From Desulfomonile tiedjei DSM 6799 (GTDB lineage: Bacteria > Desulfobacterota > Desulfomonilia > Desulfomonilales > Desulfomonilaceae): 64,000 bases of DNA. Made by a program: the position numbers and the translations under genes. This document shows, one piece after another, positions 1 through 64,000 of this stretch. Location of the stretch: positions 1,736,001-1,800,000 of the forward strand of contig NC_018025.1 of assembly GCF_000266945.1 (NCBI RefSeq). The letters are read 5' to 3'. How positions within the stretch are numbered: position 1 is the stretch's first letter; every line of letters starts with the position of its first letter. A model generated the notes under the pieces. That model was not told the DNA's origin. It saw nothing but the letters and a program-made list of their open reading frames with translations, and did no database searches.

Positions 1-303
1 AGACATATTCAAAGCATTGGAGGTAGCTGCAGCAATATAAAGAAATGTATTGGAAGCAGTTACTCCGAGAAACGCCGTTACCACCAAGTAGCCGAGATGT
101 TTCTTCATACCGATCATCTCGCTGCGCAAGGCATTCATTACGAATGGCAGCAATACAATGGAAGCAATTACCGAACGAAGAACAGTCAGGGTCACAGGTG
201 GTACGGTGTCCGCCAGGATTCTGGCAACAATAAAATTACCGGACCAGATGATCATAGCTGCTATAACGAACAGATATCCTTTGACAAACCGATAATTCTG
301 CAA
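1..303 (-). CDS. DMT/EamA-family permease, N-terminal part
   Basis: Partial gene that runs off the left edge; about 101 N-terminal residues are visible. The translation has hydrophobic segments and the stretch IWSGNFIVARILADTVPP followed by LTVLRSVIASIVLLPF, which is typical of the first two helices of EamA-domain (drug/metabolite transporter) permeases. These are inner-membrane exporters of amino acids or metabolites; the substrate cannot be told. I place the start at a TTG (301-303) because GAGGA lies just upstream at a suitable distance; an in-frame GTG at 313-315 is the alternative. The family usually has ten helices and about 300 residues, so roughly two thirds lie outside the window. 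Confidence 0.75.
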   Translation of the reverse strand, partial: MQNYRFVKGYLFVIAAMIIWSGNFIVARILADTVPPVTLTVLRSVIASIVLLPFVMNALRSEMIGMKKHLGYLVVTAFLGVTASNTFLYIAAATSNALNMS

Positions 304-370
304 AAGTATCCTCACAACCGATTATAACGACAACACTTTAGTCCGTTCCTATCCGGAAAAGAAGCCTCGA

Positions 371-500
371 TACCGATTCGCTTTTATGAACCCAATTTTG
401 GCCGGAACGGAGGCCGACCATTACCTGTTGATGGTAGGGTCCGGCGTCTCTGCCGGACCTCCCGGTTTCATTAAATTATTGGCGAAATGCGATTTTTTTG
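371..500. repeat. Decayed R2/R1 repeat fragments
   Basis: Upstream of the permease lies an R2-type left end (ATACCGATTCGC at about 371) and, at 433-464, a fragment of the R1 centre (GGTAGGGTCCGGCGTC followed by its inverted partner). The match is partial and the ends cannot be fixed, so this is probably a degraded nested copy. Confidence 0.45.
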
Positions 501-584
501 GCAGAAGAAACGGAGCGAGAATATCCCTACTAAAGAAGTGTTGCCGAATTGTGCTCTGAGTGTTTCGCCAAAAGACGTGATGGT

Positions 585-1388
585 TCACATGTCATGAGTA
601 ATGGCGATTTTCTCGAACATAATCGTCATTCCCGCGGCAAGCCGGTAAATCGATTCTACCGTCAGATTCTCGTCAGCCGTGTCGTCAAAGAAGACGTTGA
701 GCGACGATTCCATACCGCTGTCAGGTCTCCAATAGCAGATCAACATGGGTATTGTGGGCAAAGGATGCAAAATCACCGCGATGTCTGAATTGAAAGCACG
801 AGGTGCACGTTTTGCAGCAAAGATATGAATCATGTGCTCGAAAAGATCCGTATGTGTATCAGCCACTCTCTTGAGCGGTTTTTCACAACGTTGACCGAAT
901 AGCGGAGCCCATGCAAGACCATCTTTGAGTTCGCGAAGCGGAACCCAGTTGCCTGTCACCGGTTTACCCGCGCAGGATACTACGTAATTGAGAATCGGTA
1001 TGGTGATCCATCCGTGGATGTGGCAAACTGACGTGACATTCCCTCGGGTATCGACGTGAAAGTCTTTTCCAAGGGATTTGATAGTCAGCAAGCCGCCCGC
1101 GAACGACGCGCCCAATCGTTCTGCTGAAGAAGCCAAGTCAATATGGCTGATTTCCCGTCTCAACTGCTCCAGTGCTTCAGCTTCTCCACGTTCCAAAGTC
1201 CTGGAATCGGAATTTGCAACACTGAACATTTCGAGGGCGTTTCTATCCATATGCGGGCAATCTTTTAATCGCTGATCGCCCTTGAATACCGCCGCTGCAA
1301 AAGCGAAACAGGTGGGGACACGACAGTCCCGGCAATTGGTACGGGGCAATATTTTGAAGATTTCCATAGCATTTGTCAGTTGGATCAT
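585..1388 (-). CDS. Fe-S cluster protein with DUF3786 domain
   Basis: Protein of 267 residues. The N-terminus carries four cysteines in a CxxC-x4-C-x16-C arrangement (CRDCRVPTC, then CPH), the [4Fe-4S] motif seen at the start of corrinoid Fe-S proteins of the acetyl-CoA pathway and in several redox proteins of anaerobes. The remaining 200 residues resemble the DUF3786 domain of deltaproteobacteria and other anaerobes, which has no assigned function. No signal peptide or membrane helix is seen, so it should be cytoplasmic. The ATG at 1388 has GGAG eight bases upstream. It stands alone, divergent from the next gene. A role in electron transfer or corrinoid handling is only inferred. Confidence 0.72.
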   Translation of the reverse strand: MIQLTNAMEIFKILPRTNCRDCRVPTCFAFAAAVFKGDQRLKDCPHMDRNALEMFSVANSDSRTLERGEAEALEQLRREISHIDLASSAERLGASFAGGLLTIKSLGKDFHVDTRGNVTSVCHIHGWITIPILNYVVSCAGKPVTGNWVPLRELKDGLAWAPLFGQRCEKPLKRVADTHTDLFEHMIHIFAAKRAPRAFNSDIAVILHPLPTIPMLICYWRPDSGMESSLNVFFDDTADENLTVESIYRLAAGMTIMFEKIAITHDM

Positions 1389-1672
1389 TTATTTGCTCCA
1401 ATCATCCGTCCATCTCTATACGTATGATGCGACTGATGTGATTGTCCGGCAAATCTCTCAGGGAAAAGGTCTTCACAAGAGAGAATTTTGACCATGTACT
1501 GTAGCATAATTTTCCACTTTAGAAAATCCCCTGCAGCTCGCTCATATTCTGTCATCCTCTGCTTGATGAATCCTCTTTTTTATTTTATACGAGCTGCGAA
1601 ATTGTCTGGATAAATCTCTATAAGGAGCGGCATAATAAAAGCTGAACACAATTTTGCATGGAGGAATGTGCC

Positions 1673-2044
1673 GTGAAAATTCGTATCATCATCGGTAACA
1701 TAGTTATGGACGCCGAATTGAACGACTCGCCTACCTCCGAGAAAATAGTGGAGGCCTTGCCTCTTGAGACGTTCTTCAGCACATGGGGAGACGAGATCTA
1801 TTTTTCCGTTCCTGTCAAGTCTGTCCTCGATGAGACAGCACAACAAGAGGTGCAGATAGGCGATCTGGGGTATTGGCCTTCGGGCAACGCTTTTTGTGTT
1901 TTCTTCGGTCCTACTCCCGTGAGCACTGGCGGCAAAATCATCCCCGCTTCCCCGGTAAATATCATTGGTAAGGTGATTGGCGACGCGACGCTGTTCAAGA
2001 AGGTCATGGGGGAGAGAACGGTACGAGTCGAATGTAGTCGGTAG
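1673..2044 (+). CDS. Cyclophilin-like fold protein
   Basis: Small protein of 123 residues that begins KIRIIIGNIVMDAEL and contains GDEIYFSVPV and GDLGYWPSGNAFCVFFGP. This pattern matches the Cyclophil_like/TM1367 family, a beta-barrel with the cyclophilin fold but without proven prolyl-isomerase activity. I choose the GTG at 1673 because TGGAGGA sits eight bases before it; an upstream ATG at 1658 overlaps that ribosome-binding site and is less likely. Probably cytoplasmic. Its 3' end faces the next gene with only three bases between the stop codons. Confidence 0.75.
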   Translation: MKIRIIIGNIVMDAELNDSPTSEKIVEALPLETFFSTWGDEIYFSVPVKSVLDETAQQEVQIGDLGYWPSGNAFCVFFGPTPVSTGGKIIPASPVNIIGKVIGDATLFKKVMGERTVRVECSR

Positions 2045-2047
2045 CGT

Positions 2048-2665
2048 TCAGTCCTTGTTCAAAGAAGCTCCTTTTACCGGAGTCAACGCAATTTTCTTTT
2101 TCTGGAGAGATTCTGCAGTCGCATAATCCTGTTTCGCGAGATCGGACCGGCTTATGGATTCGTACAGCATTGCTCTGTGCCGATATGCTGTCGCGTTTTC
2201 CGGATCGCATAGTATGGCTGCAGAGAAATAAGCATGAGCATCCCTTAAGTAACCTCTCTGCATCAACTCGTTCCCCTTGGCGACATGTTTCTCGGAATTC
2301 TGAGCGTTGTTGTCGTAAACGAGTACTTGTTCATTGGAAAACATGCTTTCTCCTGCCTGATTCCAAGCAGTGACGGCGAAGTAGTAGATCTTCTCTTTTT
2401 CCATGCCCTGCAGCAGGATAGAACAAGCATCGGAGTTGACGGTACCTCGATATTCGCCTCTCTCGGTTCCCCAGAAAACCGTGTACGTGTGAGCGTCCGG
2501 GACACGTTCCCATACCAATTCGATTCCCGCGGGTAATGCCCGTAAGCTTAATTCGGATGGAGGCTTTGGGGCCGTGCCTATTCCTGATTTATCTGTCCCA
2601 ATACAGGACGAGAGGGCCAGACAAACCAATACGCACAATACTATGTAGGGAATTCTTCTAACCAC
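2048..2665 (-). CDS. Lipoprotein with fibronectin type III domain and TPR
   Basis: Protein of 205 residues. It begins with a lipoprotein signal peptide: MVRRIP, a hydrophobic run and the lipobox LSSC at about residue 21. Residues about 35-115 form a fibronectin type III-like beta sandwich (PSELSLRALPAGIELVWERV followed by YTVFWGTERGEY and YYFAVTAWNQAGES). Residues about 125-185 look like two tetratricopeptide repeats (GNELMQRGYLRDAHAYFSAA and YRHRAMLYESISRSDLAKQDY). It is likely anchored to the outer or inner membrane and used for protein contacts in the periplasm; no enzyme motif is visible. It converges with the cyclophilin-like gene. Confidence 0.72.
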   Translation of the reverse strand: MVRRIPYIVLCVLVCLALSSCIGTDKSGIGTAPKPPSELSLRALPAGIELVWERVPDAHTYTVFWGTERGEYRGTVNSDACSILLQGMEKEKIYYFAVTAWNQAGESMFSNEQVLVYDNNAQNSEKHVAKGNELMQRGYLRDAHAYFSAAILCDPENATAYRHRAMLYESISRSDLAKQDYATAESLQKKKIALTPVKGASLNKD

Positions 2666-2805
2666 ACCTCATCCCCCTTTCCAAAAAACACATATAATTC
2701 GTTTGTAACCATTATGCAAGAATCATTTCACTATGGATACAACTCCTGAATTATGTCGCGGGAATACGAAGTCAGAATTGCATGGGCGAAATTCCTTTGA
2801 GACTC

Positions 2806-3127
2806 ATACCGATTCGCTTTTGTTTTTATAGCGATTGCCAAAAATTTTGACGTTTATCCCATGCTCCAACACAAGATACTGGTGGGGACCGGCGTCCCTG
2901 CCGGTCCATTCTATCGATATCATTGATCATATTGAAGATGTGCCGGCACGGAGGCACGGCACCCACCAATATTCCTAAGTTTTCAACCGGACACTAATTT
3001 TGGCAATTCGTATATAATCTGGCAGGCTTGAGGTATCCTTCGCTCCGGACGACGCAAGGCCGTCTAATCACTCCGCTCAGAACACCTCAGCCTTCGCCAT
3101 CTTATATGCATAATTGCGAAATGGTAT
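2806..3127. repeat. R2 repeat split by a nested R1 element
   Basis: An R2 unit runs from ATACCGATTCGC at 2806 to GCGAAATGGTAT at 3127. Its body contains the shared phrase for TCCTTCGCTCCGGACGACGC. It is broken by an R1 element (2829-3012) inserted in the TATA of its left arm. Removing R1 plus one TA restores the arrangement seen in the intact R2 copy at 16787-16922. Confidence 0.8.
2829..3012. repeat. R1 MITE-like element, complete copy
   Basis: Unit of 184 bases. The ends are inverted repeats (TAGCGATTGCCAAAA at the left, TTTTGGCAATTCGTA at the right) flanked by TA. The centre holds two GC-rich hairpins, GGGACCGGCGTCCCTGCCGG and the GCCGGCACGGAGGC region. No reading frame of note. A TA target and short ends resemble non-autonomous relatives of IS630/Tc1-mariner elements; that link is inferred. 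Confidence 0.8.
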
Positions 3128-3135
3128 CAGATGAT

Positions 3136-3164
3136 TTGACTTGAAATAGTAAGTATGGTATAAA
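3136..3164 (+). promoter_or_regulatory. Sigma-70-type promoter for the PPIase gene
   Basis: TTGACT (3136-3141), a spacer of exactly 17 bases, then TATAAA (3159-3164). It lies just after an R2 repeat and about 70 bases before the GTG at 3232, which has its own AAGGAG site. Confidence 0.65.
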
Positions 3165-3231
3165 CTCCGACGATACGGAAAATAGTTAGTTATATTTGAA
3201 TGTTACATAAAAACAAGAAAAGGAGACTTCA

Positions 3232-4119
3232 GTGTCAAGCAATCACTCTCGGCACATTTGGATTGCAGCAACGTTCATGATGCTTCTGCTGGTGAGCGCT
3301 CCGCACTCTTTCGCCCAGACCGACAAAGTCGTGGCAAAGATCGGTAATCAGACCGTAACTGAGTCCGACCTCAAAGAAATCTCGAATGCAGTACCGGAGA
3401 AGTTTCGCCACCTGTACCTTACTCCTGAAGGTAGGAAAAAAACCTTGGATTATGTGGTGAACATCTATGTGCTCGCCGCGGAAGCCGAAAGACTGGGGAT
3501 GGACAAGAAGCCCGAAACTGACAAGCTCCTGCAGTTTACCCGACGAGATCTCCTTGCAAGATTGTACCTCGATCAGATGAGCAAAGATTTGCCCGCACCC
3601 ACCGATGCGGAAGCCAAAGAATTTTACGAGGCGAATAAGGCCCAATACGCCACTCCCGAAAGTGTCCACCTGCATCACATTCTGGTCTCCTCTGAAAAGG
3701 AAGCGAAGGATGCGATGGACAAATTGAAGAAGGGCGAGAAATTCGCGGACCTGGCAAGCCAGATTTCGATCTGCCCGAGCAAGATGAAAGGCGGAAATTT
3801 GGAATGGCTGCCCAAAGGAAGCCTGGTGCCGGAAATCGAAGAAGTGGCATTCAGCATGAAGAACGGTCAGATTACAGGACCGGTAAAATCAAAGTTCGGA
3901 TATCACGTTCTTCTGCTGGAAGATAAAAAGCCGGCCCAGGAAAACAGCTTCGATCAGGTTAAAGAGTACATTCTGGAACAGCTTCGGTTCCAAAAACAAC
4001 AAGATCATTATGAAAAGATTTCCAATGACTTGCGGAAGAAAATGCAGGTACAAATTAACGATCAGAATTTACCGTCCGGAGTTCCCATTCCGGCAGGCCC
4101 GACCTCAGCGCCCAAGTGA
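3232..4119 (+). CDS. Secreted parvulin-type peptidyl-prolyl isomerase (PpiC/SurA-like)
   Basis: Protein of 295 residues. Residues 1-28 form a signal peptide ending SFAQ. A SurA-like helical N-terminal region (about 30-130, with VVAKIGNQTVTESDL) is followed by one parvulin rotamase domain at about 140-240: VHLHHILVSSEKEAKDAMDK, the GGNLEWLPKGSLVPEIEEVAF segment and the closing GPVKSKFGYHVLLLEDKKP. It should catalyse cis-trans isomerisation of prolyl bonds and assist folding of exported proteins in the periplasm. The tail is Pro-rich. The start is a GTG with AAGGAG nine bases upstream. The gene is monocistronic, with a sigma-70-type promoter before it and a hairpin after it. Confidence 0.85.
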   Translation: MSSNHSRHIWIAATFMMLLLVSAPHSFAQTDKVVAKIGNQTVTESDLKEISNAVPEKFRHLYLTPEGRKKTLDYVVNIYVLAAEAERLGMDKKPETDKLLQFTRRDLLARLYLDQMSKDLPAPTDAEAKEFYEANKAQYATPESVHLHHILVSSEKEAKDAMDKLKKGEKFADLASQISICPSKMKGGNLEWLPKGSLVPEIEEVAFSMKNGQITGPVKSKFGYHVLLLEDKKPAQENSFDQVKEYILEQLRFQKQQDHYEKISNDLRKKMQVQINDQNLPSGVPIPAGPTSAPK

Positions 4120-4147
4120 TGCTTTGAATTCGTACATATAACCCTCA

Positions 4148-4181
4148 GGGAGGAGACCTTCTTGTGAGAAGTTTTCCTCCC
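4148..4181. terminator. Hairpin at a convergent junction (CTTCTTGTGAGAAG core)
   Basis: GGGAGGA and its complement TTTCCTCCC enclose the core ACCTTCTTGTGAGAAGT. It lies between the stop of the PPIase gene (plus strand) and the stop of the next minus-strand gene, so it could end transcription from both sides. The plus-strand exit is moderately T-rich. Confidence 0.6.
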
Positions 4182-4195
4182 CAGACTTCCTTCTC

Positions 4196-4990
4196 TTATT
4201 CCTCCAACGGAATAAACATCTCCTCCGCTTCTTCGGTAAATTCGCTCATGTCCCCGACCTGCTGCTGAATTCTATCGAAAGCTTCTTCCGCTGTTCGCGT
4301 CTTCAGGTCTTCTTCCCGGACCATAATGGAAACGAGTTCATTAAAGTAGTGTTCGTTGGTGAGATATATTCTCATCAGAATGTCGAGAGTCTCTTCATCG
4401 CTCACTTCCAGGTCGTCGGGCTTGAGTTCGCCGCGATCCAGCTTGACCATGAAATCCGCGGGAAAAGAGGCTGCATCTTCGTCTTCGGGCTCGCCCGATT
4501 TTACGGAGGGCCGGATGATCTTGTCCTGAAACGCGGATGCCACAACTCGAATGTCCAGCCTGGAAAGGAGCTGTGTGAAGGTTGCGTCATCTTCCTCAAG
4601 AAAACTTACCATCCAGTGATAGGCCGTTTGGGGGTCTGTTACCCCCTTTGTAGAAAACAGTTCCTGATCCAAATCGAGAATAGCTTGGACCCGTTCCGGA
4701 TTGACGAGAGACAATACGCCAATATGCGTAGAACTCTGGGATTTCATAATCCTGAAAAGAGTTCTATCCCCGATACCTTCGACAACATCGCGGCTTTTGT
4801 CGTCATCCATCAAAAACAGCAGTTCCTGCGCAGATTTCGGATCTTTAAGAGCCTGATGGCTCACGAGCGAAATCTGCTCATCCCGGGGAAGGCTTTCCAT
4901 GATTTGAGATGCTTCTCTCCGGTCGGTCTTCAAAAGGTCAACAACTCGTTTTCCTCGAGCAGTGACGGGAACAAGGATCGTATCCTGCAT
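4196..4990 (-). CDS. Acidic cytoplasmic protein resembling DUF6178
   Basis: Protein of 264 residues, acidic and mostly helical, without signal peptide or membrane segment. Helical-repeat stretches such as QIMESLPRDEQISLVSHQAL, LFLMDDDKSRDVVEGIGDRT and DLDQELFSTKGVTDPQTAYH recall the DUF6178 and MgtE-N-like proteins of deltaproteobacteria; I give this only as a resemblance. The ATG at 4990 shares its A with the TAA stop of the upstream gene (TAATG) and has AGGAG before it, so the two are translationally coupled. The function is not known. The C-terminus is rich in Glu and may be disordered. Confidence 0.6.
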   Translation of the reverse strand: MQDTILVPVTARGKRVVDLLKTDRREASQIMESLPRDEQISLVSHQALKDPKSAQELLFLMDDDKSRDVVEGIGDRTLFRIMKSQSSTHIGVLSLVNPERVQAILDLDQELFSTKGVTDPQTAYHWMVSFLEEDDATFTQLLSRLDIRVVASAFQDKIIRPSVKSGEPEDEDAASFPADFMVKLDRGELKPDDLEVSDEETLDILMRIYLTNEHYFNELVSIMVREEDLKTRTAEEAFDRIQQQVGDMSEFTEEAEEMFIPLEE

Positions 4991-5529
4991 TACATCTCCT
5001 CGTCTCTCACCCAATGGGGATCTTCAATTGCTCGGACGGTTTCCAACATGGAGTCGTCTCCTCCGAAATCCTCCTCCGTCCATCCCTCATTGGGTGGAGC
5101 GTACGATTCTCCGAGATTGAGGACTATACGTCCTTTTTCTCTGCTGATTGCCATCAGTTGGAGGGCTCGGACAAGTGAAAAATGGTTCTCCTCATCGTTA
5201 CCGTCTCTGATGGAAAAGATCACGTTTCTTAATGTGTTCGCGTGGGCCTTATCCAACTGAATTCCCTTCGTGGCCAGGACAGAATCGAGGGAAGGCGGAA
5301 TCGAATCGTCCTGAACTGAATTCAGCAGGAATTCCAGCAGCTCCCGTGAAAGCCGGACAAGATGTCGCATGCTGAAGGCCAACGTCACAGCATCCATATC
5401 CAACGGATTATTGCTCACCAGTTCAAGGTAGCTCGCTTCTCTTCCGGAATTTTCTGAGCAAAATTCAGTAAAGTTCTGGAAATCCTCGCTTACTTCCGGA
5501 CTGACATTAATTTCCTGGTCCAATGGCAT
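4990..5529 (-). CDS. Unknown acidic protein coupled to the downstream DUF6178-like gene
   Basis: Protein of 179 residues that I do not recognise. It is acidic and helical, with no signal peptide, metal motif or nucleotide-binding motif. Around residues 90-150 it reads DKAHANTLRNVIFSIRDGND and NHFSLVRALQLMAISREKGR. The stop codon overlaps the next start by one base, so both proteins are probably made together and may form a complex. In some DUF6178 proteins the family region is longer than the downstream gene here, so a split ancestral gene is possible, but I cannot show it from this sequence alone. Confidence 0.55.
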   Translation of the reverse strand: MPLDQEINVSPEVSEDFQNFTEFCSENSGREASYLELVSNNPLDMDAVTLAFSMRHLVRLSRELLEFLLNSVQDDSIPPSLDSVLATKGIQLDKAHANTLRNVIFSIRDGNDEENHFSLVRALQLMAISREKGRIVLNLGESYAPPNEGWTEEDFGGDDSMLETVRAIEDPHWVRDEEM

Positions 5530-5998
5530 CGTGAGATCCTCCTGGGAATCCGGGCATTCTAACGATCTACTCTGCGGCTTGCAAGGAGTATGGCCTTACT
5601 CATGCATTTCCAACCATGTACAATATATAATTCTAAAGCCATGGCCGACAAGTACTCAATAAATGCTACACACAATTGTGAATCGTCAAGCGACAGCTTG
5701 CCGCTTTCATTCAGGAATGGAACGCTTTGAGAGTTCTTTTGACAGATGTTTGCAGTAGCGAACCCGGCGAGCACCTTCGTTGAAAGATGAAAGATCGGGA
5801 AACACAAGCCCTGAGGCTCTGACTCCTTAGGATTTAATCAACTTCATTCGTGGAATTGCGAGCCGAATAAGACTTATATAAGAGATGGAATGGACAATTG
5901 CGGGCGGCTTTTATTTGGGCTCGACAACAGAGCCAACATTTTCTGCAGAATCTTCCGCGATAACGTGACAGAGCCTGTTGTGCGTGCGATTATTACTA
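5530..5998. other. Gene-free stretch before the R1/R5 repeat
   Basis: Some 470 bases without a credible gene. A short minus-strand frame (5559-5807) has no family features and no ribosome-binding site. On the minus strand TTGTCG and TATATT around 5623-5652 could form a weak promoter for the 4990-5529 gene. Nothing else is recognised. Confidence 0.45.
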
Positions 5999-6370
5999 TA
6001 GCAGTTGCCAAAATTAATGTCCGATTGAGGATCGGAGTATTGGTGGGTGCCGGCCTCCGTGCCGGCACATCTTCAATATGATCCATGATATCGATAGAAT
6101 GGACCGGCAGGGAGAGACTGTCTCAAAAATCGAAAGTCATCCCGGACCGTGGCACGAAATTCCCATCATCTTCCCGGCCTGATTGTAAGGGCGGACCTGC
6201 GTGTCCGCCCAAATGAGGGCAGACACATAGGTCTGCCCCTACCAGGGATGGAGAATCGTGGCACGATGTTTTGTGCCTTCGAGATTTTTGAGGCACTTTC
6301 GGGACGCCGGCCCCTACTAATATCTTGTACTGGAGCGTGGGATAAACGTCAGAATTTTTGCCAATCGCTA
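5999..6370. repeat. R1 element interrupted by an R5 element
   Basis: An inverted copy of R1: left end TAGCAGTTGCC at 5999, right end GCCAATCGCTA at 6370, both flanked by TA. The R1 body is cut at its central GGCAGGGACGCC by an R5 element (6114-6300), with GGGA present on both sides. Without the insert the unit is about 181 bases, equal to the other full copies. Confidence 0.85.
6114..6300. mobile_element. R5 MITE-like element inside R1
   Basis: Element of 187 bases. The ends are imperfect inverted repeats (GAGACTGTCTCAAAAATCG and the complement of its partner, GAAAGTGCCTCAAAAATC), with a second inverted pair CGTGGCACGA inside each end. Two internal hairpins are present (GGGCGGACCTGCGTGTCCGC and GGGCAGACACATAGGTCTGC). 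It is flanked by direct GGGA repeats (6110-6113 and 6301-6304), a four-base target duplication. It has no coding capacity. Confidence 0.85.
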
Positions 6371-6467
6371 TAAGCGTATCGATCCATCTCGCGTCGAGAA
6401 GGGCATATTTGAGAAACGACAATAGAAAGCACCATTCAGGAAAAAACTGCGCCGGAATGAAAACCTC

Positions 6468-6495
6468 TTGACAATACAACAGTATAAGTTATATT
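6468..6495 (+). promoter_or_regulatory. Sigma-70-type promoter before the reductase ATPase genes
   Basis: TTGACA (6468-6473), a 16-base spacer and TATATT (6490-6495). It lies about 155 bases before the ATG at 6651 and is the only clear promoter of the benzoyl-CoA block. The leader may hold a regulatory site, but I see no defined operator. Confidence 0.6.
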
Positions 6496-6650
6496 CAGCT
6501 TAGAAGCGATGCCAAATACCAGTCAAGTTTCAAACCCGAACCGGCATCAAGAGAAAAACTGGTTTTGGACGCTATTATCCTGCTTGCGGAAGAGCCTACG
6601 AAGGTTTGAGCGCGAGTACCACACGGCCGACAGGGGAAGTAGGTTTCCAT

Positions 6651-7424
6651 ATGATCACTGCAGGGATTGACTGTGGTGCAAAGAACACTAAGACGGTCAT
6701 TCTGAAAGACGGACGGATAGTCGGAAAAGGTATGGTTCTCACCGGTTTCGAGCAGGCAGCGGCTATCAAAGAATCACTGCAGATTGCGCTAAAAGAAGCC
6801 GGGATTAATGAATACGATTTGAAAAGAATTGGCGGGACCGGTTCCGGCGCAAATGCCATTGTACAAGCAAACTTCAGAGTCAACGATATTAAAGCCATAG
6901 TTACGGCAGCACACTTCTTTTTTCCTGATTCCCGGACTGTTGTCGATGTTGGAGCCGAAGAAAGTCGCGCAGTGAAATGCGACGAAAATGGCGCAGTCGT
7001 GGATTTTGCGATCAACGAAAAATGTGCGGCAGGAGCAGGCGCATTCATCGAAGCCATGGGGAGAGCTCTCGAGACACCGCTGGAGGAAATGGGGAATCTC
7101 GCCTTTTCTTCAGACAATCCCATTCCCATGAATGCTCAGTGCGCCATCTTTGCTGAATCCGAAGTGGTGGGCCTTATACACGCGAAAGTAGAGAAAAGAG
7201 ACATTTGCAGGGCAATTCTCGATGCAATGGCAAGCCGGATCGCGTCCATGATCAGGCGCATCGGCGCGAATCCCGATATTGTCATGCTCGGTGGCGTTGC
7301 TTGTAATCCCGGATTCGTTACTGCCCTGAAGAGAGACCTGAACATCGATAGCGTGTACGTTCCGGAATTGCCGGAATATGGCGCTGCCGTGGGAGCTGCT
7401 GTTGCCGCTGCAGAAGCCAAATAG
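6651..7424 (+). CDS. Benzoyl-CoA reductase/2-hydroxyacyl-CoA dehydratase-type ATPase subunit (BcrD/BadG-like)
   Basis: Protein of 257 residues of the BcrAD/BadFG ASKHA ATPase family. It shows the phosphate-1 loop ITAGIDCGAKNTKTVIL, the central DVGAEESRAVKC, the cluster region NEKCAAGAGAFIEAMGRALE, AQCAIFAESEVVGLI, and the adenosine motif IVMLGGVACNPG. Cys in KCAAGAG and in AQCAIF are the ligands of the [4Fe-4S] cluster shared between two such subunits. In class I benzoyl-CoA reductases these subunits couple hydrolysis of two ATP to low-potential electron transfer. DVGAEESR differs from the usual DVGGQD, as in the BcrD/BadG branch. The ATG at 6651 follows AGGGGAAG. It pairs with the next gene. 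No catalytic subunits lie nearby. Confidence 0.82.
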   Translation: MITAGIDCGAKNTKTVILKDGRIVGKGMVLTGFEQAAAIKESLQIALKEAGINEYDLKRIGGTGSGANAIVQANFRVNDIKAIVTAAHFFFPDSRTVVDVGAEESRAVKCDENGAVVDFAINEKCAAGAGAFIEAMGRALETPLEEMGNLAFSSDNPIPMNAQCAIFAESEVVGLIHAKVEKRDICRAILDAMASRIASMIRRIGANPDIVMLGGVACNPGFVTALKRDLNIDSVYVPELPEYGAAVGAAVAAAEAK

Positions 7425-7441
7425 AGCATGTCGAAACCCTT

Positions 7442-8341
7442 GTGACGGATATACGGATGGCCGACGAGAACACACAAGAATTCTGGAAATGGCAGGAAAC
7501 CAATTGGGTGAATCCCTGTATCAATTGGGAGAACGGCCGGTGCATTACTGTCGGAATCGATGTGGGTTCGGTGAGTTCCCAGGCGGTAGTCATGGTTGAC
7601 GGCGAAATGTTTGCATACGGGAACATGAGAACCGGGTCCAACAGTCCCGACAGTGCTCGAAACGCTTTACGGTTTGCTCTGGAGAAAACCTCGCTCACGG
7701 AAGAGAAGATACATTATCTGATAGGAACCGGGTACGGTCGTGTCAATGTTCCCATGGCCGATAGAACCGTCACGGAAATCGCATGCCACGCAAAAGGCGC
7801 AAATTTCTTCTACGGACCCAGTGTGCGCACGGTTCTGGATGTCGGGGGACAGGATATCAAGGTCATTCGCTGCGACGAAAAAGGCAAGGTCACGAATTTT
7901 CTCATGAATGACAAATGTGCCGCAGGAACGGGCCGCGGAATGGAAGTCTTTTCGGATTTGCTTTCCGTTCCCATTGGCGATGTGGGAAGACGTTCCTTTG
8001 AAGTAGATGGAGAACCGCCGCCGGTTTCCAGTACCTGTGTAGTGTACGCCAAATCCGAGGCAACCGGGTTGTTGCGTAAGGGTTTGAGTACGAATGAAGT
8101 TCTCGCTGCCTACTGTTCCGCGATGGCTAATCGCATTTATTCTCTCCTGGAACGGGTGGGCGTGGAACCGGAATTCGCTGTCACCGGCGGAATGGCAAAG
8201 AACCAGGGAGTCATCGGAAGGCTTACCAGGAAGCTGGGTTTGGAACCTCTGAAAACGAAATGGGATACTCAATTGGCAGGTGCTGCCGGTGCGGCCCTGT
8301 TTGGCTATGCCCTCTGCCGACAAGGTAAGGGACGGAAGTAG
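7442..8341 (+). CDS. Benzoyl-CoA reductase-type ATPase subunit (BcrA/BadF/BzdQ-like)
   Basis: Protein of 299 residues, paralogous to the preceding gene. It has a Trp-rich N-terminal extension (EFWKWQETNWVNPCINW), then ITVGIDVGSVSSQAVVM, DVGGQDIKVIRC, NDKCAAGTGRGMEVFSDLL, STCVVYAKSEATGLL and FAVTGGMAKNQG. It should form the ATP-hydrolysing, [4Fe-4S]-bridged electron activator with the 257-residue protein and take electrons from the adjacent ferredoxin. Lengths and gene order (ATPase, ATPase, ferredoxin) recall the Bzd-type class I enzymes more than Thauera Bcr; this is a judgement from memory. The start is GTG 7442, with ATG 7457 as alternative; neither has a strong ribosome site. An activator of a 2-hydroxyacyl-CoA dehydratase is the other possibility. 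Confidence 0.82.
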   Translation: MTDIRMADENTQEFWKWQETNWVNPCINWENGRCITVGIDVGSVSSQAVVMVDGEMFAYGNMRTGSNSPDSARNALRFALEKTSLTEEKIHYLIGTGYGRVNVPMADRTVTEIACHAKGANFFYGPSVRTVLDVGGQDIKVIRCDEKGKVTNFLMNDKCAAGTGRGMEVFSDLLSVPIGDVGRRSFEVDGEPPPVSSTCVVYAKSEATGLLRKGLSTNEVLAAYCSAMANRIYSLLERVGVEPEFAVTGGMAKNQGVIGRLTRKLGLEPLKTKWDTQLAGAAGAALFGYALCRQGKGRK

Positions 8342-8403
8342 TATCGGCCGGTTGCCGGGTTGATTGTCAGCGATCGACGAACTGTTCCGGACAGAGACAT
8401 AGA

Positions 8404-8694
8404 ATGAAGGCGAATTACGGCTACAGTGACGCTTCAGGAGATTACTTCATCACCATTGATACGGACAAGTGCGATGGATGCGGTGAGTGCGTGAGCGCCT
8501 GTCCTGCCGGGGTCTTTCAGGTCGTTGACTGCGATCCCAACGATCCTATGAATGAAGAGCCGGTTGTCACGGTGATTCCTGACAAAGAAAAGAAGATTAA
8601 GTATGAATGCGGTCCGTGCAAGCCATTCACGAACACGCCGTCTTTACCCTGTGTGCAAGTCTGCACACACTGTGCGATTGCATTCTCCTGGTGA
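8404..8694 (+). CDS. 2[4Fe-4S] ferredoxin of the benzoyl-CoA reductase type
   Basis: Protein of 96 residues. The first cluster motif is CDGCGECVSACP. The second is spread: CGPC, then CVQVCTHCAIAF after an insertion, an arrangement seen in ferredoxins encoded with benzoyl-CoA reductases. It would deliver low-potential electrons to the two ATPase subunits upstream. It starts 62 bases after the second ATPase gene, in the same direction, and is the last gene of this small operon. No signal peptide, so it is cytoplasmic. Confidence 0.82.
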   Translation: MKANYGYSDASGDYFITIDTDKCDGCGECVSACPAGVFQVVDCDPNDPMNEEPVVTVIPDKEKKIKYECGPCKPFTNTPSLPCVQVCTHCAIAFSW

Positions 8695-9531
8695 CCTTGT
8701 GAAAGAAGAGAGAAATATCGTCTCGCGTTTAGAAAAACAGTGCTCGTGCAGCATTGAAAGAGACGGGTTCCTGCGGAATCGAAGCCGCGTTCTTCTCGAT
8801 TCGGACGCTCTCCAGGGACCCATCCTGTCTATTCATAATGATGAATATGGCGGACAGCGGAAGATCGGGAAACAAGGATTTGTTCCCTGCATTGCACGGC
8901 GTCCTGCGGGGATTGATAGTCCTTGGCATTTGGGATATAGAGAGAATGGAAAGGCGGATGAGTTCCACAGAGGTATTCCCTTCGGGGGTGCTTCGTCGTA
9001 TGTGCATCCGTTCGTGCGAATCGGTTTGCGCGGAAAAGTCGATACCCTATCCATTCGTGCTTTGAAATGTTCGACTGCAGACGACGAAAGTACGATCTTC
9101 GGCTGCTTATGTAGCCGATGAGTCTGTCGCTCGAATACATCCTCGTATTTACAGCCGACGACGTCGAGAAAGTTCCTGATTCTGAAAGAGCTTTCAGACC
9201 GGATGGACTGTGAAGTCCATTAGCGGGCAACAAGAATCGAGAACTTCTCATCGAGCCCTTGAAACCTGTAAGCATGCACAATTCTTTGTTCAGGAAGAAG
9301 GCAACATGTTTTCCGTCCGGGAAAGCAAACACGTAAAGCAGCGTCTTGAAAGCACGCTGTAATTCGGAGCAGTGGAGGTGAGGAAGAAGCAAGCACGACG
9401 AATCGGAGTTCCGTCCGGACACTGTGTCACATCTGCGCTCGAGTCGCGATCCCTGTGAAAGCCGGGATTCGGATTTCTGCATTCGCAGGGATCGCGAGAT
9501 CAATCGAACGCATGTTTTGGCACCACTACTA
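8695..9531. other. Stretch of about 840 bases without a recognised gene
   Basis: Open frames exist on both strands (plus 8699-9121; minus 8729-9007 and 8829-9503) but they overlap, none has a good ribosome site and none shows a family I know. On the minus strand a fragment around 9105-9180 (FRIRNFLDVVGCKYEDVFE) recalls the end of a helix-turn-helix domain, and FKTLLYVFAFPDGKHVAFFL lies in another frame further upstream. This may be a decayed gene, but the evidence is weak. Confidence 0.35.
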
Positions 9532-9624
9532 ATACCGATTTGCTTTCAAAGTTAGACGAAAAATCCCCTCTTACCCCCTTTTATTAAAGGGGGGAATGGG
9601 GGGATTTTGAACGCAAATTGGTGT
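9532..9624. repeat. R3 repeat
   Basis: Unit of 93 bases with ends ATACCGATTTGCTTTCAAAG and CGCAAATTGGTGT, an inverted pair, enclosing C-rich and G-rich runs (AATCCCCTCTTACCCCC and GGGGGGAATGGGGGGATT) that can pair. It lies 43 bases before the thiolase start. Confidence 0.75.
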
Positions 9625-9666
9625 TAACGAGATTTACCCGAATAGGAACGGGAGGTACAGAAGACT

Positions 9667-10842
9667 ATGGAACGTAACGTGTGCATCGTTGCCGGAGGAA
9701 TGTCCAAGTGGGGCGTCAGAGACGGCAGCCAGAGGGATTTTTTTCAGGAGGCCGCAAAAGCCTGTTACGAAGACAGCCCTCAAGTGAACCCGAAAGACAT
9801 TGATGGTTTACTGGTTGCATCCGCGTACACTGAACGGACTTCCTATCAAACCCATCTCGCACCACTGGTCGCAGAATACGTGGGCATAAAGCCGAAGAAC
9901 ATCTGTGCACGAGTGGAATTGCTGTGCGCGAGCGGCAGCTCGGCGATTATCCTGGCGTTCGCCATGATCAAGTCCGGCCAGGCGGACGTCGTCATGGTCG
10001 CCGGGGGCGAGAAACTCTATACCCCTCAAAAATGGGAAATATTCTACAGTGAGCTTGCTTCCGTAGACCACGACTGGGATGGCTCACAGGGATTGGGACT
10101 TCCTCCGCCCGTTTTCGCGATGGTGGCAAAACAGCACTTCAAGCAGTATGGGACCAAGAAAGAGCACCTGGGCATGATTTCCGTCAAGAATCGACGGAAT
10201 GCCGCAAAAAACCCCAAGGCGCAGTTTCAAACACCCGTGACCATGGAAGAAGTCATGTCGGGCAAGATGATTGTCTCTCCTTTGACTCTTTACGATTGCT
10301 GCCCAATCACTGACGGTGCTGCAGCCGTAATCCTGGCTTCCGAAGAAAAAGCCAAAGAAATGACAGACAAGCCTCTGGTATATATCCGTGGAACAGGACA
10401 GGCCTCCGTGAACAACATGTCCGCGAATATGCCCAACTGGACAACATGGGAAGCTCTGAAAATAGCCGGACAACAGGCGTACAAGAAATCGAAAGTGGAG
10501 CCCAAGGACGTTGACGTGGCAATGACGCACGATTGTTTCACCATTTCCGAGATCATTGAAATGGAAGACCTGGGGTTCTGCAAGAAAGGTGAGGGCGGCT
10601 TCTTCGTAGCGGACGGACAGAATGATTTCGGTGGAAAGATTCCGACCAATACGGACGGCGGTCTCCTTGGCTGCGGTCACCCGTTCGGAGGAACCGGCAT
10701 TCGTCAGGGAATCGAAGTTATGAAGCAACTGCGTGGGGACGCGACTCAGCAGGTTCCGGGAGCAACGATCGGCCTTACTCACAACCTGAGCGGTTTCATT
10801 GCCGCACACACAGTTATTATCTACGGCAAGGAGGTCGCATGA
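9667..10842 (+). CDS. Thiolase-family acyltransferase (acetyl-CoA acetyltransferase-like)
   Basis: Protein of 391 residues. The nucleophile lies in ELLCASGSSAI (Cys at about residue 88), PITDGAAAVILASEE is the family middle signature, and GGLLGCGHPFGGTGIRQ near the end carries the second Cys/His pair. It belongs to the SCP-x/BbsB-like branch that works with a DUF35 partner. In the benzoyl-CoA pathway a thiolase is needed to cleave 3-oxopimelyl-CoA to glutaryl-CoA and acetyl-CoA, and the position beside bamA and dch fits this; the substrate is inferred. The ATG overlaps nothing upstream, and GGGAGG is about ten bases before it. The stop overlaps the next start by four bases (ATGA). Confidence 0.82.
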   Translation: MERNVCIVAGGMSKWGVRDGSQRDFFQEAAKACYEDSPQVNPKDIDGLLVASAYTERTSYQTHLAPLVAEYVGIKPKNICARVELLCASGSSAIILAFAMIKSGQADVVMVAGGEKLYTPQKWEIFYSELASVDHDWDGSQGLGLPPPVFAMVAKQHFKQYGTKKEHLGMISVKNRRNAAKNPKAQFQTPVTMEEVMSGKMIVSPLTLYDCCPITDGAAAVILASEEKAKEMTDKPLVYIRGTGQASVNNMSANMPNWTTWEALKIAGQQAYKKSKVEPKDVDVAMTHDCFTISEIIEMEDLGFCKKGEGGFFVADGQNDFGGKIPTNTDGGLLGCGHPFGGTGIRQGIEVMKQLRGDATQQVPGATIGLTHNLSGFIAAHTVIIYGKEVA

Positions 10843-11327
10843 GCACGCCCGGAATTTCCGTACTCACCGGAAAATACATGGTAACTATGGATCTGTTTCC
10901 GCAGCAGTCCAAAGAATTCAATCAAATGCATCCATTCTACGAGCACCTCAAAGAAGGGCGCTTGACCACGACAAAATGCAAAGCTTGTGGATCTGAGCCC
11001 TTTCCTCCGAGGTTGATGTGTCCGGACTGCTACAGCACCGACATGGAATGGATTGACTGGCCGCTCACGGCTACAGTCATAGACGTTACCGAAGAGATGG
11101 TGGGCGTTCCCCTGGGTTTCGGAAAGCCTCCGTTAATTCATGCACTGATCGATCTTCAAGGTAAGAAGACCTTTTTTGCACGTATCATCAATTGCAAGGA
11201 AGGCGAGTTGAAGTCCGGCGATCAGGTAAAGCTGTCGGTATTTGAAGTAGACCCGGTTCCCCAGGAAGTAGGGCGGAATGTAGTTGAAATGCCGCGTGTT
11301 TTCTATGCCTTTGAACCGGTCAAATAA
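10839..11327 (+). CDS. DUF35 OB-fold/zinc-ribbon partner of the thiolase
   Basis: Protein of 162 residues. The N-terminal part has a rubredoxin-like zinc ribbon, CKACG at about residue 46 and CPDC at about 60, followed by a small OB-fold (TATVIDVTEEMVGVPLGF to GDQVKLSVF). Such DUF35 proteins form tight complexes with thiolases (for example BbsA with BbsB in benzylsuccinate oxidation and the archaeal thiolase-HMG-CoA synthase complex) and help channel acyl-CoA intermediates. The start codon ATG overlaps the thiolase stop and is preceded by AAGGAGGT, so both subunits are coupled. Confidence 0.85.
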   Translation: MSTPGISVLTGKYMVTMDLFPQQSKEFNQMHPFYEHLKEGRLTTTKCKACGSEPFPPRLMCPDCYSTDMEWIDWPLTATVIDVTEEMVGVPLGFGKPPLIHALIDLQGKKTFFARIINCKEGELKSGDQVKLSVFEVDPVPQEVGRNVVEMPRVFYAFEPVK

Positions 11328-11333
11328 AGACTG

Positions 11334-11425
11334 ATACCAATTTGCATTCAAAATCCCCCACTTCCCCCCTTAGTAAAGGGGGGGTAGAGGGGATTTTTCG
11401 TCCAACTTTGAAAGCAAATTGGTAT
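11334..11425. repeat. R3 repeat between the DUF35 gene and bamA
   Basis: Unit of 92 bases, inverted relative to the copy at 9532. Ends ATACCAATTTGCATTCAAAA and GCAAATTGGTAT. The C-run and G-run arms could fold into a long hairpin, which might attenuate transcription into bamA. Confidence 0.8.
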
Positions 11426-11555
11426 GAACCACTATCGGCCGGGTTCCTGACAGAACCCGGCCTCACCAACAATCGATTCATCTCGTTTCGCAAGAAACAT
11501 AACACCGCTTCAAGCGGCTCCGAATATCGAAATCTTACACTCAGGAGGAGCAAAT

Positions 11556-12686
11556 ATGGCATTAGAATGGTTGCCAAGGGACAATGAAATAAAGGATCAC
11601 ATACTCATTGGTTCCGAACACTGGGGAAGCGAAGCTCCTTGCACGGTTTACGAGAAAAAACCTCTTACCGACCCGAACGGCAATCCGGTGGAAGGGCTCT
11701 ATGTAGCCTGGATCAGACTCAATAACCCCCAACAGTATAATTCCTACACTACCGAAATGGTGAAAGGCGTTATCGCAGGATTTACGGCTGCCAGCCAGGA
11801 TCGGTCCGTTGTTGCCGCAGTGTTTACCGGGACGGGCGACAGAGCTTTCTGCACGGGCGGAAACACGAGAGAGTACGCAGAATACTATGCGAGAAGGCCT
11901 CATGAGTACGGCGAGTACATGGATTTGTTTAACGGCATGGTGGATTCGATTCTGAATTGCAAGAAACCGGTCATTTGCCGTGTGAACGGAATGCGAGTGG
12001 CTGGAGGACAGGAAATCGGAATGGCTTGCGATATTGCCGTCTCCAGCGATCTGGCCATTTACGGTCAGGCAGGCGCACGCCATGGTTCGAGTCCTGATGG
12101 TGGGTCGACAGACTTTCTGCCCTGGTTCCTTTCCATGGAAGACGCCATGTGGAACTGCGTGAGCTGCGAGCTTTGGAGCGCCTACAAGATGAAGGCCAAG
12201 AACCTGATCTCCAAAGTAATTCCCGTGCTCAAAAAGGACGGCAAGTTCATCCGGAATCCTCTCATCATCACCGACGAATACGTGAAAGACGGCGAGATCG
12301 TCTACGGAGAATTCAAGACCGGCGCCGCTGCAAAAGAAGCACGTGAAATGATGAAAGATATTCCCATCGATTTCGAACTCCTGGACAAGGAAGTCAGTCG
12401 GATAGTATGGACTTTTGCCAATTTGTTCCCCGGTTGCCTTATCAAAGCTATTGACGGGATTCGCGCAAAGAAAAAATTCTTCTGGGATCAATCAAAGCTC
12501 CCCAACCGTCATTGGCTCATGGCCAACATGGGGTATGAGGCATTCCTTGGATTCAACGCGTTCAATACCAAGAAGCTAACCGGCAAGGACGTGATCGATT
12601 TTATCAAGTTGCGTCAGCTCATAGCTCAGGGGTCTCCGATGAACGCGAATACCTATGCTGAGGTATTTGCGAAACCGCAAGAGTAG
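11556..12686 (+). CDS. bamA: 6-oxocyclohex-1-ene-1-carbonyl-CoA hydrolase (BamA)
   Basis: Protein of 376 residues, the usual length of BamA/Oah/BadI-like ring hydrolases. It opens with LPRDNEIKDHILIGSEHWGS, then the crotonase fold: GLYVAWIRLNNPQQYNSYT, the oxyanion region AFCTGGNTREYAEYYARRP, RVNGMRVAGGQEIGMACDIA and HGSSPDGGSTDFLPWFLS. It adds water to 6-oxocyclohex-1-ene-1-carbonyl-CoA and opens the ring to 3-hydroxypimelyl-CoA, a key step of anaerobic aromatic degradation and a common marker gene. The cytoplasmic enzyme is encoded after a consensus AGGAGG site. It is separated from the DUF35 gene by one R3 repeat and from dch by a nest of repeats. Confidence 0.93.
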   Translation: MALEWLPRDNEIKDHILIGSEHWGSEAPCTVYEKKPLTDPNGNPVEGLYVAWIRLNNPQQYNSYTTEMVKGVIAGFTAASQDRSVVAAVFTGTGDRAFCTGGNTREYAEYYARRPHEYGEYMDLFNGMVDSILNCKKPVICRVNGMRVAGGQEIGMACDIAVSSDLAIYGQAGARHGSSPDGGSTDFLPWFLSMEDAMWNCVSCELWSAYKMKAKNLISKVIPVLKKDGKFIRNPLIITDEYVKDGEIVYGEFKTGAAAKEAREMMKDIPIDFELLDKEVSRIVWTFANLFPGCLIKAIDGIRAKKKFFWDQSKLPNRHWLMANMGYEAFLGFNAFNTKKLTGKDVIDFIKLRQLIAQGSPMNANTYAEVFAKPQE

Positions 12687-12776
12687 CGTCGGACAAACCG
12701 ATATATGCATTTCAGCGTGTCTAAGGGCGCATCAACTGCTGGTCGTCCGGCCCACGCAGGTAGGAGACGGTGTCTT

Positions 12777-12866
12777 ATACCAATTTGCATTCAAAATCCC
12801 CCCATTCCCCCCTTTATAAAGGGGGGGTAGAGGGGATTTCGTCTAACTTTGAAAGCAAATTGGTAT
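12777..12866. repeat. R3 repeat, first of the repeat nest
   Basis: Unit of 90 bases with ends ATACCAATTTGCATTCAAAA and GCAAATTGGTAT and the paired C and G runs. An R1 element starts two bases later. Confidence 0.8.
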
Positions 12867-12868
12867 TA

Positions 12869-12983
12869 TACGAATTGCCAAAACTAATGTCCGACTGAAG
12901 ATTAAGAATATTGGTGGGTGCCGGCCTCTGTGCCGGCACATCTTCCATTTGATCGATGCTACCGATGGAATGACCGGCAGAGA
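12869..12983. repeat. R1 half element
   Basis: The left part of an inverted R1 copy (TACGAATTGCCAAAAC to GACCGGCAGAGA). It stops in the centre at the same place where R5 entered the copy at 5999-6370; the right half is missing. Confidence 0.75.
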
Positions 12984-13051
12984 GAAAGTGTCTCAAAACC
13001 GCATTGACATCAGAATCGTGCCACGGTTCTCCATCCCTGTAGGGACAGATG
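12984..13051. repeat. R5 fragment
   Basis: Begins GAAAGTGTCTCAAAAC, the R5 end, and soon reads AATCGTGCCACGGTTCTCCA and the CCCTGTAGGGACAG region. Much of the R5 interior and one end are lost, so it is a deleted copy. Confidence 0.65.
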
Positions 13052-13062
13052 GCGTAGCCAAT

Positions 13063-13146
13063 GTAGGATGCGGTGAACCCGCGATCCGCCCGGGTTCACC
13101 GCATCAGTCGAGGTATTTCTCGACCGCTTCGCTCATCACATCCTAC
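13063..13146. repeat. R6 repeat
   Basis: GTAGGATGCGGTGAACCCGC and the complementary GGGTTCACCGCATC, followed by CTTCGCTCATCACATCCTAC. Inverted outer arms (GTAGGATG and CATCCTAC) make it a long imperfect palindrome. Related pieces occur near 52527, 54093 and 54270. Confidence 0.6.
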
Positions 13147-13176
13147 GCGAGGTGAATATCGTTCAAGACCGAACTA

Positions 13177-13312
13177 CTACCATTTCGCATTATGCACATA
13201 ACGTAGCGAAAGCCGGGGTGTCCTGAGCGGAGTGATTAGACGGCTTTGCGTCGTCCGGAGCGAAGGATGTCCCCGGCCTTCCAGATCATGAAAAGAAAAA
13301 GCGAATAGGTAC
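13177..13312. repeat. R2 repeat, last of the nest
   Basis: Inverted copy: CTACCATTTCGCATTATGC at the left, AAAAGCGAATAGGTAC at the right, and the phrase GCGTCGTCCGGAGCGAAGGA within. It ends 22 bases before dch. Confidence 0.8.
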
Positions 13313-13334
13313 AATTCCTTAGAAGGGAACTGCT

Positions 13335-14114
13335 ATGGATTACAAGCTTATCAAATGTGAAAAACTATTTGACGGCGCAGTGTTCAAAGTTGTCCTGAAT
13401 GCTCCCAAGGCGAATATCCTCGAAGCCGCCATGCTGGGAGAAATATCTTGCGCACTTGACGGTCTCTGCAGCGAAAAGGATTTGAAGCTGATCGTATTTG
13501 AAGGGGAAGGAAAACACTTTTCCTTCGGGGCGAGCGTCCCGGAGCATACCAAAGAGAATGCGGCAATGATGCTCAAAGCATTTCATGGCGTATTCTTCCA
13601 GTTAGTTCGTTTGTCTGTGCCGGTCATGGCCATTGTGAGAGGCCAGTGTCTCGGAGGCGGAATGGAGTTGGCTCTGTTCTGCAATTTCATCGTTGCTGAC
13701 GGCAGCGCCATGTTCGGCCAGCCTGAGATCATGCTCGGGGTTTTCCCTCCTCCTGCTTCTGTCATGTTGACTCGCAAAGTAGGCCAAACCTATGCGGATG
13801 ATATGGTGCTGACCGGACGTTCGGTTAGTGCCGCAGAAGCCCAGAAAATGGGTCTGATCACGTTGCTTGCCGAAGAAGGTCAGGATGCGTGGGAGACTGC
13901 TTCACAATGGATTGAAAAGCATATTCTCCCCAAGAGTGCAGAATCGCTCCGCATTGCAAATAGAGCAGTAAGAATGGATTTCTTCAGAGCTGTCATGGAA
14001 GATTTTCCCAGAATGGAAGGGCTCTACCTGAAGGACCTCATGGAATCACACGATGCCAACGAAGGCATAACGGCTTTCATCGAAAAGAGAAAACCGGTCT
14101 GGCAGAATCGTTAA
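13335..14114 (+). CDS. dch: Cyclohexa-1,5-diene-1-carbonyl-CoA hydratase (Dch/BamR)
   Basis: Crotonase-family protein of 259 residues. It shows FKVVLNAPKANILEAAML, the oxyanion stretch FEGEGKHFSFGASVPEHT, and VRGQCLGGGMELALFCNFIV followed by MFGQPEIMLGVFPPPASVML. The match is to dienoyl-CoA hydratases that add water to the product of benzoyl-CoA reductase and give 6-hydroxycyclohex-1-ene-1-carbonyl-CoA. The intermediate dehydrogenase (Had/BamQ) is not in the window. The ATG follows AAGGGA at a good distance. It lies 650 bases from bamA, with the gap filled by repeats, and is followed by a hairpin. Confidence 0.9.
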   Translation: MDYKLIKCEKLFDGAVFKVVLNAPKANILEAAMLGEISCALDGLCSEKDLKLIVFEGEGKHFSFGASVPEHTKENAAMMLKAFHGVFFQLVRLSVPVMAIVRGQCLGGGMELALFCNFIVADGSAMFGQPEIMLGVFPPPASVMLTRKVGQTYADDMVLTGRSVSAAEAQKMGLITLLAEEGQDAWETASQWIEKHILPKSAESLRIANRAVRMDFFRAVMEDFPRMEGLYLKDLMESHDANEGITAFIEKRKPVWQNR

Positions 14115-14121
14115 AGCTTTG

Positions 14122-14149
14122 GGAGGAACTTCTTGTAAGAAGTTCCTCC
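14122..14149. terminator. Perfect hairpin at a convergent junction
   Basis: GGAGGAACTTCTT, loop GT, AAGAAGTTCCTCC: thirteen perfectly paired bases. It lies 7 bases after dch and 80 bases before the stop of the opposing gene. The U-run is poor on both sides. Confidence 0.65.
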
Positions 14150-14228
14150 TAAAACCCCACCTCAAGAACTTCTAACACTTGATGACTGAAGTTGAATCAA
14201 GAATTGCGCGAACATATACAGATCGATA

Positions 14229-14684
14229 TCACTTTTCATCGGACGGAAGTTTGAATCCGGTGGACACGCCGGTGTTCCCAACCGGTGTCCTGCTTTCACG
14301 GTCGAAAATACGAACACCCCGCCTGTACAGACACGTCTTGTAAACGATATTATCCCGGCGAAGCCTCACGACAAGGCGCTGGTTCGGGCATCGTCCGTGA
14401 TTCTCCGACTCGCACGCTCGGCCCTTCCCCCGGTCAGGACAGGGTTCCACGATATTCACAACACGCCAGCTTTCACCCGGTTCGCAAAACCTGTCGTTCA
14501 GACCGTCTTTATCTGCAAGGAATCTCAGGCCGACGAGATTCCGTATTACCGAGCCGATTCTAACACCCTTGAAAATATTTATGCGGCTATTGCATGTCGG
14601 GCAAAGGATGTACGATCTCCCAACGGGCACCTTTCCGTCCGGGAGTTTAGACGTTGTTCCACATTGTGTGCATTTTAGTTTCAC
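14229..14684 (-). CDS. Zinc-ribbon (MJ0042-type) protein with Cys-rich C-terminal part
   Basis: Protein of 151 residues starting at a GTG. Residues 1-38 are an MJ0042-type zinc ribbon: CTQC, then KLPDGKVPVGRSYILCPTC. The remainder is basic, with further cysteines (FCEPGESWR, EPCPDRGKGRACES, GRCPNQRL, KTCLYRRGVRIF), and looks like a second metal-binding or nucleic-acid-binding module; I do not recognise it. MJ0042 ribbons usually sit at the N-terminus of deltaproteobacterial envelope or PilZ-type proteins. No signal peptide is seen. The function is unknown. Confidence 0.62.
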   Translation of the reverse strand: MKLKCTQCGTTSKLPDGKVPVGRSYILCPTCNSRINIFKGVRIGSVIRNLVGLRFLADKDGLNDRFCEPGESWRVVNIVEPCPDRGKGRACESENHGRCPNQRLVVRLRRDNIVYKTCLYRRGVRIFDRESRTPVGNTGVSTGFKLPSDEK

Positions 14685-14985
14685 TTTTTAAAAGTAGCGC
14701 ACTGAATAAAAGGCTGCAACATCTTTTCTCATTATCATGCGGTTTTTTGGAGCTTTTATGCTCATGAGAGAGATTTCGCAGGCAAATGTTGTGACTACAC
14801 CGCGAATTCTGTACTGATTCTCCTAGGAGATTCTTTTCACGCTCATCGCTTTCAGAGCGAATCAGTGTTATTCCTTGGCATCACGAACATCCGTGTTCAT
14901 TCCCTTGACCGGCAACAATTCTGAGTTCCTCTTTTTGAGGAAAAAATAAAGATTTGGACAGGTGTTAAGAGTTTTTGGGAAGGGT
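14685..14985. other. Gene-free stretch
   Basis: About 300 AT-rich bases between two minus-strand genes. No gene, known repeat or RNA was recognised, apart from the palindrome listed next. Confidence 0.45.
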
Positions 14986-15019
14986 TTGGGGAACCTTTTT
15001 TGCAAAAAAGGTTCCCCAA
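14986..15019. terminator. Perfect 34-base palindrome downstream of the coiled-coil gene
   Basis: TTGGGGAACCTTTTTT, then GC, then AAAAAAGGTTCCCCAA, fully self-complementary. It lies 42 bases beyond the stop of the minus-strand gene at 15062, so a terminator is the simplest reading. On the minus strand the T-run is inside the stem, not after it, so it is not a classic intrinsic terminator. Confidence 0.5.
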
Positions 15020-15061
15020 TTCTTACTTCTGCTCCGCCCGCCCGGGCCGTTAATTTTTGTT

Positions 15062-15619
15062 TCAGGTTGGGACCAGTTGTGGTGGCTGTCCTTCCGACGT
15101 CGGAGGAACCACGAGGAACACCGCCTGGCTCTCGGTAGCTCCTGAGCACGTCTTCGTAGTGTTTTCCGCCTGGTTTGGAATGCTAGAACCCAGAACTTCG
15201 CCATCCATCTGTTTTCGCATGCCCTGCAAATCGGATATGAGCGAATTTGTCGTATCGATCTGTGCTTCAATATCTGAGCATGCTTTCTGAACAAGATCGC
15301 TCCAGTCTCTTTGGACCGCTACAACTGCCTGATTGGTTTCATATTTCTCATCTGACAATTTGTCCCGGAATCGGTCGAGAACCTCGAGCTGACGCTTCAA
15401 TTCTTCTTCTGACCTTCTCAATTGTTCTCCTACGCGGATTTTGGCCAAAACCACCTCATTTTCGGCTTTTTCCCGAGCTTCCCGTATCTTCTCTATCTGA
15501 GCCTCAATTTGAGTTTTCGTATCCTGAATTCTGTTTTCGACTCCGGATTGTTGTGCGAAAACCGAGGTACCCGCGAATACCCAAAAAATACTGCATGCCA
15601 CGAACAGGAATCTTCTCAT
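15062..15619 (-). CDS. Secreted coiled-coil protein of unknown function
   Basis: Protein of 185 residues. Residues 1-22 form a signal peptide (MRRFLFVACSIFWVFAGTSVFAQ). Residues about 25-135 are a long coiled coil rich in Glu, Lys and Arg (TQIEAQIEKIREAREKAENE and RRSEEELKRQLEVLDRFRDK), with one Cys at about residue 113. The tail is low in structure and ends VVPPTSEGQPPQLVPT. It should be periplasmic. The gene lies 76 bases downstream of the AmgK-like gene on the same strand and may be cotranscribed with the cell-wall genes. I know no family for it. Confidence 0.6.
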   Translation of the reverse strand: MRRFLFVACSIFWVFAGTSVFAQQSGVENRIQDTKTQIEAQIEKIREAREKAENEVVLAKIRVGEQLRRSEEELKRQLEVLDRFRDKLSDEKYETNQAVVAVQRDWSDLVQKACSDIEAQIDTTNSLISDLQGMRKQMDGEVLGSSIPNQAENTTKTCSGATESQAVFLVVPPTSEGQPPQLVPT

Positions 15620-15695
15620 GTTCCCAACTCCAGCGTAAATGCTGCGAACGCTGTGGCAAGATATATCAAAAATATGAAATAATTACAAGAAATTC

Positions 15696-16757
15696 TTAAT
15701 GTAAATCGTCAAGAAGATGCGGCGCTGTGGCGGGGTCGACGATATGGTCTTCCAACACCTGCCTGAACGTCGCAAATTCAGCATATTTGGCAAGATTCCG
15801 TGCCACATGCAGGCCCGTGCGAGGTATTGCGGAGAGGTAGCGATCGGAGTTGCGTACCCATGACTGGTAACCGAACGTTCCGAGCGCTTTTATGTTGCGC
15901 TGCAAGGACATGATGTCAAAAATATATCTGAATCGAATCGGATCGGGATCACTGACAGAATCTGTATAACGGCTGATGAGGGTCTCTATCAGATCCTCAG
16001 GGAGAGATATGTACGAATCGCGCAATAGTGAAGCCAGGTCATACTGAGCCGGTCCCATTCTCGCATCCTGAAAATCGATCATGAACAGCCGATCCTCGTG
16101 GAGAATGAGATTTCGTGAATGGAAATCGCGGTGGGCAAAAATGCGCGGCTCCCGTGCAAGGTTTTGGCAAATATTCAGGAAAAACGATTCGAGAGTTTTC
16201 AGTGCGGCCGGTGATGGCTGAAGGCGTGCGAAACCAATCACAAAATGCTCCAGAAAGAAATGCATTTCCTGCATCAATTTCTCTTCGTCAAAAGCGAGAC
16301 TGTAAGCACGGCAACCGGGGTCCGGAGTCTCCGTAGCAGATCGCATGCGTACCAGCAGGTCCACCGCATCGCTGTACAATCGGGAAATGTCATCGCTGGA
16401 AGCGTTTTCGACAACAGATTCCAGCAGCTCGTCCCCCAGATCCTGCAAAAGGAGAGCGCTTTCTTCCTTGCTGTACGCGAGAATCGAAGGAACAGGGAGT
16501 CCTCTGCTCTCGAGGAATCGACTCAGCTCGATGAAAGCAGCTTCTTCATTGGCTCCTGCAGTTGCCTGCAGCATGGCGATGACCGTCTGACCCGTCGGGT
16601 AGGCCACCCTGAAATATGTCCTTGTGGACGCATCTCCCGCGAGCTGAACGATTCCCGATGGTTCGGGCCGATCTCGTAGCACTGAGTAAAGCCGTTTTCG
16701 TGTTTCTTCAGTCAATCCGTACGAATTCATCTCGGATGCCGCCATGTGTAGCTTCAT
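15696..16757 (-). CDS. APH-family sugar kinase, AmgK-like
   Basis: Protein of about 353 residues with the aminoglycoside-phosphotransferase fold. GDASTRTYFRVAY lies at the N-terminal nucleotide loop, LLLQDLGDELLESVV at the hinge, the catalytic loop is AHRDFHSRNLIL (HxDxxxxN) and the metal-binding Asp is in MIDFQDARMGPAQYDLASLL. This layout and the neighbouring nucleotidyltransferase match AmgK, which phosphorylates the anomeric hydroxyl of N-acetylmuramate and GlcNAc in peptidoglycan recycling. The start is uncertain: ATG 16757 with AGGAAG a little far upstream, or GTG 16781, which touches the R2 repeat. Repeats R2 and R4 separate it from the murU-like gene. Confidence 0.78.
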   Translation of the reverse strand: MKLHMAASEMNSYGLTEETRKRLYSVLRDRPEPSGIVQLAGDASTRTYFRVAYPTGQTVIAMLQATAGANEEAAFIELSRFLESRGLPVPSILAYSKEESALLLQDLGDELLESVVENASSDDISRLYSDAVDLLVRMRSATETPDPGCRAYSLAFDEEKLMQEMHFFLEHFVIGFARLQPSPAALKTLESFFLNICQNLAREPRIFAHRDFHSRNLILHEDRLFMIDFQDARMGPAQYDLASLLRDSYISLPEDLIETLISRYTDSVSDPDPIRFRYIFDIMSLQRNIKALGTFGYQSWVRNSDRYLSAIPRTGLHVARNLAKYAEFATFRQVLEDHIVDPATAPHLLDDLH

Positions 16758-16786
16758 TTTCGGATCATACTTCCTGGTCACAGGTT

Positions 16787-16922
16787 ATACCGATTCGCTT
16801 TTCTTTTTATAATCTGGCAGGCTGGAGGTATCCTTCGCTCCGGACGACGCAAAGCCGTCTAATCACTCCGCTCAGAACACCTCAGCCTGCGCTATCTTAT
16901 ATGCATAATTGCGAAATGGTAT
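16787..16922. repeat. R2 repeat, intact reference copy
   Basis: Unit of 136 bases: ATACCGATTCGCTTTTC at the left, GCGAAATGGTAT at the right (inverted ends), with a central hairpin around CTCCGGACGACGCAAAGCCG. It is the cleanest R2 copy in the window and shows the uninterrupted TTTTTATAATCTGG arm. Confidence 0.82.
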
Positions 16923-16923
16923 T

Positions 16924-17043
16924 ATACCCGTTCTTTGCCGGTCCCGGCAAATCTCCTTCGCTACGAACGGCGCGGCCTGACTTCGCTTCGGAGACATGCC
17001 GGGCCGGATTTACTAGACGTTACTTCTTTGAACGCACATTGAC
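16924..17043. repeat. R4 repeat
   Basis: Unit of about 120 bases from ATACCCGTTC to GAACGCACATTGACAC. The body has CCGGTCCCGGCAAATCTCC, a CTTCGCTACGAACGGC hairpin and a CTTCGCTTCGGAGACATGCC arm. The right end abuts the stop codon of the murU-like gene at 17045. Confidence 0.75.
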
Positions 17044-17044
17044 A

Positions 17045-18034
17045 CTAAGCAGAAATGTCCAGGTCACCGAATCTCGTAACGATTTTGTTGCGGACATCAT
17101 TTCTGAGAACGACACCCGAGCCCGCGATGCAGTTGTGCACGTGAGTTTTTTCCGTGACCTCGACATCTTCCCAGAGGATTGAGTTTTCCACCACAGATTC
17201 CGAACGGACGAGGCAACCTTCCCCTGCAGTAGAAAAGGGACCGAATGTTGCTGATTCCTCGATTCTGGCTTCCGGGGAAACGCACGTATAAGGAATTTTC
17301 GTTTGATTGACGCGCAGCCTGGTCCGCATGTTCAGGAGATCTCGCTGTGCTTCCAGGTACCGCTGGGGACTGCCAACATCGTTCCAATAACCACTCACGG
17401 GAAAACCGAGTACCTTTGCTCCTCGCTTGATCGCTTCCGGATAAACCTGCTCGTTTATTTCGTACGGCATAGCATGAGGAATAAATTGAAAAATTTCAGG
17501 TTCGAGAATGTGAATTCCCGTGAAGACATACGCTTCAGGCAGTGCATTTCCCATCCTGCTGATATGTGGGAAATTCAGGAGATTGCCATCGGCATCGATC
17601 CGCACCGGAAAATACCTGGGAGGAGAGGGCTGAGGAAACATCAACAAGGTCGCAAGCGCACCGTGCTCCTTGTGAAATGCGAACGCTTCGCGAAACGAGA
17701 AATCTATGACGATGTCCCCATTGACCATGAGGAACGTGTTATTATCGAAGAAAGCTTCATTCGCTTTCAGAGGGCCGGCTGTGCCGAGAATTTCCGGTTC
17801 ATGCGCAAAAGAAACAGGCATATTCAGACCGGGCCCGCGCTCGAAGATCTGTTCGATGGAGTGCGGCAGGTGGTGAAGGTTTAACCGGAATTCATCAACA
17901 CCCTGAGACATCAGGTTTTCGAGCAGCCAGAATAAGAGGGGTTTTCCCAATAGGGGGATGGTCGGTTTGGCTCGTTCCAGAGTAAGGGGTCTCAACCTGG
18001 TGCCGAGACCGGCAGTGAGGATCAAGGACTTCAT
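17045..18034 (-). CDS. Sugar-1-phosphate nucleotidyltransferase, MurU-like
   Basis: Protein of 329 residues. The N-terminal Rossmann-like domain begins MKSLILTAGLGTRLRPLT, the nucleotide-binding signature, with the sugar and metal motifs LGTAGPLKANEAFF and LMVNGDIVIDF. From about residue 245 short hexapeptide-like turns (SPEARIEESATFGPFSTAGE and SESVVENSILWEDVEV) form a left-handed beta-helix, absent from the 223-residue Pseudomonas MurU, so the substrate is not settled. With the AmgK-like kinase it would make UDP-activated MurNAc or GlcNAc, bypassing de novo synthesis. Its start overlaps the stop of ddl by four bases (ATGA). Confidence 0.78.
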   Translation of the reverse strand: MKSLILTAGLGTRLRPLTLERAKPTIPLLGKPLLFWLLENLMSQGVDEFRLNLHHLPHSIEQIFERGPGLNMPVSFAHEPEILGTAGPLKANEAFFDNNTFLMVNGDIVIDFSFREAFAFHKEHGALATLLMFPQPSPPRYFPVRIDADGNLLNFPHISRMGNALPEAYVFTGIHILEPEIFQFIPHAMPYEINEQVYPEAIKRGAKVLGFPVSGYWNDVGSPQRYLEAQRDLLNMRTRLRVNQTKIPYTCVSPEARIEESATFGPFSTAGEGCLVRSESVVENSILWEDVEVTEKTHVHNCIAGSGVVLRNDVRNKIVTRFGDLDISA

Positions 18035-19134
18035 ACAGGCTTCCTGTCAGTCCTGATGGTCAGTTTTTCGCGATGCCTTTCCTGAGCCAGTCCGACAAGT
18101 CTGTCCACGAGCTGTGCGTATGGCAGACCCGTAGCCTCCCAGAGCTTCGGATACATGCTAATGGAGGTAAAGCCGGGCAGGGTGTTGATTTCATTTACCA
18201 CAACCTGATTGTCCGGCGTGAGAAACATATCCACTCGCCCCAGCCCCGAACCATCAACCGCTCTGAATGCAGTTATTGCAGCTTCCTGCGCTTTTTGCAG
18301 CATACCTGCGGGGAGTTCCGCGGGGATCACGAGCTCCGCTGTATCTTTGAGGTATTTCTCTTCATAATCGTAGAAAGAACTGTGAGATATGACTTCACCA
18401 GCAACGCTTGCTTTGGGATGGTCATTGCCAAGAACGCTCACTTCCAGTTCGCGTCCTTCAATACCGTCTTCCACCAGGATTTTTCTGTCGTATGAAGCAG
18501 CCAGGTTAACAGCGGCTTCGAATCCGGAAGGATCCGAAACCTTGCTGATTCCCACAGACGACCCAAGATTTGCAGGTTTGACGAACAGAGGAAAATGCGC
18601 GGATTTCAACTTTGCAGTGATTTTGTCAGGATCGCTCTCCCATTCAGCGCGAAAAAACCAGAAATAAGGTCCGATGTTCAGCCCGTTTTCTCGGAATGCT
18701 TTTTTCATCAAAATCTTGTCCATGCCTACTGCTGAAGCAAGAACACCGCAGCCCACGTACGGCATGTGCGCCATTTCCAGGAGTCCCTGAATGGTTCCGT
18801 CTTCACCGTACGTCCCGTGGAGCACTGGAAAAACCAGATCCACATGCATCGGCTGAATGCCAGATTCTCCGTCCACTTTCAGGAAACCTCTGTGCTGCGG
18901 GTCCGGAGAAAAAATGAGTCGGTTTGATCGAGCCGGACTCACCGAGGGATCGAATGAAGCAGCCTCTGCGGGCATGCTGTACCAGGAACCCTGTTGCGTG
19001 ATCAGAATCGGAAGAGGATCGTATTTGGATCTGTCCATTGCGTCGAAGATAGATCTCGCGGAACGCAACGAGACTTCATGTTCCGCAGACTGTCCTCCGT
19101 AGACCAGGGCTATGCGCAATCGTGGGTTCTGCAT
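18031..19134 (-). CDS. ddl: D-alanine--D-alanine ligase
   Basis: Protein of 367 residues with the ATP-grasp fold. ALVYGGQSAEHEVSLRSA is the N-terminal family signature, HGTYGEDGTIQGLLEM contributes the substrate loop, FPLFVKPANLGSSVGISKV binds ATP, and GLGRVDMFLTPDNQVVVNEI NTLPGF supplies the magnesium ligands. It joins two D-alanines for the UDP-MurNAc pentapeptide in the cytoplasm. It heads a minus-strand group with the murU-like and AmgK-like genes, linking synthesis and recycling of wall precursors. The ATG at 19134 is upstream of all conserved blocks. Confidence 0.93.
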   Translation of the reverse strand: MQNPRLRIALVYGGQSAEHEVSLRSARSIFDAMDRSKYDPLPILITQQGSWYSMPAEAASFDPSVSPARSNRLIFSPDPQHRGFLKVDGESGIQPMHVDLVFPVLHGTYGEDGTIQGLLEMAHMPYVGCGVLASAVGMDKILMKKAFRENGLNIGPYFWFFRAEWESDPDKITAKLKSAHFPLFVKPANLGSSVGISKVSDPSGFEAAVNLAASYDRKILVEDGIEGRELEVSVLGNDHPKASVAGEVISHSSFYDYEEKYLKDTAELVIPAELPAGMLQKAQEAAITAFRAVDGSGLGRVDMFLTPDNQVVVNEINTLPGFTSISMYPKLWEATGLPYAQLVDRLVGLAQERHREKLTIRTDRKPV

Positions 19135-19222
19135 GGAGCCTCCCTAGAAAAGGCATTGCGGGCTGCATACCACATCCGGTGTTGTCGTTCAAGTGCAACG
19201 CTTACGTGAAAAACTGCATTTA

Positions 19223-19404
19223 TTGTCAGTGCTGAAAATTTTGTCGTTCACTTGGCGTGTGAATTATAGGTATTGGTAGGGACCGGCGTCTCTGCCGGTC
19301 CATCTTTGCGATATCATTTATTAATATTGAAAATGTGCCGGCACGGAGGCCGGCACCCACCAATACTCTGTTTCTGAATCGGACGTTAGATTTGGCACTG
19401 ACTA
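19223..19404. repeat. R1 element overlapping the hydrolase 3' end
   Basis: Unit of 182 bases: TTGTCAGTGC at the left, TTTGGCACTGACTA at the right. The last 19 bases (19386-19404) lie inside the hydrolase gene, read in reverse, and provide its final codons and stop. Confidence 0.75.
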
Positions 19405-20537
19405 TGACTGCTCGCAACAGTACTGTCTGCATGTTGCTGCAGAAGTTCACCATCGTTTTCCTGAATCCAGCCGGTGATGCGAGGAAACACTTCCTTGTCC
19501 GACCGTTTTCCGACCAACAGGTCCATGTGGCCGTAATCTTCCATGCATCCCGTTTCTTTCCCCATCACCATGCATTCACGCCTTCCTCCGGGGTGTTCCG
19601 GCGCGCAAACCTGGGGACTGATGGCTTTGGGAGCCATGAGATCCTGGGAGCCTGCAATAAAAAGAATTGAAGCAGGAGACCGGTCGAGCCCGTCGAAATA
19701 GGACTTTCCGTTTTCAGGCGCACATTTGCCCATTTCGATATATCTGCCGAACGTGAGCCAGATTTTATTGGAGGTGACCAATTCTGAAGCCAACGCTACG
19801 ACTTTTCTGGCAATCTCGGGGTGTATATTCGGAGGATGGAAGAGTCCCAGGAGGCTTCTCCCAATGGAGTGGGATATTGGCAGCAGGACTCTGCCGAAGA
19901 ACGGCAAAGGAGAAATGGGAAGCCATGCATACAGAGGTCTGATTGCCAAGAGAAGATCGATTGAACGATTGCGCATTCCGGAAAAATCCACCGGAGACCC
20001 CAATGTGACAACCGATTCGATCCGAGCAGACGGAGTCGCCGCAAGATGAGCCAGTATCAACATCCCTCCCATGCTGTGTCCCACCCAGTGCACTTTGGAA
20101 GCTCCGGTTTTCTCCAGTACGAAATCGATAATTGCCGGGACATCATTCTCCAGGTGATCGCAAAATTCCCAGTCGTAGGGAACGTCAGAAAAGAATACCT
20201 TCGGCCCTGCACTCATGCCTGAGCCTCTCAATTCGGCCGACCAGACGTCGAACCCCTGGTTCTTCAGGAAGACAGCAAGAGATGCTGTCCCGGGAAGATC
20301 GAAGGCATATCTGTTGGAACTCAGGCCGTGACACAATATAACCGGAAGAGCACCGGACTGCCGGACAGGTCGGTACCGATGGACACTGATCTTCCAGCCG
20401 TCTCTTGCTTCAAAGAAGAATGTTTCATCCTGTGATGACGGAGCAGAGTAGTACCAGTTCCACCAGTATCCGTTCGCTATGAGCAGGCCGACCAGGATGA
20501 GTATGGCAAAAACCGCAGTTAACAAGAATTCAACCAT
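19386..20537 (-). CDS. Membrane-anchored alpha/beta hydrolase
   Basis: Protein of 383 residues. A single N-terminal membrane helix (residues about 2-25, VEFLLTAVFAILILVGLLIA) is followed by an alpha/beta hydrolase domain: VILCHGLSSNRYAFDLPG (oxyanion loop), VWSAELRGSGMS, nucleophile elbow VHWVGHSMGGML with the catalytic Ser, the acid in FIAGSQDLMAP, and His in EDYGHMDLLVG. It resembles esterases/lipases and PhaC-like hydrolases; the substrate is unknown. The last codons (SQCQI and the stop) come from the end of an R1 repeat, so the native C-terminus has been replaced or extended. It lies 67 bases after the DUF2752 gene, probably in one transcript. Confidence 0.8.
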   Translation of the reverse strand: MVEFLLTAVFAILILVGLLIANGYWWNWYYSAPSSQDETFFFEARDGWKISVHRYRPVRQSGALPVILCHGLSSNRYAFDLPGTASLAVFLKNQGFDVWSAELRGSGMSAGPKVFFSDVPYDWEFCDHLENDVPAIIDFVLEKTGASKVHWVGHSMGGMLILAHLAATPSARIESVVTLGSPVDFSGMRNRSIDLLLAIRPLYAWLPISPLPFFGRVLLPISHSIGRSLLGLFHPPNIHPEIARKVVALASELVTSNKIWLTFGRYIEMGKCAPENGKSYFDGLDRSPASILFIAGSQDLMAPKAISPQVCAPEHPGGRRECMVMGKETGCMEDYGHMDLLVGKRSDKEVFPRITGWIQENDGELLQQHADSTVASSHSQCQI

Positions 20538-20604
20538 GCAAGCTCCAGGGGGAACGGCGAGGCGTTCCTTTGAATATGCGGATCACGTATCAAAATCGTT
20601 GCGA

Positions 20605-21087
20605 TCAAGTCCCAACACTACCGTGAAACAGTCCGGCTGCCAGACGGTATACCCAGAAAACAAACAGTGCCGCCGCGGCAATCCAGATTACCACTCCGAG
20701 ACGGTCGTGAATCCATTTCAATCGGCCCTTCACTTTGTCTTCCCGGAAATAAGCCCATATCCGGTACGGGATCTGCAATACGCACAGCATGAACAAAGCC
20801 GGTCCAACAGCATTGTATTCCATTGCAAGCCTGAACTGGCCGTGAGCCACTGCGACAAAGCTGCGAGTCAGGCCGCATCCCGGGCAAGAGACTCCCAGAA
20901 TTTTGCGGCTCAAACAGCCGTCTGCGAGAGGTATGTGCAGGCCGATGACTGGCAGTCCAAAGGAGACGATGCCTTCCGGTTCGATGCGGCAGCAAAATGC
21001 AGCGACCAGAATGGCCAAAGCCATACACAGCAGAAGCAGATGCTCGTTTGCATGCGACCTGCGCTCTATGTTGGGTGCCGGAATCAT
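20605..21087 (-). CDS. DUF2752 membrane protein
   Basis: Protein of 160 residues with three predicted membrane helices (about 17-36, 83-105 and 128-150). Between the first two lies LADGCLSRKILGVSCPGCGLTRSF, containing the CPxCGLTR signature that defines DUF2752. The family is widespread and of unknown function; the conserved cysteines face the same region and may bind metal or form a disulfide. It precedes the alpha/beta hydrolase gene on the same strand. Confidence 0.8.
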   Translation of the reverse strand: MIPAPNIERRSHANEHLLLLCMALAILVAAFCCRIEPEGIVSFGLPVIGLHIPLADGCLSRKILGVSCPGCGLTRSFVAVAHGQFRLAMEYNAVGPALFMLCVLQIPYRIWAYFREDKVKGRLKWIHDRLGVVIWIAAAALFVFWVYRLAAGLFHGSVGT

Positions 21088-21272
21088 GGAAAAAGCATCT
21101 CGTCTTGCAGTAAAGTTGTCAAGTAGTCTCCGCGGCTATTTGGCAGCAGAGGTGTCGGCTGTCTAAGACAATATACGAATTTTCAGTGAGGGGAACGGAC
21201 CTGCAGAAACGGGTTCGTCCTTCCGAAATGAGAGATAGCTCGAATATCGCACAATGCCGATAACTCATCTTA

Positions 21273-21464
21273 TAGCAGATGGCATAATTTCTGATTCTTT
21301 GAACATATTGCACCCTAAATGAACAGTAGGGGGCGGCGTCCCTGCCGACCCGAACCGGTTGATTTGTATTTGAAGAATGTGCCGGCACGGAGGCACGGCA
21401 CCTACCAATTGCCGAAAAGTGCTTTTCTCAATTGGAGACTATCTTACACACTTGCCATATACTA
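21273..21464. repeat. R1 element, diverged full-length copy
   Basis: Begins TAGCAGATGGCATAATTTC, ends TTGCCATATACTA, and holds the GTGCCGGCACGGAGGCACGG core. At 192 bases it is longer than other copies and its centre has changed. Confidence 0.7.
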
Positions 21465-21597
21465 TTTTTGCATTTATTCATATAAGGCAACAAAGGCTGA
21501 AGTGTGTCCTGAGCGGAGTGATTAGACGGCTTTGCGTCGTCCGAAGCGAAGGATACCTCCAGCCTCTCAGATCATGAAAAAAGTCGACATCGGTTAT
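21459..21597. repeat. R2 repeat touching R1
   Basis: Inverted R2 copy from ATACTATTTTTGC to GACATCGGTTAT, with the GCGTCGTCCGAAGCGAAGGA core. Its left end overlaps the last six bases of the R1 copy, so one probably inserted at the edge of the other. Confidence 0.7.
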
Positions 21598-21686
21598 TTC
21601 CGATTGTATTTGAGCATAAAGAAATCTCGAGAATAAAATAATCCGCTCTGTGCCAGCCCAAAGAATTAAGATTTCATCCTAATTTC

Positions 21687-21715
21687 TTGACAATATTCCC
21701 ATCTTCTGCTAATTC
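21687..21715 (+). promoter_or_regulatory. Possible sigma-70 promoter for the VWA-OmpA gene
   Basis: A consensus TTGACA (21687-21692), a 17-base spacer and TAATTC (21710-21715). The -10 match is weak. It lies 53 bases before the chosen ATG. Confidence 0.45.
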
Positions 21716-21767
21716 CACCGCAATCGTGAGTCCCGAGATTTCAGGGACTCTCTCCTGGAGGATGCTC

Positions 21768-22832
21768 ATGGCGCCATTTCTCAGGGATCGATTCCATCCG
21801 ATAGGGATGGTTTTCACGGCCCTGATTCTTCTTTTTTCCGTTGTCGCGTACGCAGATGACTGCAAACGGGTCAAGAACATCCTCGTACTTTTCGATGCTT
21901 CCGGTTACATGAAGGAAAAAGACCGGTATCAGCAATTGCTGACGCAAATGGGTCTGTTTGAGAAAGGCATGCCGGTAACGGCTGACGGTTTTTTCAATGT
22001 AGGACTTCGCCACTACGGGCTCAAGGTGGGAATGGGGTGCGAGAACACGGAAAGCATTCTCGCCATTCAGCCATGGGATCCGGAACGATTCTTCAATGCG
22101 TTTCCCAGAACCGTTTCGTACGGCGTCAGCTCTCTTTCCGCCGGACTGCGTGGTGCCGCGGACGATGCTTCTCAAGCTGAAGGAAAAACTGCAATTTTGG
22201 TTATTGGCGGAGGTATCGAGTCCTGCAAAGCTGAGCCTGGGCGAATAGCCGAACAGATCATGAGGAACAATCCCGATCTGGAGATTTATACATTCCAGAT
22301 TGGACAGGCGCAGGAAGGCTCTTTTTTCATGCGTCAGATTGCAGAAGTGGGAAAAGGGACTTACGTAAGGGTGGAAGAGTTCAATTCACCGGCATCATGG
22401 TATGGATGGATGAAGAAGAATTTAGTCATGCCATGCGCTTCCAATGTAGTTCCCCCCTCGGCAACTCCAACATTTGGATTCGCACCTGTTACCTTCGATC
22501 TCAACAGCGTGTCGGTGACGTCCAAAGATCCGGCAGCCTCAGCCGCAAATCAAGCTGCACTGCAGACAGTCGGTCAGTTGTTGAAGACGAATCCGCAATC
22601 GCGCCTGGTGCTCCATGGCTATTCCAATGGCCAAGGCAGCCCGGAAGTCAACCTCAAGCTTTCGCGGAAGCGTGCCGAAACTGTGGCAAAGTTCATCATA
22701 TCACGATATGGGATAGCCTCTTCTCGCATCGGAATCGTGGCGCATGGTGCGGCTCAGGCGACTATGCCGCCTCCAGGTTTTTCCGGTGACAGAATGTCCC
22801 GGCGGGTGGAATTCGAAATATCTCAGCAGTAG
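21768..22832 (+). CDS. Exported VWA-domain protein with OmpA-type peptidoglycan-binding domain
   Basis: Protein of 354 residues. An N-terminal signal sequence (FLRDRFHPIGMVFTALILLF to VAYADD) precedes a von Willebrand A-like domain at about 35-225, beginning NILVLFDASGYMKEKDRYQQ; the MIDAS is incomplete (DASGY rather than DxSxS). A short linker with PPSATPTFG leads to an OmpA C-terminal domain (about 245-354: TFDLNSVSVTSKDPAASAAN, LVLHGYSNGQGSPEVNLKLS and KRAETVAKFIISRYGI) that should bind peptidoglycan. It therefore tethers a protein-binding module to the wall in the periplasm. ATG 21768 is preferred because GGAGG lies seven bases upstream; ATG 21762 overlaps that site. Confidence 0.78.
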   Translation: MAPFLRDRFHPIGMVFTALILLFSVVAYADDCKRVKNILVLFDASGYMKEKDRYQQLLTQMGLFEKGMPVTADGFFNVGLRHYGLKVGMGCENTESILAIQPWDPERFFNAFPRTVSYGVSSLSAGLRGAADDASQAEGKTAILVIGGGIESCKAEPGRIAEQIMRNNPDLEIYTFQIGQAQEGSFFMRQIAEVGKGTYVRVEEFNSPASWYGWMKKNLVMPCASNVVPPSATPTFGFAPVTFDLNSVSVTSKDPAASAANQAALQTVGQLLKTNPQSRLVLHGYSNGQGSPEVNLKLSRKRAETVAKFIISRYGIASSRIGIVAHGAAQATMPPPGFSGDRMSRRVEFEISQQ

Positions 22833-22948
22833 AGATTCCTGAACATTTCGTGAAAATCGCTTCCAAAAAATCCGCGGAAATACTACATTATAGTTTGTAA
22901 TCCAATATTGGGCGCTCGGACCGGGTACAGCCCATACAGGTAGCAGCT

Positions 22949-23476
22949 TTGGAGAGATTCGGGCGGATCTTCAGTTTCGTTCTTTTTAGTTTCTTGGTTT
23001 ATTCCTCTTGCACATGGGCTCAGAGTCAGAGTGCGCCGGACGCGGAAAAACTGCTGAAGAACGGGCAGCTTCTTTCGGATAAAACTAATTACCTTGAAGC
23101 GCTGGATCTTCTGGACAAGGCTCGGGACATTTTGGAAGCGTCAGGGGCAGACAATTCTGCCTTGTTTGCCGATGTACTATTTGCCTCGGCCCAAACGAAA
23201 ATACGAGCCCGGCTACACCAGGATTTTCCTGCGGATTACGTGAAGATGGCCCTTCAGGAGGTCCAGACCGCGAACCGGCTTAGAGAGACGTTGACGGGAG
23301 TGCTGCCGCAAAAGATGTCTGAAGGATATTTCCTGGAAGGGTACATTCACAAAAGATTTTTCATGCGGTACAGCGTGGCCCGGATATGCTTCGAAAGAGC
23401 ATTGAAATTCGATTCCGGTAATGCTGCCGTGAAGAGAGAGTTGAGTGAGCTCCAGGTTTCGGATGACCAAAAATAG
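22949..23476 (+). CDS. Secreted TPR-like protein
   Basis: Protein of 175 residues. Residues 1-25 form a signal peptide (GRIFSFVLFSFLVYSSCTWA). The mature part is helical with tetratricopeptide-like features: AEKLLKNGQLLSDKTNYLEA, LDKARDILEASGADNSALFA and FMRYSVARICFERALKFDSG. The Cys at about residue 21 is not in a proper lipobox. It is probably periplasmic and may act with the VWA-OmpA protein 116 bases upstream. The start is a TTG with only a weak ribosome site. The last 30 bases overlap the frame upstream of xseB but not the chosen xseB start. Confidence 0.6.
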   Translation: MERFGRIFSFVLFSFLVYSSCTWAQSQSAPDAEKLLKNGQLLSDKTNYLEALDLLDKARDILEASGADNSALFADVLFASAQTKIRARLHQDFPADYVKMALQEVQTANRLRETLTGVLPQKMSEGYFLEGYIHKRFFMRYSVARICFERALKFDSGNAAVKRELSELQVSDDQK

Positions 23477-23507
23477 ATCGACATGTACGGCATGTGCGGA
23501 AGCGGAT

Positions 23508-23756
23508 ATGAAGAAAACGATGGAAAGAGAAGAAGTAACAGAGAACTTTGACGATAACCTCGAGAGACTCAGATCGATTGTTGAGAAACTCGAGCACGGA
23601 GGACTGCCTCTCGATCAAAGTCTCAAGTTGTTTGAAGAAGGAATCGGCATTTCCAGGAAATGTATGGAAATACTGAATAATTCTGAAGGAAAAGTGGAAG
23701 AGTTGCTCGCCACTATGGAGAGAATACCGTTTGGCAGAGTGGAAGATAAAGAGTGA
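23508..23756 (+). CDS. xseB: Exodeoxyribonuclease VII small subunit
   Basis: Protein of 82 residues, the normal size for XseB. It shows NFDDNLERLRSIVEKLEHGG, LPLDQSLKLFEEGIGISRKC and EEL near the end, the classical helical hairpin. It binds the large subunit XseA, which degrades single-stranded DNA; xseA is not in this window. I start at ATG 23508 (GGAAG upstream), not at the longer in-frame start at 23445, which overlaps the preceding gene. Its stop overlaps the GTG start of ispA, giving the common xseB-ispA-dxs order. Confidence 0.9.
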   Translation: MKKTMEREEVTENFDDNLERLRSIVEKLEHGGLPLDQSLKLFEEGIGISRKCMEILNNSEGKVEELLATMERIPFGRVEDKE

Positions 23757-24652
23757 CTGCCCCCAACATAAAAGAATACATGGAAGCAAGGCGTGATTTG
23801 GCTGAAAAGGCTCTTGACGCCATGCTGCCGCCTGAAGATAATGAGCCCGCTGTTTTGCACCAGGCTATGCGGTACAGTGTTTTTGCGGGCGGTAAGCGGA
23901 TAAGGCCGGTGCTTGCCATGGCGGCCGCTGAAGTAGTAGGAGGCAGCGGAAAACAGGTTTTGCCTCTTGCAGTGGCATTGGAATGCATTCATACATACTC
24001 TCTGATCCATGACGACCTCCCTGCTATGGACAATGACGACCTGCGGCGGGGAAAGCCTACTGTCCACAAAGTATTTGGCGAAGCTGTAGCGATTCTTGCC
24101 GGAGACGCTCTCTTGACTTATGGCCTGGGTGTCCTGAGCCTTCCTGAAGTAAGCCGCACATACAGGGCCGAAAACCTGTTGGCAGCGATCCGGGAACTCG
24201 CTCTGGCAGCGGGTTCTACCCGACTCATTGCCGGGCAGGTCATGGACATTCTGTGTGAAGGCAAGGACGTAGATAAGCACATGGTCGAATATATCGTGCG
24301 AAATAAAACCGGCGCCTTGATCAGAGCTTCACTCGTCTGTGGGGCTACATTGGTTGACGGCGAACTGGAGCGGATTGAAGTATTGGGAAAATTCGGGGAT
24401 CTTCTCGGTATGATATTTCAAATACGTGACGATCTTCTGGACATAGAGGGTGATCCGGTAAAGATGGGGAAAGCCGTTCAGAAAGACGGTGACAGAGGAA
24501 AGGCGACTCTTCCCAGGTTGTTGGGAGCAGAGCGCACTGAAGAAATTATGTACTCTCTCATACGCAATGCAGAGGACACTATAAGACCCCTCGGGGAAAC
24601 AGCAAATCCGTTGGTCCAAATTACTCATTATATCGGTAAGAGGGTGAGCTGA
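23753..24652 (+). CDS. ispA: (2E,6E)-Farnesyl/geranylgeranyl diphosphate synthase
   Basis: Protein of 299 residues of the trans-isoprenyl diphosphate synthase family. FAGGKRIRPVLAMAAAE binds IPP, the first aspartate-rich motif is HDDLPAMDNDDLRRGKPT (with the two-residue insertion typical of bacterial short-chain enzymes), and the second is QIRDDLLDIEGD. It condenses IPP with allylic diphosphates to make the precursor for quinones and undecaprenyl phosphate. The GTG start overlaps xseB by four bases. The downstream dxs gene begins seven bases after its stop, so supply of C5 units and chain elongation are co-expressed. Confidence 0.92.
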   Translation: MTAPNIKEYMEARRDLAEKALDAMLPPEDNEPAVLHQAMRYSVFAGGKRIRPVLAMAAAEVVGGSGKQVLPLAVALECIHTYSLIHDDLPAMDNDDLRRGKPTVHKVFGEAVAILAGDALLTYGLGVLSLPEVSRTYRAENLLAAIRELALAAGSTRLIAGQVMDILCEGKDVDKHMVEYIVRNKTGALIRASLVCGATLVDGELERIEVLGKFGDLLGMIFQIRDDLLDIEGDPVKMGKAVQKDGDRGKATLPRLLGAERTEEIMYSLIRNAEDTIRPLGETANPLVQITHYIGKRVS

Positions 24653-24659
24653 GATTCAG

Positions 24660-26594
24660 ATGAACGGAAACATTATGAACAAAAATGAATTGATCCTGGC
24701 TGGAATAGAATCTCCTGCGGATGTCCAGGACCTCTCTTTGGAAGCTCTGAAAACCTTGAGCGATGAGATCCGGGAGACGATCATCCGAACAGTAGCCCAA
24801 AGAGGCGGGCATTTGGCTTCAAGCCTTGGGGTTGTCGAGTTGACTGTAGCTCTTCTGAAAATATTCTCACCCCCCAAGGATCGCATAGTGTTTGACGTCG
24901 GTCACCAGGCGTATGCGTACAAGATCCTCACCGGGAGACGCGATGCATTCTCAACGTTACGCACCAAGGGCGGGATTTCCGGATTCCCGAAACGGGAAGA
25001 AAGCCCGTACGACTTCTTTGACGTGGGACACGCGGGTAACGCAATCAGTGTCGCGGCAGGACTCGCCCAGGCACGATGTTTCAATGGAGACGACCACAAG
25101 GTCATCGCTGTTGTGGGCGACGGTTCTTTGACCTGTGGTGTGTCGTACGAAGGTCTGAACCAGGCAGGCGCTGCGGAAAAAGATCTTATCATCATCCTGA
25201 ACGATAACGAAATGTCCATATCCCCGAATGTGGGCGCTATGGCTGCGTACCTCAACCGCATTATGACAGGCCAGATAGTCACCAGATTCAGGGCGGAAGT
25301 GAAAAACATTCTGAAAAACGTCATGGGAGAGCCCATATATAGCCTTGCAAAGCAGTTCGAGGACGCACTCAAGGGATTCATTACTCCGGGCAAGCTTTTT
25401 GAGGACCTCGGATTCAAATATGTCGGTCCCATTGACGGCCATCAGGTGAAACACCTTGTCGAAACCTTCAAAAATATAAAGAGATTTCGTGAGCCTGTCC
25501 TTGTGCACGCGATCACGTGCAAAGGCAAGGGATACTGTCAGGCGGAACAAAATCCAAGCAGATTTCACGGAGTAGGGCCGTTTGACATAGAAACGGGGAA
25601 AGTGCATTCACAGCCCAGGCCGCCTTCTTACACCACAGTATTCGGTAAGGCCCTGGTGAAGCTGGCAAGCAAAGACCCGAAGATTGTCGCTATCACTGCT
25701 GCAATGGAGTACGGAACCGGACTCGCAGAATTTGCTCGCCTTTTTCCCAGGCGTTTTTTCGATGTGGGAATAGCCGAGCAACACGGAATAGTGTTCGCGG
25801 CAGGGCTCGCCAGCGAAGGATATCATCCTGTTGTCGCGATCTACTCTACGTTCATTCAGCGAGGATACGATCACCTTATCCATGACGTTTGTATGCAGAA
25901 TTTTCCTGTTGTCTTCGCCATGGACCGGGCGGGGATAGTGGGAGAGGACGGACCGACTCATCATGGAGCATTCGATATCGCGTTTGCGCGGAGCATTCCG
26001 AATCTTACTGTCATGGCTCCTGCAGATGAAGATCAGTTGTCTGACATGCTGGCCACAGCATTGACCCTGAACAGCCCTGTTTCCATACGGTACGCCCGAG
26101 CCGACGGACTGGGAGTCCCTATCAAGAAGGAACCGGAACTGATTCCCGTCGGCAAGGGACGGATGATGACAGAAGGTGAGGACCTCCTGATAATCGCGAT
26201 CGGATCGATGGTCGATCCAGCCGTGCAAGCAGCAGACCTTCTTGCCAAGAAAGGCATATCCGCCGGAGTCCTGGATGCGCGGTTTATCAAGCCGCTGGAT
26301 GAAGATCTCATCCTGGAGAAATCCAGAGCGGCAGGAAAAGTACTGGTGGTGGAAGAAGGAATCCTGGCAGGAGGATTCGGCAGCGCAATTCTGGAGCTTT
26401 TTTCCGACAAAGGGTTGGGGGGGGGCAGCGCCGTGCGCATGGGTATTTCCGATGCTTTTGTGGAACACGGCACAAGAGCCGAACTTCTGGCCGATCTCGG
26501 GTTAACGCCGGAAGGCATTTCAGCACAAGCCGTATCCATGTTGAAAGATCGACCTGAATCGAAACTGAGACGATTCTCATCAATCAGACTCTAG
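24660..26594 (+). CDS. dxs: 1-deoxy-D-xylulose-5-phosphate synthase
   Basis: Protein of 644 residues, normal for DXS. TPP-binding motif GDGSLTCGVSYEGLNQAG ending in ILNDNEMSIS; N-terminal GGHLASSLGVVELTVALLKI and FDVGHQAYAYKILTGR; middle domain FFDVGIAEQHGIVFAAGLAS with the catalytic Glu, and DRAGIVGEDGPTHHGAFDI; a C-terminal transketolase domain from about 490. It makes DXP from pyruvate and glyceraldehyde 3-phosphate, the first step of the non-mevalonate isoprenoid pathway. Starts at ATG 24660 or 24675; both lack a strong Shine-Dalgarno site, and coupling to ispA is likely. A short G-run (GGGGGGG near 26418) lies in the gene. Confidence 0.94.
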   Translation: MNGNIMNKNELILAGIESPADVQDLSLEALKTLSDEIRETIIRTVAQRGGHLASSLGVVELTVALLKIFSPPKDRIVFDVGHQAYAYKILTGRRDAFSTLRTKGGISGFPKREESPYDFFDVGHAGNAISVAAGLAQARCFNGDDHKVIAVVGDGSLTCGVSYEGLNQAGAAEKDLIIILNDNEMSISPNVGAMAAYLNRIMTGQIVTRFRAEVKNILKNVMGEPIYSLAKQFEDALKGFITPGKLFEDLGFKYVGPIDGHQVKHLVETFKNIKRFREPVLVHAITCKGKGYCQAEQNPSRFHGVGPFDIETGKVHSQPRPPSYTTVFGKALVKLASKDPKIVAITAAMEYGTGLAEFARLFPRRFFDVGIAEQHGIVFAAGLASEGYHPVVAIYSTFIQRGYDHLIHDVCMQNFPVVFAMDRAGIVGEDGPTHHGAFDIAFARSIPNLTVMAPADEDQLSDMLATALTLNSPVSIRYARADGLGVPIKKEPELIPVGKGRMMTEGEDLLIIAIGSMVDPAVQAADLLAKKGISAGVLDARFIKPLDEDLILEKSRAAGKVLVVEEGILAGGFGSAILELFSDKGLGGGSAVRMGISDAFVEHGTRAELLADLGLTPEGISAQAVSMLKDRPESKLRRFSSIRL

Positions 26595-26628
26595 CTCATA
26601 TATCGTCTGTTAATCGGGGCGTCCTGAA

Positions 26629-28194
26629 ATGACAAACGAGCTGCGTGAAGAGCAGCATACCCTGAAAGAGTGCCCGAACACCGCTACCACGCCTGAATCC
26701 GGCCTCGATTCCGCAAAAATGATGCTTTTGTTCAATGCTGCAAAGGCATTGGCTTCCACCACGAATGTCGATCAGCTTCTCGATGTCATCGTCAGTGAAG
26801 TCCAAATGGTGCTTAATTGCGAAGGGGCGGGAGTGTTGCTGTACGATGCCGAACGCGATGACTTTTACTGGAGAAAAGTTCAAGATCGCGAGAGCTTCTT
26901 TGCGTCGGCCCGCGAGGAAATCCGTATACCCAAAGATCAGGGGGTCTGCGGTTGGGTGTTTCGGACCGGAGAACCGGCACTGGTGCAAGATGCAGTTACC
27001 GACCCCCGCATTTACCGGCCGGTTGAAGATAAATCCGGTTTCACCACGCGCAACATGGTATGCGTTCCGCTCCAGGTTTTGGACAAACGTTTGGGAGTGC
27101 TGTATGCGCTGAATAAAGAGGGCTCCTTTTCCGATTCAGATGTGGACATTCTGACTGCGCTCTCGGGAAACGTAGCCCTTGCCCTGGAGAACGCGGCCAA
27201 TTTCGAGAGCCTCATGAATTCCAACAAAGAACTGGAAAGGCTCAACAGAGTAAAGAACAAGATACTGAATCATCTGTCACACGAACTGAAAACACCCCTG
27301 GCTATTGTGGAGGCTTCTCTCCGGATTATGCAGAATCGCCTGGAAGAGGCAGGAGCAGATATCGGAAAGCTTCCCTTCGGCCGCATTTCCCGAAGTCTCA
27401 CGAGACTGAAAACCATAGAAAAGCAAGTGGCGCATATCGTGGAAGATAAGATCTATCTCGAAAGAGAAGCGATTCTGAGCTTTCTCGACAATCTTCCCGA
27501 TCTGCTCGAGGTGGAACAGGAGCAAGAACCATCAATGGAACAAGCTCTTGAGTTTCTCAAACAAAAGATCAAAGAGCAATTTCCCGACAAGATACAGGAA
27601 ACAGAAGGAATAACGGTCCGCTCGGCTTTTCGGGCAGTAGAGTTGCGGCTCAATCAAATGCTTGGGGAAAGGCAGTTGGACATACGTTTCCTTGAACCCG
27701 ATCGGGCAACCCTGAGGATACAACCTCAGATCATGGTATCCGTGCTGGGCGGGTTAATTCGCAACGCCGTGGAAAACACCCCGGATTATGGAAGAATCAT
27801 TGTTTCAGGGGAAAATGTTCCCTCAGGGTACAGAATTACTATTCGCGATTACGGAGTAGGCATTCCGGAGAGCGAGCAGCCCAATATCTTTGAAGGATTT
27901 TATCCCGTCCAGGAAATCGATCTCTACAGTTCAGGCCGAAGGTATGATTTCAATGCCGGAGGGACAGGAACGGATCTCTTGAAGATAAAGATCTTCTCTG
28001 CACGATTCGGTTTCAAGGTGGGCTTCAGCAGTTTCCGTTGCCCGCATCTTCCCACGACTCGGGATATCTGTCCCGGCAGCGTCCTCCGTTGTCCTCATTG
28101 TAACAGTATTGAAGATTGCATGGAAAAGGGGGGGACGGAATTTTTCATTGATATACCTTCTCAGTTAATTGAGAACGAACAGACCTCCGCGTGA
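26629..28194 (+). CDS. GAF-domain sensor histidine kinase with Cys cluster in the ATPase domain
   Basis: Cytoplasmic protein of 521 residues. A GAF domain (about 35-190) is followed by a HisKA helix pair with H218 in LNHLSHELKTPLAIVEAS, a helical stretch, and a HATPase domain: LGGLIRNAVENTPDY (N box) and IRDYGVGIPESEQ (G1), with a weak G2 (NAGGTGTDLLKIKI). Between G2 and the last strand there is an insertion with five cysteines, C471, C481, C488, C491 and C497 (FRCPHLPTTRDICPGSVL, RCPHCNSIEDC). It may bind zinc or an Fe-S cluster. The gene starts 34 bases after dxs and may be cotranscribed, but no response regulator follows directly. Confidence 0.85.
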   Translation: MTNELREEQHTLKECPNTATTPESGLDSAKMMLLFNAAKALASTTNVDQLLDVIVSEVQMVLNCEGAGVLLYDAERDDFYWRKVQDRESFFASAREEIRIPKDQGVCGWVFRTGEPALVQDAVTDPRIYRPVEDKSGFTTRNMVCVPLQVLDKRLGVLYALNKEGSFSDSDVDILTALSGNVALALENAANFESLMNSNKELERLNRVKNKILNHLSHELKTPLAIVEASLRIMQNRLEEAGADIGKLPFGRISRSLTRLKTIEKQVAHIVEDKIYLEREAILSFLDNLPDLLEVEQEQEPSMEQALEFLKQKIKEQFPDKIQETEGITVRSAFRAVELRLNQMLGERQLDIRFLEPDRATLRIQPQIMVSVLGGLIRNAVENTPDYGRIIVSGENVPSGYRITIRDYGVGIPESEQPNIFEGFYPVQEIDLYSSGRRYDFNAGGTGTDLLKIKIFSARFGFKVGFSSFRCPHLPTTRDICPGSVLRCPHCNSIEDCMEKGGTEFFIDIPSQLIENEQTSA

Positions 28195-28207
28195 GGATTT
28201 TCCACTT

Positions 28208-28362
28208 ATACCAAAGTGCCTTCATAGAGGGAATTTGAGAAATCTGTTATTTGCCGGTCCCGGCAAATCTCCTTCGCTACGAACGGCACCGCCTGACTTC
28301 GCTTCGGAGACATGCCGGGACCGGATTTACCAGATGTTACGTCTTTGAACGCACATTGGTAT
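28208..28362. repeat. R4 repeat, full copy at a convergent junction
   Basis: Unit of 155 bases with inverted ends ATACCAAAGTGCCTTCA and GAACGCACATTGGTAT, and the core CCGGTCCCGGCAAATCTCC. Its last base is the first base of the minus-strand stop codon of the next gene. Confidence 0.82.
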
Positions 28363-28610
28363 TATTCGGCACTTTCGTACGATCGTAACTCACGAGCAAG
28401 GCTCTTGAGCTGGCTGTCCAATTTAAAGAATGACTCCATCATCAAATCATGAATGACAACGAGCCGGTTCTGGGTACTGTCGGCTTTTCTCAGGCTATCA
28501 TCAATTTTTTCCTGTAACGAAAGCAATTCAGGATGATCCTGCAAAAATCGATCTCTTTCCAGCAATGCTTTTGCATGCTCATCCGATTTAACTGTACTTA
28601 AATGAGACAT
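28362..28610 (-). CDS. Small helical protein of unknown function
   Basis: Protein of 82 residues, highly charged and helical (DRFLQDHPELLSLQEKIDDS and LVVIHDLMMESFFKLDSQLK). It loosely recalls DUF3135-type small proteins, which share the pattern HPE-LQ-ID and a later M-S--KL, but I would not assign it. No signal peptide or metal site. It lies 78 bases downstream of... the minus-strand order means it is upstream of the NtrC-type regulator gene (start at 30083 is further away), so the two share direction but not an obvious operon order: the regulator is transcribed towards it and this gene follows its own start at 28610. The R4 repeat ends at its stop codon. Confidence 0.5.
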   Translation of the reverse strand: MSHLSTVKSDEHAKALLERDRFLQDHPELLSLQEKIDDSLRKADSTQNRLVVIHDLMMESFFKLDSQLKSLARELRSYESAE

Positions 28611-28688
28611 GACGCACCTTTACTAATTACTTCGTTCCCCCCTATATAAATGTTAATGCACGGAAGTCCGCGAATCTATAGCATCGGA

Positions 28689-30083
28689 TCAATCACCGGA
28701 ATCTGATGATTGTAGATCCAAATCATATTCTTTCAATTTGTGCTGGAGTGTGCGGCGGGTAATTCCGAGAACCCGTGCAGCGCGAGTCCGGTTGCCGTCA
28801 TTGTCCTCCAAAGTTTTCATAATAAGTTCTTTTTCCATTTCCTTTATTGTCATGCCCGGACGGATACCTTCTCTCACCTGTTCGGAAAGAGGATCGCCTG
28901 CAGATCCTCTGATGGATTCGGGAAGTTCCGCGAAAGGAACATAATCGTCCTTGGAAAGGATGACTGCTCGCTCGACAATATTTTCCAGCTCACGGATGTT
29001 TCCGGGCCAGGAATATCGCATCATGGCATCGAGAGCTCGCGGATGAAATCCGAGCAGATTGCGATTGTTCTTCTCGTTATAGAGCTTAAGAAAATGTTCA
29101 ATCAGCAACGGAATATCCTCGCGGCGTTCTCGAAGCGGAGGAAGATTTATAGGGACGACGTTCAGTCGATAAAACAGATCCTCTCGAAAGTTTCCTTTTT
29201 TCACTTCTTCTTTCAAAATTCTGTTCGAAGCGGTCACTATGCGAATATCCACTTTGACCGTGCGGGTAGATCCAAGAGGTTCGAATTCGCGTTCCTGCAA
29301 GACTCGCAGCAATTTCGATTGAGTAGCAAGAGTCATCTCCCCTATTTCGTCGAGGAAAATAGTGCCGCCGTCTGCAAGTTCGAATCTTCCAGGCCTGCGT
29401 CCGACTGCCCCTGTGAACGCACCCTTTTCGTGACCGAAAAGCTCGCTTTCGAGAAGTGTTTCCGGCAAAGCCGCACAATTGACTTTGATAAAACGTTTTT
29501 CAGCCCGGGCAGAGCCCTGGTGAAGGGCATTTGCTATAAGCTCTTTACCAGTTCCGGATTCTCCCAGAACGAGCACCGTTGCCTCTGTCGGAGCCACCAT
29601 GGCAACAGTTTCAAGGACCGCTTTCATTCTTTGGGATCGCCCCACAATTCGAGACGCATCGAAGAGATTTTCAATACGCCGCCGCTGAAGAATGTTGTCC
29701 TCTTTGAGGCGCCAGAATTCCAGCGACTGATGGACTTTTATCTTGAGCTCCTCAATATCGAGCGGTTTTGTGAGGTAATCGTGGGCTCCTGCCTGCAACG
29801 CTTCGACAGCAGTTTCCACCGATGCGTAAGCGGTTATAATGATGACCGGGATTCCAGGTGATATATTCTTGATCTCTTTAAGCGCCTCAATCCCGTCCAT
29901 GCTGGACATTCGATTATCCATCAGGATCAGATCGAAAAATTCTTCAGAGACCCTCTTTATTGCGCTTGTGCCATCATCGGCTTCAAAGACCTGGTAGCCT
30001 TCAAGAGACAAATTGGCGTTCAGCATTTTTCTTTGGGACGGTTCGTCGTCCACCACAAGGATTTTAGCCTTGAGAACTGTCAT
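28689..30083 (-). CDS. NtrC-family sigma-54-dependent response regulator
   Basis: Protein of 464 residues. A receiver domain (about 6-120; phosphoacceptor D56 in LILMDNRMSSMDG) precedes an AAA+ domain (about 145-375) with Walker A GESGTGKE (174-181), the sigma-54 contact loop GAFTGA (221-226), Walker B GGTIFLDEIGEM and the arginine-finger region. The C-terminal Fis-type helix-turn-helix (about 420-455) reads NRTRAARVLGITRRTLQHKL. Phosphorylated, it should activate sigma-54 promoters. Its kinase is the next gene upstream, with a 116-base gap. The target is not proven; the consensus sigma-54 promoter at 34848 is a candidate within the window. Confidence 0.92.
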   Translation of the reverse strand: MTVLKAKILVVDDEPSQRKMLNANLSLEGYQVFEADDGTSAIKRVSEEFFDLILMDNRMSSMDGIEALKEIKNISPGIPVIIITAYASVETAVEALQAGAHDYLTKPLDIEELKIKVHQSLEFWRLKEDNILQRRRIENLFDASRIVGRSQRMKAVLETVAMVAPTEATVLVLGESGTGKELIANALHQGSARAEKRFIKVNCAALPETLLESELFGHEKGAFTGAVGRRPGRFELADGGTIFLDEIGEMTLATQSKLLRVLQEREFEPLGSTRTVKVDIRIVTASNRILKEEVKKGNFREDLFYRLNVVPINLPPLRERREDIPLLIEHFLKLYNEKNNRNLLGFHPRALDAMMRYSWPGNIRELENIVERAVILSKDDYVPFAELPESIRGSAGDPLSEQVREGIRPGMTIKEMEKELIMKTLEDNDGNRTRAARVLGITRRTLQHKLKEYDLDLQSSDSGD

Positions 30084-30199
30084 ATCATTACCCGTTTCGG
30101 AGAACTTTACAGCAACGAATCCATTCTTCCGGATATTCCCGGCCTGACCGAGGCTGATATTTTATCACATATGAATGAAATAGGGTTTGCGAGCGAGCA

Positions 30200-32014
30200 T
30201 CAGTTCTGAGACGCAGCAACAGTTATGCCGGTATCTGCAGTTATCTGTTCGACTTCTTCTTCCACGGTCTTATAGGCATTCAGCAGCACAATGAACCGAG
30301 TTCCTTTCCCCGGCTCGGATTCTACTTCTATTTCCCCGCCATGTCCTTCGATAATTCCTTTGACGATTGCCAGCCCGAGTCCTGTACCCTTTTTCTTTGT
30401 AGAAAAGAAGGGGTCGAACAACTTATCCAGATTCTCCCGGGGAATTCCTTCACCCGTATCTTCGAAGATTATCTGTACCCTGCCTTGATCGTCCGTATCA
30501 CTGGATACGATTATGCGGCCTCCCCGCGGAGTGGCTTCGAGACCGTTCAGCAATATGTTCAAGAAGACCTGAGTCATCTGATCCGTGTCCATCAGAACCA
30601 GGGAAAGGTTATCCGGACTCGGTTTTCGTATCAGTTCAATGCCCGCAGCCTGAGTCTCCCTTTCCAGTACCCGGATGCAATGATCCAAAATCTCGTCGAC
30701 TGAACGGACATTCAAGCGCGGCTCTCGCGGCTTGGAATAGGCCAGCAACTTGGAGATTACTCGATTGAGCCGATCCACTTCGGTAAGCATGAGGTCCGTA
30801 TACTTGTAATCTTCCTCATCGAGCGGGAGCTTCTTCTGGAAATATTGTATGAAACCTCTGATCGAATTCAGAGGGTTTCTGATTTCATGGGCCACGCCGG
30901 CGGAAAGTCTCCCGAGAGCCGCGAATTTTTCGCTAACCAGAACTTTCTGTTCCAATTCGCGAATTACCGTTAAATCCCGGACAATGATAACCGCTCCGCG
31001 GCTGATTCTCGAATCGGGTTCTTTCAATGCGGAAACCGAGATATTCAAGAAACTCTTGGACTTGCCTTCCGTGGATATCTTTATCTCTTTTTCAAGGATC
31101 AGGTCTGAATCCGCAAGAACCTGTTTGGCTTCATCCTCCAGAGGCAAAAGATCGGCAATCGGCTTACCGTCCACTTCTTCTTTGGGTTTCCTGAGTATTT
31201 CCAGAGCCGTCGGGTTAAATGTGGCAACCCGCAAAGAGCGATCCACCGTGATCAGGCCGTTGGCCATACTCTCGACCACGTTCCGGGTATAGGTCCGCAT
31301 TTCATCCAGGGTCCTTCGTACGAGGTAGGCGTTCTGGACGACAAAGATGAAATAAACACCTGCAGAACCTATGATAAAAAGCACTGCCGCCATAAAGATG
31401 GCAAAAAGTATGTCCTGCTGACGCATCTGTTGAAAGCGGTCCATTTTGAGGGCGAGAAAAAGCACCTGCTTTTTCTCTCGGTCGAATACGTCCAAGAGTT
31501 CCTTACCAATGCGAGTATGTCGGGCGAGACTCTCTGTCTGGGCAATCTGATCGGGGAAAGGCGTAAACGGTTTCCATATCTCGAATATGGTCCGGCCGCC
31601 CGGAAGATCTCTCTTGAAGGATAAGGGTTCCCCGGTTCGAATAACCGTTCGAACCGTATTCATTTCCTGCCCCATGAGTAATCGCAACCCGATTTTCGCG
31701 GGCTCGCTGTGAGCGATGATTATACCTTCGCCACTGATGAGTCCGACCCATTCCACATCAGGATCTTTTGCCGCCTGCTCGATGAGCATCTGGAGATGTT
31801 CTATGCCCCAATCGCCTTCCATGAACCCCGTACGGGTTCCCGCTTCCAGAGTTCGTATGACGGAGACTCCCTGGCGACTCGTGAGTTCTTCCATGCGTTC
31901 GTTTTGTGCATTGATGTTACGCAGCGTGAACAGCACCACGATTACAAGCATAATCGCCGCCACGAGCACAATGGACAAAACCGGAACATATTTGAGAATA
32001 CCCTTGATCGTCAT
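30200..32014 (-). CDS. Membrane sensor histidine kinase with PAS domain
   Basis: Protein of 604 residues. Two membrane helices (about 10-31 and 202-224) enclose a periplasmic sensor region of about 170 residues, DLTSRQGV-type helical then SGEGIIIAHSEPAKIGLRL, like single-Cache/ZraS-type sensors. A PAS domain (about 235-350, ANGLITVDRSLRVATFNPTA) follows, then the dimerisation helix with H376 (RLSAGVAHEIRNPLNSIRGF) and the HATPase domain (FEDTGEGIPRENLDKLFDPF and KKGTGLGLAIVKGIIEGHGG). It phosphorylates the NtrC-type regulator encoded next. The signal is unknown; periplasmic metal or envelope stress sensing is typical for this kinase shape. Confidence 0.9.
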   Translation of the reverse strand: MTIKGILKYVPVLSIVLVAAIMLVIVVLFTLRNINAQNERMEELTSRQGVSVIRTLEAGTRTGFMEGDWGIEHLQMLIEQAAKDPDVEWVGLISGEGIIIAHSEPAKIGLRLLMGQEMNTVRTVIRTGEPLSFKRDLPGGRTIFEIWKPFTPFPDQIAQTESLARHTRIGKELLDVFDREKKQVLFLALKMDRFQQMRQQDILFAIFMAAVLFIIGSAGVYFIFVVQNAYLVRRTLDEMRTYTRNVVESMANGLITVDRSLRVATFNPTALEILRKPKEEVDGKPIADLLPLEDEAKQVLADSDLILEKEIKISTEGKSKSFLNISVSALKEPDSRISRGAVIIVRDLTVIRELEQKVLVSEKFAALGRLSAGVAHEIRNPLNSIRGFIQYFQKKLPLDEEDYKYTDLMLTEVDRLNRVISKLLAYSKPREPRLNVRSVDEILDHCIRVLERETQAAGIELIRKPSPDNLSLVLMDTDQMTQVFLNILLNGLEATPRGGRIIVSSDTDDQGRVQIIFEDTGEGIPRENLDKLFDPFFSTKKKGTGLGLAIVKGIIEGHGGEIEVESEPGKGTRFIVLLNAYKTVEEEVEQITADTGITVAASQN

Positions 32015-32310
32015 CCCTCAAATCCGAACTATCAGCATGATCTCTCTCGAACAACAATCGGCGCGCCGCGCCGCAATCCCTCAGATCGTATCATAATCAT
32101 GAAATCATTTTAGATACAACAGATCCATTGCGGTCTTATCACTTTCAAAGTATCGGGTGGTCCCTTTCAGATTATACGGAAATTGACTGGATAAAACGAG
32201 AAACAAGTTGAAAAGAGGCTTCAAATATGTTAAGGATAACTTCACAAAAATGAGCCAAGATGTTTTAATACATCTTTTTTTGGCGAAGAATAAACAGCAC
32301 CCGGAATACC

Positions 32311-32931
32311 ATGAGTATACCAATGATAGAAATCCACTCGAGCGCTCCGGAATTCTCTTTGGTTGCGAAGGGACGAGAATCTCTGGAACAGGGAGATCTT
32401 GCCTCAGCAGTAGAATTCTACGAAAAAGTCTTCGATCCTGAGGCGCTGGATGAGACCGAGGCTCGTAGCATGCTGATTGAAGCGCGATCGCATTTATCCC
32501 GCAAGCATCTGGTTGAGGCTTTGGAAAGCTTTGAAGAGGCTTTGCTCATGGGGACGGAGGTCCAGAGACGCCAGGCATTGGATGGGATTCTCTCGGTCGG
32601 GGAGTTGATGTCTCGTCTCGGATCGCTTACGCCTCAGGTGAAGAGTTCTTTGGAAGAAGCTTCTGCACTCGATCCTGGAGTTCGCCACAAAATTGACATT
32701 GTTCCGGGCGAAGAAAATATCGTGTTGATATCCAACACAGTGTTGGATCGGTTGCCAGGGCATCTGTCGAAATCTCCTCGGATATCAAGGCTTCCACAAC
32801 ATCTGATAGATCAGAAATTGTCTATCAGTAATGCTAAATGCGTGGCATACGCCGACGAAGAAGACGTCCGTTTCATAGCAGAATTGGCAAAATCTGTGGC
32901 AAGCTTGACCGATCCGGCGCCGGAATCGTGA
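32311..32931 (+). CDS. Tetratricopeptide-like protein of unknown function
   Basis: Protein of 206 residues, acidic, without signal peptide. The N-terminal half has TPR-like helices (SLVAKGRESLEQGDLASAVE, ARSHLSRKHLVEALESFEEA), and the C-terminal half reads HKIDIVPGEENIVLISNTVL and SISNAKCVAYADEEDVRFIA, which I do not recognise. About 300 bases of AT-rich, gene-free DNA precede it, divergent from the sensor kinase, and 175 bases follow before ruvX. Possible role in protein contacts only. Confidence 0.55.
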   Translation: MSIPMIEIHSSAPEFSLVAKGRESLEQGDLASAVEFYEKVFDPEALDETEARSMLIEARSHLSRKHLVEALESFEEALLMGTEVQRRQALDGILSVGELMSRLGSLTPQVKSSLEEASALDPGVRHKIDIVPGEENIVLISNTVLDRLPGHLSKSPRISRLPQHLIDQKLSISNAKCVAYADEEDVRFIAELAKSVASLTDPAPES

Positions 32932-33106
32932 TCGATCCTATGCAGCATTGCAGGATCGCGTAAATCCGGATTCCCGGATACCGCTAACCTCCAAGTATTC
33001 ACTCGTTTGCAATTTCTACCCAAGTACTATAAATTTGGTCGCACCAAATGAGCACGGGATTCGATTCTATTCCCGACACGTTTAGGATTCTTCTTCAGGT
33101 GGACTC

Positions 33107-33538
33107 TTGCGCATTCTTGGTTTGGACATAGGTTCGAAACGCATCGGCGTAGCCCTGAGCGATGAACTGGGCTACACAGCTCAGGGCGTCGAGACCGTAA
33201 CTTACACCGATCCGGAATCCGCGGCGGATCGCATCCAAGGAATAGCCGAGTCTCGCAACGTTACGGAAATCGTCATCGGTATACCCTACAATATGAATGG
33301 GACTGAAGGGCCCCAGGTTCGCAACGTCCGGGACTTTATCGAGCGTCTTCGAAAAAGGATAAACGTGCCGATTCATGAATGGGACGAGCGGCTGACGACA
33401 TTTGCAGCGGAACGTGTCCTTCTGGAAGCTGATATAAGCCGCGCAAAAAGAAGAAAAGTAGTGGACAAGCTTGCCGCTGTTTTGATTCTTCAGGGGTTTC
33501 TTGACAGTCAAACATTCAAAGGCTCAACCGGAGTATAA
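33107..33538 (+). CDS. ruvX: Holliday junction resolvase-like protein RuvX (YqgF)
   Basis: Protein of 143 residues, normal for the family. ILGLDIGSKRIGVALSDELG is the RNase H-like first strand with its Asp, EIVIGIPYNMNGTEGPQ the second acidic and Gly-rich motif, and WDERLTTFAAERVLLEADIS the DERLTT signature. The protein takes part in pre-16S rRNA 5' end processing and is often annotated as a resolvase. It starts at TTG 33107 with CAGGTGG in front. The stop is two bases before the mltG start, so the two are an operon. Confidence 0.9.
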   Translation: MRILGLDIGSKRIGVALSDELGYTAQGVETVTYTDPESAADRIQGIAESRNVTEIVIGIPYNMNGTEGPQVRNVRDFIERLRKRINVPIHEWDERLTTFAAERVLLEADISRAKRRKVVDKLAAVLILQGFLDSQTFKGSTGV

Positions 33539-33540
33539 GA

Positions 33541-34596
33541 TTGTCGTTCTTTTCCATTCTCAAGACAGTATTCGCCATCGTATTACTCGTCGCGCTCGGC
33601 ATTGGAGCTTATACAGCGTATTCGAAACTTCCGATCTTGCTGCACGATTTGATTTCTTCGTCTGGTCGTGCTCCTGCAGTTCCTGGTCAGGAAGTCATTG
33701 TGTCGATTCCCAAAGGAGCTTCCCTGTCCCAGGTGGGCAGCATACTGCAGGAGAATGGTGTAATTTCAAGCCGGTTGGTTTTCAAACTTGTGGCAATGAT
33801 TCGGGGAGAGCAGCGGAAGATCAAAGCAGGAGAGTATGCTCTCAAGACTGGAAGCGATGCCGGCGATGTCCTGGATCAATTGATATCGGGAAAGACGCTC
33901 ATGTTCTCGATCACTGTTCCAGAAGGATATGACATGTACCAGATTGCCGATCTCATGCAGCAGTCGGAAATCATATCCAAAGAAGAGTTTATAGCACTCT
34001 GTCAAGACGAGGCATTCCTAAAAGAACTCGGAGTAGAAGGCTCGAATCTGGAGGGGTATTTATTCCCTGACACGTACTTTTTGAGGCCGTCGGAAAAAGG
34101 AGACGGAAAACTGATCGTGCGCCGTATGGTTCAACGATTCTTCAGTGTTTACGACAAAAACGTCCGGCCGATTGCAGAAGAAAACGGCTGGTCGGTCGCT
34201 CAGGTGCTCACTCTTGCCTCATTAATCGAAAAAGAGGCTCGGGCATCGGAGCATGCGCTGGTATCTGCAGTGTTTCACAATCGTCTCAGGCAAAACATGA
34301 AGCTGCAATCGGATCCTACCGTGATTTATGGAATAAAGCGTATGGGATCCAAAATAACAAAAGAAGATCTCAACCGTAAACATCCTTACAATACGTATCA
34401 AAACACTGGCTTACCTCCCGGCCCCATTGCGAACCCCGGGAAAGAATCCCTCCTTGCTGCCATAAACCCCGCAGATGTAGATTATCTATATTTTGTTGCG
34501 AAAAACGACGGAAGCCATCAGTTTTCAAATAATCTGAAAGAGCACAATCACTGGGTTAATCTCTACCAAAAGACGCCTCGTTCCGAAATGCAGTAG
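33541..34596 (+). CDS. mltG: Endolytic murein transglycosylase MltG
   Basis: Protein of 351 residues. One N-terminal membrane helix (about 4-25, ILKTVFAIVLLVALGIGAYT), a LysM-like subdomain (VIVSIPKGASLSQVGSILQE), then the YceG catalytic domain: NLEGYLFPDTYFLRPSEKGD, LTLASLIEKEARASEHALVS with the catalytic Glu, FHNRLRQNMKLQSDPTVIYG and YNTYQNTGLPPGPIANPGKE. It cuts nascent glycan strands on the periplasmic side of the inner membrane and sets chain length. Start TTG with GGAG nine bases before. It adds to the cell-wall theme seen at 15.7-19.1 kb. Confidence 0.93.
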   Translation: MSFFSILKTVFAIVLLVALGIGAYTAYSKLPILLHDLISSSGRAPAVPGQEVIVSIPKGASLSQVGSILQENGVISSRLVFKLVAMIRGEQRKIKAGEYALKTGSDAGDVLDQLISGKTLMFSITVPEGYDMYQIADLMQQSEIISKEEFIALCQDEAFLKELGVEGSNLEGYLFPDTYFLRPSEKGDGKLIVRRMVQRFFSVYDKNVRPIAEENGWSVAQVLTLASLIEKEARASEHALVSAVFHNRLRQNMKLQSDPTVIYGIKRMGSKITKEDLNRKHPYNTYQNTGLPPGPIANPGKESLLAAINPADVDYLYFVAKNDGSHQFSNNLKEHNHWVNLYQKTPRSEMQ

Positions 34597-34626
34597 GTTG
34601 ACTCTGTTTTTGAACCCCAAGCTTTT

Positions 34627-34701
34627 ATACTGATTCGCTTTTCTTCTCATAATCTGGGAGGCTGGAGATATCCTTCGCTCCTGACGACGCAAAGCCGCCT
34701 C
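34627..34701. repeat. Truncated R2 repeat
   Basis: The left 75 bases of an R2 unit (ATACTGATTCGCTTTTC to GACGACGCAAAGCCGCC). The right half is missing. Confidence 0.7.
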
Positions 34702-34847
34702 TGAACCAGTGATCTACAGCCAAGAATGAGGCAAAGCGTTACAGTACGTTAAGAATTTTGACATCCCAATCAATCCGCATCTCTTGAAAAAAAGCTGATC
34801 AAAGCGTATTTCTCTACAAAAATCTGCCAGTTGAAAAAGCAGTCTCT

Positions 34848-34863
34848 TGGCACAGCCGTTGCT
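34848..34863 (+). promoter_or_regulatory. Consensus sigma-54 promoter for the RND pump
   Basis: TGGCACAGCCGTTGCT matches TGGCAC-N5-TTGCW exactly; the invariant GG (34849-34850) and GC (34861-34862) are separated by ten bases as required. It lies about 42 bases before the GTG at 34905. No other such match was found in intergenic DNA of this window. An enhancer site for an NtrC-type activator would be expected 80-200 bases upstream, in the stretch that holds the truncated R2 repeat. Confidence 0.72.
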
Positions 34864-34904
34864 TTGCCAAAAAGCTACATTCGTTTTTGAGAGGTACCAC
34901 CCCA

Positions 34905-37900
34905 GTGAATATAGCGGAATCTTCCGTACGACTACCAATTACAGTTATCGTCAGAGTCCTTCTGGTCCTGGTATTCGGATATGTGTGTGTCACTTTCCTA
35001 ATTGTTGAACTCAAGCCCGATACCGAGCAGCCGGTGCTGGTGGTTACCACCCGATTTTCCGGAGCAGCTCCCGAAGAGGTGGAAGGAGAAGTCACCACCA
35101 GGTTCGAAGAAAGCATCTCCGGCGTCACCAACATGGTTTACACCCAGAGCTTCTCCCGTCACGGTGAATCCCTGATAATGATCTTCTTCAAGCCGGGGAC
35201 GAACCTTGACATCGCGGCTTCAGAGCTTCAGCGCAATTTGGATCGAGTACGGGATCTGCCCAGAGCGGTCGAAACACCGCAAATTTTCAAAGCAAGCGAT
35301 CGAGTGAGTCTGCCCGTTTACCAGTTCGCCCTGACCGGAAGTGCTGATCTGGTGACCATGTCTACCTGGGCGGACAAGGAAATAGCACCACGGATAAAGA
35401 GAATTCCAGGGGTGGGCGATTGCCAATTCGATGGGAACCGTACTCGTGAAATGCGCGTGACCTTCGATGCAGAGCGTCTGAAAGCACGGCGACTCACTGT
35501 AGAGGAGATAAAGCGATTCATAGATCGGACAAATCTCAATCAGAGCGGCAGCTATTTCAACGAAGGGGACAGAGAATGGACAGTGAGAACTGTGGGAGAG
35601 CTGCTTACTGCGGAAGCATTCCGTAAAGTTCGCATCTCAAAACCGGGAGAGCCGATTCTCCACCTTTCGGATGTCGCGCGTGTAGAAGACAAATACGAAA
35701 GGCCGGAATCCTATTGCCGTATAAACGGCCAAGATGGAATCGTCTTCAATGTTTTTAACCAGGTCGGGGCGGACATAATCTCGACAATCGATGAGGTGAA
35801 CGAAGAAATCCGTCTCATGCAGCAGGAATACGGACCTTTGGGGGCAAATTTTCAGGCGCTTTACAATCAAAGCACGTATATTCGGGACGCCGTTCGTATC
35901 GTGAGATCCAGCCTGCTCGAGGCCATAATTCTTGTCTTACTCGTATTGTTCGTGTTCTTGAAGCATTGGCGCAGTATCTTCATTGTTGCCACATCAATCC
36001 CAGTCTCTATAGTCGGCACGTTCATAGGCATGTACCTGCTCGGGTATTCCATAAATGTTCTCTCACTTGCCGGGCTTGCATTGTCCGTGGGAATGATCGT
36101 CGACGACGCTATCGTTGTCCTCGAAAACATTTACCGCCATCGGTACGAGGAAAAGAAGGATATTGTCTCTGCATGTGTGGACGGGACCCGTGAGGTGGGA
36201 ACCGCTGTCCTCATGTCAACTCTTACCACGGCGGCTGTTTTCGTACCGGTCCTCATGCTCACGGGCGAAGTTGGTACGCTATTCGGACCGGTTGCTTTCA
36301 TCATATCCTGCGCAATATTCTTATCTCTTTTCGATGCGTTTACCGTCGTCCCCATGCTCGCCTCCCGCTGGATGACCGAAGAAAAGGAACCGTCGGGATT
36401 CCTGAAGAAATTGATGTCACCGTTGTACGAGCTGGATCGCGTGGGGAATAATGTATCCGAAGCGCTCATACGTACACTGAGATTTTTCCTCAATTCCTGG
36501 ATAAGGAAGACAGGTCTCATTCTCGGAGTATTAATTATACTTTTGATATCCTATTGGTTGTTGCCTCGTATGGGATATTTGCCCACCGGAGGGACCCATT
36601 TATTACGAATAAAGGTGGAAACATATGAGGGAACAAGCCTGCAGGAAAAAAGTAGGCTTATGAACATCCTGGAGAACCGGTGGAAGGATATCAAAGGAGT
36701 GCATCATGTTGTAAGTATTCCGAACCGGAACATGCCTCGTAATCAGATTTATCTGGTTTGCGAACGAGAAGAAGACAGCGGGGTCTCCATAAACCAAATT
36801 GCCCGGGAAGCCTACGCTTCTTCCAAGGATCTGCCGCTGAAAGCCATCGATCCCGTCAGATTTCCTCTTTTTGGAAACATGTATTCAAGATCGAATGTTG
36901 TGGACGTCCGCATACGAGGAAAAAGCTACGAGGTAATCAATGAGATCGTGCAGCAGATTCTGGAAATCGGAAGAAATACACGGGGTGTGGTCTTCAGATA
37001 CACGGACCTGTACTTACGAAAACCCCAGGTGGAAGTGAGAGTGGACGATGAGCGGGCAGTTCATTACGGATTTGATGTGAAAGACATAGCGGATGCTGTA
37101 GAGAGTGCTGTTGGCGGTCAACGGACCGACACCCAATTCGATGTGGACGGTCGTTACTTCTACATTCGCGTGATGGGACAGGAGACCGATATCACGACAG
37201 TGTCGGATATCGGTCGCATTATCCTGACTTCTCCTCAGGATTCCAACATCCAGATTCCTCTTACCAGTGTTGCAACAGTGACCACGACATTCGGACCGTT
37301 GCAGATAAATCATTACAATTCGAGGCGCAATGCTCGGGTGCAGTTAACCATCCAGGACAGGTCACTTGGCGAAGTATTCGATGAAGTCGTATCCAAAATC
37401 AACTCAACCGTGGCTTTTCCGGTTGGTTATACGTATGTCCCGTTTGGGGCGGTGAATGAATTACGTAAGCTCAACGAAGCGATAAAATTCGTTTTTCCAC
37501 TTTCGGTAGTGGTGGTTTACCTGTTGCTCGTCATGCAATTTCAATCATTTATTCGACCTCTGTCGATTCTGCTGAGCCTACCGCTTTCTATCATCGGAGC
37601 GAATTTTATCGTGAAGTTAACAGGCACGCCTTTTGATTCGTTTACTATCTTAGGTTACATAATGATGGTAGGCTTAGTGGTAAAAAATGCTATTATTCTT
37701 ATTACCTATGCAGTTCAACTGATGGATGAGCAGGGAGTCGGGCGGGATGAAGCCTTGGTCCTGGCGAGCATAAGAAGAATGCGTCCCATATTCATGACGG
37801 CTATTGCAATGGTTCTTGGAATGTTGCCTCTGGCTCTGAAGAGCGGAGCAGGTGCAGAAATTTACAACGGTCTTGCGATGGCGGTAATAGGAGGGCTATC

Positions 37901-38009
37901 GGTTGCGACACTTTTCACGCTTATATTTATTCCTGTTGTTTATACTGTCCTGGATGACATAAAACAGCGTGTCTGGAAAGTGAGTCCTCTCGTAATCGAT
38001 AAGCCGTAA
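34905..38009 (+). CDS. RND-family (AcrB/HAE1-like) inner-membrane efflux transporter
   Basis: Protein of 1034 residues with two repeats of the RND fold (12 helices and two large periplasmic loops). The proton-relay motif is ALSVGMIVDDAIVVLENIYR in TM4, and GLVVKNAIILITYAVQL in TM10 provides the Lys. FVFLKHWRSIFIVATSIPVS and VMQFQSFIRPLSILLSLPLS mark TM2/TM9 regions. It would export drugs, bile-salt-like compounds or metals with a periplasmic adaptor and an outer-membrane channel, but no adaptor or TolC-like gene is adjacent, which is unusual. The start is GTG 34905 (NIAESSVRLPITV, as in other RND N-termini); the frame also opens at TTG 34887. A sigma-54 promoter lies directly upstream. Confidence 0.92.
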   Translation: MNIAESSVRLPITVIVRVLLVLVFGYVCVTFLIVELKPDTEQPVLVVTTRFSGAAPEEVEGEVTTRFEESISGVTNMVYTQSFSRHGESLIMIFFKPGTNLDIAASELQRNLDRVRDLPRAVETPQIFKASDRVSLPVYQFALTGSADLVTMSTWADKEIAPRIKRIPGVGDCQFDGNRTREMRVTFDAERLKARRLTVEEIKRFIDRTNLNQSGSYFNEGDREWTVRTVGELLTAEAFRKVRISKPGEPILHLSDVARVEDKYERPESYCRINGQDGIVFNVFNQVGADIISTIDEVNEEIRLMQQEYGPLGANFQALYNQSTYIRDAVRIVRSSLLEAIILVLLVLFVFLKHWRSIFIVATSIPVSIVGTFIGMYLLGYSINVLSLAGLALSVGMIVDDAIVVLENIYRHRYEEKKDIVSACVDGTREVGTAVLMSTLTTAAVFVPVLMLTGEVGTLFGPVAFIISCAIFLSLFDAFTVVPMLASRWMTEEKEPSGFLKKLMSPLYELDRVGNNVSEALIRTLRFFLNSWIRKTGLILGVLIILLISYWLLPRMGYLPTGGTHLLRIKVETYEGTSLQEKSRLMNILENRWKDIKGVHHVVSIPNRNMPRNQIYLVCEREEDSGVSINQIAREAYASSKDLPLKAIDPVRFPLFGNMYSRSNVVDVRIRGKSYEVINEIVQQILEIGRNTRGVVFRYTDLYLRKPQVEVRVDDERAVHYGFDVKDIADAVESAVGGQRTDTQFDVDGRYFYIRVMGQETDITTVSDIGRIILTSPQDSNIQIPLTSVATVTTTFGPLQINHYNSRRNARVQLTIQDRSLGEVFDEVVSKINSTVAFPVGYTYVPFGAVNELRKLNEAIKFVFPLSVVVVYLLLVMQFQSFIRPLSILLSLPLSIIGANFIVKLTGTPFDSFTILGYIMMVGLVVKNAIILITYAVQLMDEQGVGRDEALVLASIRRMRPIFMTAIAMVLGMLPLALKSGAGAEIYNGLAMAVIGGLSVATLFTLIFIPVVYTVLDDIKQRVWKVSPLVIDKP

Positions 38010-38135
38010 GTTCTTCTGTAGCAAAGCTGACCCGGTGTTTCTTACGTGTTCTTGCCGGGCGATATCGGCTATGATTGTAGCCCCCGGATGAGGAAAGGAT
38101 AAATTCTGCATCATCTGGAAACTGGTAAATTTTAT

Positions 38136-38318
38136 AGTCAGTGCCAAAACTTCTGTCGTTTATCCCTCGTGTGAATTACAGAATATTGGTAGGGACCGGC
38201 GTCGCTGCCGGTCCATTCCATCGATATCATTGATCATATTGAAGATGTGCCGGCACGGAGGCACGGCACCCACCAATATTCCTAATCTTCAATCGGTCAC
38301 TAATTCTGGCAACTGCTA
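38136..38318. repeat. R1 element, complete copy
   Basis: Unit of 183 bases: TAGTCAGTGCCAAAAC at the left, TCTGGCAACTGCTA at the right, flanked by TA on both sides. Same orientation as the copy at 2829. Confidence 0.85.
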
Positions 38319-38356
38319 TATAAGCAAGCACAAGAATTTGCATTCAAAGAGAGAAG

Positions 38357-38394
38357 ATATGGGAAACCCTTCTTGTAAGAAGTGTTTCCCATAT
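38357..38394. terminator. Hairpin at a convergent junction (CTTCTTGTAAGAAG core)
   Basis: ATATGGGAAAC, CCTTCTTGTAAGAAGT and GTTTCCCATAT pair with one mismatch. It lies between the RND gene and the minus-strand membrane protein gene and shares its core with the hairpins at 4148 and 14122. Confidence 0.65.
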
Positions 38395-38463
38395 TACTGC
38401 TTTGAAAACATCTTCCCATGAAAGTCCCCGGGTTACGATGTCTGGGGTCGAAGGCTCAGGGAT

Positions 38464-40119
38464 TCATTCTGATGAGGCTGCTTTCTTCAGGATATGATAA
38501 ATACCGAATTGGGCTACAGACCTATAATTCTCCCGTATAAATTCATCCAGAATGGTGATTCCGGTGCTGACGGAGCTTGCATTGGGTTCTGTGGACTGCT
38601 TTATATCCACCAGGACAATCCATTGCACATTGTGACGGGAAAGTGCTTCTATTATTTCTTTCTGCACAGGCAGTGAATCTGCAAGACCCGGGCAGAGTTC
38701 ATGATATCTTGTTGCACATGTACGATTTGCGAGAAAATAGAACCCGATATCATTGATGAACAACATGTCGTGTCGGAGATTGCCTACAAATATGGGCTCT
38801 GACTGTGAACTATGGGAGTGTAGGTACTCTATCGCGTCCTGCTGATCTCTATCAGTGAAAACACCTGCGGCTCTTTCCAGGCGAGAATGGCAGTGCATGA
38901 GAGAAAAGTTCTTACTTGTCGATGCGATTTCAGGTGCTTGGAAATAAAGGTAAGGGACTGCCAGTATGACTGGCATGACAGAGGAAACCGCTCTGGAAAG
39001 TCTTCCCACATTCTTCGTGCACATTTGAAAGATATGAGCGGCCGCCACCCACATGAGAATTGATGTAGGCAGCACATGAATATAATCGAACCTGCTATAC
39101 GCTTGATTGAAGAGTAACAGACCGAACAGACTGGAAGCCATTCCACCGAATAATTCAGTTTTTCCAGGGAAAGGAGAATTTACCAGCAAAGCACGGCCGT
39201 AGCAAAGAAGAGCCGTGACATAAGTCATGAGGGGTAAGTAGAATTTCAGCCAATTGTAAGCGCCTGTGCTCGTCAATGTCGAAAAAGAAATCGGCGTTAT
39301 GACATCATAGATCTGCATCAATCCAGGGATGGGAAGACGTCTGATTGCAGGAATTTTAGTGGCAGGAAATACCACCGTCTGGTCGAAGAGATCGTGAAAT
39401 CCGCATTGAACGGCAATGCAGGAATATCCCAGGAGAAATGTTGCTCCGAATCCGGCTGTCACGAGCGTGGCAGGCTGCAACCTCGCAGGCCACATTCTTT
39501 CGTCCGGATTCCGAATGAGAGAATTTACCAGGATGATACTTGAACCAATGCTTGCCAATCCATAAAAAGCAATGTCCCATCTGAAGAGAGAGGCAATTCC
39601 CAGCAAAACACCCGCGAGAACGAAAGAGGAAGGTCTCTTCTTTTCCAACGAAACCATGCTCACAAGAAGCGCACACAAACACAATGCCATGGCAGGGAAA
39701 ACCGCGTACCCGTAATGACCTACGGAGCTGAGTAATACGACCGAAACGGAAGTAGCGAGAAAGCTCAGCCAGCGCGTTGCGAGACGCTTCGTTATGGCAT
39801 AGATAAGCACAACAAGACATAAACGAACAACCGTATCGTACAGTCTTGCAGCAAGCACGTATGAACCGAAAACATGAAATACCGCGCGTAGAACATAGAA
39901 TTGTCCGGGAGGATACGTCGTCCAAAAATCTTTGTACGGTGTATCCCCCTGCATGATCCTGAGAGCATTGAAGACTGCGGAACCTTCGTCGAAAAGATTG
40001 AAAGGGCTTTTGATCGGGAGCAACAGAATCAAAAAACCGCACCCGAAGAAGAAATACGTAAAGACTCGCACCATGCTGCAACGGTTCCCATTCGATATAC
40101 TTACAACCAGCAGTTTCAC
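38464..40119 (-). CDS. GT-C-type membrane glycosyltransferase (GT39/ArnT-like)
   Basis: Protein of 551 residues with about ten membrane helices. The first periplasmic loop has FNLFDEGSAVFNALRIMQGD followed by TTYPPGQFYVLRAVFHVFGS, the acidic motif and the P-P-G signature of polyprenyl-phosphate-dependent glycosyltransferases (PMT/ArnT-like). The C-terminal 130 residues are a soluble periplasmic domain (FTDRDQQDAIEYLHSHSSQS, RHNVQWIVLVDIKQSTEPNA). It would transfer a sugar from a lipid carrier to an envelope lipid or protein; the acceptor is unknown. The ATG at 40119 gives 15 residues before a second ATG (40074) that is equally possible. It is isolated, flanked by convergent and divergent neighbours. 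Confidence 0.75.
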   Translation of the reverse strand: MKLLVVSISNGNRCSMVRVFTYFFFGCGFLILLLPIKSPFNLFDEGSAVFNALRIMQGDTPYKDFWTTYPPGQFYVLRAVFHVFGSYVLAARLYDTVVRLCLVVLIYAITKRLATRWLSFLATSVSVVLLSSVGHYGYAVFPAMALCLCALLVSMVSLEKKRPSSFVLAGVLLGIASLFRWDIAFYGLASIGSSIILVNSLIRNPDERMWPARLQPATLVTAGFGATFLLGYSCIAVQCGFHDLFDQTVVFPATKIPAIRRLPIPGLMQIYDVITPISFSTLTSTGAYNWLKFYLPLMTYVTALLCYGRALLVNSPFPGKTELFGGMASSLFGLLLFNQAYSRFDYIHVLPTSILMWVAAAHIFQMCTKNVGRLSRAVSSVMPVILAVPYLYFQAPEIASTSKNFSLMHCHSRLERAAGVFTDRDQQDAIEYLHSHSSQSEPIFVGNLRHDMLFINDIGFYFLANRTCATRYHELCPGLADSLPVQKEIIEALSRHNVQWIVLVDIKQSTEPNASSVSTGITILDEFIRENYRSVAQFGIYHILKKAASSE

Positions 40120-40419
40120 ACAGTTGACCTGCTCGAATCAAGCGAAGCATGAGCCCTGGCATCCGGAAAGTCACATCATCCACACGAGCTAACGGACGGA
40201 AAATGATGATGGCACGAAACTGCCTGTAATAAGGGCGAAAAAAAAGAGCAGCTTTCTTTGTCGGGAAGTTTTTGCTTTGTACTGCAATTTAGTAAATACA
40301 ACTCTCTTACTTTCCGCTATAATGACTCAAAATTCATTACGAGCGGTCTAGTCTGTGGAGTTCTCCTAAAAGGGGTTGTTGCTTTCTGAATATCACAATC
40401 TCGTCCGAAGGTGAATTGT
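40120..40419. other. Divergent intergenic region
   Basis: 300 bases between divergent genes. It holds a TATAAT at 40318-40323 without a convincing -35, and a near sigma-54 sequence (TGGCACGAAACTGCC at about 40209) that is one base too short. No repeat family or RNA recognised. Confidence 0.4.
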
Positions 40420-43400
40420 ATGCAAAATGAGCAAGATGCGGTGAAATTTGAATATACAACCGAGATTGAGCGACAGAGGCGGGAAAACGAAATTATAACG
40501 AACAAGCTCGGCTCTCAGCAGCAACCCTGTATTCAAGAAACACAAATGAACGAACCATCGGAAGACCTTCTTTCCGCAATTTCCCAGGATCATATGTATG
40601 TACTGACTAGGAATGGCACTTTTTTCAATGTGAGCCCATCTGCTCTCGAGACAATAGGGCTGAAGGAAGAAGAAGTAATTGGAAAAAACTGGAGAGAGAT
40701 AGAATTCCACGAAAATTTGCTTCCACTCTTTGAAAAGAATCTGGAAAAAACCTTTCGCACGAACAGAACTTGTTGCGGTGAACTTACTATGCCAACCGCA
40801 GCGGGCGTCAGGTCTTACGAGTACACACTCAGCCCGATTCGGCTTAAACACGATCCCGATTGTGTACTTGTCATCCTCAGAGATGTAACAGAAACAGCGG
40901 AAACGATTTCCGATTTGCAGTGGAACGACGAGCCCGGCCAGCGGCCGGTTCAAAGCCTGAACAGCATAGTCCTGCGTTTGCACGTCGATGGAACGATAAT
41001 GTTTCTCAACAATTTTGGACTGAACTTTTTCGGATATGCAAAGCATGAGATTCTCGGTAAGAACGTTGCAATCCTTCTTCCGGAGAAAGACAGGTTCGGC
41101 CTTGTTCTTTCTTCACTCCCGGATGAAGTGTTAAAAAATCCTCAATCGTACAAGCATGTTGAAAATGAAAATATAAGGAAAGACGGCAGTCGGGCATGGG
41201 TTTCCTGGACCAACACCGCACTATTCGATGAAAGGGGTCAAATAAAGGAAATCGTCTGTATAGGAAACGACATTACTCGCGTAAAGGAATTGGAAGAGCG
41301 TCTCACCAGAAGCAATGAAGAATTGGAACAGCGGGTAATCGAACGCACGGCCGAACTGGAACGAACAAACCGTCAACTTAAGCTAGAAATTGCCGGACGC
41401 AGAGCAATTCAGAAGAGCCTCGAAGACAGTGAAGAGCGATTCCGTCTCATAGCTGAAAAGGTCGATGACGTCTTTTGGATCGTCGATCCTCACGATGCAA
41501 AGGTCCTGTACGTGAGCCCGGCGTATGAAAAAGTCTGGGGTAGAAGCCGTGAAGGCCTCTATACCTCGCGAGGCGATTTTCCCCAAAACGTCCATCCCGA
41601 TGACAGATCAAGGGTTTTTGAAGCAACACAGGAGTTGCTCCTTGAAGGCAGCTTTTGCTGCGATTATCGCATTATTAGACCTGATGGGACCATCCGATGG
41701 ATTGAAGACAGGTCGTTTCCCGTTCGAGACTCGGATAAGATACTGAAATACGTGGCAGGAGTCGCACGGGATATCACGGAACGAAGGCTTGCCGAAATAA
41801 GGTTGCGTGAAAGTGAGGAGCTTTTCCGTCGCACCTTTGACAAAGCTCCCATTGGAGCTGCGTTGGTTTCCATGGATCTGAGGGTTCTGAGGGTGAATGA
41901 AGCATTGTGCAAAATGACACAATACTCGGAACGAGAATTTGCGAAATTAGGCATGTGCGGAGTGGCACATCCCGGTGAAGTGGAACCCGACCTGGAACGC
42001 ATAAAGCAACTGGAGCGGGGAGTTATTGAAAGCTACTCTGCCGACAAGCGCTATTTTCGAAAAGACGGAAAGATGATCTGGGTTGACTCGTCCGTCCGTT
42101 TAATTCGTGATTACATGGGAAATCCGCTTTACTATTTGCCCATGATGACAGAAATAACAGATCGCAAGATAGCGGAATTCCAGTTGAGTGAAAGTGAAGA
42201 ACGTTTTCGCCTTGCAGCCCAATTTGCGTCAGATTTTGTGTACGAATGGAATCTCAAAACTGACTCGGTCCGGACTTTTGGTACGGGAGCGCCTCCTCTG
42301 GGATATTCGGATGAAGAGTTCGAAAATATTACTCAGTGGATCAGCAAGATTCATCCTGATGACATTGACCGTGTCCGTGATGGGGTACGGAATAGCATCG
42401 AAGCAGGAACACCTTATTCTGAGGAATATCGGGTAGTTCACAAAGACGGATCCTACAGATATTGGTGGGGACGAGGCAATGCCTTACGAGATGAAGAGGG
42501 GACTGCTTACAAATGGATCGGAGCCGCTTCGGACGTCACTGACCGCAAGATCACGGAACTGCGGCTGCAAAGGCTCAATCGTGCGCTACGGATGGTGAAT
42601 GCGTGCAACGAACTCCTCGTCCGAGCTTCAAGCGAATCCTCTTTGCTCGAAGGAATCTGTGATGTCATTGTAAATACCGGTGGATACCACATGGCATGGA
42701 TCGGTTTTGCCCTTGATATTGAAGGAAAGGAAGTAAGGCCGGTGGCATGGTCGGGTAGCGAATCGGAGCACCTGCAGTCTGTTCATGTGAGTTGGGATCC
42801 ATCAAGGCCGGACGGGCAGGGGCCTATAGCGCAGGCCATTCGCTCAGGTGAGTACTGTGTCGTAACAGACATACAGTCCGATCCCGGAACTCAATGTTGG
42901 AACGACTTACCCTTCTTTCAGAAATGTAAGTCTGTCGCGTGCCTTCCTTTATTCGTGCACAAGAAAATCATCGGGATTTTGACCATATACTCCGATCGGG
43001 AAGAAGCGTACGATGCAGAAGAAATAAGTCTCTTGATGAGTTTGAGTGAAGATCTCAGCTATGGACTTACCACACTCAGATTAAGGGCCGCACATGAGAA
43101 CATGGCAAAGGTCCTTGAGCAGAGAGAAAAGCAGTACCGTCTGCTAACAGACAATTCTCTGACCGGTATTTTCATCTTTCAAAATGAAAGACTCGTTTAC
43201 GTGAACGATCGACTGGCTTCTACCTACGGTTATAGCCGGGAAGAAGTGCTCGGACGAGAACCCCGGCAATTTCTCGTCGAAGAAGATCGTGAATGGGCAA
43301 TGGCGCAGAAAAACTCTTTATTTCAAGGAGCAGAACTCGAACCGGCCGAGATTCGAGTATACGATAAAGCCGGAAACGTGAGATGGGTGCAGGTATACGT

Positions 43401-44193
43401 CTCCTCTATCGAGCATAATTCAGAGCCCGCGATCATGGGAAACATTGTCGATATCACCGATCGGAAAAAAGCGGAGCAAAATCTGCAGGAAACTCTTAGC
43501 AGGCTTGAAATGGTCAACCAAGAATTGGAGCAATTCACGTACGTATCGTATCACGATCTTAAAGAGCCGCTCCGAAATATTATCACGTGTCTGCAGATGA
43601 TTGAGAAACACGATCGAGACCGAGTCAGTGAAGATGGAAAAATGCTGATGATACATGCCGTCGAAGGTGCACATCGACTGGTTCGTCTGATCGACTCACT
43701 TCTGGATTACACAAAAATACGGAGCAGCGAGAGAGAAGATGTTGTAATCAGTTCAGAATCGAGTCTCACGACTGCCATTGAGAACTTGGACACAGTCATC
43801 CGGGAGAGCGGCGCAAGAATTACCTATACACCGTTGCCTGATGTAAAGGCCGATCCGGTCCTTTTGACTCAGGTTTTTCAAAACCTTTTATCAAACGCGA
43901 TAAAATTTCAATGTGAAGAACGCTCGAAGATCCATGTCTCTGCTCTCCGTCAGGGATCGGAATACGTGTTTGCCGTTCAAGATAACGGCATCGGGATCGA
44001 TCCGCAGTATTTTGAAAGAATCTTCGTCATTTTTCAGCGGCTTTTCAGTGCCGACGAATATCCTGGAACAGGAACAGGACTTGCCATCGTGAAAAAAATT
44101 GTGGAAAGCCATGGCGGAACCGTTTGGGTGGAGTCCGAATTAGGGAAAGGATCGACCTTCTTGTTCAGCCTGCCTGCGCCACGTAGTGCATGA
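40420..44193 (+). CDS. Soluble histidine kinase with six PAS domains and a GAF domain
   Basis: Protein of 1257 residues without membrane helices. Order: PAS1 (about 50-150), PAS2 (about 170-285), coiled coil (about 285-335, EERLTRSNEELEQRVIERTA), PAS3 (340-450), PAS4 (465-580), PAS5 (590-705), GAF (about 720-880, INTGGYHMAWIGFAL-type), PAS6 (900-1015), HisKA with H1045 (YVSYHDLKEPLRNIITCL) and HATPase (NLLSNAIKFQCEE, VQDNGIGIDPQYF, PGTGTGLAIVKKIVESHGGT). The YHDLKEPLR pattern is that of phytochrome-like kinases, but no bilin Cys is evident. ATG 40420 is chosen because GAAGG lies eight bases before it. No response regulator is adjacent, so the partner is elsewhere. Confidence 0.88.
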   Translation: MQNEQDAVKFEYTTEIERQRRENEIITNKLGSQQQPCIQETQMNEPSEDLLSAISQDHMYVLTRNGTFFNVSPSALETIGLKEEEVIGKNWREIEFHENLLPLFEKNLEKTFRTNRTCCGELTMPTAAGVRSYEYTLSPIRLKHDPDCVLVILRDVTETAETISDLQWNDEPGQRPVQSLNSIVLRLHVDGTIMFLNNFGLNFFGYAKHEILGKNVAILLPEKDRFGLVLSSLPDEVLKNPQSYKHVENENIRKDGSRAWVSWTNTALFDERGQIKEIVCIGNDITRVKELEERLTRSNEELEQRVIERTAELERTNRQLKLEIAGRRAIQKSLEDSEERFRLIAEKVDDVFWIVDPHDAKVLYVSPAYEKVWGRSREGLYTSRGDFPQNVHPDDRSRVFEATQELLLEGSFCCDYRIIRPDGTIRWIEDRSFPVRDSDKILKYVAGVARDITERRLAEIRLRESEELFRRTFDKAPIGAALVSMDLRVLRVNEALCKMTQYSEREFAKLGMCGVAHPGEVEPDLERIKQLERGVIESYSADKRYFRKDGKMIWVDSSVRLIRDYMGNPLYYLPMMTEITDRKIAEFQLSESEERFRLAAQFASDFVYEWNLKTDSVRTFGTGAPPLGYSDEEFENITQWISKIHPDDIDRVRDGVRNSIEAGTPYSEEYRVVHKDGSYRYWWGRGNALRDEEGTAYKWIGAASDVTDRKITELRLQRLNRALRMVNACNELLVRASSESSLLEGICDVIVNTGGYHMAWIGFALDIEGKEVRPVAWSGSESEHLQSVHVSWDPSRPDGQGPIAQAIRSGEYCVVTDIQSDPGTQCWNDLPFFQKCKSVACLPLFVHKKIIGILTIYSDREEAYDAEEISLLMSLSEDLSYGLTTLRLRAAHENMAKVLEQREKQYRLLTDNSLTGIFIFQNERLVYVNDRLASTYGYSREEVLGREPRQFLVEEDREWAMAQKNSLFQGAELEPAEIRVYDKAGNVRWVQVYVSSIEHNSEPAIMGNIVDITDRKKAEQNLQETLSRLEMVNQELEQFTYVSYHDLKEPLRNIITCLQMIEKHDRDRVSEDGKMLMIHAVEGAHRLVRLIDSLLDYTKIRSSEREDVVISSESSLTTAIENLDTVIRESGARITYTPLPDVKADPVLLTQVFQNLLSNAIKFQCEERSKIHVSALRQGSEYVFAVQDNGIGIDPQYFERIFVIFQRLFSADEYPGTGTGLAIVKKIVESHGGTVWVESELGKGSTFLFSLPAPRSA

Positions 44194-44199
44194 TGTTTC

Positions 44200-44332
44200 A
44201 TACATTTTGCAGTTACGCACACAAAATAGCGAAGGCTGGAGTGTCCTGAGCGGAGTGATTAGACGGCTTTGCGTCGTCCGGAGCGAAGGATACTCCAGCC
44301 TTCCAGATTATGAAAAAAACCGAATCGGTGTG
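44200..44332. repeat. R2 repeat after the PAS kinase
   Basis: Inverted copy from ATACATTTTGCAGTTACGC to AACCGAATCGGTGTGAT, with the GCGTCGTCCGGAGCGAAGGA core. It begins seven bases after the kinase stop. Confidence 0.8.
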
Positions 44333-44522
44333 ATACGCTCGCCTGATCGGGATTCTGTGTGGCCTTTTGGAATTACTGCCCGTCAATCCCATCGGATGTT
44401 TGCTTGACTTTATCCGTGCCCCGCAATTAAGCTGCACTTCAACATGAACGCGAAAGGTGTAATTTGTATTTGCTGATTCAGGCAACCTCCACATCCGGAT
44501 TGTCATCACATTGAGTATTCAT

Positions 44523-45611
44523 ATGAACACGTTACCTTCGTACTTGCCGAAGAAATTTCAACGTATCCACATCGAGCTAACCAACAGGTGCAACTTCTCC
44601 TGTATTTTTTGCCCCGATGGATTGATGACGCGCAAAAGAGGATTCATGCCTTTTTCCCTGGCATGCTCCGCACTGGACCGGATTTCCGAACTGGATCTCG
44701 CAGAAAAAGTGACGTTTCACGTCATGGGTGAGCCTCTGCTTCACCCCGAATTCTTCCGGGTCCTCGATCATGCAGCGTCCAGAAATGTCCCCGTAGGACT
44801 CACTACGAATGGAGCATTACTCAAATCAGACACTATCCGGGAGATTGCAGGTCGCGATCTGTACCAGATCGATATTTCGCTCCAAACACCGGACAGGGAA
44901 AGCTTTCATGCAACCCGCGGTACGCGGATGGATTTCGAAAAGTACAGGGACAACCTTCTTTCCCTTCTCGCTGCATGTTCGACACGCCCTTCACCGCCTA
45001 TTTTCAAGATCCGCATGATGACCACCCGATTTGCCGGAAAGATGCGAAAGCAACTCGGAGTGCCGAATTTCATGCCGGATTCTGCAACCCTGCAGAGGAC
45101 GGTGCTCGAGTGGACCGAACGCATCTACGAGCGTCTAGGGCTGGAGGCGACGGCAAATAACGTCAAGAAACATATAGGAAAGATCCGCATTCACGGTTGG
45201 AATGTGATAGAGATCGCTCCGAAAATATTCATTGAAACGTACGTCCTTACCGACTGGGGAAATGCGTTTGCCGAAAACAATCTTATCGAGGCAAACCGCG
45301 GCTACTGCTTTGGAATGCGAGATCATTTCGCAATTCTGTATACTGGTGACGTGGTGTTGTGCTGCGTAGATTTCGACGGCAAAACAGGCATTGGAAACCT
45401 GAACGACAAGAACTTGTCTGAGATCCTCGCTTCTCCCGAGCTGGAGAAGATTATGGAAGGATTCAAGACCGGCAAGCTCGTGCACCCTCACTGCCGCCGC
45501 TGCCTGGGCACATCGAGCAGGTTGGCCTCCTGGATCAAACCCGTAGCATCGGTTTTGGGGCTGAAGGTTTTGAAACCGTTCTTTTATAGAAAATACAAGT
45601 TGTACGAATAG
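44523..45611 (+). CDS. Radical SAM protein with SPASM-like C-terminal domain
   Basis: Protein of 362 residues. The N-terminal motif ELTNRCNFSCIFCPDG gives the CxxxCxxC cluster that binds S-adenosylmethionine. FHVMGEPLLHPEF is the GGE-like motif and GLTTNGALL follows. The C-terminal part (YCFGMRDHFAILYTGDVVLC, CVDFDGKTGIGNL, then HPHCRRCLG) is a SPASM-like auxiliary-cluster domain with several cysteines. Such enzymes modify peptides or carry out sugar/cofactor chemistry; no precursor peptide is seen nearby, so the substrate is unknown. ATG 44523 is used; a TTG at 44511 is in frame. Neither has a clear ribosome site. Confidence 0.82.
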   Translation: MNTLPSYLPKKFQRIHIELTNRCNFSCIFCPDGLMTRKRGFMPFSLACSALDRISELDLAEKVTFHVMGEPLLHPEFFRVLDHAASRNVPVGLTTNGALLKSDTIREIAGRDLYQIDISLQTPDRESFHATRGTRMDFEKYRDNLLSLLAACSTRPSPPIFKIRMMTTRFAGKMRKQLGVPNFMPDSATLQRTVLEWTERIYERLGLEATANNVKKHIGKIRIHGWNVIEIAPKIFIETYVLTDWGNAFAENNLIEANRGYCFGMRDHFAILYTGDVVLCCVDFDGKTGIGNLNDKNLSEILASPELEKIMEGFKTGKLVHPHCRRCLGTSSRLASWIKPVASVLGLKVLKPFFYRKYKLYE

Positions 45612-45638
45612 AATCCCAATTGTATCCACGGGAGCAAG

Positions 45639-45821
45639 AAAGTGTCTCAAAAGTCGAAATTTATCCCAGATCGTGGCACGAAGCTCTCATGGTCTCGCTG
45701 GCCTGATTGTAGGGGCGGGCCTCGTGTCCGCCCAAATAAGGGTAGGCACTAGACCTACCCCTACGAAGATGTCGAATCGTGGCACGATTTGTTGTGCATT
45801 CGAGAATTTTGAGACAGTTTC
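45639..45821. mobile_element. R5 MITE-like element, complete copy
   Basis: Element of 183 bases: GAAAGTGTCTCAAAAGTCG at the left and the inverted GAATTTTGAGACAGTTTC at the right, each followed inwards by GTGGCACGA. Flanked by direct GCAA repeats (45635-45638 and 45822-45825), a four-base target duplication of a different sequence from the copy at 6114. It lies between convergent genes. Confidence 0.87.
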
Positions 45822-45933
45822 GCAAACCCGCAGCTACTCATGGTCTGTCCCTTCAGGAAGTTTCAGTCTTGAACCGAGTGGCCCCCAACGCAGAACCGGC
45901 AAATTAGCGGAGCATAAGGGCATAATCCAAGAA

Positions 45934-48192
45934 TTATTTCGTCAAAAGCAAATCCACCATATCCTGTCTTCCCGCTTCTGAGGCAACTGTCAGCGCACTC
46001 TTCCCTTCCCAGTCCTCTGCTGCTATATCGGCTCCTTCGGCAAGGAGCATTTTGGCAACCGCTTTATGCCCGTTCTGTACCGCTTTCATCAGCGCAGTTT
46101 TTTGGCGGTTGTTTGCTCCATTGATCTCCACGCCTTTGGTCAAGAGGAATTTCACGATTTCCACATGACCCCCATCGGCAGCGGCAATCAAAGCAGTGTC
46201 GCCATCCCTGTTTTTCGCATTCTTATCCGAACCCGCTGACATCAAATATCTCACCACTTCACGATGACCGTTTCTGGCGGCTACAATAAGTGGCGTATTC
46301 CCTTCGCTGCCCGCTACGTTCACATCCGATTTTTTTTCGCAGAGAGCCTTGACTGCCTCTATACGGCCCTTTGCCACCGTAAGTATCAATGCGGTGTTGC
46401 CGTTTGCCGCCTGAGCATTTGGAAACGCCCCCGCATCCAGAAGGACTTTCACGACATCCGCGTGTCCGTTTTCCGCTGCTCGCATTAGTGCCGTATATCC
46501 GTTGCTGCCACGCAGATTGATGATGGCTCCCTTGGAGATGAGCAGTCTCACTGTATCAGAATGTCCCAAACCTGCTGCAAACATCAGTGCAGAGTCTTTT
46601 GACTCAGTCTGAGCATTTGCATCGATCATCCCGGACAAGGCCCGATTGGTTTCCTCAAGGTTGCCGCTCAAGACAGCCATGATAAGGCTGCGCTCGGGTG
46701 CCCCTTTTCCGGAAACGAGTACATCGGCTCCTTTTGCCAGGAGATACTTGATTATATCCAGGTGTCCTGCCCGGGCGGCTTTGATCAAAGGAGTCGCAGA
46801 TTCCAAATCCGCGGAATTAATGTCAGCACCCCAATCCACGAGGAGCTTTACCAGATCCAAACGTCCGGCTCCTGCAGCAAGGCTGAGTGCCGTGTCGCCT
46901 GCATTTGTCCTGGCTCTCACGTTTGCATTTTTTTCCAGAAGCAGTTCTGCTATTCTCGCGTGCCCGCGTTCTGCAGCAAACGCAAGAGGAGTGTAACCTT
47001 CACTATTTTTCTGGTTCACATCTGCGCCGTGTTCCAGGAGAAGCGGCACAACGTGCTCATGACCGGCTTTGCATGCGCTGGAAAGCGCAGTCGCTCCCTC
47101 CTGAAAAACCGCATTGACGTCAGCACCCTTCGCCAACAATAACTTTACGGCCTCAGACTGGCCATGAGCTGAAGCGGAGATCAAAGGGGTTGCGTTCCGT
47201 TCGTCCCGGACATCCACGTCTGCTATCTGGCCCATCATATCCTGCAGTTTTTCGAGGTTTCCCGTCTCGGCCGATTTGAACAAACGTTTTTTCAATTCCG
47301 CAACAGGAACTCGCGGTCCAACAAAGGACAAAGGGAAAGCTCCAACCACTTTGCCTTCAAATTGTGGGTGTTGGCGACCTTCGGTCTTCTTTTTGGTTAC
47401 GGAATAAGCGTACTCGTACGCTTCATTGAGGGTAACGAGTCCGTCGTGGTCCTTATCTGCTTTGCCCTTCAACCCTTCGAGAAAACTGTGGGTGAAAATG
47501 CTGTTCTTGAAATCGGGCGATTCCCAGGAAAGCTCGCCGCTTCTTGCGGAAGTAATAATCGCTCTACCGGATGAACTCTTTGCTTCCTGCAGAAATAATT
47601 CGAGGGAAGGGCTCAAGGCCTTTGCCTTCATCTGAGAGAAGCCCCCCGCATAACACGCGTCGGCAATGATGAGCACCCGCTCCGCATTCAAGCCTTTGAG
47701 AAAATCCAGGCCGCTCATTTTAACGGAAGTGGTGCCCAGATAATCGGGTTCTGCATCGTGAGGCAAGAAGAGGAAATCATTCGGGCGAAGTGGGTCGAAC
47801 CCGCCATGACCGCTGAAAAAAAGGATTACCGTATCGTCCTTCGATGCCTTGGGAAGCGCGTAATAGAGATATTTTTCTACTTCGGATTTAGTGGCTTTCT
47901 CATTCATGAGAAATGTCACGTTCGTATTTCTGAATATTCCTTGCTGAGTAGTAAGAAAATCACCAAATTCTTTCGCGTCTTTGTCTGACAGGTCGAGTCT
48001 GGGAACCCGGGGGTCCTTGTACTTTGAAATTCCCACTACGAGAGCATACAAGTCACCGGATTTGGTTTGAGGAAGAACGGACGCCCCAGGCCGAGACGCT
48101 GCTGCCTTCTTTGTTTCTGCAGCGTTGGCCGGAAGACCGGAAAAAAGGAGCAAGAAAACAAATAGGCCGATAACGAGCGCCCGATATGGCAT
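45934..48192 (-). CDS. Exported caspase-family protease with EF-hand and ankyrin repeats
   Basis: Protein of 752 residues. Signal peptide 1-24 (LVIGLFVFLLLFSGLPANA), then a caspase/metacaspase (peptidase C14) domain at about 45-290: YALVVGISKYKDPRVPRLDL, H129 in ILFFSGHGGFD and C180 in IIADACYAGGF form the catalytic dyad. DKDHDGLVTLNE (246-257) is a textbook EF-hand loop with Asp at 1, 3 and 5 and Glu at 12, so calcium control is plausible. From about 300 to the end there are about 13 ankyrin repeats (TPLISASAHGQSEAVKLLLA and so on) for binding partners. It is predicted periplasmic or secreted, unlike most caspase homologues. Monocistronic. Substrate and partner unknown. Confidence 0.88.
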   Translation of the reverse strand: MPYRALVIGLFVFLLLFSGLPANAAETKKAAASRPGASVLPQTKSGDLYALVVGISKYKDPRVPRLDLSDKDAKEFGDFLTTQQGIFRNTNVTFLMNEKATKSEVEKYLYYALPKASKDDTVILFFSGHGGFDPLRPNDFLFLPHDAEPDYLGTTSVKMSGLDFLKGLNAERVLIIADACYAGGFSQMKAKALSPSLELFLQEAKSSSGRAIITSARSGELSWESPDFKNSIFTHSFLEGLKGKADKDHDGLVTLNEAYEYAYSVTKKKTEGRQHPQFEGKVVGAFPLSFVGPRVPVAELKKRLFKSAETGNLEKLQDMMGQIADVDVRDERNATPLISASAHGQSEAVKLLLAKGADVNAVFQEGATALSSACKAGHEHVVPLLLEHGADVNQKNSEGYTPLAFAAERGHARIAELLLEKNANVRARTNAGDTALSLAAGAGRLDLVKLLVDWGADINSADLESATPLIKAARAGHLDIIKYLLAKGADVLVSGKGAPERSLIMAVLSGNLEETNRALSGMIDANAQTESKDSALMFAAGLGHSDTVRLLISKGAIINLRGSNGYTALMRAAENGHADVVKVLLDAGAFPNAQAANGNTALILTVAKGRIEAVKALCEKKSDVNVAGSEGNTPLIVAARNGHREVVRYLMSAGSDKNAKNRDGDTALIAAADGGHVEIVKFLLTKGVEINGANNRQKTALMKAVQNGHKAVAKMLLAEGADIAAEDWEGKSALTVASEAGRQDMVDLLLTK

Positions 48193-48654
48193 GAATTACC
48201 TCCTTTTTTCTGAATCTGATAATCGCATGAAAAACGATACGTACTTCATTGTTTCGACATCGAAAATCATTCAGAGTTCTCTGCGCATCTTTTTTTTCTG
48301 AAAACGCGTACCCCGAATGATGTACTCATAGCTCGATACGCGAAAAATCTCAATTCTTACTGAATGGAGAGCTACATATTAACTTTGGTTACTTGGCAAC
48401 CGTCTCTGGGGCGGGCTCCTGACTTGGAGTTTATGTGAATATTGTATACCTTGCCAAGATAACGCAATAAGGGATGAAGAGATTTTTGGATGTGCTCGTG
48501 TGTCCAACGTTGTTGTATTATCCTGGTGTGTTAACCAAATTCCAGAATACAAATAATCTGACAACTTGTAAAAAATGCTTCCATTTTTCTGAAATTATTG
48601 TATTATTCGCCCTCAACATACTGCTTCGATCCCAAAGGTCCGGCAGGAGACATC
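48193..48654. other. Gene-free AT-rich region between divergent genes
   Basis: 460 bases between the caspase gene and the AmpG-like gene. No repeat family, RNA or convincing promoter was found. The plus-strand frame that opens at 48598 only extends the permease upstream of its ribosome-binding site. Confidence 0.45.
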
Positions 48655-50013
48655 GTGAACCTCGACAAAAAGCTCGTCCTCATTTCGTTTTTGTACTTTG
48701 CCGAGGGCTTCCCGTTTGGAATCATCGAACAAACTCTACCTGTGTATCTCCGCCTGCACGGAATGTCTCTTGCATCAATGGGAATGCTGAGTCTGGTAAG
48801 TCTGCCCTACGCTCTGAAATTTCTTTGGGCCCCCGCTGTGGACTTTCTGGGAAGCCGCCGCAGATGGATTGCCGGTTCGCAGCTCATACTTGCCGGTTTG
48901 ATGTGCACGCTTGTCGCTCTCGACCCTGAGTCTCCCAATATCATGCTCTGGGCGATCATTGCATCCCTGGCGATCATGTCCGCAACCCAGGACATTGCGA
49001 TAGATGCATACTCTATCGAGCTGCTGGACACTCGCGAGATGGGTGTGGCTAACGGCTTCAGGCAAGCGGCATATCGTGTGGCATTGATCGTTTCAGGCGG
49101 ACTCTTTGTTGCCCTGGGGGGCTGGCTGGGATGGACGACCGCTTTCATGGCCACTGCAGCAATACTCTGTATTTCCGGTCTGATTTCACTCGGGCTCCCG
49201 CATGTGGACGTAAGACGTTCTCCGTTTTCTGCCGCATCGCTCAAGGCCCCCTTTAAGGACTTGTTTGCCCGAGCCGGCGTAGTTCCGGTGATTCTCTTTA
49301 TCCTTTTCTACAAACTGGGAGATCTGGCCATGGGGCCGATCGTCCGGCCATTCTGGTTGGATCGCGGACTTACAACGGAAGAAATCGGGCTCATCACCGG
49401 AACCCTTGGAGTATTTGCAGCCATCTCAGGGGGACTTGCGGGCGGCATGCTGATGAACAGGCATGGGATCTATCGAGGATTGTGGATCTTCGGATTGGCC
49501 CAGTGCTTCAGTCATTTTGCGTATGCATTTGTTGCCGCGTACCCGGTGACGGGCCACATCGGGGTCTATTTTGCCTCACTTGCCGAATCTTTTTGCAGCG
49601 GTCTCGGAACTGCCGCTTTTCTGGCTTTCCTCATGAGCATCTGCAACAGGGAGTTTTCTGCAACTCAGTATGCATTGCTTTCTGCGATCTTTCGGGTAAC
49701 GGGAATCGCCGCAGGCACATTCAGCGGATTTGCGACAGATGCGCTGGGATACGCATTCTATTTTGGCGTGACGTTTCTTTTGCCGCTTCCGTCTTTCGCA
49801 TTTCTCAGCCACGTGAGGAATTGGATTCCGGAAGAAAGCAAGTCGGCTGAAGTGAGATCCAAGAGCGACATCGATCATGTGAGAGATTCCGCAGAGGAGC
49901 CAACAATTGTTCGTCTCCGCAAGAAAGATTATCCCGCAGGGGAACCGGCTAGACCCGCATATAGGGAAGGTGCGCCGGAAATTTCCGAAATCAGAGACAG
50001 CCGAGCGCCATAA
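48655..50013 (+). CDS. MFS permease, AmpG-like
   Basis: Protein of 452 residues with about 12 membrane helices. FLYFAEGFPFGIIEQTLPVY, SLPYALKFLWAPAVDFLGSR and ATQDIAIDAYSIELLDTREM are characteristic of the AmpG/RhtX branch of the major facilitator superfamily. AmpG imports anhydromuropeptides for recycling, which would agree with the AmgK/MurU-like pair elsewhere in the window, though siderophore import is also possible in this branch. The C-terminal 50 residues are charged and cytoplasmic. GTG 48655 is preferred because CAGGAGA lies six bases before it. The following glycosyltransferase starts 111 bases on. Confidence 0.8.
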   Translation: MNLDKKLVLISFLYFAEGFPFGIIEQTLPVYLRLHGMSLASMGMLSLVSLPYALKFLWAPAVDFLGSRRRWIAGSQLILAGLMCTLVALDPESPNIMLWAIIASLAIMSATQDIAIDAYSIELLDTREMGVANGFRQAAYRVALIVSGGLFVALGGWLGWTTAFMATAAILCISGLISLGLPHVDVRRSPFSAASLKAPFKDLFARAGVVPVILFILFYKLGDLAMGPIVRPFWLDRGLTTEEIGLITGTLGVFAAISGGLAGGMLMNRHGIYRGLWIFGLAQCFSHFAYAFVAAYPVTGHIGVYFASLAESFCSGLGTAAFLAFLMSICNREFSATQYALLSAIFRVTGIAAGTFSGFATDALGYAFYFGVTFLLPLPSFAFLSHVRNWIPEESKSAEVRSKSDIDHVRDSAEEPTIVRLRKKDYPAGEPARPAYREGAPEISEIRDSRAP

Positions 50014-50124
50014 GCGGGACATTTTCCTCCCTTTTGCCCCTCTTGTGAGTTCCCCATTTTCTTGATGACCGTCATGCGTTTCTGATACAGTCAATTCCCC
50101 AAATCATGAAAGGCTGTTCCCCGA

Positions 50125-51186
50125 ATGGGTCGTATTTTGTATGGCGTCATGGGTGATGCTCAGGGACACGTGAGCCGGTCGCTTGCAGTCGCTCAGTCTC
50201 TGCCGGACCATGAATTCCTGTTTCTCGGAGGAGGATCGGTCCACACGGTGACAAAACTCGGGTATAGAGTGGAAGACGTGCCCATGGCCGGAACCTTGTA
50301 CCGAGGCACTCAAGTCGACCTCGTAGGGACAGCCAAGAACGCGCTGCAAGTGTTTGCAAGAAGTTCCCCTGTCGTTCGGAGGGTTGCATCAATAATCCGC
50401 GAGCTTGACCCGGACCTCATTATCACGGATTACGAATACTTCACTCCGTTGGCAGCGAAAAATCTAGGACGCCGGTGTGTCAGCCTCGATCATCAGCACG
50501 TGCTGACCCATTGCAGCTATGAAGTTCCGAGAGAGCAGCTTCTGAACCGGTTTTTTACCTGTTCCGCGGTGCGTTACCTGTACAGCAATGCAACACGTTA
50601 CTTCATTATCTCTTTCTTTATGCCGCCTCCGAAAAATCCGGACACTGTGGAGTTGTTCCCACCCATACTGAGAAAAGCCGTTTTCGAGCACAGTGCGACA
50701 GAAGGCGAGCATGTTGTGGTGTACGTGAGGAGCAACACCTTCAATAACCTCTTACCGCTCTTATCCGAAAAGAAAAGCATCTTCCACATCTACGGAATGG
50801 AGCCTCGTAATGCTGCAAAGAATATCGTGTTCAAGCCACATTCGGTGCACGGATTTCTGGAAGATATTGCATCGTGCCGCTACATCATTGCGACCGGAGG
50901 GCATGCGCTGATCAGTGAATCGCTCTATTTCGGCAAGCCGTTACTATGTATTCCGGTTGGGATGGCTTACGAACAATTCCTGAACGCTCATTTTGTCGAG
51001 AAAATGGGACTGGGCAGATGCTGGACCGGTAAGGAGCCCACGCATGCAGTACTCGATGATTTCGAATCACATTTTATTGAATATAGAGATGCTATTCGTC
51101 GGCACGCACGTTTCGACAATCGACCCTTGAACTCAAGATTGGAGCAGTTGATTAGCGAAGGATTCAGCAAGAAAAGCCAGTCATAG
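50125..51186 (+). CDS. GT-B glycosyltransferase (GT1/GT28-like)
   Basis: Protein of 353 residues. The N-terminal motif RILYGVMGDAQGHVSRSLAV is the donor-side Gly-rich loop of MurG-like/GT28-related enzymes of the MJ1255 type. PDLIITDYEYFTPLAAKNLG lies at the acceptor domain, and CRYIIATGGHALISESLYFG KPLL with PVGMAYEQFLNAHFVEKMG is the nucleotide-sugar binding motif of the C-terminal Rossmann domain. It should act in the cytoplasm or at the membrane surface on a lipid or small acceptor; the substrates are unknown. The ATG lies 111 bases after the AmpG-like gene in the same direction. Confidence 0.78.
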   Translation: MGRILYGVMGDAQGHVSRSLAVAQSLPDHEFLFLGGGSVHTVTKLGYRVEDVPMAGTLYRGTQVDLVGTAKNALQVFARSSPVVRRVASIIRELDPDLIITDYEYFTPLAAKNLGRRCVSLDHQHVLTHCSYEVPREQLLNRFFTCSAVRYLYSNATRYFIISFFMPPPKNPDTVELFPPILRKAVFEHSATEGEHVVVYVRSNTFNNLLPLLSEKKSIFHIYGMEPRNAAKNIVFKPHSVHGFLEDIASCRYIIATGGHALISESLYFGKPLLCIPVGMAYEQFLNAHFVEKMGLGRCWTGKEPTHAVLDDFESHFIEYRDAIRRHARFDNRPLNSRLEQLISEGFSKKSQS

Positions 51187-51320
51187 TAGTGATTCGCTAG
51201 CAGTAAGATTTGATAATGTTTTCAAGAAATTTGGATAACAAGTTGATATCTCAAATAGGTCTGCTCATCCTCTTACGCTGTCGCGAAATTGGAAGATATG
51301 AAAAGAAGGTATGGAATTAA

Positions 51321-52505
51321 ATGAATAAACAATTCTATCATCTAAGGTCCCCGGGTCCGGATAAGCCCCATCAAATTTATGGGCGATCGGCATGGGAGAG
51401 AACCTTTGGCAGAGCAGAATGGCCCGCGATTGCAGCCGGATTCGCTACCGGTCGCATGTATTCGCCACATGGGTACCCGAAAAAAGATCTGGCCATTGTG
51501 CTTCCAACATCCAAGATAGGTGATTTCGTATGGACATGGTACAGCGAGTGCATTGTTCCGGATAAGACATTGGCGCTTTTCAAGGAAGCGAATTTTACGG
51601 GTTATGAAACTCGTCCGGTTATAATTGAAAAAGTCAAGGGTCTCAAGAAGAAGCATAGAGAAGAAGCGCCCATTCCCCAGCTATGGGAACTGTTGATCAG
51701 AGGCAAGGGAGGAGATGCCGCGCCTGAATCCGGGATAGCTCCTTATCAATATGAAGATAGTTCCGGTGTCGTGCACAGTGGCTACACCTCTTATCGCAAT
51801 GGGATCATCGTTGACGAAACCAACTGGGACGGCTCAGATTTCTTCACAATCAATGGATATCCCAAATTCCTTTTGGTTACTGAGCGGGTCAAAGAGTTCA
51901 TAATGGATCGGCAACTGACCAATTGCGCACTCGTACCATCCGACAAACTGAGATGGGGATCGGACGTAACGCCTGAAGAATCTTTGGCGCAGGACCGTGA
52001 GTTGGCCAGCCGTTCCTTTGAGGAACTCCTTGCGGAACTCGAAGACCCTGAATCGGCCAGGAGAGCCATGTACGGTCTGGGGTGCAAAGGCGATCCTCGG
52101 GCATTAGATTCTCTCATTGAGAGATTCGATCATCCGGACGTTTTGATCTGGCGTCCGGCGGCAAGTGCAGTGGCAGCTATTGCCAAGCACAAGTCATCAT
52201 CCGAACAGACTCGAGAGGAGATCTTTTCAAGACTTTGTGCATTGCTCGATCACAAGGATCCGCGGATACGAAAGACTGCAGCCATGGCCTTGAGTTACAT
52301 TGGGAGCGAGCAAGCGGCTCAGAAAGTCATGAGAGTGCTGAGTGATCCGGACGAATCGGTGCGAAGTACAGGCGTATTTGTAATGGGTTTCCTTCGGTAC
52401 AGGCCTGCATTGGAGGCCGTAAGACCTCTGATTCGGGATCGGAGCAAAAACGTACGCGAACATGCTCGACGAGTAGTCGCAGAATTGGAATGCGAATTCC
52501 GCTGA
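51321..52505 (+). CDS. HEAT-repeat protein with an immunity-protein-like N-terminal domain
   Basis: Protein of 394 residues. The N-terminal part (about 1-215) loosely recalls Imm11/double-CxxCG-type immunity proteins of myxobacteria and deltaproteobacteria, in particular FFTINGYPKFLLVTERVKEF followed by QLTNCALVPSDKLRWG; this is a weak pattern match. The C-terminal part (about 240-394) contains four to five HEAT/Armadillo-type helical repeats (GLGCKGDPRALDSLIERFDH, LLDHKDPRIRKTAAMALSYI, VLSDPDESVRSTGVFVMGFL, RDRSKNVREHARRVVAELEC). No toxin gene is adjacent. Cytoplasmic, probably a protein-binding factor. The ATG lacks a strong ribosome site. Confidence 0.62.
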   Translation: MNKQFYHLRSPGPDKPHQIYGRSAWERTFGRAEWPAIAAGFATGRMYSPHGYPKKDLAIVLPTSKIGDFVWTWYSECIVPDKTLALFKEANFTGYETRPVIIEKVKGLKKKHREEAPIPQLWELLIRGKGGDAAPESGIAPYQYEDSSGVVHSGYTSYRNGIIVDETNWDGSDFFTINGYPKFLLVTERVKEFIMDRQLTNCALVPSDKLRWGSDVTPEESLAQDRELASRSFEELLAELEDPESARRAMYGLGCKGDPRALDSLIERFDHPDVLIWRPAASAVAAIAKHKSSSEQTREEIFSRLCALLDHKDPRIRKTAAMALSYIGSEQAAQKVMRVLSDPDESVRSTGVFVMGFLRYRPALEAVRPLIRDRSKNVREHARRVVAELECEFR

Positions 52506-52526
52506 AAAGTGTCGTCCGGATTCAGT

Positions 52527-52600
52527 ATGCAGGATGCTGGTGAGCGAAGCGAACCGCATCTTTCGAGTTGGTCACCGCATCTACGCTGCCTAGATCGGCT
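52527..52600. repeat. R6-related repeat
   Basis: GCAGGATGCTGGTGAGCGAA, GCGAACCGCATC and GTCACCGCATCTACGCTGCC: diverged parts of the R6 palindrome at 13063-13146, between the convergent HEAT and Fic genes. Confidence 0.5.
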
Positions 52601-52628
52601 TTTCCGGCGTGCCCCCCAACTTCTACAT

Positions 52629-53732
52629 TCAGAGATCTACTAGCGAATAACTCGTGCTCCGGCCTCCACCGGTATCTTTTTGCAGAATGCCCAACTCAAG
52701 AAGCTCTGTGATGTCACGCAAAGCCGTATCCTGAGAACATTTCTCAATGTTGGCATATTTCGAGGTGTTCAGCTTGCCTTTGAAGCCTTCTAACAGGCGC
52801 ATGAGAATATCTTTCTGCCGCTGATTGAACGTCACGTTAGAATGGCGCTCCCAGAAGCGCGCTTTTTTGAGGACGTCGGCCAGGATCTCCTCGGCTCTTT
52901 CGATAGCACGATCCAGACAGTCCAGATACCAGCGCAACCATTCCGTGATATTAAGATCTCCTTTCTGTACTGCTTCCAGTTCCTTATAATAGACGTTTCG
53001 TTCCTGCCGGATCTGCGCTGACATGCTATAGAAGCGCTGCGAACTCCCCTCGGATTGCGCCAAAACCATATCTGCAATGGCCCGCGCGATGCGGCCGTTC
53101 CCGTCGTCAAATGGGTGGATCGACACAAACCACAAATGCGCAATACCTGATTTCAGAACCGGATCGATCTTTTGCTCGGCGTTGAACCATGCAAGAAAGC
53201 GTTTCATTTCACGGTCGAGACGTCCAGCATCGGGAGCCTGATAGTGAACTTTTTCCCTGCCAATAGGACCGGTAACAACTTGCATAGGTCCGGCGCTGTC
53301 ATCCCGCCATGCCCCGACTCGGATGCGCATCATGCCACTCCGCCCTGTTGGAAACAGCGAAGCATGCCAGCCGAACAGGCGTTCGTCGGTCAAAGGTTCA
53401 TCGAATTTCTGAATCGCATCGAGCATCATCTCGACAACGCCCTCGATATCCCGATCCACCGGCACCAGACCGGCGGCATCCAAACCCAAACGCCGCGCAA
53501 TTGAGGAACGCACCTGAACCGGATCGAGAATTTCACCTTCAATTTCGCTGGATGTGAGTACATCCCAGGTAAGGGTTTGAAGGATGGCTTCGTCCCGCAA
53601 AGAAAAGCCAAGGCTTTCCATTCGTCCGATTAGTCGCCCTTGCCGATGCCGGACAGCAGCCAATTGATCGGCTAACGCCTCTTTATTCCATTGAAATTTA
53701 GGCCACTCAGCCCGCTCGTGGATATATCTCAT
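52629..53732 (-). CDS. Fic-domain AMP-transferase with inhibitory helix and winged-helix tail
   Basis: Protein of about 367 residues. The active-site loop HPFDDGNGRIAR (HxFx(D/E)GNGRxxR) is complete. The N-terminal SSEIEGE carries the (S/T)xxxE(G/N) inhibitory motif, so it is a class II, self-inhibited Fic protein. An N-terminal DUF4172-like helical domain (FQWNKEALADQLAAVRHRQG) and a C-terminal winged helix-like part (LNTSKYANIEKCSQDTALRD, LLELGILQKDTGGGRSTSYS) complete the typical layout. It would transfer AMP to a protein Tyr/Thr/Ser or reverse this; the target is unknown. ATG 53732 fits the family N-terminus; a longer in-frame start at 53801 exists. Confidence 0.88.
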   Translation of the reverse strand: MRYIHERAEWPKFQWNKEALADQLAAVRHRQGRLIGRMESLGFSLRDEAILQTLTWDVLTSSEIEGEILDPVQVRSSIARRLGLDAAGLVPVDRDIEGVVEMMLDAIQKFDEPLTDERLFGWHASLFPTGRSGMMRIRVGAWRDDSAGPMQVVTGPIGREKVHYQAPDAGRLDREMKRFLAWFNAEQKIDPVLKSGIAHLWFVSIHPFDDGNGRIARAIADMVLAQSEGSSQRFYSMSAQIRQERNVYYKELEAVQKGDLNITEWLRWYLDCLDRAIERAEEILADVLKKARFWERHSNVTFNQRQKDILMRLLEGFKGKLNTSKYANIEKCSQDTALRDITELLELGILQKDTGGGRSTSYSLVDL

Positions 53733-53834
53733 AATAATAGCCGCACCTCTTGCGGAGATTATAAGCACTATTCGTCGCAAAGTCCAGATCATTCTCCGCA
53801 AAATATGCAGAGAATATATGCTCTAATCACCGCA

Positions 53835-54078
53835 GAAGATGTACCGACCCGGAGGCCGACACCCGCCAATGTTCTTATAGTGTCTGCCAAAAGTTTTGTC
53901 CGATTCAAATCCCCCCAACCCCCCTTTACGAAAGGGGGGTAAAAGGCAACATCTTAACTCCCCCTTATTAAGGGGGGGCAAGAGGGATTTTTCGACTAAC
54001 ATCTGCACTGAGTTTCGGTCATCTCTTTTGGCAATGACTATAATAACCGATCGGACATTAATTGTGGCATTTGCCATA
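53835..54078. repeat. R1 remnant with a second TA-type element nested inside
   Basis: The outer R1 lacks its left half: GAAGATGTACCGACCCGG at 53835, right end around ATTTGCCATAC at 54078. It is broken at TA by an inner element (53878-54040), listed separately. The outer sequence CCAATGTTCTTA continues at ATAACCGATCGGACATTA, as in intact R1 copies. Confidence 0.7.
53878..54040. mobile_element. R1-ended element with R3-like C/G runs inside
   Basis: Unit of 163 bases with ends TAGTGTCTGCCAAAAG and CTTTTGGCAATGACTA, flanked by TA. Its interior has the paired runs CCCCCCAACCCCCCTTTACG, AAAGGGGGGT and AACTCCCCCTTATTAAGGGG, like R3. It is therefore a hybrid of R1 ends and R3-type contents. Confidence 0.72.
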
Positions 54079-54092
54079 CTTCGAGTCTGTAG

Positions 54093-54118
54093 GATGCAAT
54101 GACCATCGGGACCGCATC
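54093..54118. repeat. R6 fragment
   Basis: GTAGGATGCAATGACC and ACCGCATCG, a short decayed R6 piece, directly before an R2 unit. A further related piece (CCGATGCGATTCGCTGCGCT) occurs at about 54270. Confidence 0.4.
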
Positions 54119-54121
54119 GTT

Positions 54122-54253
54122 ATACAGATTCGCTTTTCTTTTCATACGGGAGGCTGGAGTATCCTTCGCTCCGGACGACGCAAAGCCGTCTAATCACTCC
54201 GCTCAGAACACCCCAGCCTTCGCTATTTCATATGCATAATTGCGAAATAGTAT
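54122..54253. repeat. R2 repeat downstream of the megasynthase
   Basis: Unit of 132 bases from ATACAGATTCGCTTTTC to GCGAAATAGTAT with the TCCTTCGCTCCGGACGACGC core. It lies about 130 bases beyond the megasynthase stop codon. Confidence 0.8.
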
Positions 54254-54382
54254 TAGTGATCTTTCTTCAACCGATGCGATTCGCTGCGCTCATCACGTCC
54301 TTACTCAAGGACTTGATGTGGGGTTCGGGGAGCCCCGCGAGACACGAGTTTACAGGAATCTCCCCTGATTTTCTCAGCACCA

Positions 54383-57300
54383 TCAACGAATCAGCACCCT
54401 AGCTACCACGAGATTTCCTTGCTCTTCCACTTTGGCGATGACTTCCCCCCCAAAACCGGTTTCAAAGCAGCTCAAAGCTTCGTTGCGGAATTCCAAAGTC
54501 GCTGACCCGTATTCGTCCATTCGAGTGACGGCTATATCGCGAAGGTCGAATCTGAGGCCTGTTCCCATAGCTTTCAGGGTAGCTTCTTTCAGCGACCACA
54601 TTTTCGTCAGATCCAGCCAGCGAGAATCGGAGTTGCCTGCAGATCTGATTTCCTCTTCCGTGAAGTAATCCTCCACCCAGGAGTCGGTGCGTTCTTCTAT
54701 TTTCTCGACATCTATTCCGATTCCTCCGAACACGTTCGGCAAAACCGCGGCAGCCATAGCGAGTCCATTGGAATGGGACAGCGACAGATCGCAAATCCTG
54801 TCATCGGGCATGGTGTCGATTTGAGCAAACGGTTTGCCCTGAGCATCCTGAGCAATTCGGATTTCTCGTTCGTCCGGAAAAGCCTGGGATGAGAGTCCTG
54901 CAATCTTCCGAACGACACGTTTCATGGCGATTCTTCCCGCCAGCCATTCTGCTGCCCGTTTCGGTGTTGCTTTCCGGCCCAATTCTTCAGCTTCTTCAGG
55001 CTGCAGGAATTTGTCGGCCAGAGAATCTGTATCGTCTACTTTTGCGGCGATTTCCTTCACAGACTCCATGCACTCGAACACGTGAGCGGGAAAACTTTCC
55101 CTGGCTTCCGCTTCCATCATCTGCACGCCGGTGAATTCAATCATGACCCTGCCTTCTGTGTCCCGAACGAACCCATTGAATGTGAAGACCGTTCGTCCTT
55201 CCGGTCCGTCCTGAGAAACTTTCACACAGTGAAGCTCTCCGTCTTTCGGCATGGCTCCGGCATGGAAGAAGGTTACTTCAGCTATTCCGATGGGGAGCGC
55301 CATTATTCCGCGAGTTTCCTGGCCGAATGCCGCACCGCCCTGAAACACGGCTTCCATCGCTGCAGGAACCCGGTCCGTGAACATGGAATCTACCTCGGGC
55401 GTGTCCCTGTACCGGAATCGTATTCCTCCACCCTGCGATTCGATCTGAACGTATTCAAGGAGCATAAACGCAGGCCCATGGAAAAAGGACTCATAAATGA
55501 CCTCCCTCGGAACCCAAATGGACTCCGGCCAGAATTCCGACTTTACCGCGGACGGCTTTCGATCCGGTGCGAGGCGGATCGTACTTTCATGATGCAGTCT
55601 TTCTGCACCGATCTTTCTGCCTCGTGGATCTATGAACCACGAACTGATTCTGGTGTGGAAACTATTTGAACCCGTCTCGGAATCCTCAATCTTGCGTGCT
55701 TCCACTTCAGCTTCGAATGGGTCCTGTTTGAAAACCTTTATCGGACTGTGAAACTTTACGTTTTCCATGAGCACGGGGATGTCATTGCCAAGACCGGCTG
55801 CTGTCCGCATTATTTCCATGCCGCCGACCCCGGGCACAACTGCAGCCCTGTTGATCCTGTGGTGATCCAGGAGCGGATGTGCGGGGTGCAATTGGACCGT
55901 GGCCTTCAAGTATTCACCCGGTACGGAATGAACCACTGTGCCTTGTTGACCGGCAAAGGTCCGTTCTTCGAGTGAAGCCTCATCCTGCTGTCCGAATGCG
56001 TCAGGCGCAAACGGTCCGAATCTTCCTGCAGCAACCACCTCACAAGAGCCAGAGCTTCTGCCGAGTTCCTGAATGAGGAGTTCCACACCTCTCCGAGGAG
56101 GAATAAAATCGATTCCGGCAGCTTCCAGGGTTTTCTGGACGCTCCCTCTCGTCGCCATGCCGATTTCCGACCAGGGTGCCCAATCAATGATGGATACTTT
56201 TGCATCCAGATCCCGATCCGCTTTCCTGAGTAGATGCGCCAGTCCGTTATTTCCTGCTGAATAATCGAGCTGTGCGAGGTTTCCGAATCTTCCGGAAACA
56301 CTGCCAAACCCCACGATTCGTCGGGGCGGCATTTCATGACGGTTCAACGATTCCAAAATATTCTTCATTCCCTGAATCTTGACCGCTACGACTGTCTCGA
56401 TCTGCTCCAGAGTCTTGCTGCGGAGCGCCCGGCTATTGTCTATTCCCGCTGCATGGATCACGACGTCCACCCGACCGCAGGTGTCGGCAACATTCTGGAT
56501 TGCCGCGTCAACAGCTTCGGCATCTCGGATATCCAGCGCGCGGTAGATCACTTCTGCGCCGGCTTTTTTCAGACTTGAGATCGTGCGGAATACCTCCGCC
56601 TCTCCCTGCAATCGAGACAGTTCGCGTTCCACCATGACCGGAGTTACCGCGGTCTGAGTGCGTTTCAGTCTCTCCACGATCTTGCTCTTCTCCTCCTGCC
56701 AACGATCCGGGCTGAATTCCGCCAGTTGGCCGCTTCTCCCGGAGAGTTCCGTGCGCCCGAGTATCACTACGGTAGATGCATTTCCCTCAGCCAAAACCCG
56801 GAGGCATTCAGCGGTTATCCCTTTTGCTCCGCCGCTTACCAGGATCACATCGCCCGATCTAATTCCGGAATCTCCAGACACTGCTTCGGCAGGGACACAG
56901 CGGATTGCATATACGCTTCCCTTATCGTCAATCCCGATTTCGACAGGGAAATCGTGCGTGATGCTGCGTACGACCTGCTCGGAGACCTTTTCTGGCGGGA
57001 GTTCCGGATGCACATCCAGAACTCTGACGAGAGAATCAGGGTACTCTTTGGCAAAAGACTTGGCCGCTCCAGCAACTGCTCCCGCGACATACCCCAGGTC
57101 GGAAGGCTGATTGAAGCCGTATGCTCCGTCCTCTGATACCACCGATATGAAAAATGCGGGGCCGTTTTCAAAAGCCGTAGCGCTTGCGAGAAATAAAGCG
57201 AAGCTATCTCTCATGGAAGCGTCATTCGGTCTCAGCGCTTGAAGATCGATAATTCCGATCTTCTTTCCCGAAAATTGCTCCAGGGAAGTCACATCGGTCC

Positions 57301-60300
57301 ATCTGGTGATTGCGCCGTATCCCTGGGATTTCATAGCTTCAACGATTCTCGTCGAGAAATCTTCCGGTCCTCCGACAACGATCACTTCATCCGCCAGAGG
57401 AGCTGTTCTCGTCCGGACATTGCCCAGGGCAACAAGGCGGGTCTCGAACATATGGATTTCTCCCCCGGATGAAAGAACGTCTTCTGAGCTGTCATCCAAA
57501 GGCTTCGATAGCACCTGTGGGAGGGCGGACTGAGACTTCTCCGCTACAAATCCGATAATGTGATTTATTGTGGGAAAATCAGCTATCTTCAATCCTTCAA
57601 TACGAGGAATATTGAATGCGTCCCGCACTTCGGAAATGAACTCCGCCTGCTTTACCGTATCGATCCCCAGATCGGCTTCCAAATCCAGCTCGGTATCCAA
57701 CATGTCCGCGGGATAACCGGTCTTCGCGGAGAGCAACGACAATACTTTCTCTCGTATTGAGTTGGTATCTACAGATGTGGTCTCCTGAACCGGTTCTTCT
57801 CCGTCCTTCATCGTGTGCTCGTGCACAAAGTTGATGATATGCTCGATTGTCGGGAATTCCGCTATCTTGAGACCGTCAATTCGAGGGATATCAAATGCTT
57901 CTCTCACTTCAGAGATGAACTCCGCCTGCTTTACCGTATCGATCCCGAGATCCGCTTCAAGATCGAGAGCGGTATCGAGCATTTCCGCGGGATATCCTGT
58001 CTTTTCCGAAAGGAGTGAGAGAATACGGGAACGTATCGCTTCAGACGGCAGAGACGTTTCCGCAGGCTTTGAAGAGGGTTCCGATGCGGCAACAGCCCGT
58101 GCAGGTTCCACACTCGGAATAGCAGCTATTTTCTCAACCGATCGCTCCGTCACTTTGAGTGTTCTGCTTTCGACCGATATAACCGGGTCAGCGTATCCGG
58201 TCATCTCTTTCAACCAGTCTCGGTGTGAATTGAGGTCCGAAATGCGGTTCTCATCGCGACATAGAGATTTGTATAGCGCCATGACGATTTGCGAACCGAA
58301 TCCGGCTGCCAGCCGCAAGGCGTACGTTGCATTACACGATCCGCCCCTGCTCAAGGTCATATCCGCAAAATCCGGGTCCGGATGTCTCAGATTGGGGATC
58401 GGTGGCAAAAGCCCTTTCTGAAGACATCTGAGCGCCACCACGTCTTCGACACCCACACCCATGGTATGTCCTGTGAATCCCTTTGTATTGGTTATTGGGA
58501 TTTTCCTGGCCAGATCGCCGAAAGTATTCCTCAGAGCTTTGATTTCCGCTGCAGAACTGCCGCCTCGTTTGGGGGAATACGTTTCGTGAGACATGAAAAA
58601 CATGTCGGACGCAAGGTTTTCTCGTGAAATCCCGGTTTGTTCCTCCCATTTGGCAATCATCTTTTCCATGACCGTGGAAATGTGCTCGACATCCAGGCGA
58701 GTACCGTGGAAACCACTGTTTGCCGTCACAGCAGCTTCGACGGAAGCTATTGGCTCCATGCCGCGTTTCTTGACCATGTCTCCATTTTCCAGCACGATTC
58801 CCACTGCAGCAGACCCGAGTATCAAACCGTTTCTGCGATCGTCAAAGGGCAGGGCGGCTTCACTTATGTTTCCATTGGTCGTTGCTGCTCCCATGGCGAG
58901 AAAACCGCTGCCGATCCACGGGAACAAGGATTTGCCCGCAACATCGTCTGCAGCAATGATGATGACCCGTTTTGCCTGACCGGTTCTGATCCAGTCCCTT
59001 GCAAGCACTACAGCCTGAGTAGTTCCTGCACACGCGGCATCCACGTGAGTATTCGGTCCCTGGGCTTTTATCAACTGAGCCAATTGGCCTTGAGCCATGC
59101 TCATGACACGGAGGAGGAAATCCCTGTTGAACGTGTACAGATGCTCCCGGGAATCGGCAGGACTCATCTGAGCGAACTCATCGGCAAACCAGCGGGTGAT
59201 ACGCTCGCGCTCGCTGTCGTCCGCAACACGCTGAATCAGGCCCGTATAGAAGTCAATAAGACGGTTCTTGGCTCCCGATCCGAATCTGGCAGCCGTTTCC
59301 CTGGTCACTTCATCCACAAGGGAGGCCATGCCCGGAAAGGCCGAAGCGAAGATGATTCCCGTTTCCGCACGCAAATCCGGCGGTAAAGCCCAGGAGTCCG
59401 GCAACTCCGCTCCGGTGCTTGTGATTCTCACCTGTCGCATGAGAGGAATGCCTGCATCCCTGAGCGCCTCTATCCCGGCTGCTACGGCAAGTCTGGTGGT
59501 CACGTCCATAGCTCTGACAAGACGTTCGTCCAAACCGTATTCGTCAATGGCATCATTTTCGCTGAAGAATCCCGCCAACTGAATCACGCCGGACAAATCG
59601 TCCACAACCTGCAGTTCCGCTTCTCCCAATGGGCCTTTAACAAGGCGTTCGACATTCTTCTCCAGCATGAGCCTACGATTGTGATCCGTTACTTTTTTAA
59701 TGAAGTTTCTTCCCAGAATCAGATCGTCGAGGGTTTCTCTGTCGAAGGGGAATCGCACGTCACTCGGCAGACCCGCGGCTATTCCACTCACCACAGCAGG
59801 AGCGAAATTCATTCCTTCGGATTGGACGGTCTTGACTGTCCTCTCCATAGGGAGCACGTTTTCCACGAACGATTTGAAACCGGTTTTGATGAGAGCCCGA
59901 ATAGGTTCGCCCTGAATTTCCAGGTACCTACGGAACTCCTTCTTCGTTGCGATTTCCCGGATTTCCGCGTCAAGGAGATCCGTCAGAAGCTCAGGAGCAG
60001 ATTGTACAACCGGGGCTGGGCTTGGAGACACCTGGGGAGCATCGACCACTCTCAATTCGGCTTTAACCGGTCGAGCTGACTTTTGCTGTTTCGGTTTTTC
60101 GCCTGCATCGAAATCCACCGGAATGCCCTCTGCGGCCAATGCTGCAAGAGTTTCCATCAACTGACCGATCCCGCCCTTTTTGGGATGATTGGTGGGGAGA
60201 GCGAGGACGTCCGCGGATAAGGTATCCAGCGTCAGGTTGGTCATGACCCGTTTGGGTCCGCATTCAAGGAATATCCGGATTCCTTCGCTGTAGAGCTTTC

Positions 60301-63300
60301 GTAGCGATTTCACCCATTCGACCGGGGCTGCGAACTGTTTGCCAAGAAGATCCAAGATCTTTGTCGGCGCTGCGGGTCCTACGGGGTAATAGTCTCCGGT
60401 AACATTGGACAAAACGGGAATATTGGGCGGATTGACAGTTAATCGTTCCAGAGTTTTCATGAACGGCTCTCGTGCGGGAGCGACAACTCCGGAATGAAAT
60501 GCCGCGGAAACCGGGACGAGGATTCCTTCCAGACCACGAGCTTTGAAAAGCTCTCCTGCTTTCTTGACAGCGGCCGTTTCGCCGGAAATCACTGTTTGCT
60601 TGGGCGAATTCTTGTTTGCAGCCACAACGTATCCGTCGACTTCGGCCAGCACTTCTTCCACCAATCTCGCGTCAGCGGGAATGCTCATCATGAGTCCCGG
60701 GTCTGCGATACTGACACGTGCCATTTCGCGACCTCTGACTGCAACCGCCTGCAACGCATCTTCAAACGAGAAAACACCGGCAGCAACACACGCGGCATAC
60801 TCACCGAGAGAGTGTCCGGCAACGGCTGCAGGATGAATCCCCATTTCGCCGAGAAGCCGGAATATTGCCGTGTTCGCTGTCAAGATCATCGGCTGAAGGA
60901 GCTGAGTGTCCTTCATGGCATCCCCCAACTCCTGAGGCGATCCACTTTGGAGTGAGGGAAAAACGGTTTCCGTGACCCCCGGCAAACCGAAGGAAGTCAA
61001 TATCCTGTCAGCTTCGCTGAATGTCGCCGCAACTATGGGAAAACGCTCGGCAAGATCGCGCATCATGTACGGATACTGCGACCCCTGGCCGGGGAAGATG
61101 AAAGCAATACCACTCTTCGATCTGGCATTTCCGGCTTCTGCATAGTGAATGCCTCGCGCCGGAAAGAACGATCTCTTGGCAGGGTCAGTTATTCCCTCTC
61201 TGATCAACTCCAATTTCTGGATTGCCGTATCGAAATTGTGAGCTGCGAATCCGCACCGAATTTTGTTTGCAGCAGCTTTCGCCCTGAGATTAGTGAGCAC
61301 GTCAAGACTGTTTTCCCGGGTCAACTGTTTCAACAGAGCCGAGATCTCCTCCGTCATGTCGGCAGGATTGTCGCCACCAATCACCCATGCGTTCCCCTGT
61401 ACTTCCATCTGAGGGGGCTTAGGCCAGTTCGGCAGTGGAGGAGTCACTGGTGCGGCGACCGACTTTCTTCCGGAAACAACCCGGAGTTCGGGGACATGTT
61501 CCTGCACGACCACATGAAAGTTTGTCCCCCCAAACCCGAAAGCACTGACTCCCGCCCGTCTCGGATATCCATTTTCCGGTTCCCACGGCTTCGGCTCGTT
61601 AACCAGGAACAGCGGTGAAGAATCCCAGTCTATGCACGGATTGGGATTTCGGACGTTGGCCGTTGGAGGAAGCGTTTTGTGATAAACGCTCAGGATTGCC
61701 TTGATTACACCGGCGGAACCTGCCGCGGCTTTCAGATGCCCGATCTGGGATTTTACCGAACCCACACCCAAGGAAGCCAGTGGCTGACCTGACGATCTGA
61801 AGAAAGCATCCAGAACCTTCAATTCCGTGGCGTCTCCCACCGGCGTTGAGGTTCCGTGTGCTTCGATAAGACTTATGCTCCGGGGATCGATTCCGCCCGA
61901 TTCGAGGCATGCTTTAAGCGCACGCTCTTGTCCGGCTGCATTGGGTGCAGTAATTCCTTTGCCTCTGCCGTCGGATGATGACCCTACGGAAAGGATGACT
62001 CCGTAAATGCGATCCCTGTCTCGCACTGCGTCCGAGAGCCGTTTCAGGACCATGATCCCCGCGCCCTCGCCCATGACGAATCCGTTTGCCCCCACGTCGA
62101 AGGGCCTGCTGCCGTCCGGTGAAAGAGCGCCGACTTTGGAGAATTTCACGAAAGAAGACGGGTGCATGGCCGCATCCACTCCACCAGCTATTGCGAGATC
62201 CACAGATTCATCCCGTAAAGCTGAAACCGCGTTCATCATCGCTGCCATAGAAGACGCACACGCTGCGTCCACGGTGAAGTTGGGGCCTTCGAGATTAAAA
62301 ACGTTTGCGACCCGCCCGGAAATAACGTTGGCAAGCTCACCGGGAAGCGAGTCTTCTGTAATGGGCGGAAGCGCGCCAAGGTACTTGGATTTGAAATCTT
62401 CCATCAATTGCTGCTTGGCATTGGGATCGAGGCCTAAGCGATCGAACGATTCTTCAAGGCATGCCAGTGCTCGCGGGAATGACACCCGTTCGGCATAAAG
62501 ATCTGTTTTCTGGCCTCCCATGCTATTGCCAAGGACTATTCCCACGCGCCGACCTTTGAGCTGTTCGGGGGTCAGCCGTGCATCGGTAAGAGCATCTCCC
62601 GTGCAGGCAACGGCCAACTGCTGAGTCCGATCCATGAGAGCAGCCACTGCAGGAGGAATGCGGTACTTCAATGGATCGAATTGAAAATCCGTAACAAACC
62701 CGCCAATCCGGGAATAAGTCTTGTCCGGAGCTTTAGGGTCCGGATCGTAATAGAGATTCGGATCTCCCCACCGATCGCTCGGAACATCCACAATGCCGTT
62801 TCTCTTGGTTTTTATGTTTTCCCAGAAGGAGTCAGGGTTGGCTGCACCCGGGAATCTGAGACCGATGCCGACTACTGCAATGGGTTCTCGTTCTACCGTC
62901 ACTTCAATATTCTGCACTAAGACCTCTTCTTCAGGCGCATCAAGCTGTTTTTTGGTTTGAGACGCTTTCTCGAAAATTCTGCGGCCGTTTTCGACGATTT
63001 CGGCATGAAATTCTGCGATGGTCTGTTTTTGATCGAGGACGGAAACGACTTGTCCCATGAGGTACAAACCGCGGTCAAGCTGCTCTTCCGGCGTCAAATC
63101 GCAGAAAACAGGACAATCCCAGGTAGCGGTTTCCGGGTCGATTGCGCAGCCTTTGGATGCAAGGCGAAGCGCTCCGAGATTATCCTTTTCGTATTGTTCC
63201 TTTCGTTCGGTCAGTCCCACACCATTCCTGATGCGTTCATGTTCCCGGAACAACATCTGTGCGGCCATGGGCGAGTTGGCTGCTCTTGCCCTGATGTTTA

Positions 63301-64000: not shown

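What the first reader, a model, noticed from the sequence alone, without database searches (positions are those of the whole stretch)
57545..58039. Both carrier domains have Thr instead of the phosphopantetheine-bearing Ser
ACPs normally attach the arm to Ser in D-S-(L/I). Both tandem ACPs here read LGIDTVKQAE, with Thr2022 and Thr2115 (codons at 57935-57937 and about 57656-57658) at that position. The rest of the helix is well conserved and the protein keeps a PPTase with intact GIDVEK and WSLKEA motifs, so the domains do not look dead. Either the fused PPTase modifies Thr, or the carriers work in another way. The same Thr variant occurs, as I recall, in a set of uncharacterised bacterial PKS-like proteins.
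Basis: partly seen in the sequence, partly recalled or inferred. Interest (0 to 1): 0.75.

Follow-up and report, generated by a model that had tools for sequence, protein, structure and literature searches.

The report
Carrier domains with threonine, not serine
A giant bacterial lipid-making enzyme carries its growing chain on protein arms that should be attached to serine, yet here and in well over a hundred related enzymes from many phyla the attachment residue is threonine, which suggests a second, unrecognised way of fitting the arm.

Summary
It is not decay. With KS2 as bait (blind to the carrier), 205 of 209 readable carrier copies have Thr; with the Thr carrier as bait, 231 of 231. The Thr proteins sampled form one clade of KS-AT-KS-ACPn-KR-DH synthases labelled as at least ten phyla; PfaA-like relatives outside it have Ser, 46 of 46. 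Thr sits at the start of helix II, the site of the ACP serine. Neighbouring catalytic residues are intact and a PPTase is usually fused or linked. Other carriers of the same genomes keep Ser, 19 of 19 read. The architecture matches the 'Type R' lipid synthases of Shulse & Allen 2011, whose main text does not mention threonine. Most likely the arm is on Thr, installed by the synthase's own Sfp-type PPTase; this is inferred, without mass evidence. Against it: Ser-type ACPs mutated to Thr are reported unmodified (E. coli) or inactive (spinach), and fused PPTases also occur with Ser carriers.

The parts
54383..64000 (-). Megasynthase gene, cut by the window edge; whole protein P0001 3524 aa from an ATG 957 bases beyond the window
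62993..64000 (-). PfaD/FabK-like enoyl reductase domain (nitronate monooxygenase family), aa 314-655, first bases outside the window; a second related stretch lies N-terminal outside the window
   Evidence: PF03060 E 3e-18; TIGR03151 below its cut-off
61493..62887 (-). Ketosynthase KS1, aa 691-1155; Cys900, His1034, His1074 kept in 111 of 111 relatives
60215..61102 (-). Acyltransferase, aa 1286-1581; Ser1383 (117 of 118, one gap) and His1488 (118 of 118)
58268..59740 (-). Second ketosynthase KS2 (place of the 'CLF' of Type R), Cys1976, His2124, His2164 kept in 134 of 134 relatives; used as carrier-blind bait
57824..58027 (-). ACP1
   Evidence: PF00550; model pLDDT 92.7
57935..57937 (-). Thr2341 codon ACG, attachment position of ACP1
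   Evidence: alignments
57545..57751 (-). ACP2
   Evidence: PF00550
57656..57658 (-). Thr2434 codon ACG, attachment position of ACP2
56165..56845 (-). Ketoreductase, aa 2705-2931; Ser2886 and Tyr2899 kept in 123 of 123
55100..55903 (-). Double hot-dog dehydratase, aa 3019-3286; His3033 97 of 97, Glu3202 95 of 97 (two gaps)
54386..55003 (-). Fused Sfp-type PPTase, aa 3319-3524; Asp3416, Glu3418, Glu3458, Lys3462 kept in 109 of 109

Best explanation
The protein is a self-contained iterative fatty-acyl/polyketide synthase (ER-KS-AT-KS-ACP-ACP-KR-DH-PPTase) of a clade that, by architecture, includes the Type R secondary lipid synthases. Its carriers work like ordinary ACPs, but the 4'-phosphopantetheine arm hangs on threonine. 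The C-terminal Sfp-type PPTase transfers the arm from CoA to Thr2341 and Thr2434; the arm then takes malonyl from AT, the chain is elongated by KS1/KS2 and processed by KR, DH and ER. Shown by sequence or prediction: Thr at the site, its conservation as a clade-wide switch, intact catalytic residues, a PPTase fused or linked in most loci. Inferred: that Thr is modified, that the fused PPTase does it, and that the product is a lipid.
For: Thr aligns with the Ser of PigH, Aquifex and other solved ACPs and is the first residue of helix II in a confident model (residue 37 of 78, helix 37-50; best PDB matches are ACPs, Z up to 13.5). No other Ser/Thr/Cys column is specific to the clade: the two other near-invariant hydroxyls, Thr2320 and Thr2370, are also Thr in the Ser-type set (46 of 46, 44 of 46). 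436 Thr to 4 Ser over 153 loci with 1-6 copies each. In the extra slot between AT and KS2, 49 copies have Thr and 3 have Ser, so the two residues replace each other at the same place. Ser outside the clade is followed by Ile (46 of 46) and Thr by Val (435 of 435 readable), as if the added methyl were compensated. Other carriers in 9 genomes that hold the clade are Ser, 19 of 19 read. PPTase fused in 39 of 58 KS2-baited synthase ORFs, and on the same strand in 11 of the 12 unfused ones with 5 kb or more held downstream; in the ACP-baited set 5 of 66 fused and 38 of 42 linked. The PPTase keeps its catalytic residues in 109 of 109 and is nearest to Sfp in complex with a carrier (4mrt, Z 19.3).
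Against: No modification was observed. E. coli ACP S36T is reported as not modified and not functional (PMC3340395, passages) and spinach ACP S38T as non-functional (PMC9310384, one passage), so Thr is a poor substrate for at least one Ser-type PPTase. The clade's PPTases show no residue near the catalytic motifs that clearly sets them apart (control of only 5 Ser-type PPTases). Linkage of a PPTase is not special to Thr carriers: Shulse & Allen report it for many types, and three Ser-type proteins here have a fused one. Five loci with 5 kb or more held downstream showed no PPTase (L065, L093, L094, L104, L215).
Confidence: 0.75

Rival explanations
1. The carriers are never pantetheinylated. 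Thr holds the fold, and substrates ride on other carriers (for example the Ser-bearing FAS ACP of the cell) or as CoA esters, the Thr domains serving as docking scaffolds.
For: Ser-type ACP changed to Thr is reported unmodified in E. coli (PMC3340395). The genome has a separate Ser ACP (L005).
Against: 1-6 carrier copies per locus all keep the DSL-like signature; a PPTase with intact catalytic residues is fused or linked in most loci, hard to explain if nothing is to be pantetheinylated; no copy has a residue other than Thr or Ser at the site in 440 readable copies.
Confidence: 0.1
2. Thr is a weak but tolerated substitute fixed once by drift in the ancestor; the arm is attached inefficiently and nothing in the PPTase is adapted to it.
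For: One origin of the Thr state in the sampled loci on the KS1 tree; no distinctive PPTase residue found.
Against: Ser is one base change away and would be restored if Thr were a handicap; only 4 of 440 readable copies have Ser, 3 of them in an extra carrier outside the tandem array.
Confidence: 0.12
3. Another hydroxyl of the carrier bears the arm.
For: None found.
Against: No clade-specific Ser, Thr or Cys column elsewhere in the domain; the site aligns with the Ser of solved ACPs.
Confidence: 0.03

Closest known systems
Type R secondary lipid synthase (Shulse & Allen 2011, PMC3098273; sections 7 and 8 read, passages elsewhere)
   Same: KS-MAT-(KS-like)-ACPn-KR order, PPTase next to it, scattered over Acidobacteria, Elusimicrobia and Chloroflexi, an acetyl-CoA carboxylase gene between synthase and PPTase in an acidobacterium (L074), PPTase motifs P1a and P1b'
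   Different: Here ER and PPTase are fused into the same chain, there are 2 ACPs, and KS2 keeps Cys-His-His so it is not an obvious chain-length factor. The paper's main text has no occurrence of 'threonine'. Its named members could not be fetched here.
PfaA / omega-3 PUFA synthase (TIGR02813)
   Same: Best NCBIfam match, related KS-AT-ACPn-KR order and carrier sequence DLGID[S/T][I/V]K
   Different: Score 937.5 under the cut-off 1010.1; PfaA-like carriers read here have Ser
Fungal type I FAS
   Same: PPTase at the C-terminus of a megasynthase; the PPTase model superposes on it (2was Z 16.9)
   Different: Carrier residue Ser and another domain order (both recalled)
PigH tandem ACPs (5y08)
   Same: Closest solved sequence to the carrier profile, tandem
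   Different: Ser at the site

Membership tests
Acyl carrier protein (PF00550) | Sequence profile above curated cut-off | tested here: met
   32.3 and 29.8 bits, cut-off 20.8
Acyl carrier protein (PF00550) | ACP helical fold with the site at the start of helix II | tested here: met
   (predicted model)
Acyl carrier protein (PF00550) | Ser at the attachment site | tested here: not met
   Thr2341 and Thr2434
Acyl carrier protein (PF00550) | Carries 4'-phosphopantetheine | not testable with these tools
   needs mass spectrometry
Type R secondary lipid synthase | KS-MAT-KS-like-ACP-KR order in one chain | tested here: met
Type R secondary lipid synthase | 3-6 ACPs | tested here: not met
   2 ACPs here; 1-6 held per locus in the clade, some cut by contig ends
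Type R secondary lipid synthase | Second KS is a chain-length factor | tested here: inconclusive
   Cys-His-His kept in 134 of 134, unlike the classical factor (recalled: Cys lost); the paper's own members could not be fetched for comparison
Type R secondary lipid synthase | Separate PPTase gene downstream | tested here: not met
   fused here; separate in many relatives
Type R secondary lipid synthase | PPTase motifs P1a x(G/D)xP and P1b' hShxH | tested here: met
   P1a in 104 of 109 of the clade; Ser at H-3 in 92 of 106 that have the His; this protein reads QGKP and LSLSH
PfaA (TIGR02813) | Score above curated cut-off | tested here: not met
   937.5 against 1010.1
Sfp-type PPTase | Two-lobed Sfp fold, Asp/Glu/Glu and Lys catalytic residues | tested here: met

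The most novel reading that the evidence does not exclude
Thr-phosphopantetheine carriers with their own PPTase form a second, insulated carrier system: housekeeping AcpS cannot charge Thr, so the synthase is activated only by its fused or linked PPTase, and this separation from fatty-acid synthesis was fixed once and spread over at least ten bacterial phyla and possibly archaea.
Probability: 0.4. Interest if true: 0.87.

Novelty: new variant of a known kind. Interest (0 to 1): 0.72.

Why it matters
The rule that carrier proteins bear their arm on serine underlies how carrier domains are found, assayed and engineered. A clade with threonine at that place would widen the modification chemistry of PPTases, would mean that motif searches for the serine misjudge these domains as dead, and could give a carrier/PPTase pair that does not cross-talk with the host's AcpS. 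It makes a clean, cheap experiment possible on a synthase family described in 2011 without a known product.

Tried and rejected
Rejected: sequencing or frame error (all relatives share it); decayed domains (neighbouring active sites kept); a shifted Ser; a genome-wide habit of the organism (its other carriers are Ser); a strict link of Thr to a fused PPTase. I looked for PPTase residues that would explain Thr acceptance: positions 3421, 3423 and 3461 differ from most of the five Ser-type PPTases at hand, too few to conclude. My first choice of catalytic His in DH (3027) was wrong; His3033 is the conserved one. Paper searches for a Thr-borne arm or this motif gave nothing relevant.

Rows dropped or moved: eight of 82 KS2-baited loci held no carrier (contig ends), and L234 and one copy of L231 are cut before the site; they are left out of the Thr/Ser ratio. 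Three of the 84 KS2-hit genomes are counted in the ACP-baited set instead (L080, L106, L119), and one KS2-baited locus (L287) comes. The KS1 tree used only part of the rows (101), did not include L241, L243, L269 or L287, and is of the quick kind; L040 is a very long branch there. The ACP structure model used 43 and the PPTase model 40 of the sequences at hand.

Full report
What is there. On the minus strand, 54383 to the window edge, lies a gene whose whole product is 3524 aa. Its domains in order are two FabK/PfaD-like enoyl reductase stretches, KS1, AT, KS2, ACP1, ACP2, KR, a double hot-dog DH and an Sfp-type PPTase. A TetR-type regulator gene lies directly upstream on the same strand (L004:10955-11947). 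The genome has 6,527,027 bases in two contigs, the larger of 6,500,104, which I recall as the size of Desulfomonile tiedjei DSM 6799; the nearest named records are Desulfomonilaceae, Desulfomonile and Syntrophaceae MAGs. The identification by size is recall, not a test.

The observation. Both codons are ACG at the stated places and encode Thr2341 and Thr2434. In profile alignments to solved ACPs the Thr falls on the phosphopantetheine Ser, and in a confident AlphaFold model of ACP1 it is residue 37 of 78, the first of helix II (residues 37-50; pLDDT 92.7); the best structural matches are ACPs.

How widespread. In the own phylum, 27 of 297 genomes had a carrier match. In the matches whose loci were read, Thr occurred only in the window genome, one genome of the same family (G102) and a distant one (G186, three tandem copies); the PfaA-like others read DLGIDSIK or a near variant with Ser. 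That bait is biased towards Thr, so I used KS2, which is blind to the carrier: 13 of 199 genomes of the phylum of an Acidobacteria record, 9 of 201 of that of Longilinea (Chloroflexota), 56 of 235 of that of a Myxococcales record and 6 of 395 of the own phylum had it at E <= 1e-50. In the 74 KS2-baited loci that hold a carrier, 205 copies are Thr, 4 Ser, 2 cut off; 69 loci are all Thr, 3 mixed, 1 Ser only (L287), 1 cut off. The records are labelled, by their titles or in the tree output, Thermodesulfobacteriota, Myxococcota, Acidobacteriota, Elusimicrobiota, Chloroflexota, Bacteroidota, Rhodothermota, Actinomycetota, Pseudomonadota, Calditrichota, KSB1, Gemmatimonadetes and Thermoplasmatota; nearly all are MAGs, so single labels may be wrong, but Longilinea arvoryzae and Ornatilinea apprima are named strains.

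One origin in the sample. On a quick KS1 tree of 101 rows, all rows of Thr-bearing proteins lie on one side of a starred branch with no Ser-type protein among them; the three rows without a detected KS2 inside the group (L068, L122, L128) are split or cut genes whose loci carry Thr. The mixed loci L241, L243, L269 and the Ser locus L287 were not in this tree. G186 (L040) is a very long branch. The carrier signature changed together: DSIKR in most of the Ser-type set, DTVKQ in the clade; Val follows Thr in 435 of 435 readable copies and Ile follows Ser in 46 of 46 outside the clade. Of the four Ser copies inside the clade two are followed by Ile and two by Val, so the coupling is not strict.

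Selection for Thr. All four Thr codons are used (ACG 214, ACC 182, ACA 22, ACT 17; Ser TCC 2, AGC 2; one copy not scored). Ser is one base away yet is found in 4 of 440 readable copies. Three of these four lie in an extra carrier between AT and KS2 in Myxococcota-phylum proteins (L241, L243, L269), a slot in which 49 other copies are Thr (2 in the ACP-baited, 47 in the KS2-baited set). Two of these mixed proteins also hold a fused PPTase, so if that enzyme activates all their carriers it must accept both residues. No other Ser, Thr or Cys column of the domain is specific to the clade. In nine genomes with such synthases, 19 of 19 other carriers whose match I translated have Ser (25 of the matches listed were translated, six of them Thr carriers of the clade itself).

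Not dead. Across relatives that bear Thr: KS1 Cys, His, His 111 of 111; AT Ser 117 of 118 (one gap) and His 118 of 118; KS2 Cys, His, His 134 of 134; KR Ser and Tyr 123 of 123; DH His3033 97 of 97 and Glu3202 95 of 97 (two gaps). PPTase Asp, Glu, Glu, Lys 109 of 109. The PPTase model (pLDDT 95.2) is nearest to Sfp in complex with a carrier (4mrt, Z 19.3, rmsd 2.8 over 189 residues).

The PPTase. Among KS2-baited synthase ORFs with KR and carrier, 39 of 58 have a fused PPTase; of 12 unfused with 5 kb or more held downstream, 11 have one on the same strand; G186 has one on the opposite strand close by. In the ACP-baited set 5 of 66 are fused and 38 of the 42 unfused with 5 kb or more downstream are linked, mostly overlapping or adjacent, others about 5.5 kb away; in the one case examined, that gap is filled by a fused acetyl-CoA carboxylase (L074). 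The five with none are L065, L093, L094, L104 and L215. Against a special role: three Ser-type proteins in the own phylum also have a fused PPTase (L053, L055, L056), and Shulse & Allen (section 8 read) report a nearby PPTase for many types.

Mechanism. I commit to Thr-borne phosphopantetheine put on by the synthase's own PPTase (0.75). The main counter-evidence is experimental and from elsewhere: E. coli ACP S36T is described as not modified and unable to replace the wild type (PMC3340395, passages), and spinach ACP S38T lost function (PMC9310384, one passage). These concern Ser-type carriers with Ser-type PPTases; they make a dedicated PPTase more meaningful, and they also leave open that Thr is simply not used.

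What is known. The architecture, the PPTase motifs, the taxa and the carboxylase gene in an acidobacterium match Type R of Shulse & Allen 2011 (sections 7 and 8 and passages read), listed there among types with uncharacterised products. The main text has no 'threonine'. I could not fetch their named members, and this protein departs from their description (2 ACPs, fused PPTase and ER), so I call it a Type R-like clade and do not file it as Type R. Searches for a threonine-borne arm or the motif returned nothing on the point; the library lacks most subscription papers.

Surroundings. Pfam names for other window genes scanned: a glycosyltransferase at 50125-51186, a HEAT-repeat protein at 51321-52505 and a Fic protein at 52629-53801; they give no hint of a shared pathway. 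In relatives a ~560-aa acyl-CoA dehydrogenase gene precedes the synthase (L110 and L074 by Pfam; L084 by its similar sequence), consistent with lipid chemistry but not proof of it.

Noticed in passing
L006 (G000:C1:3881872-3882069) and L303 (G958): A second PKS of the same genome (2648-aa frame) has a carrier reading DLSIRSSRLP, so the Asp before the attachment Ser is Arg; the same in a related genome.
   Followed up: no
L003, frame of 285 aa: The PPTase next to that second PKS reads GLDSA where Sfp types have G(I/V)DxE, so the metal-binding Glu seems to be missing.
   Followed up: no
window 58268-59740 and relatives: KS2, called chain-length factor in the Type R description, keeps the full Cys-His-His set in 134 of 134 relatives and may be a working ketosynthase.
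   Followed up: partly
window 55100-55903: The second catalytic acid of the dehydratase is Glu (95 of 97, two gaps) in an ME-x3-Q-like motif; from memory PKS dehydratases have Asp there.
   Followed up: partly
L074:13170-18860: A fused acetyl-CoA carboxylase (biotin carboxylase, biotin domain, ACC central region, carboxyl transferase in one 1897-aa frame, order as in eukaryotic ACC) sits between synthase and PPTase in an Acidobacteriaceae record.
   Followed up: partly
L121, L134, L287: Type R-like synthases in records labelled Thermoplasmatota (L287 from the same genome as L121); L287 is the one locus with a Ser-only carrier. Archaeal origin or binning error not tested.
   Followed up: no
window 52629-53801: Fic protein with DUF4172 just downstream of the synthase gene.
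   Followed up: no
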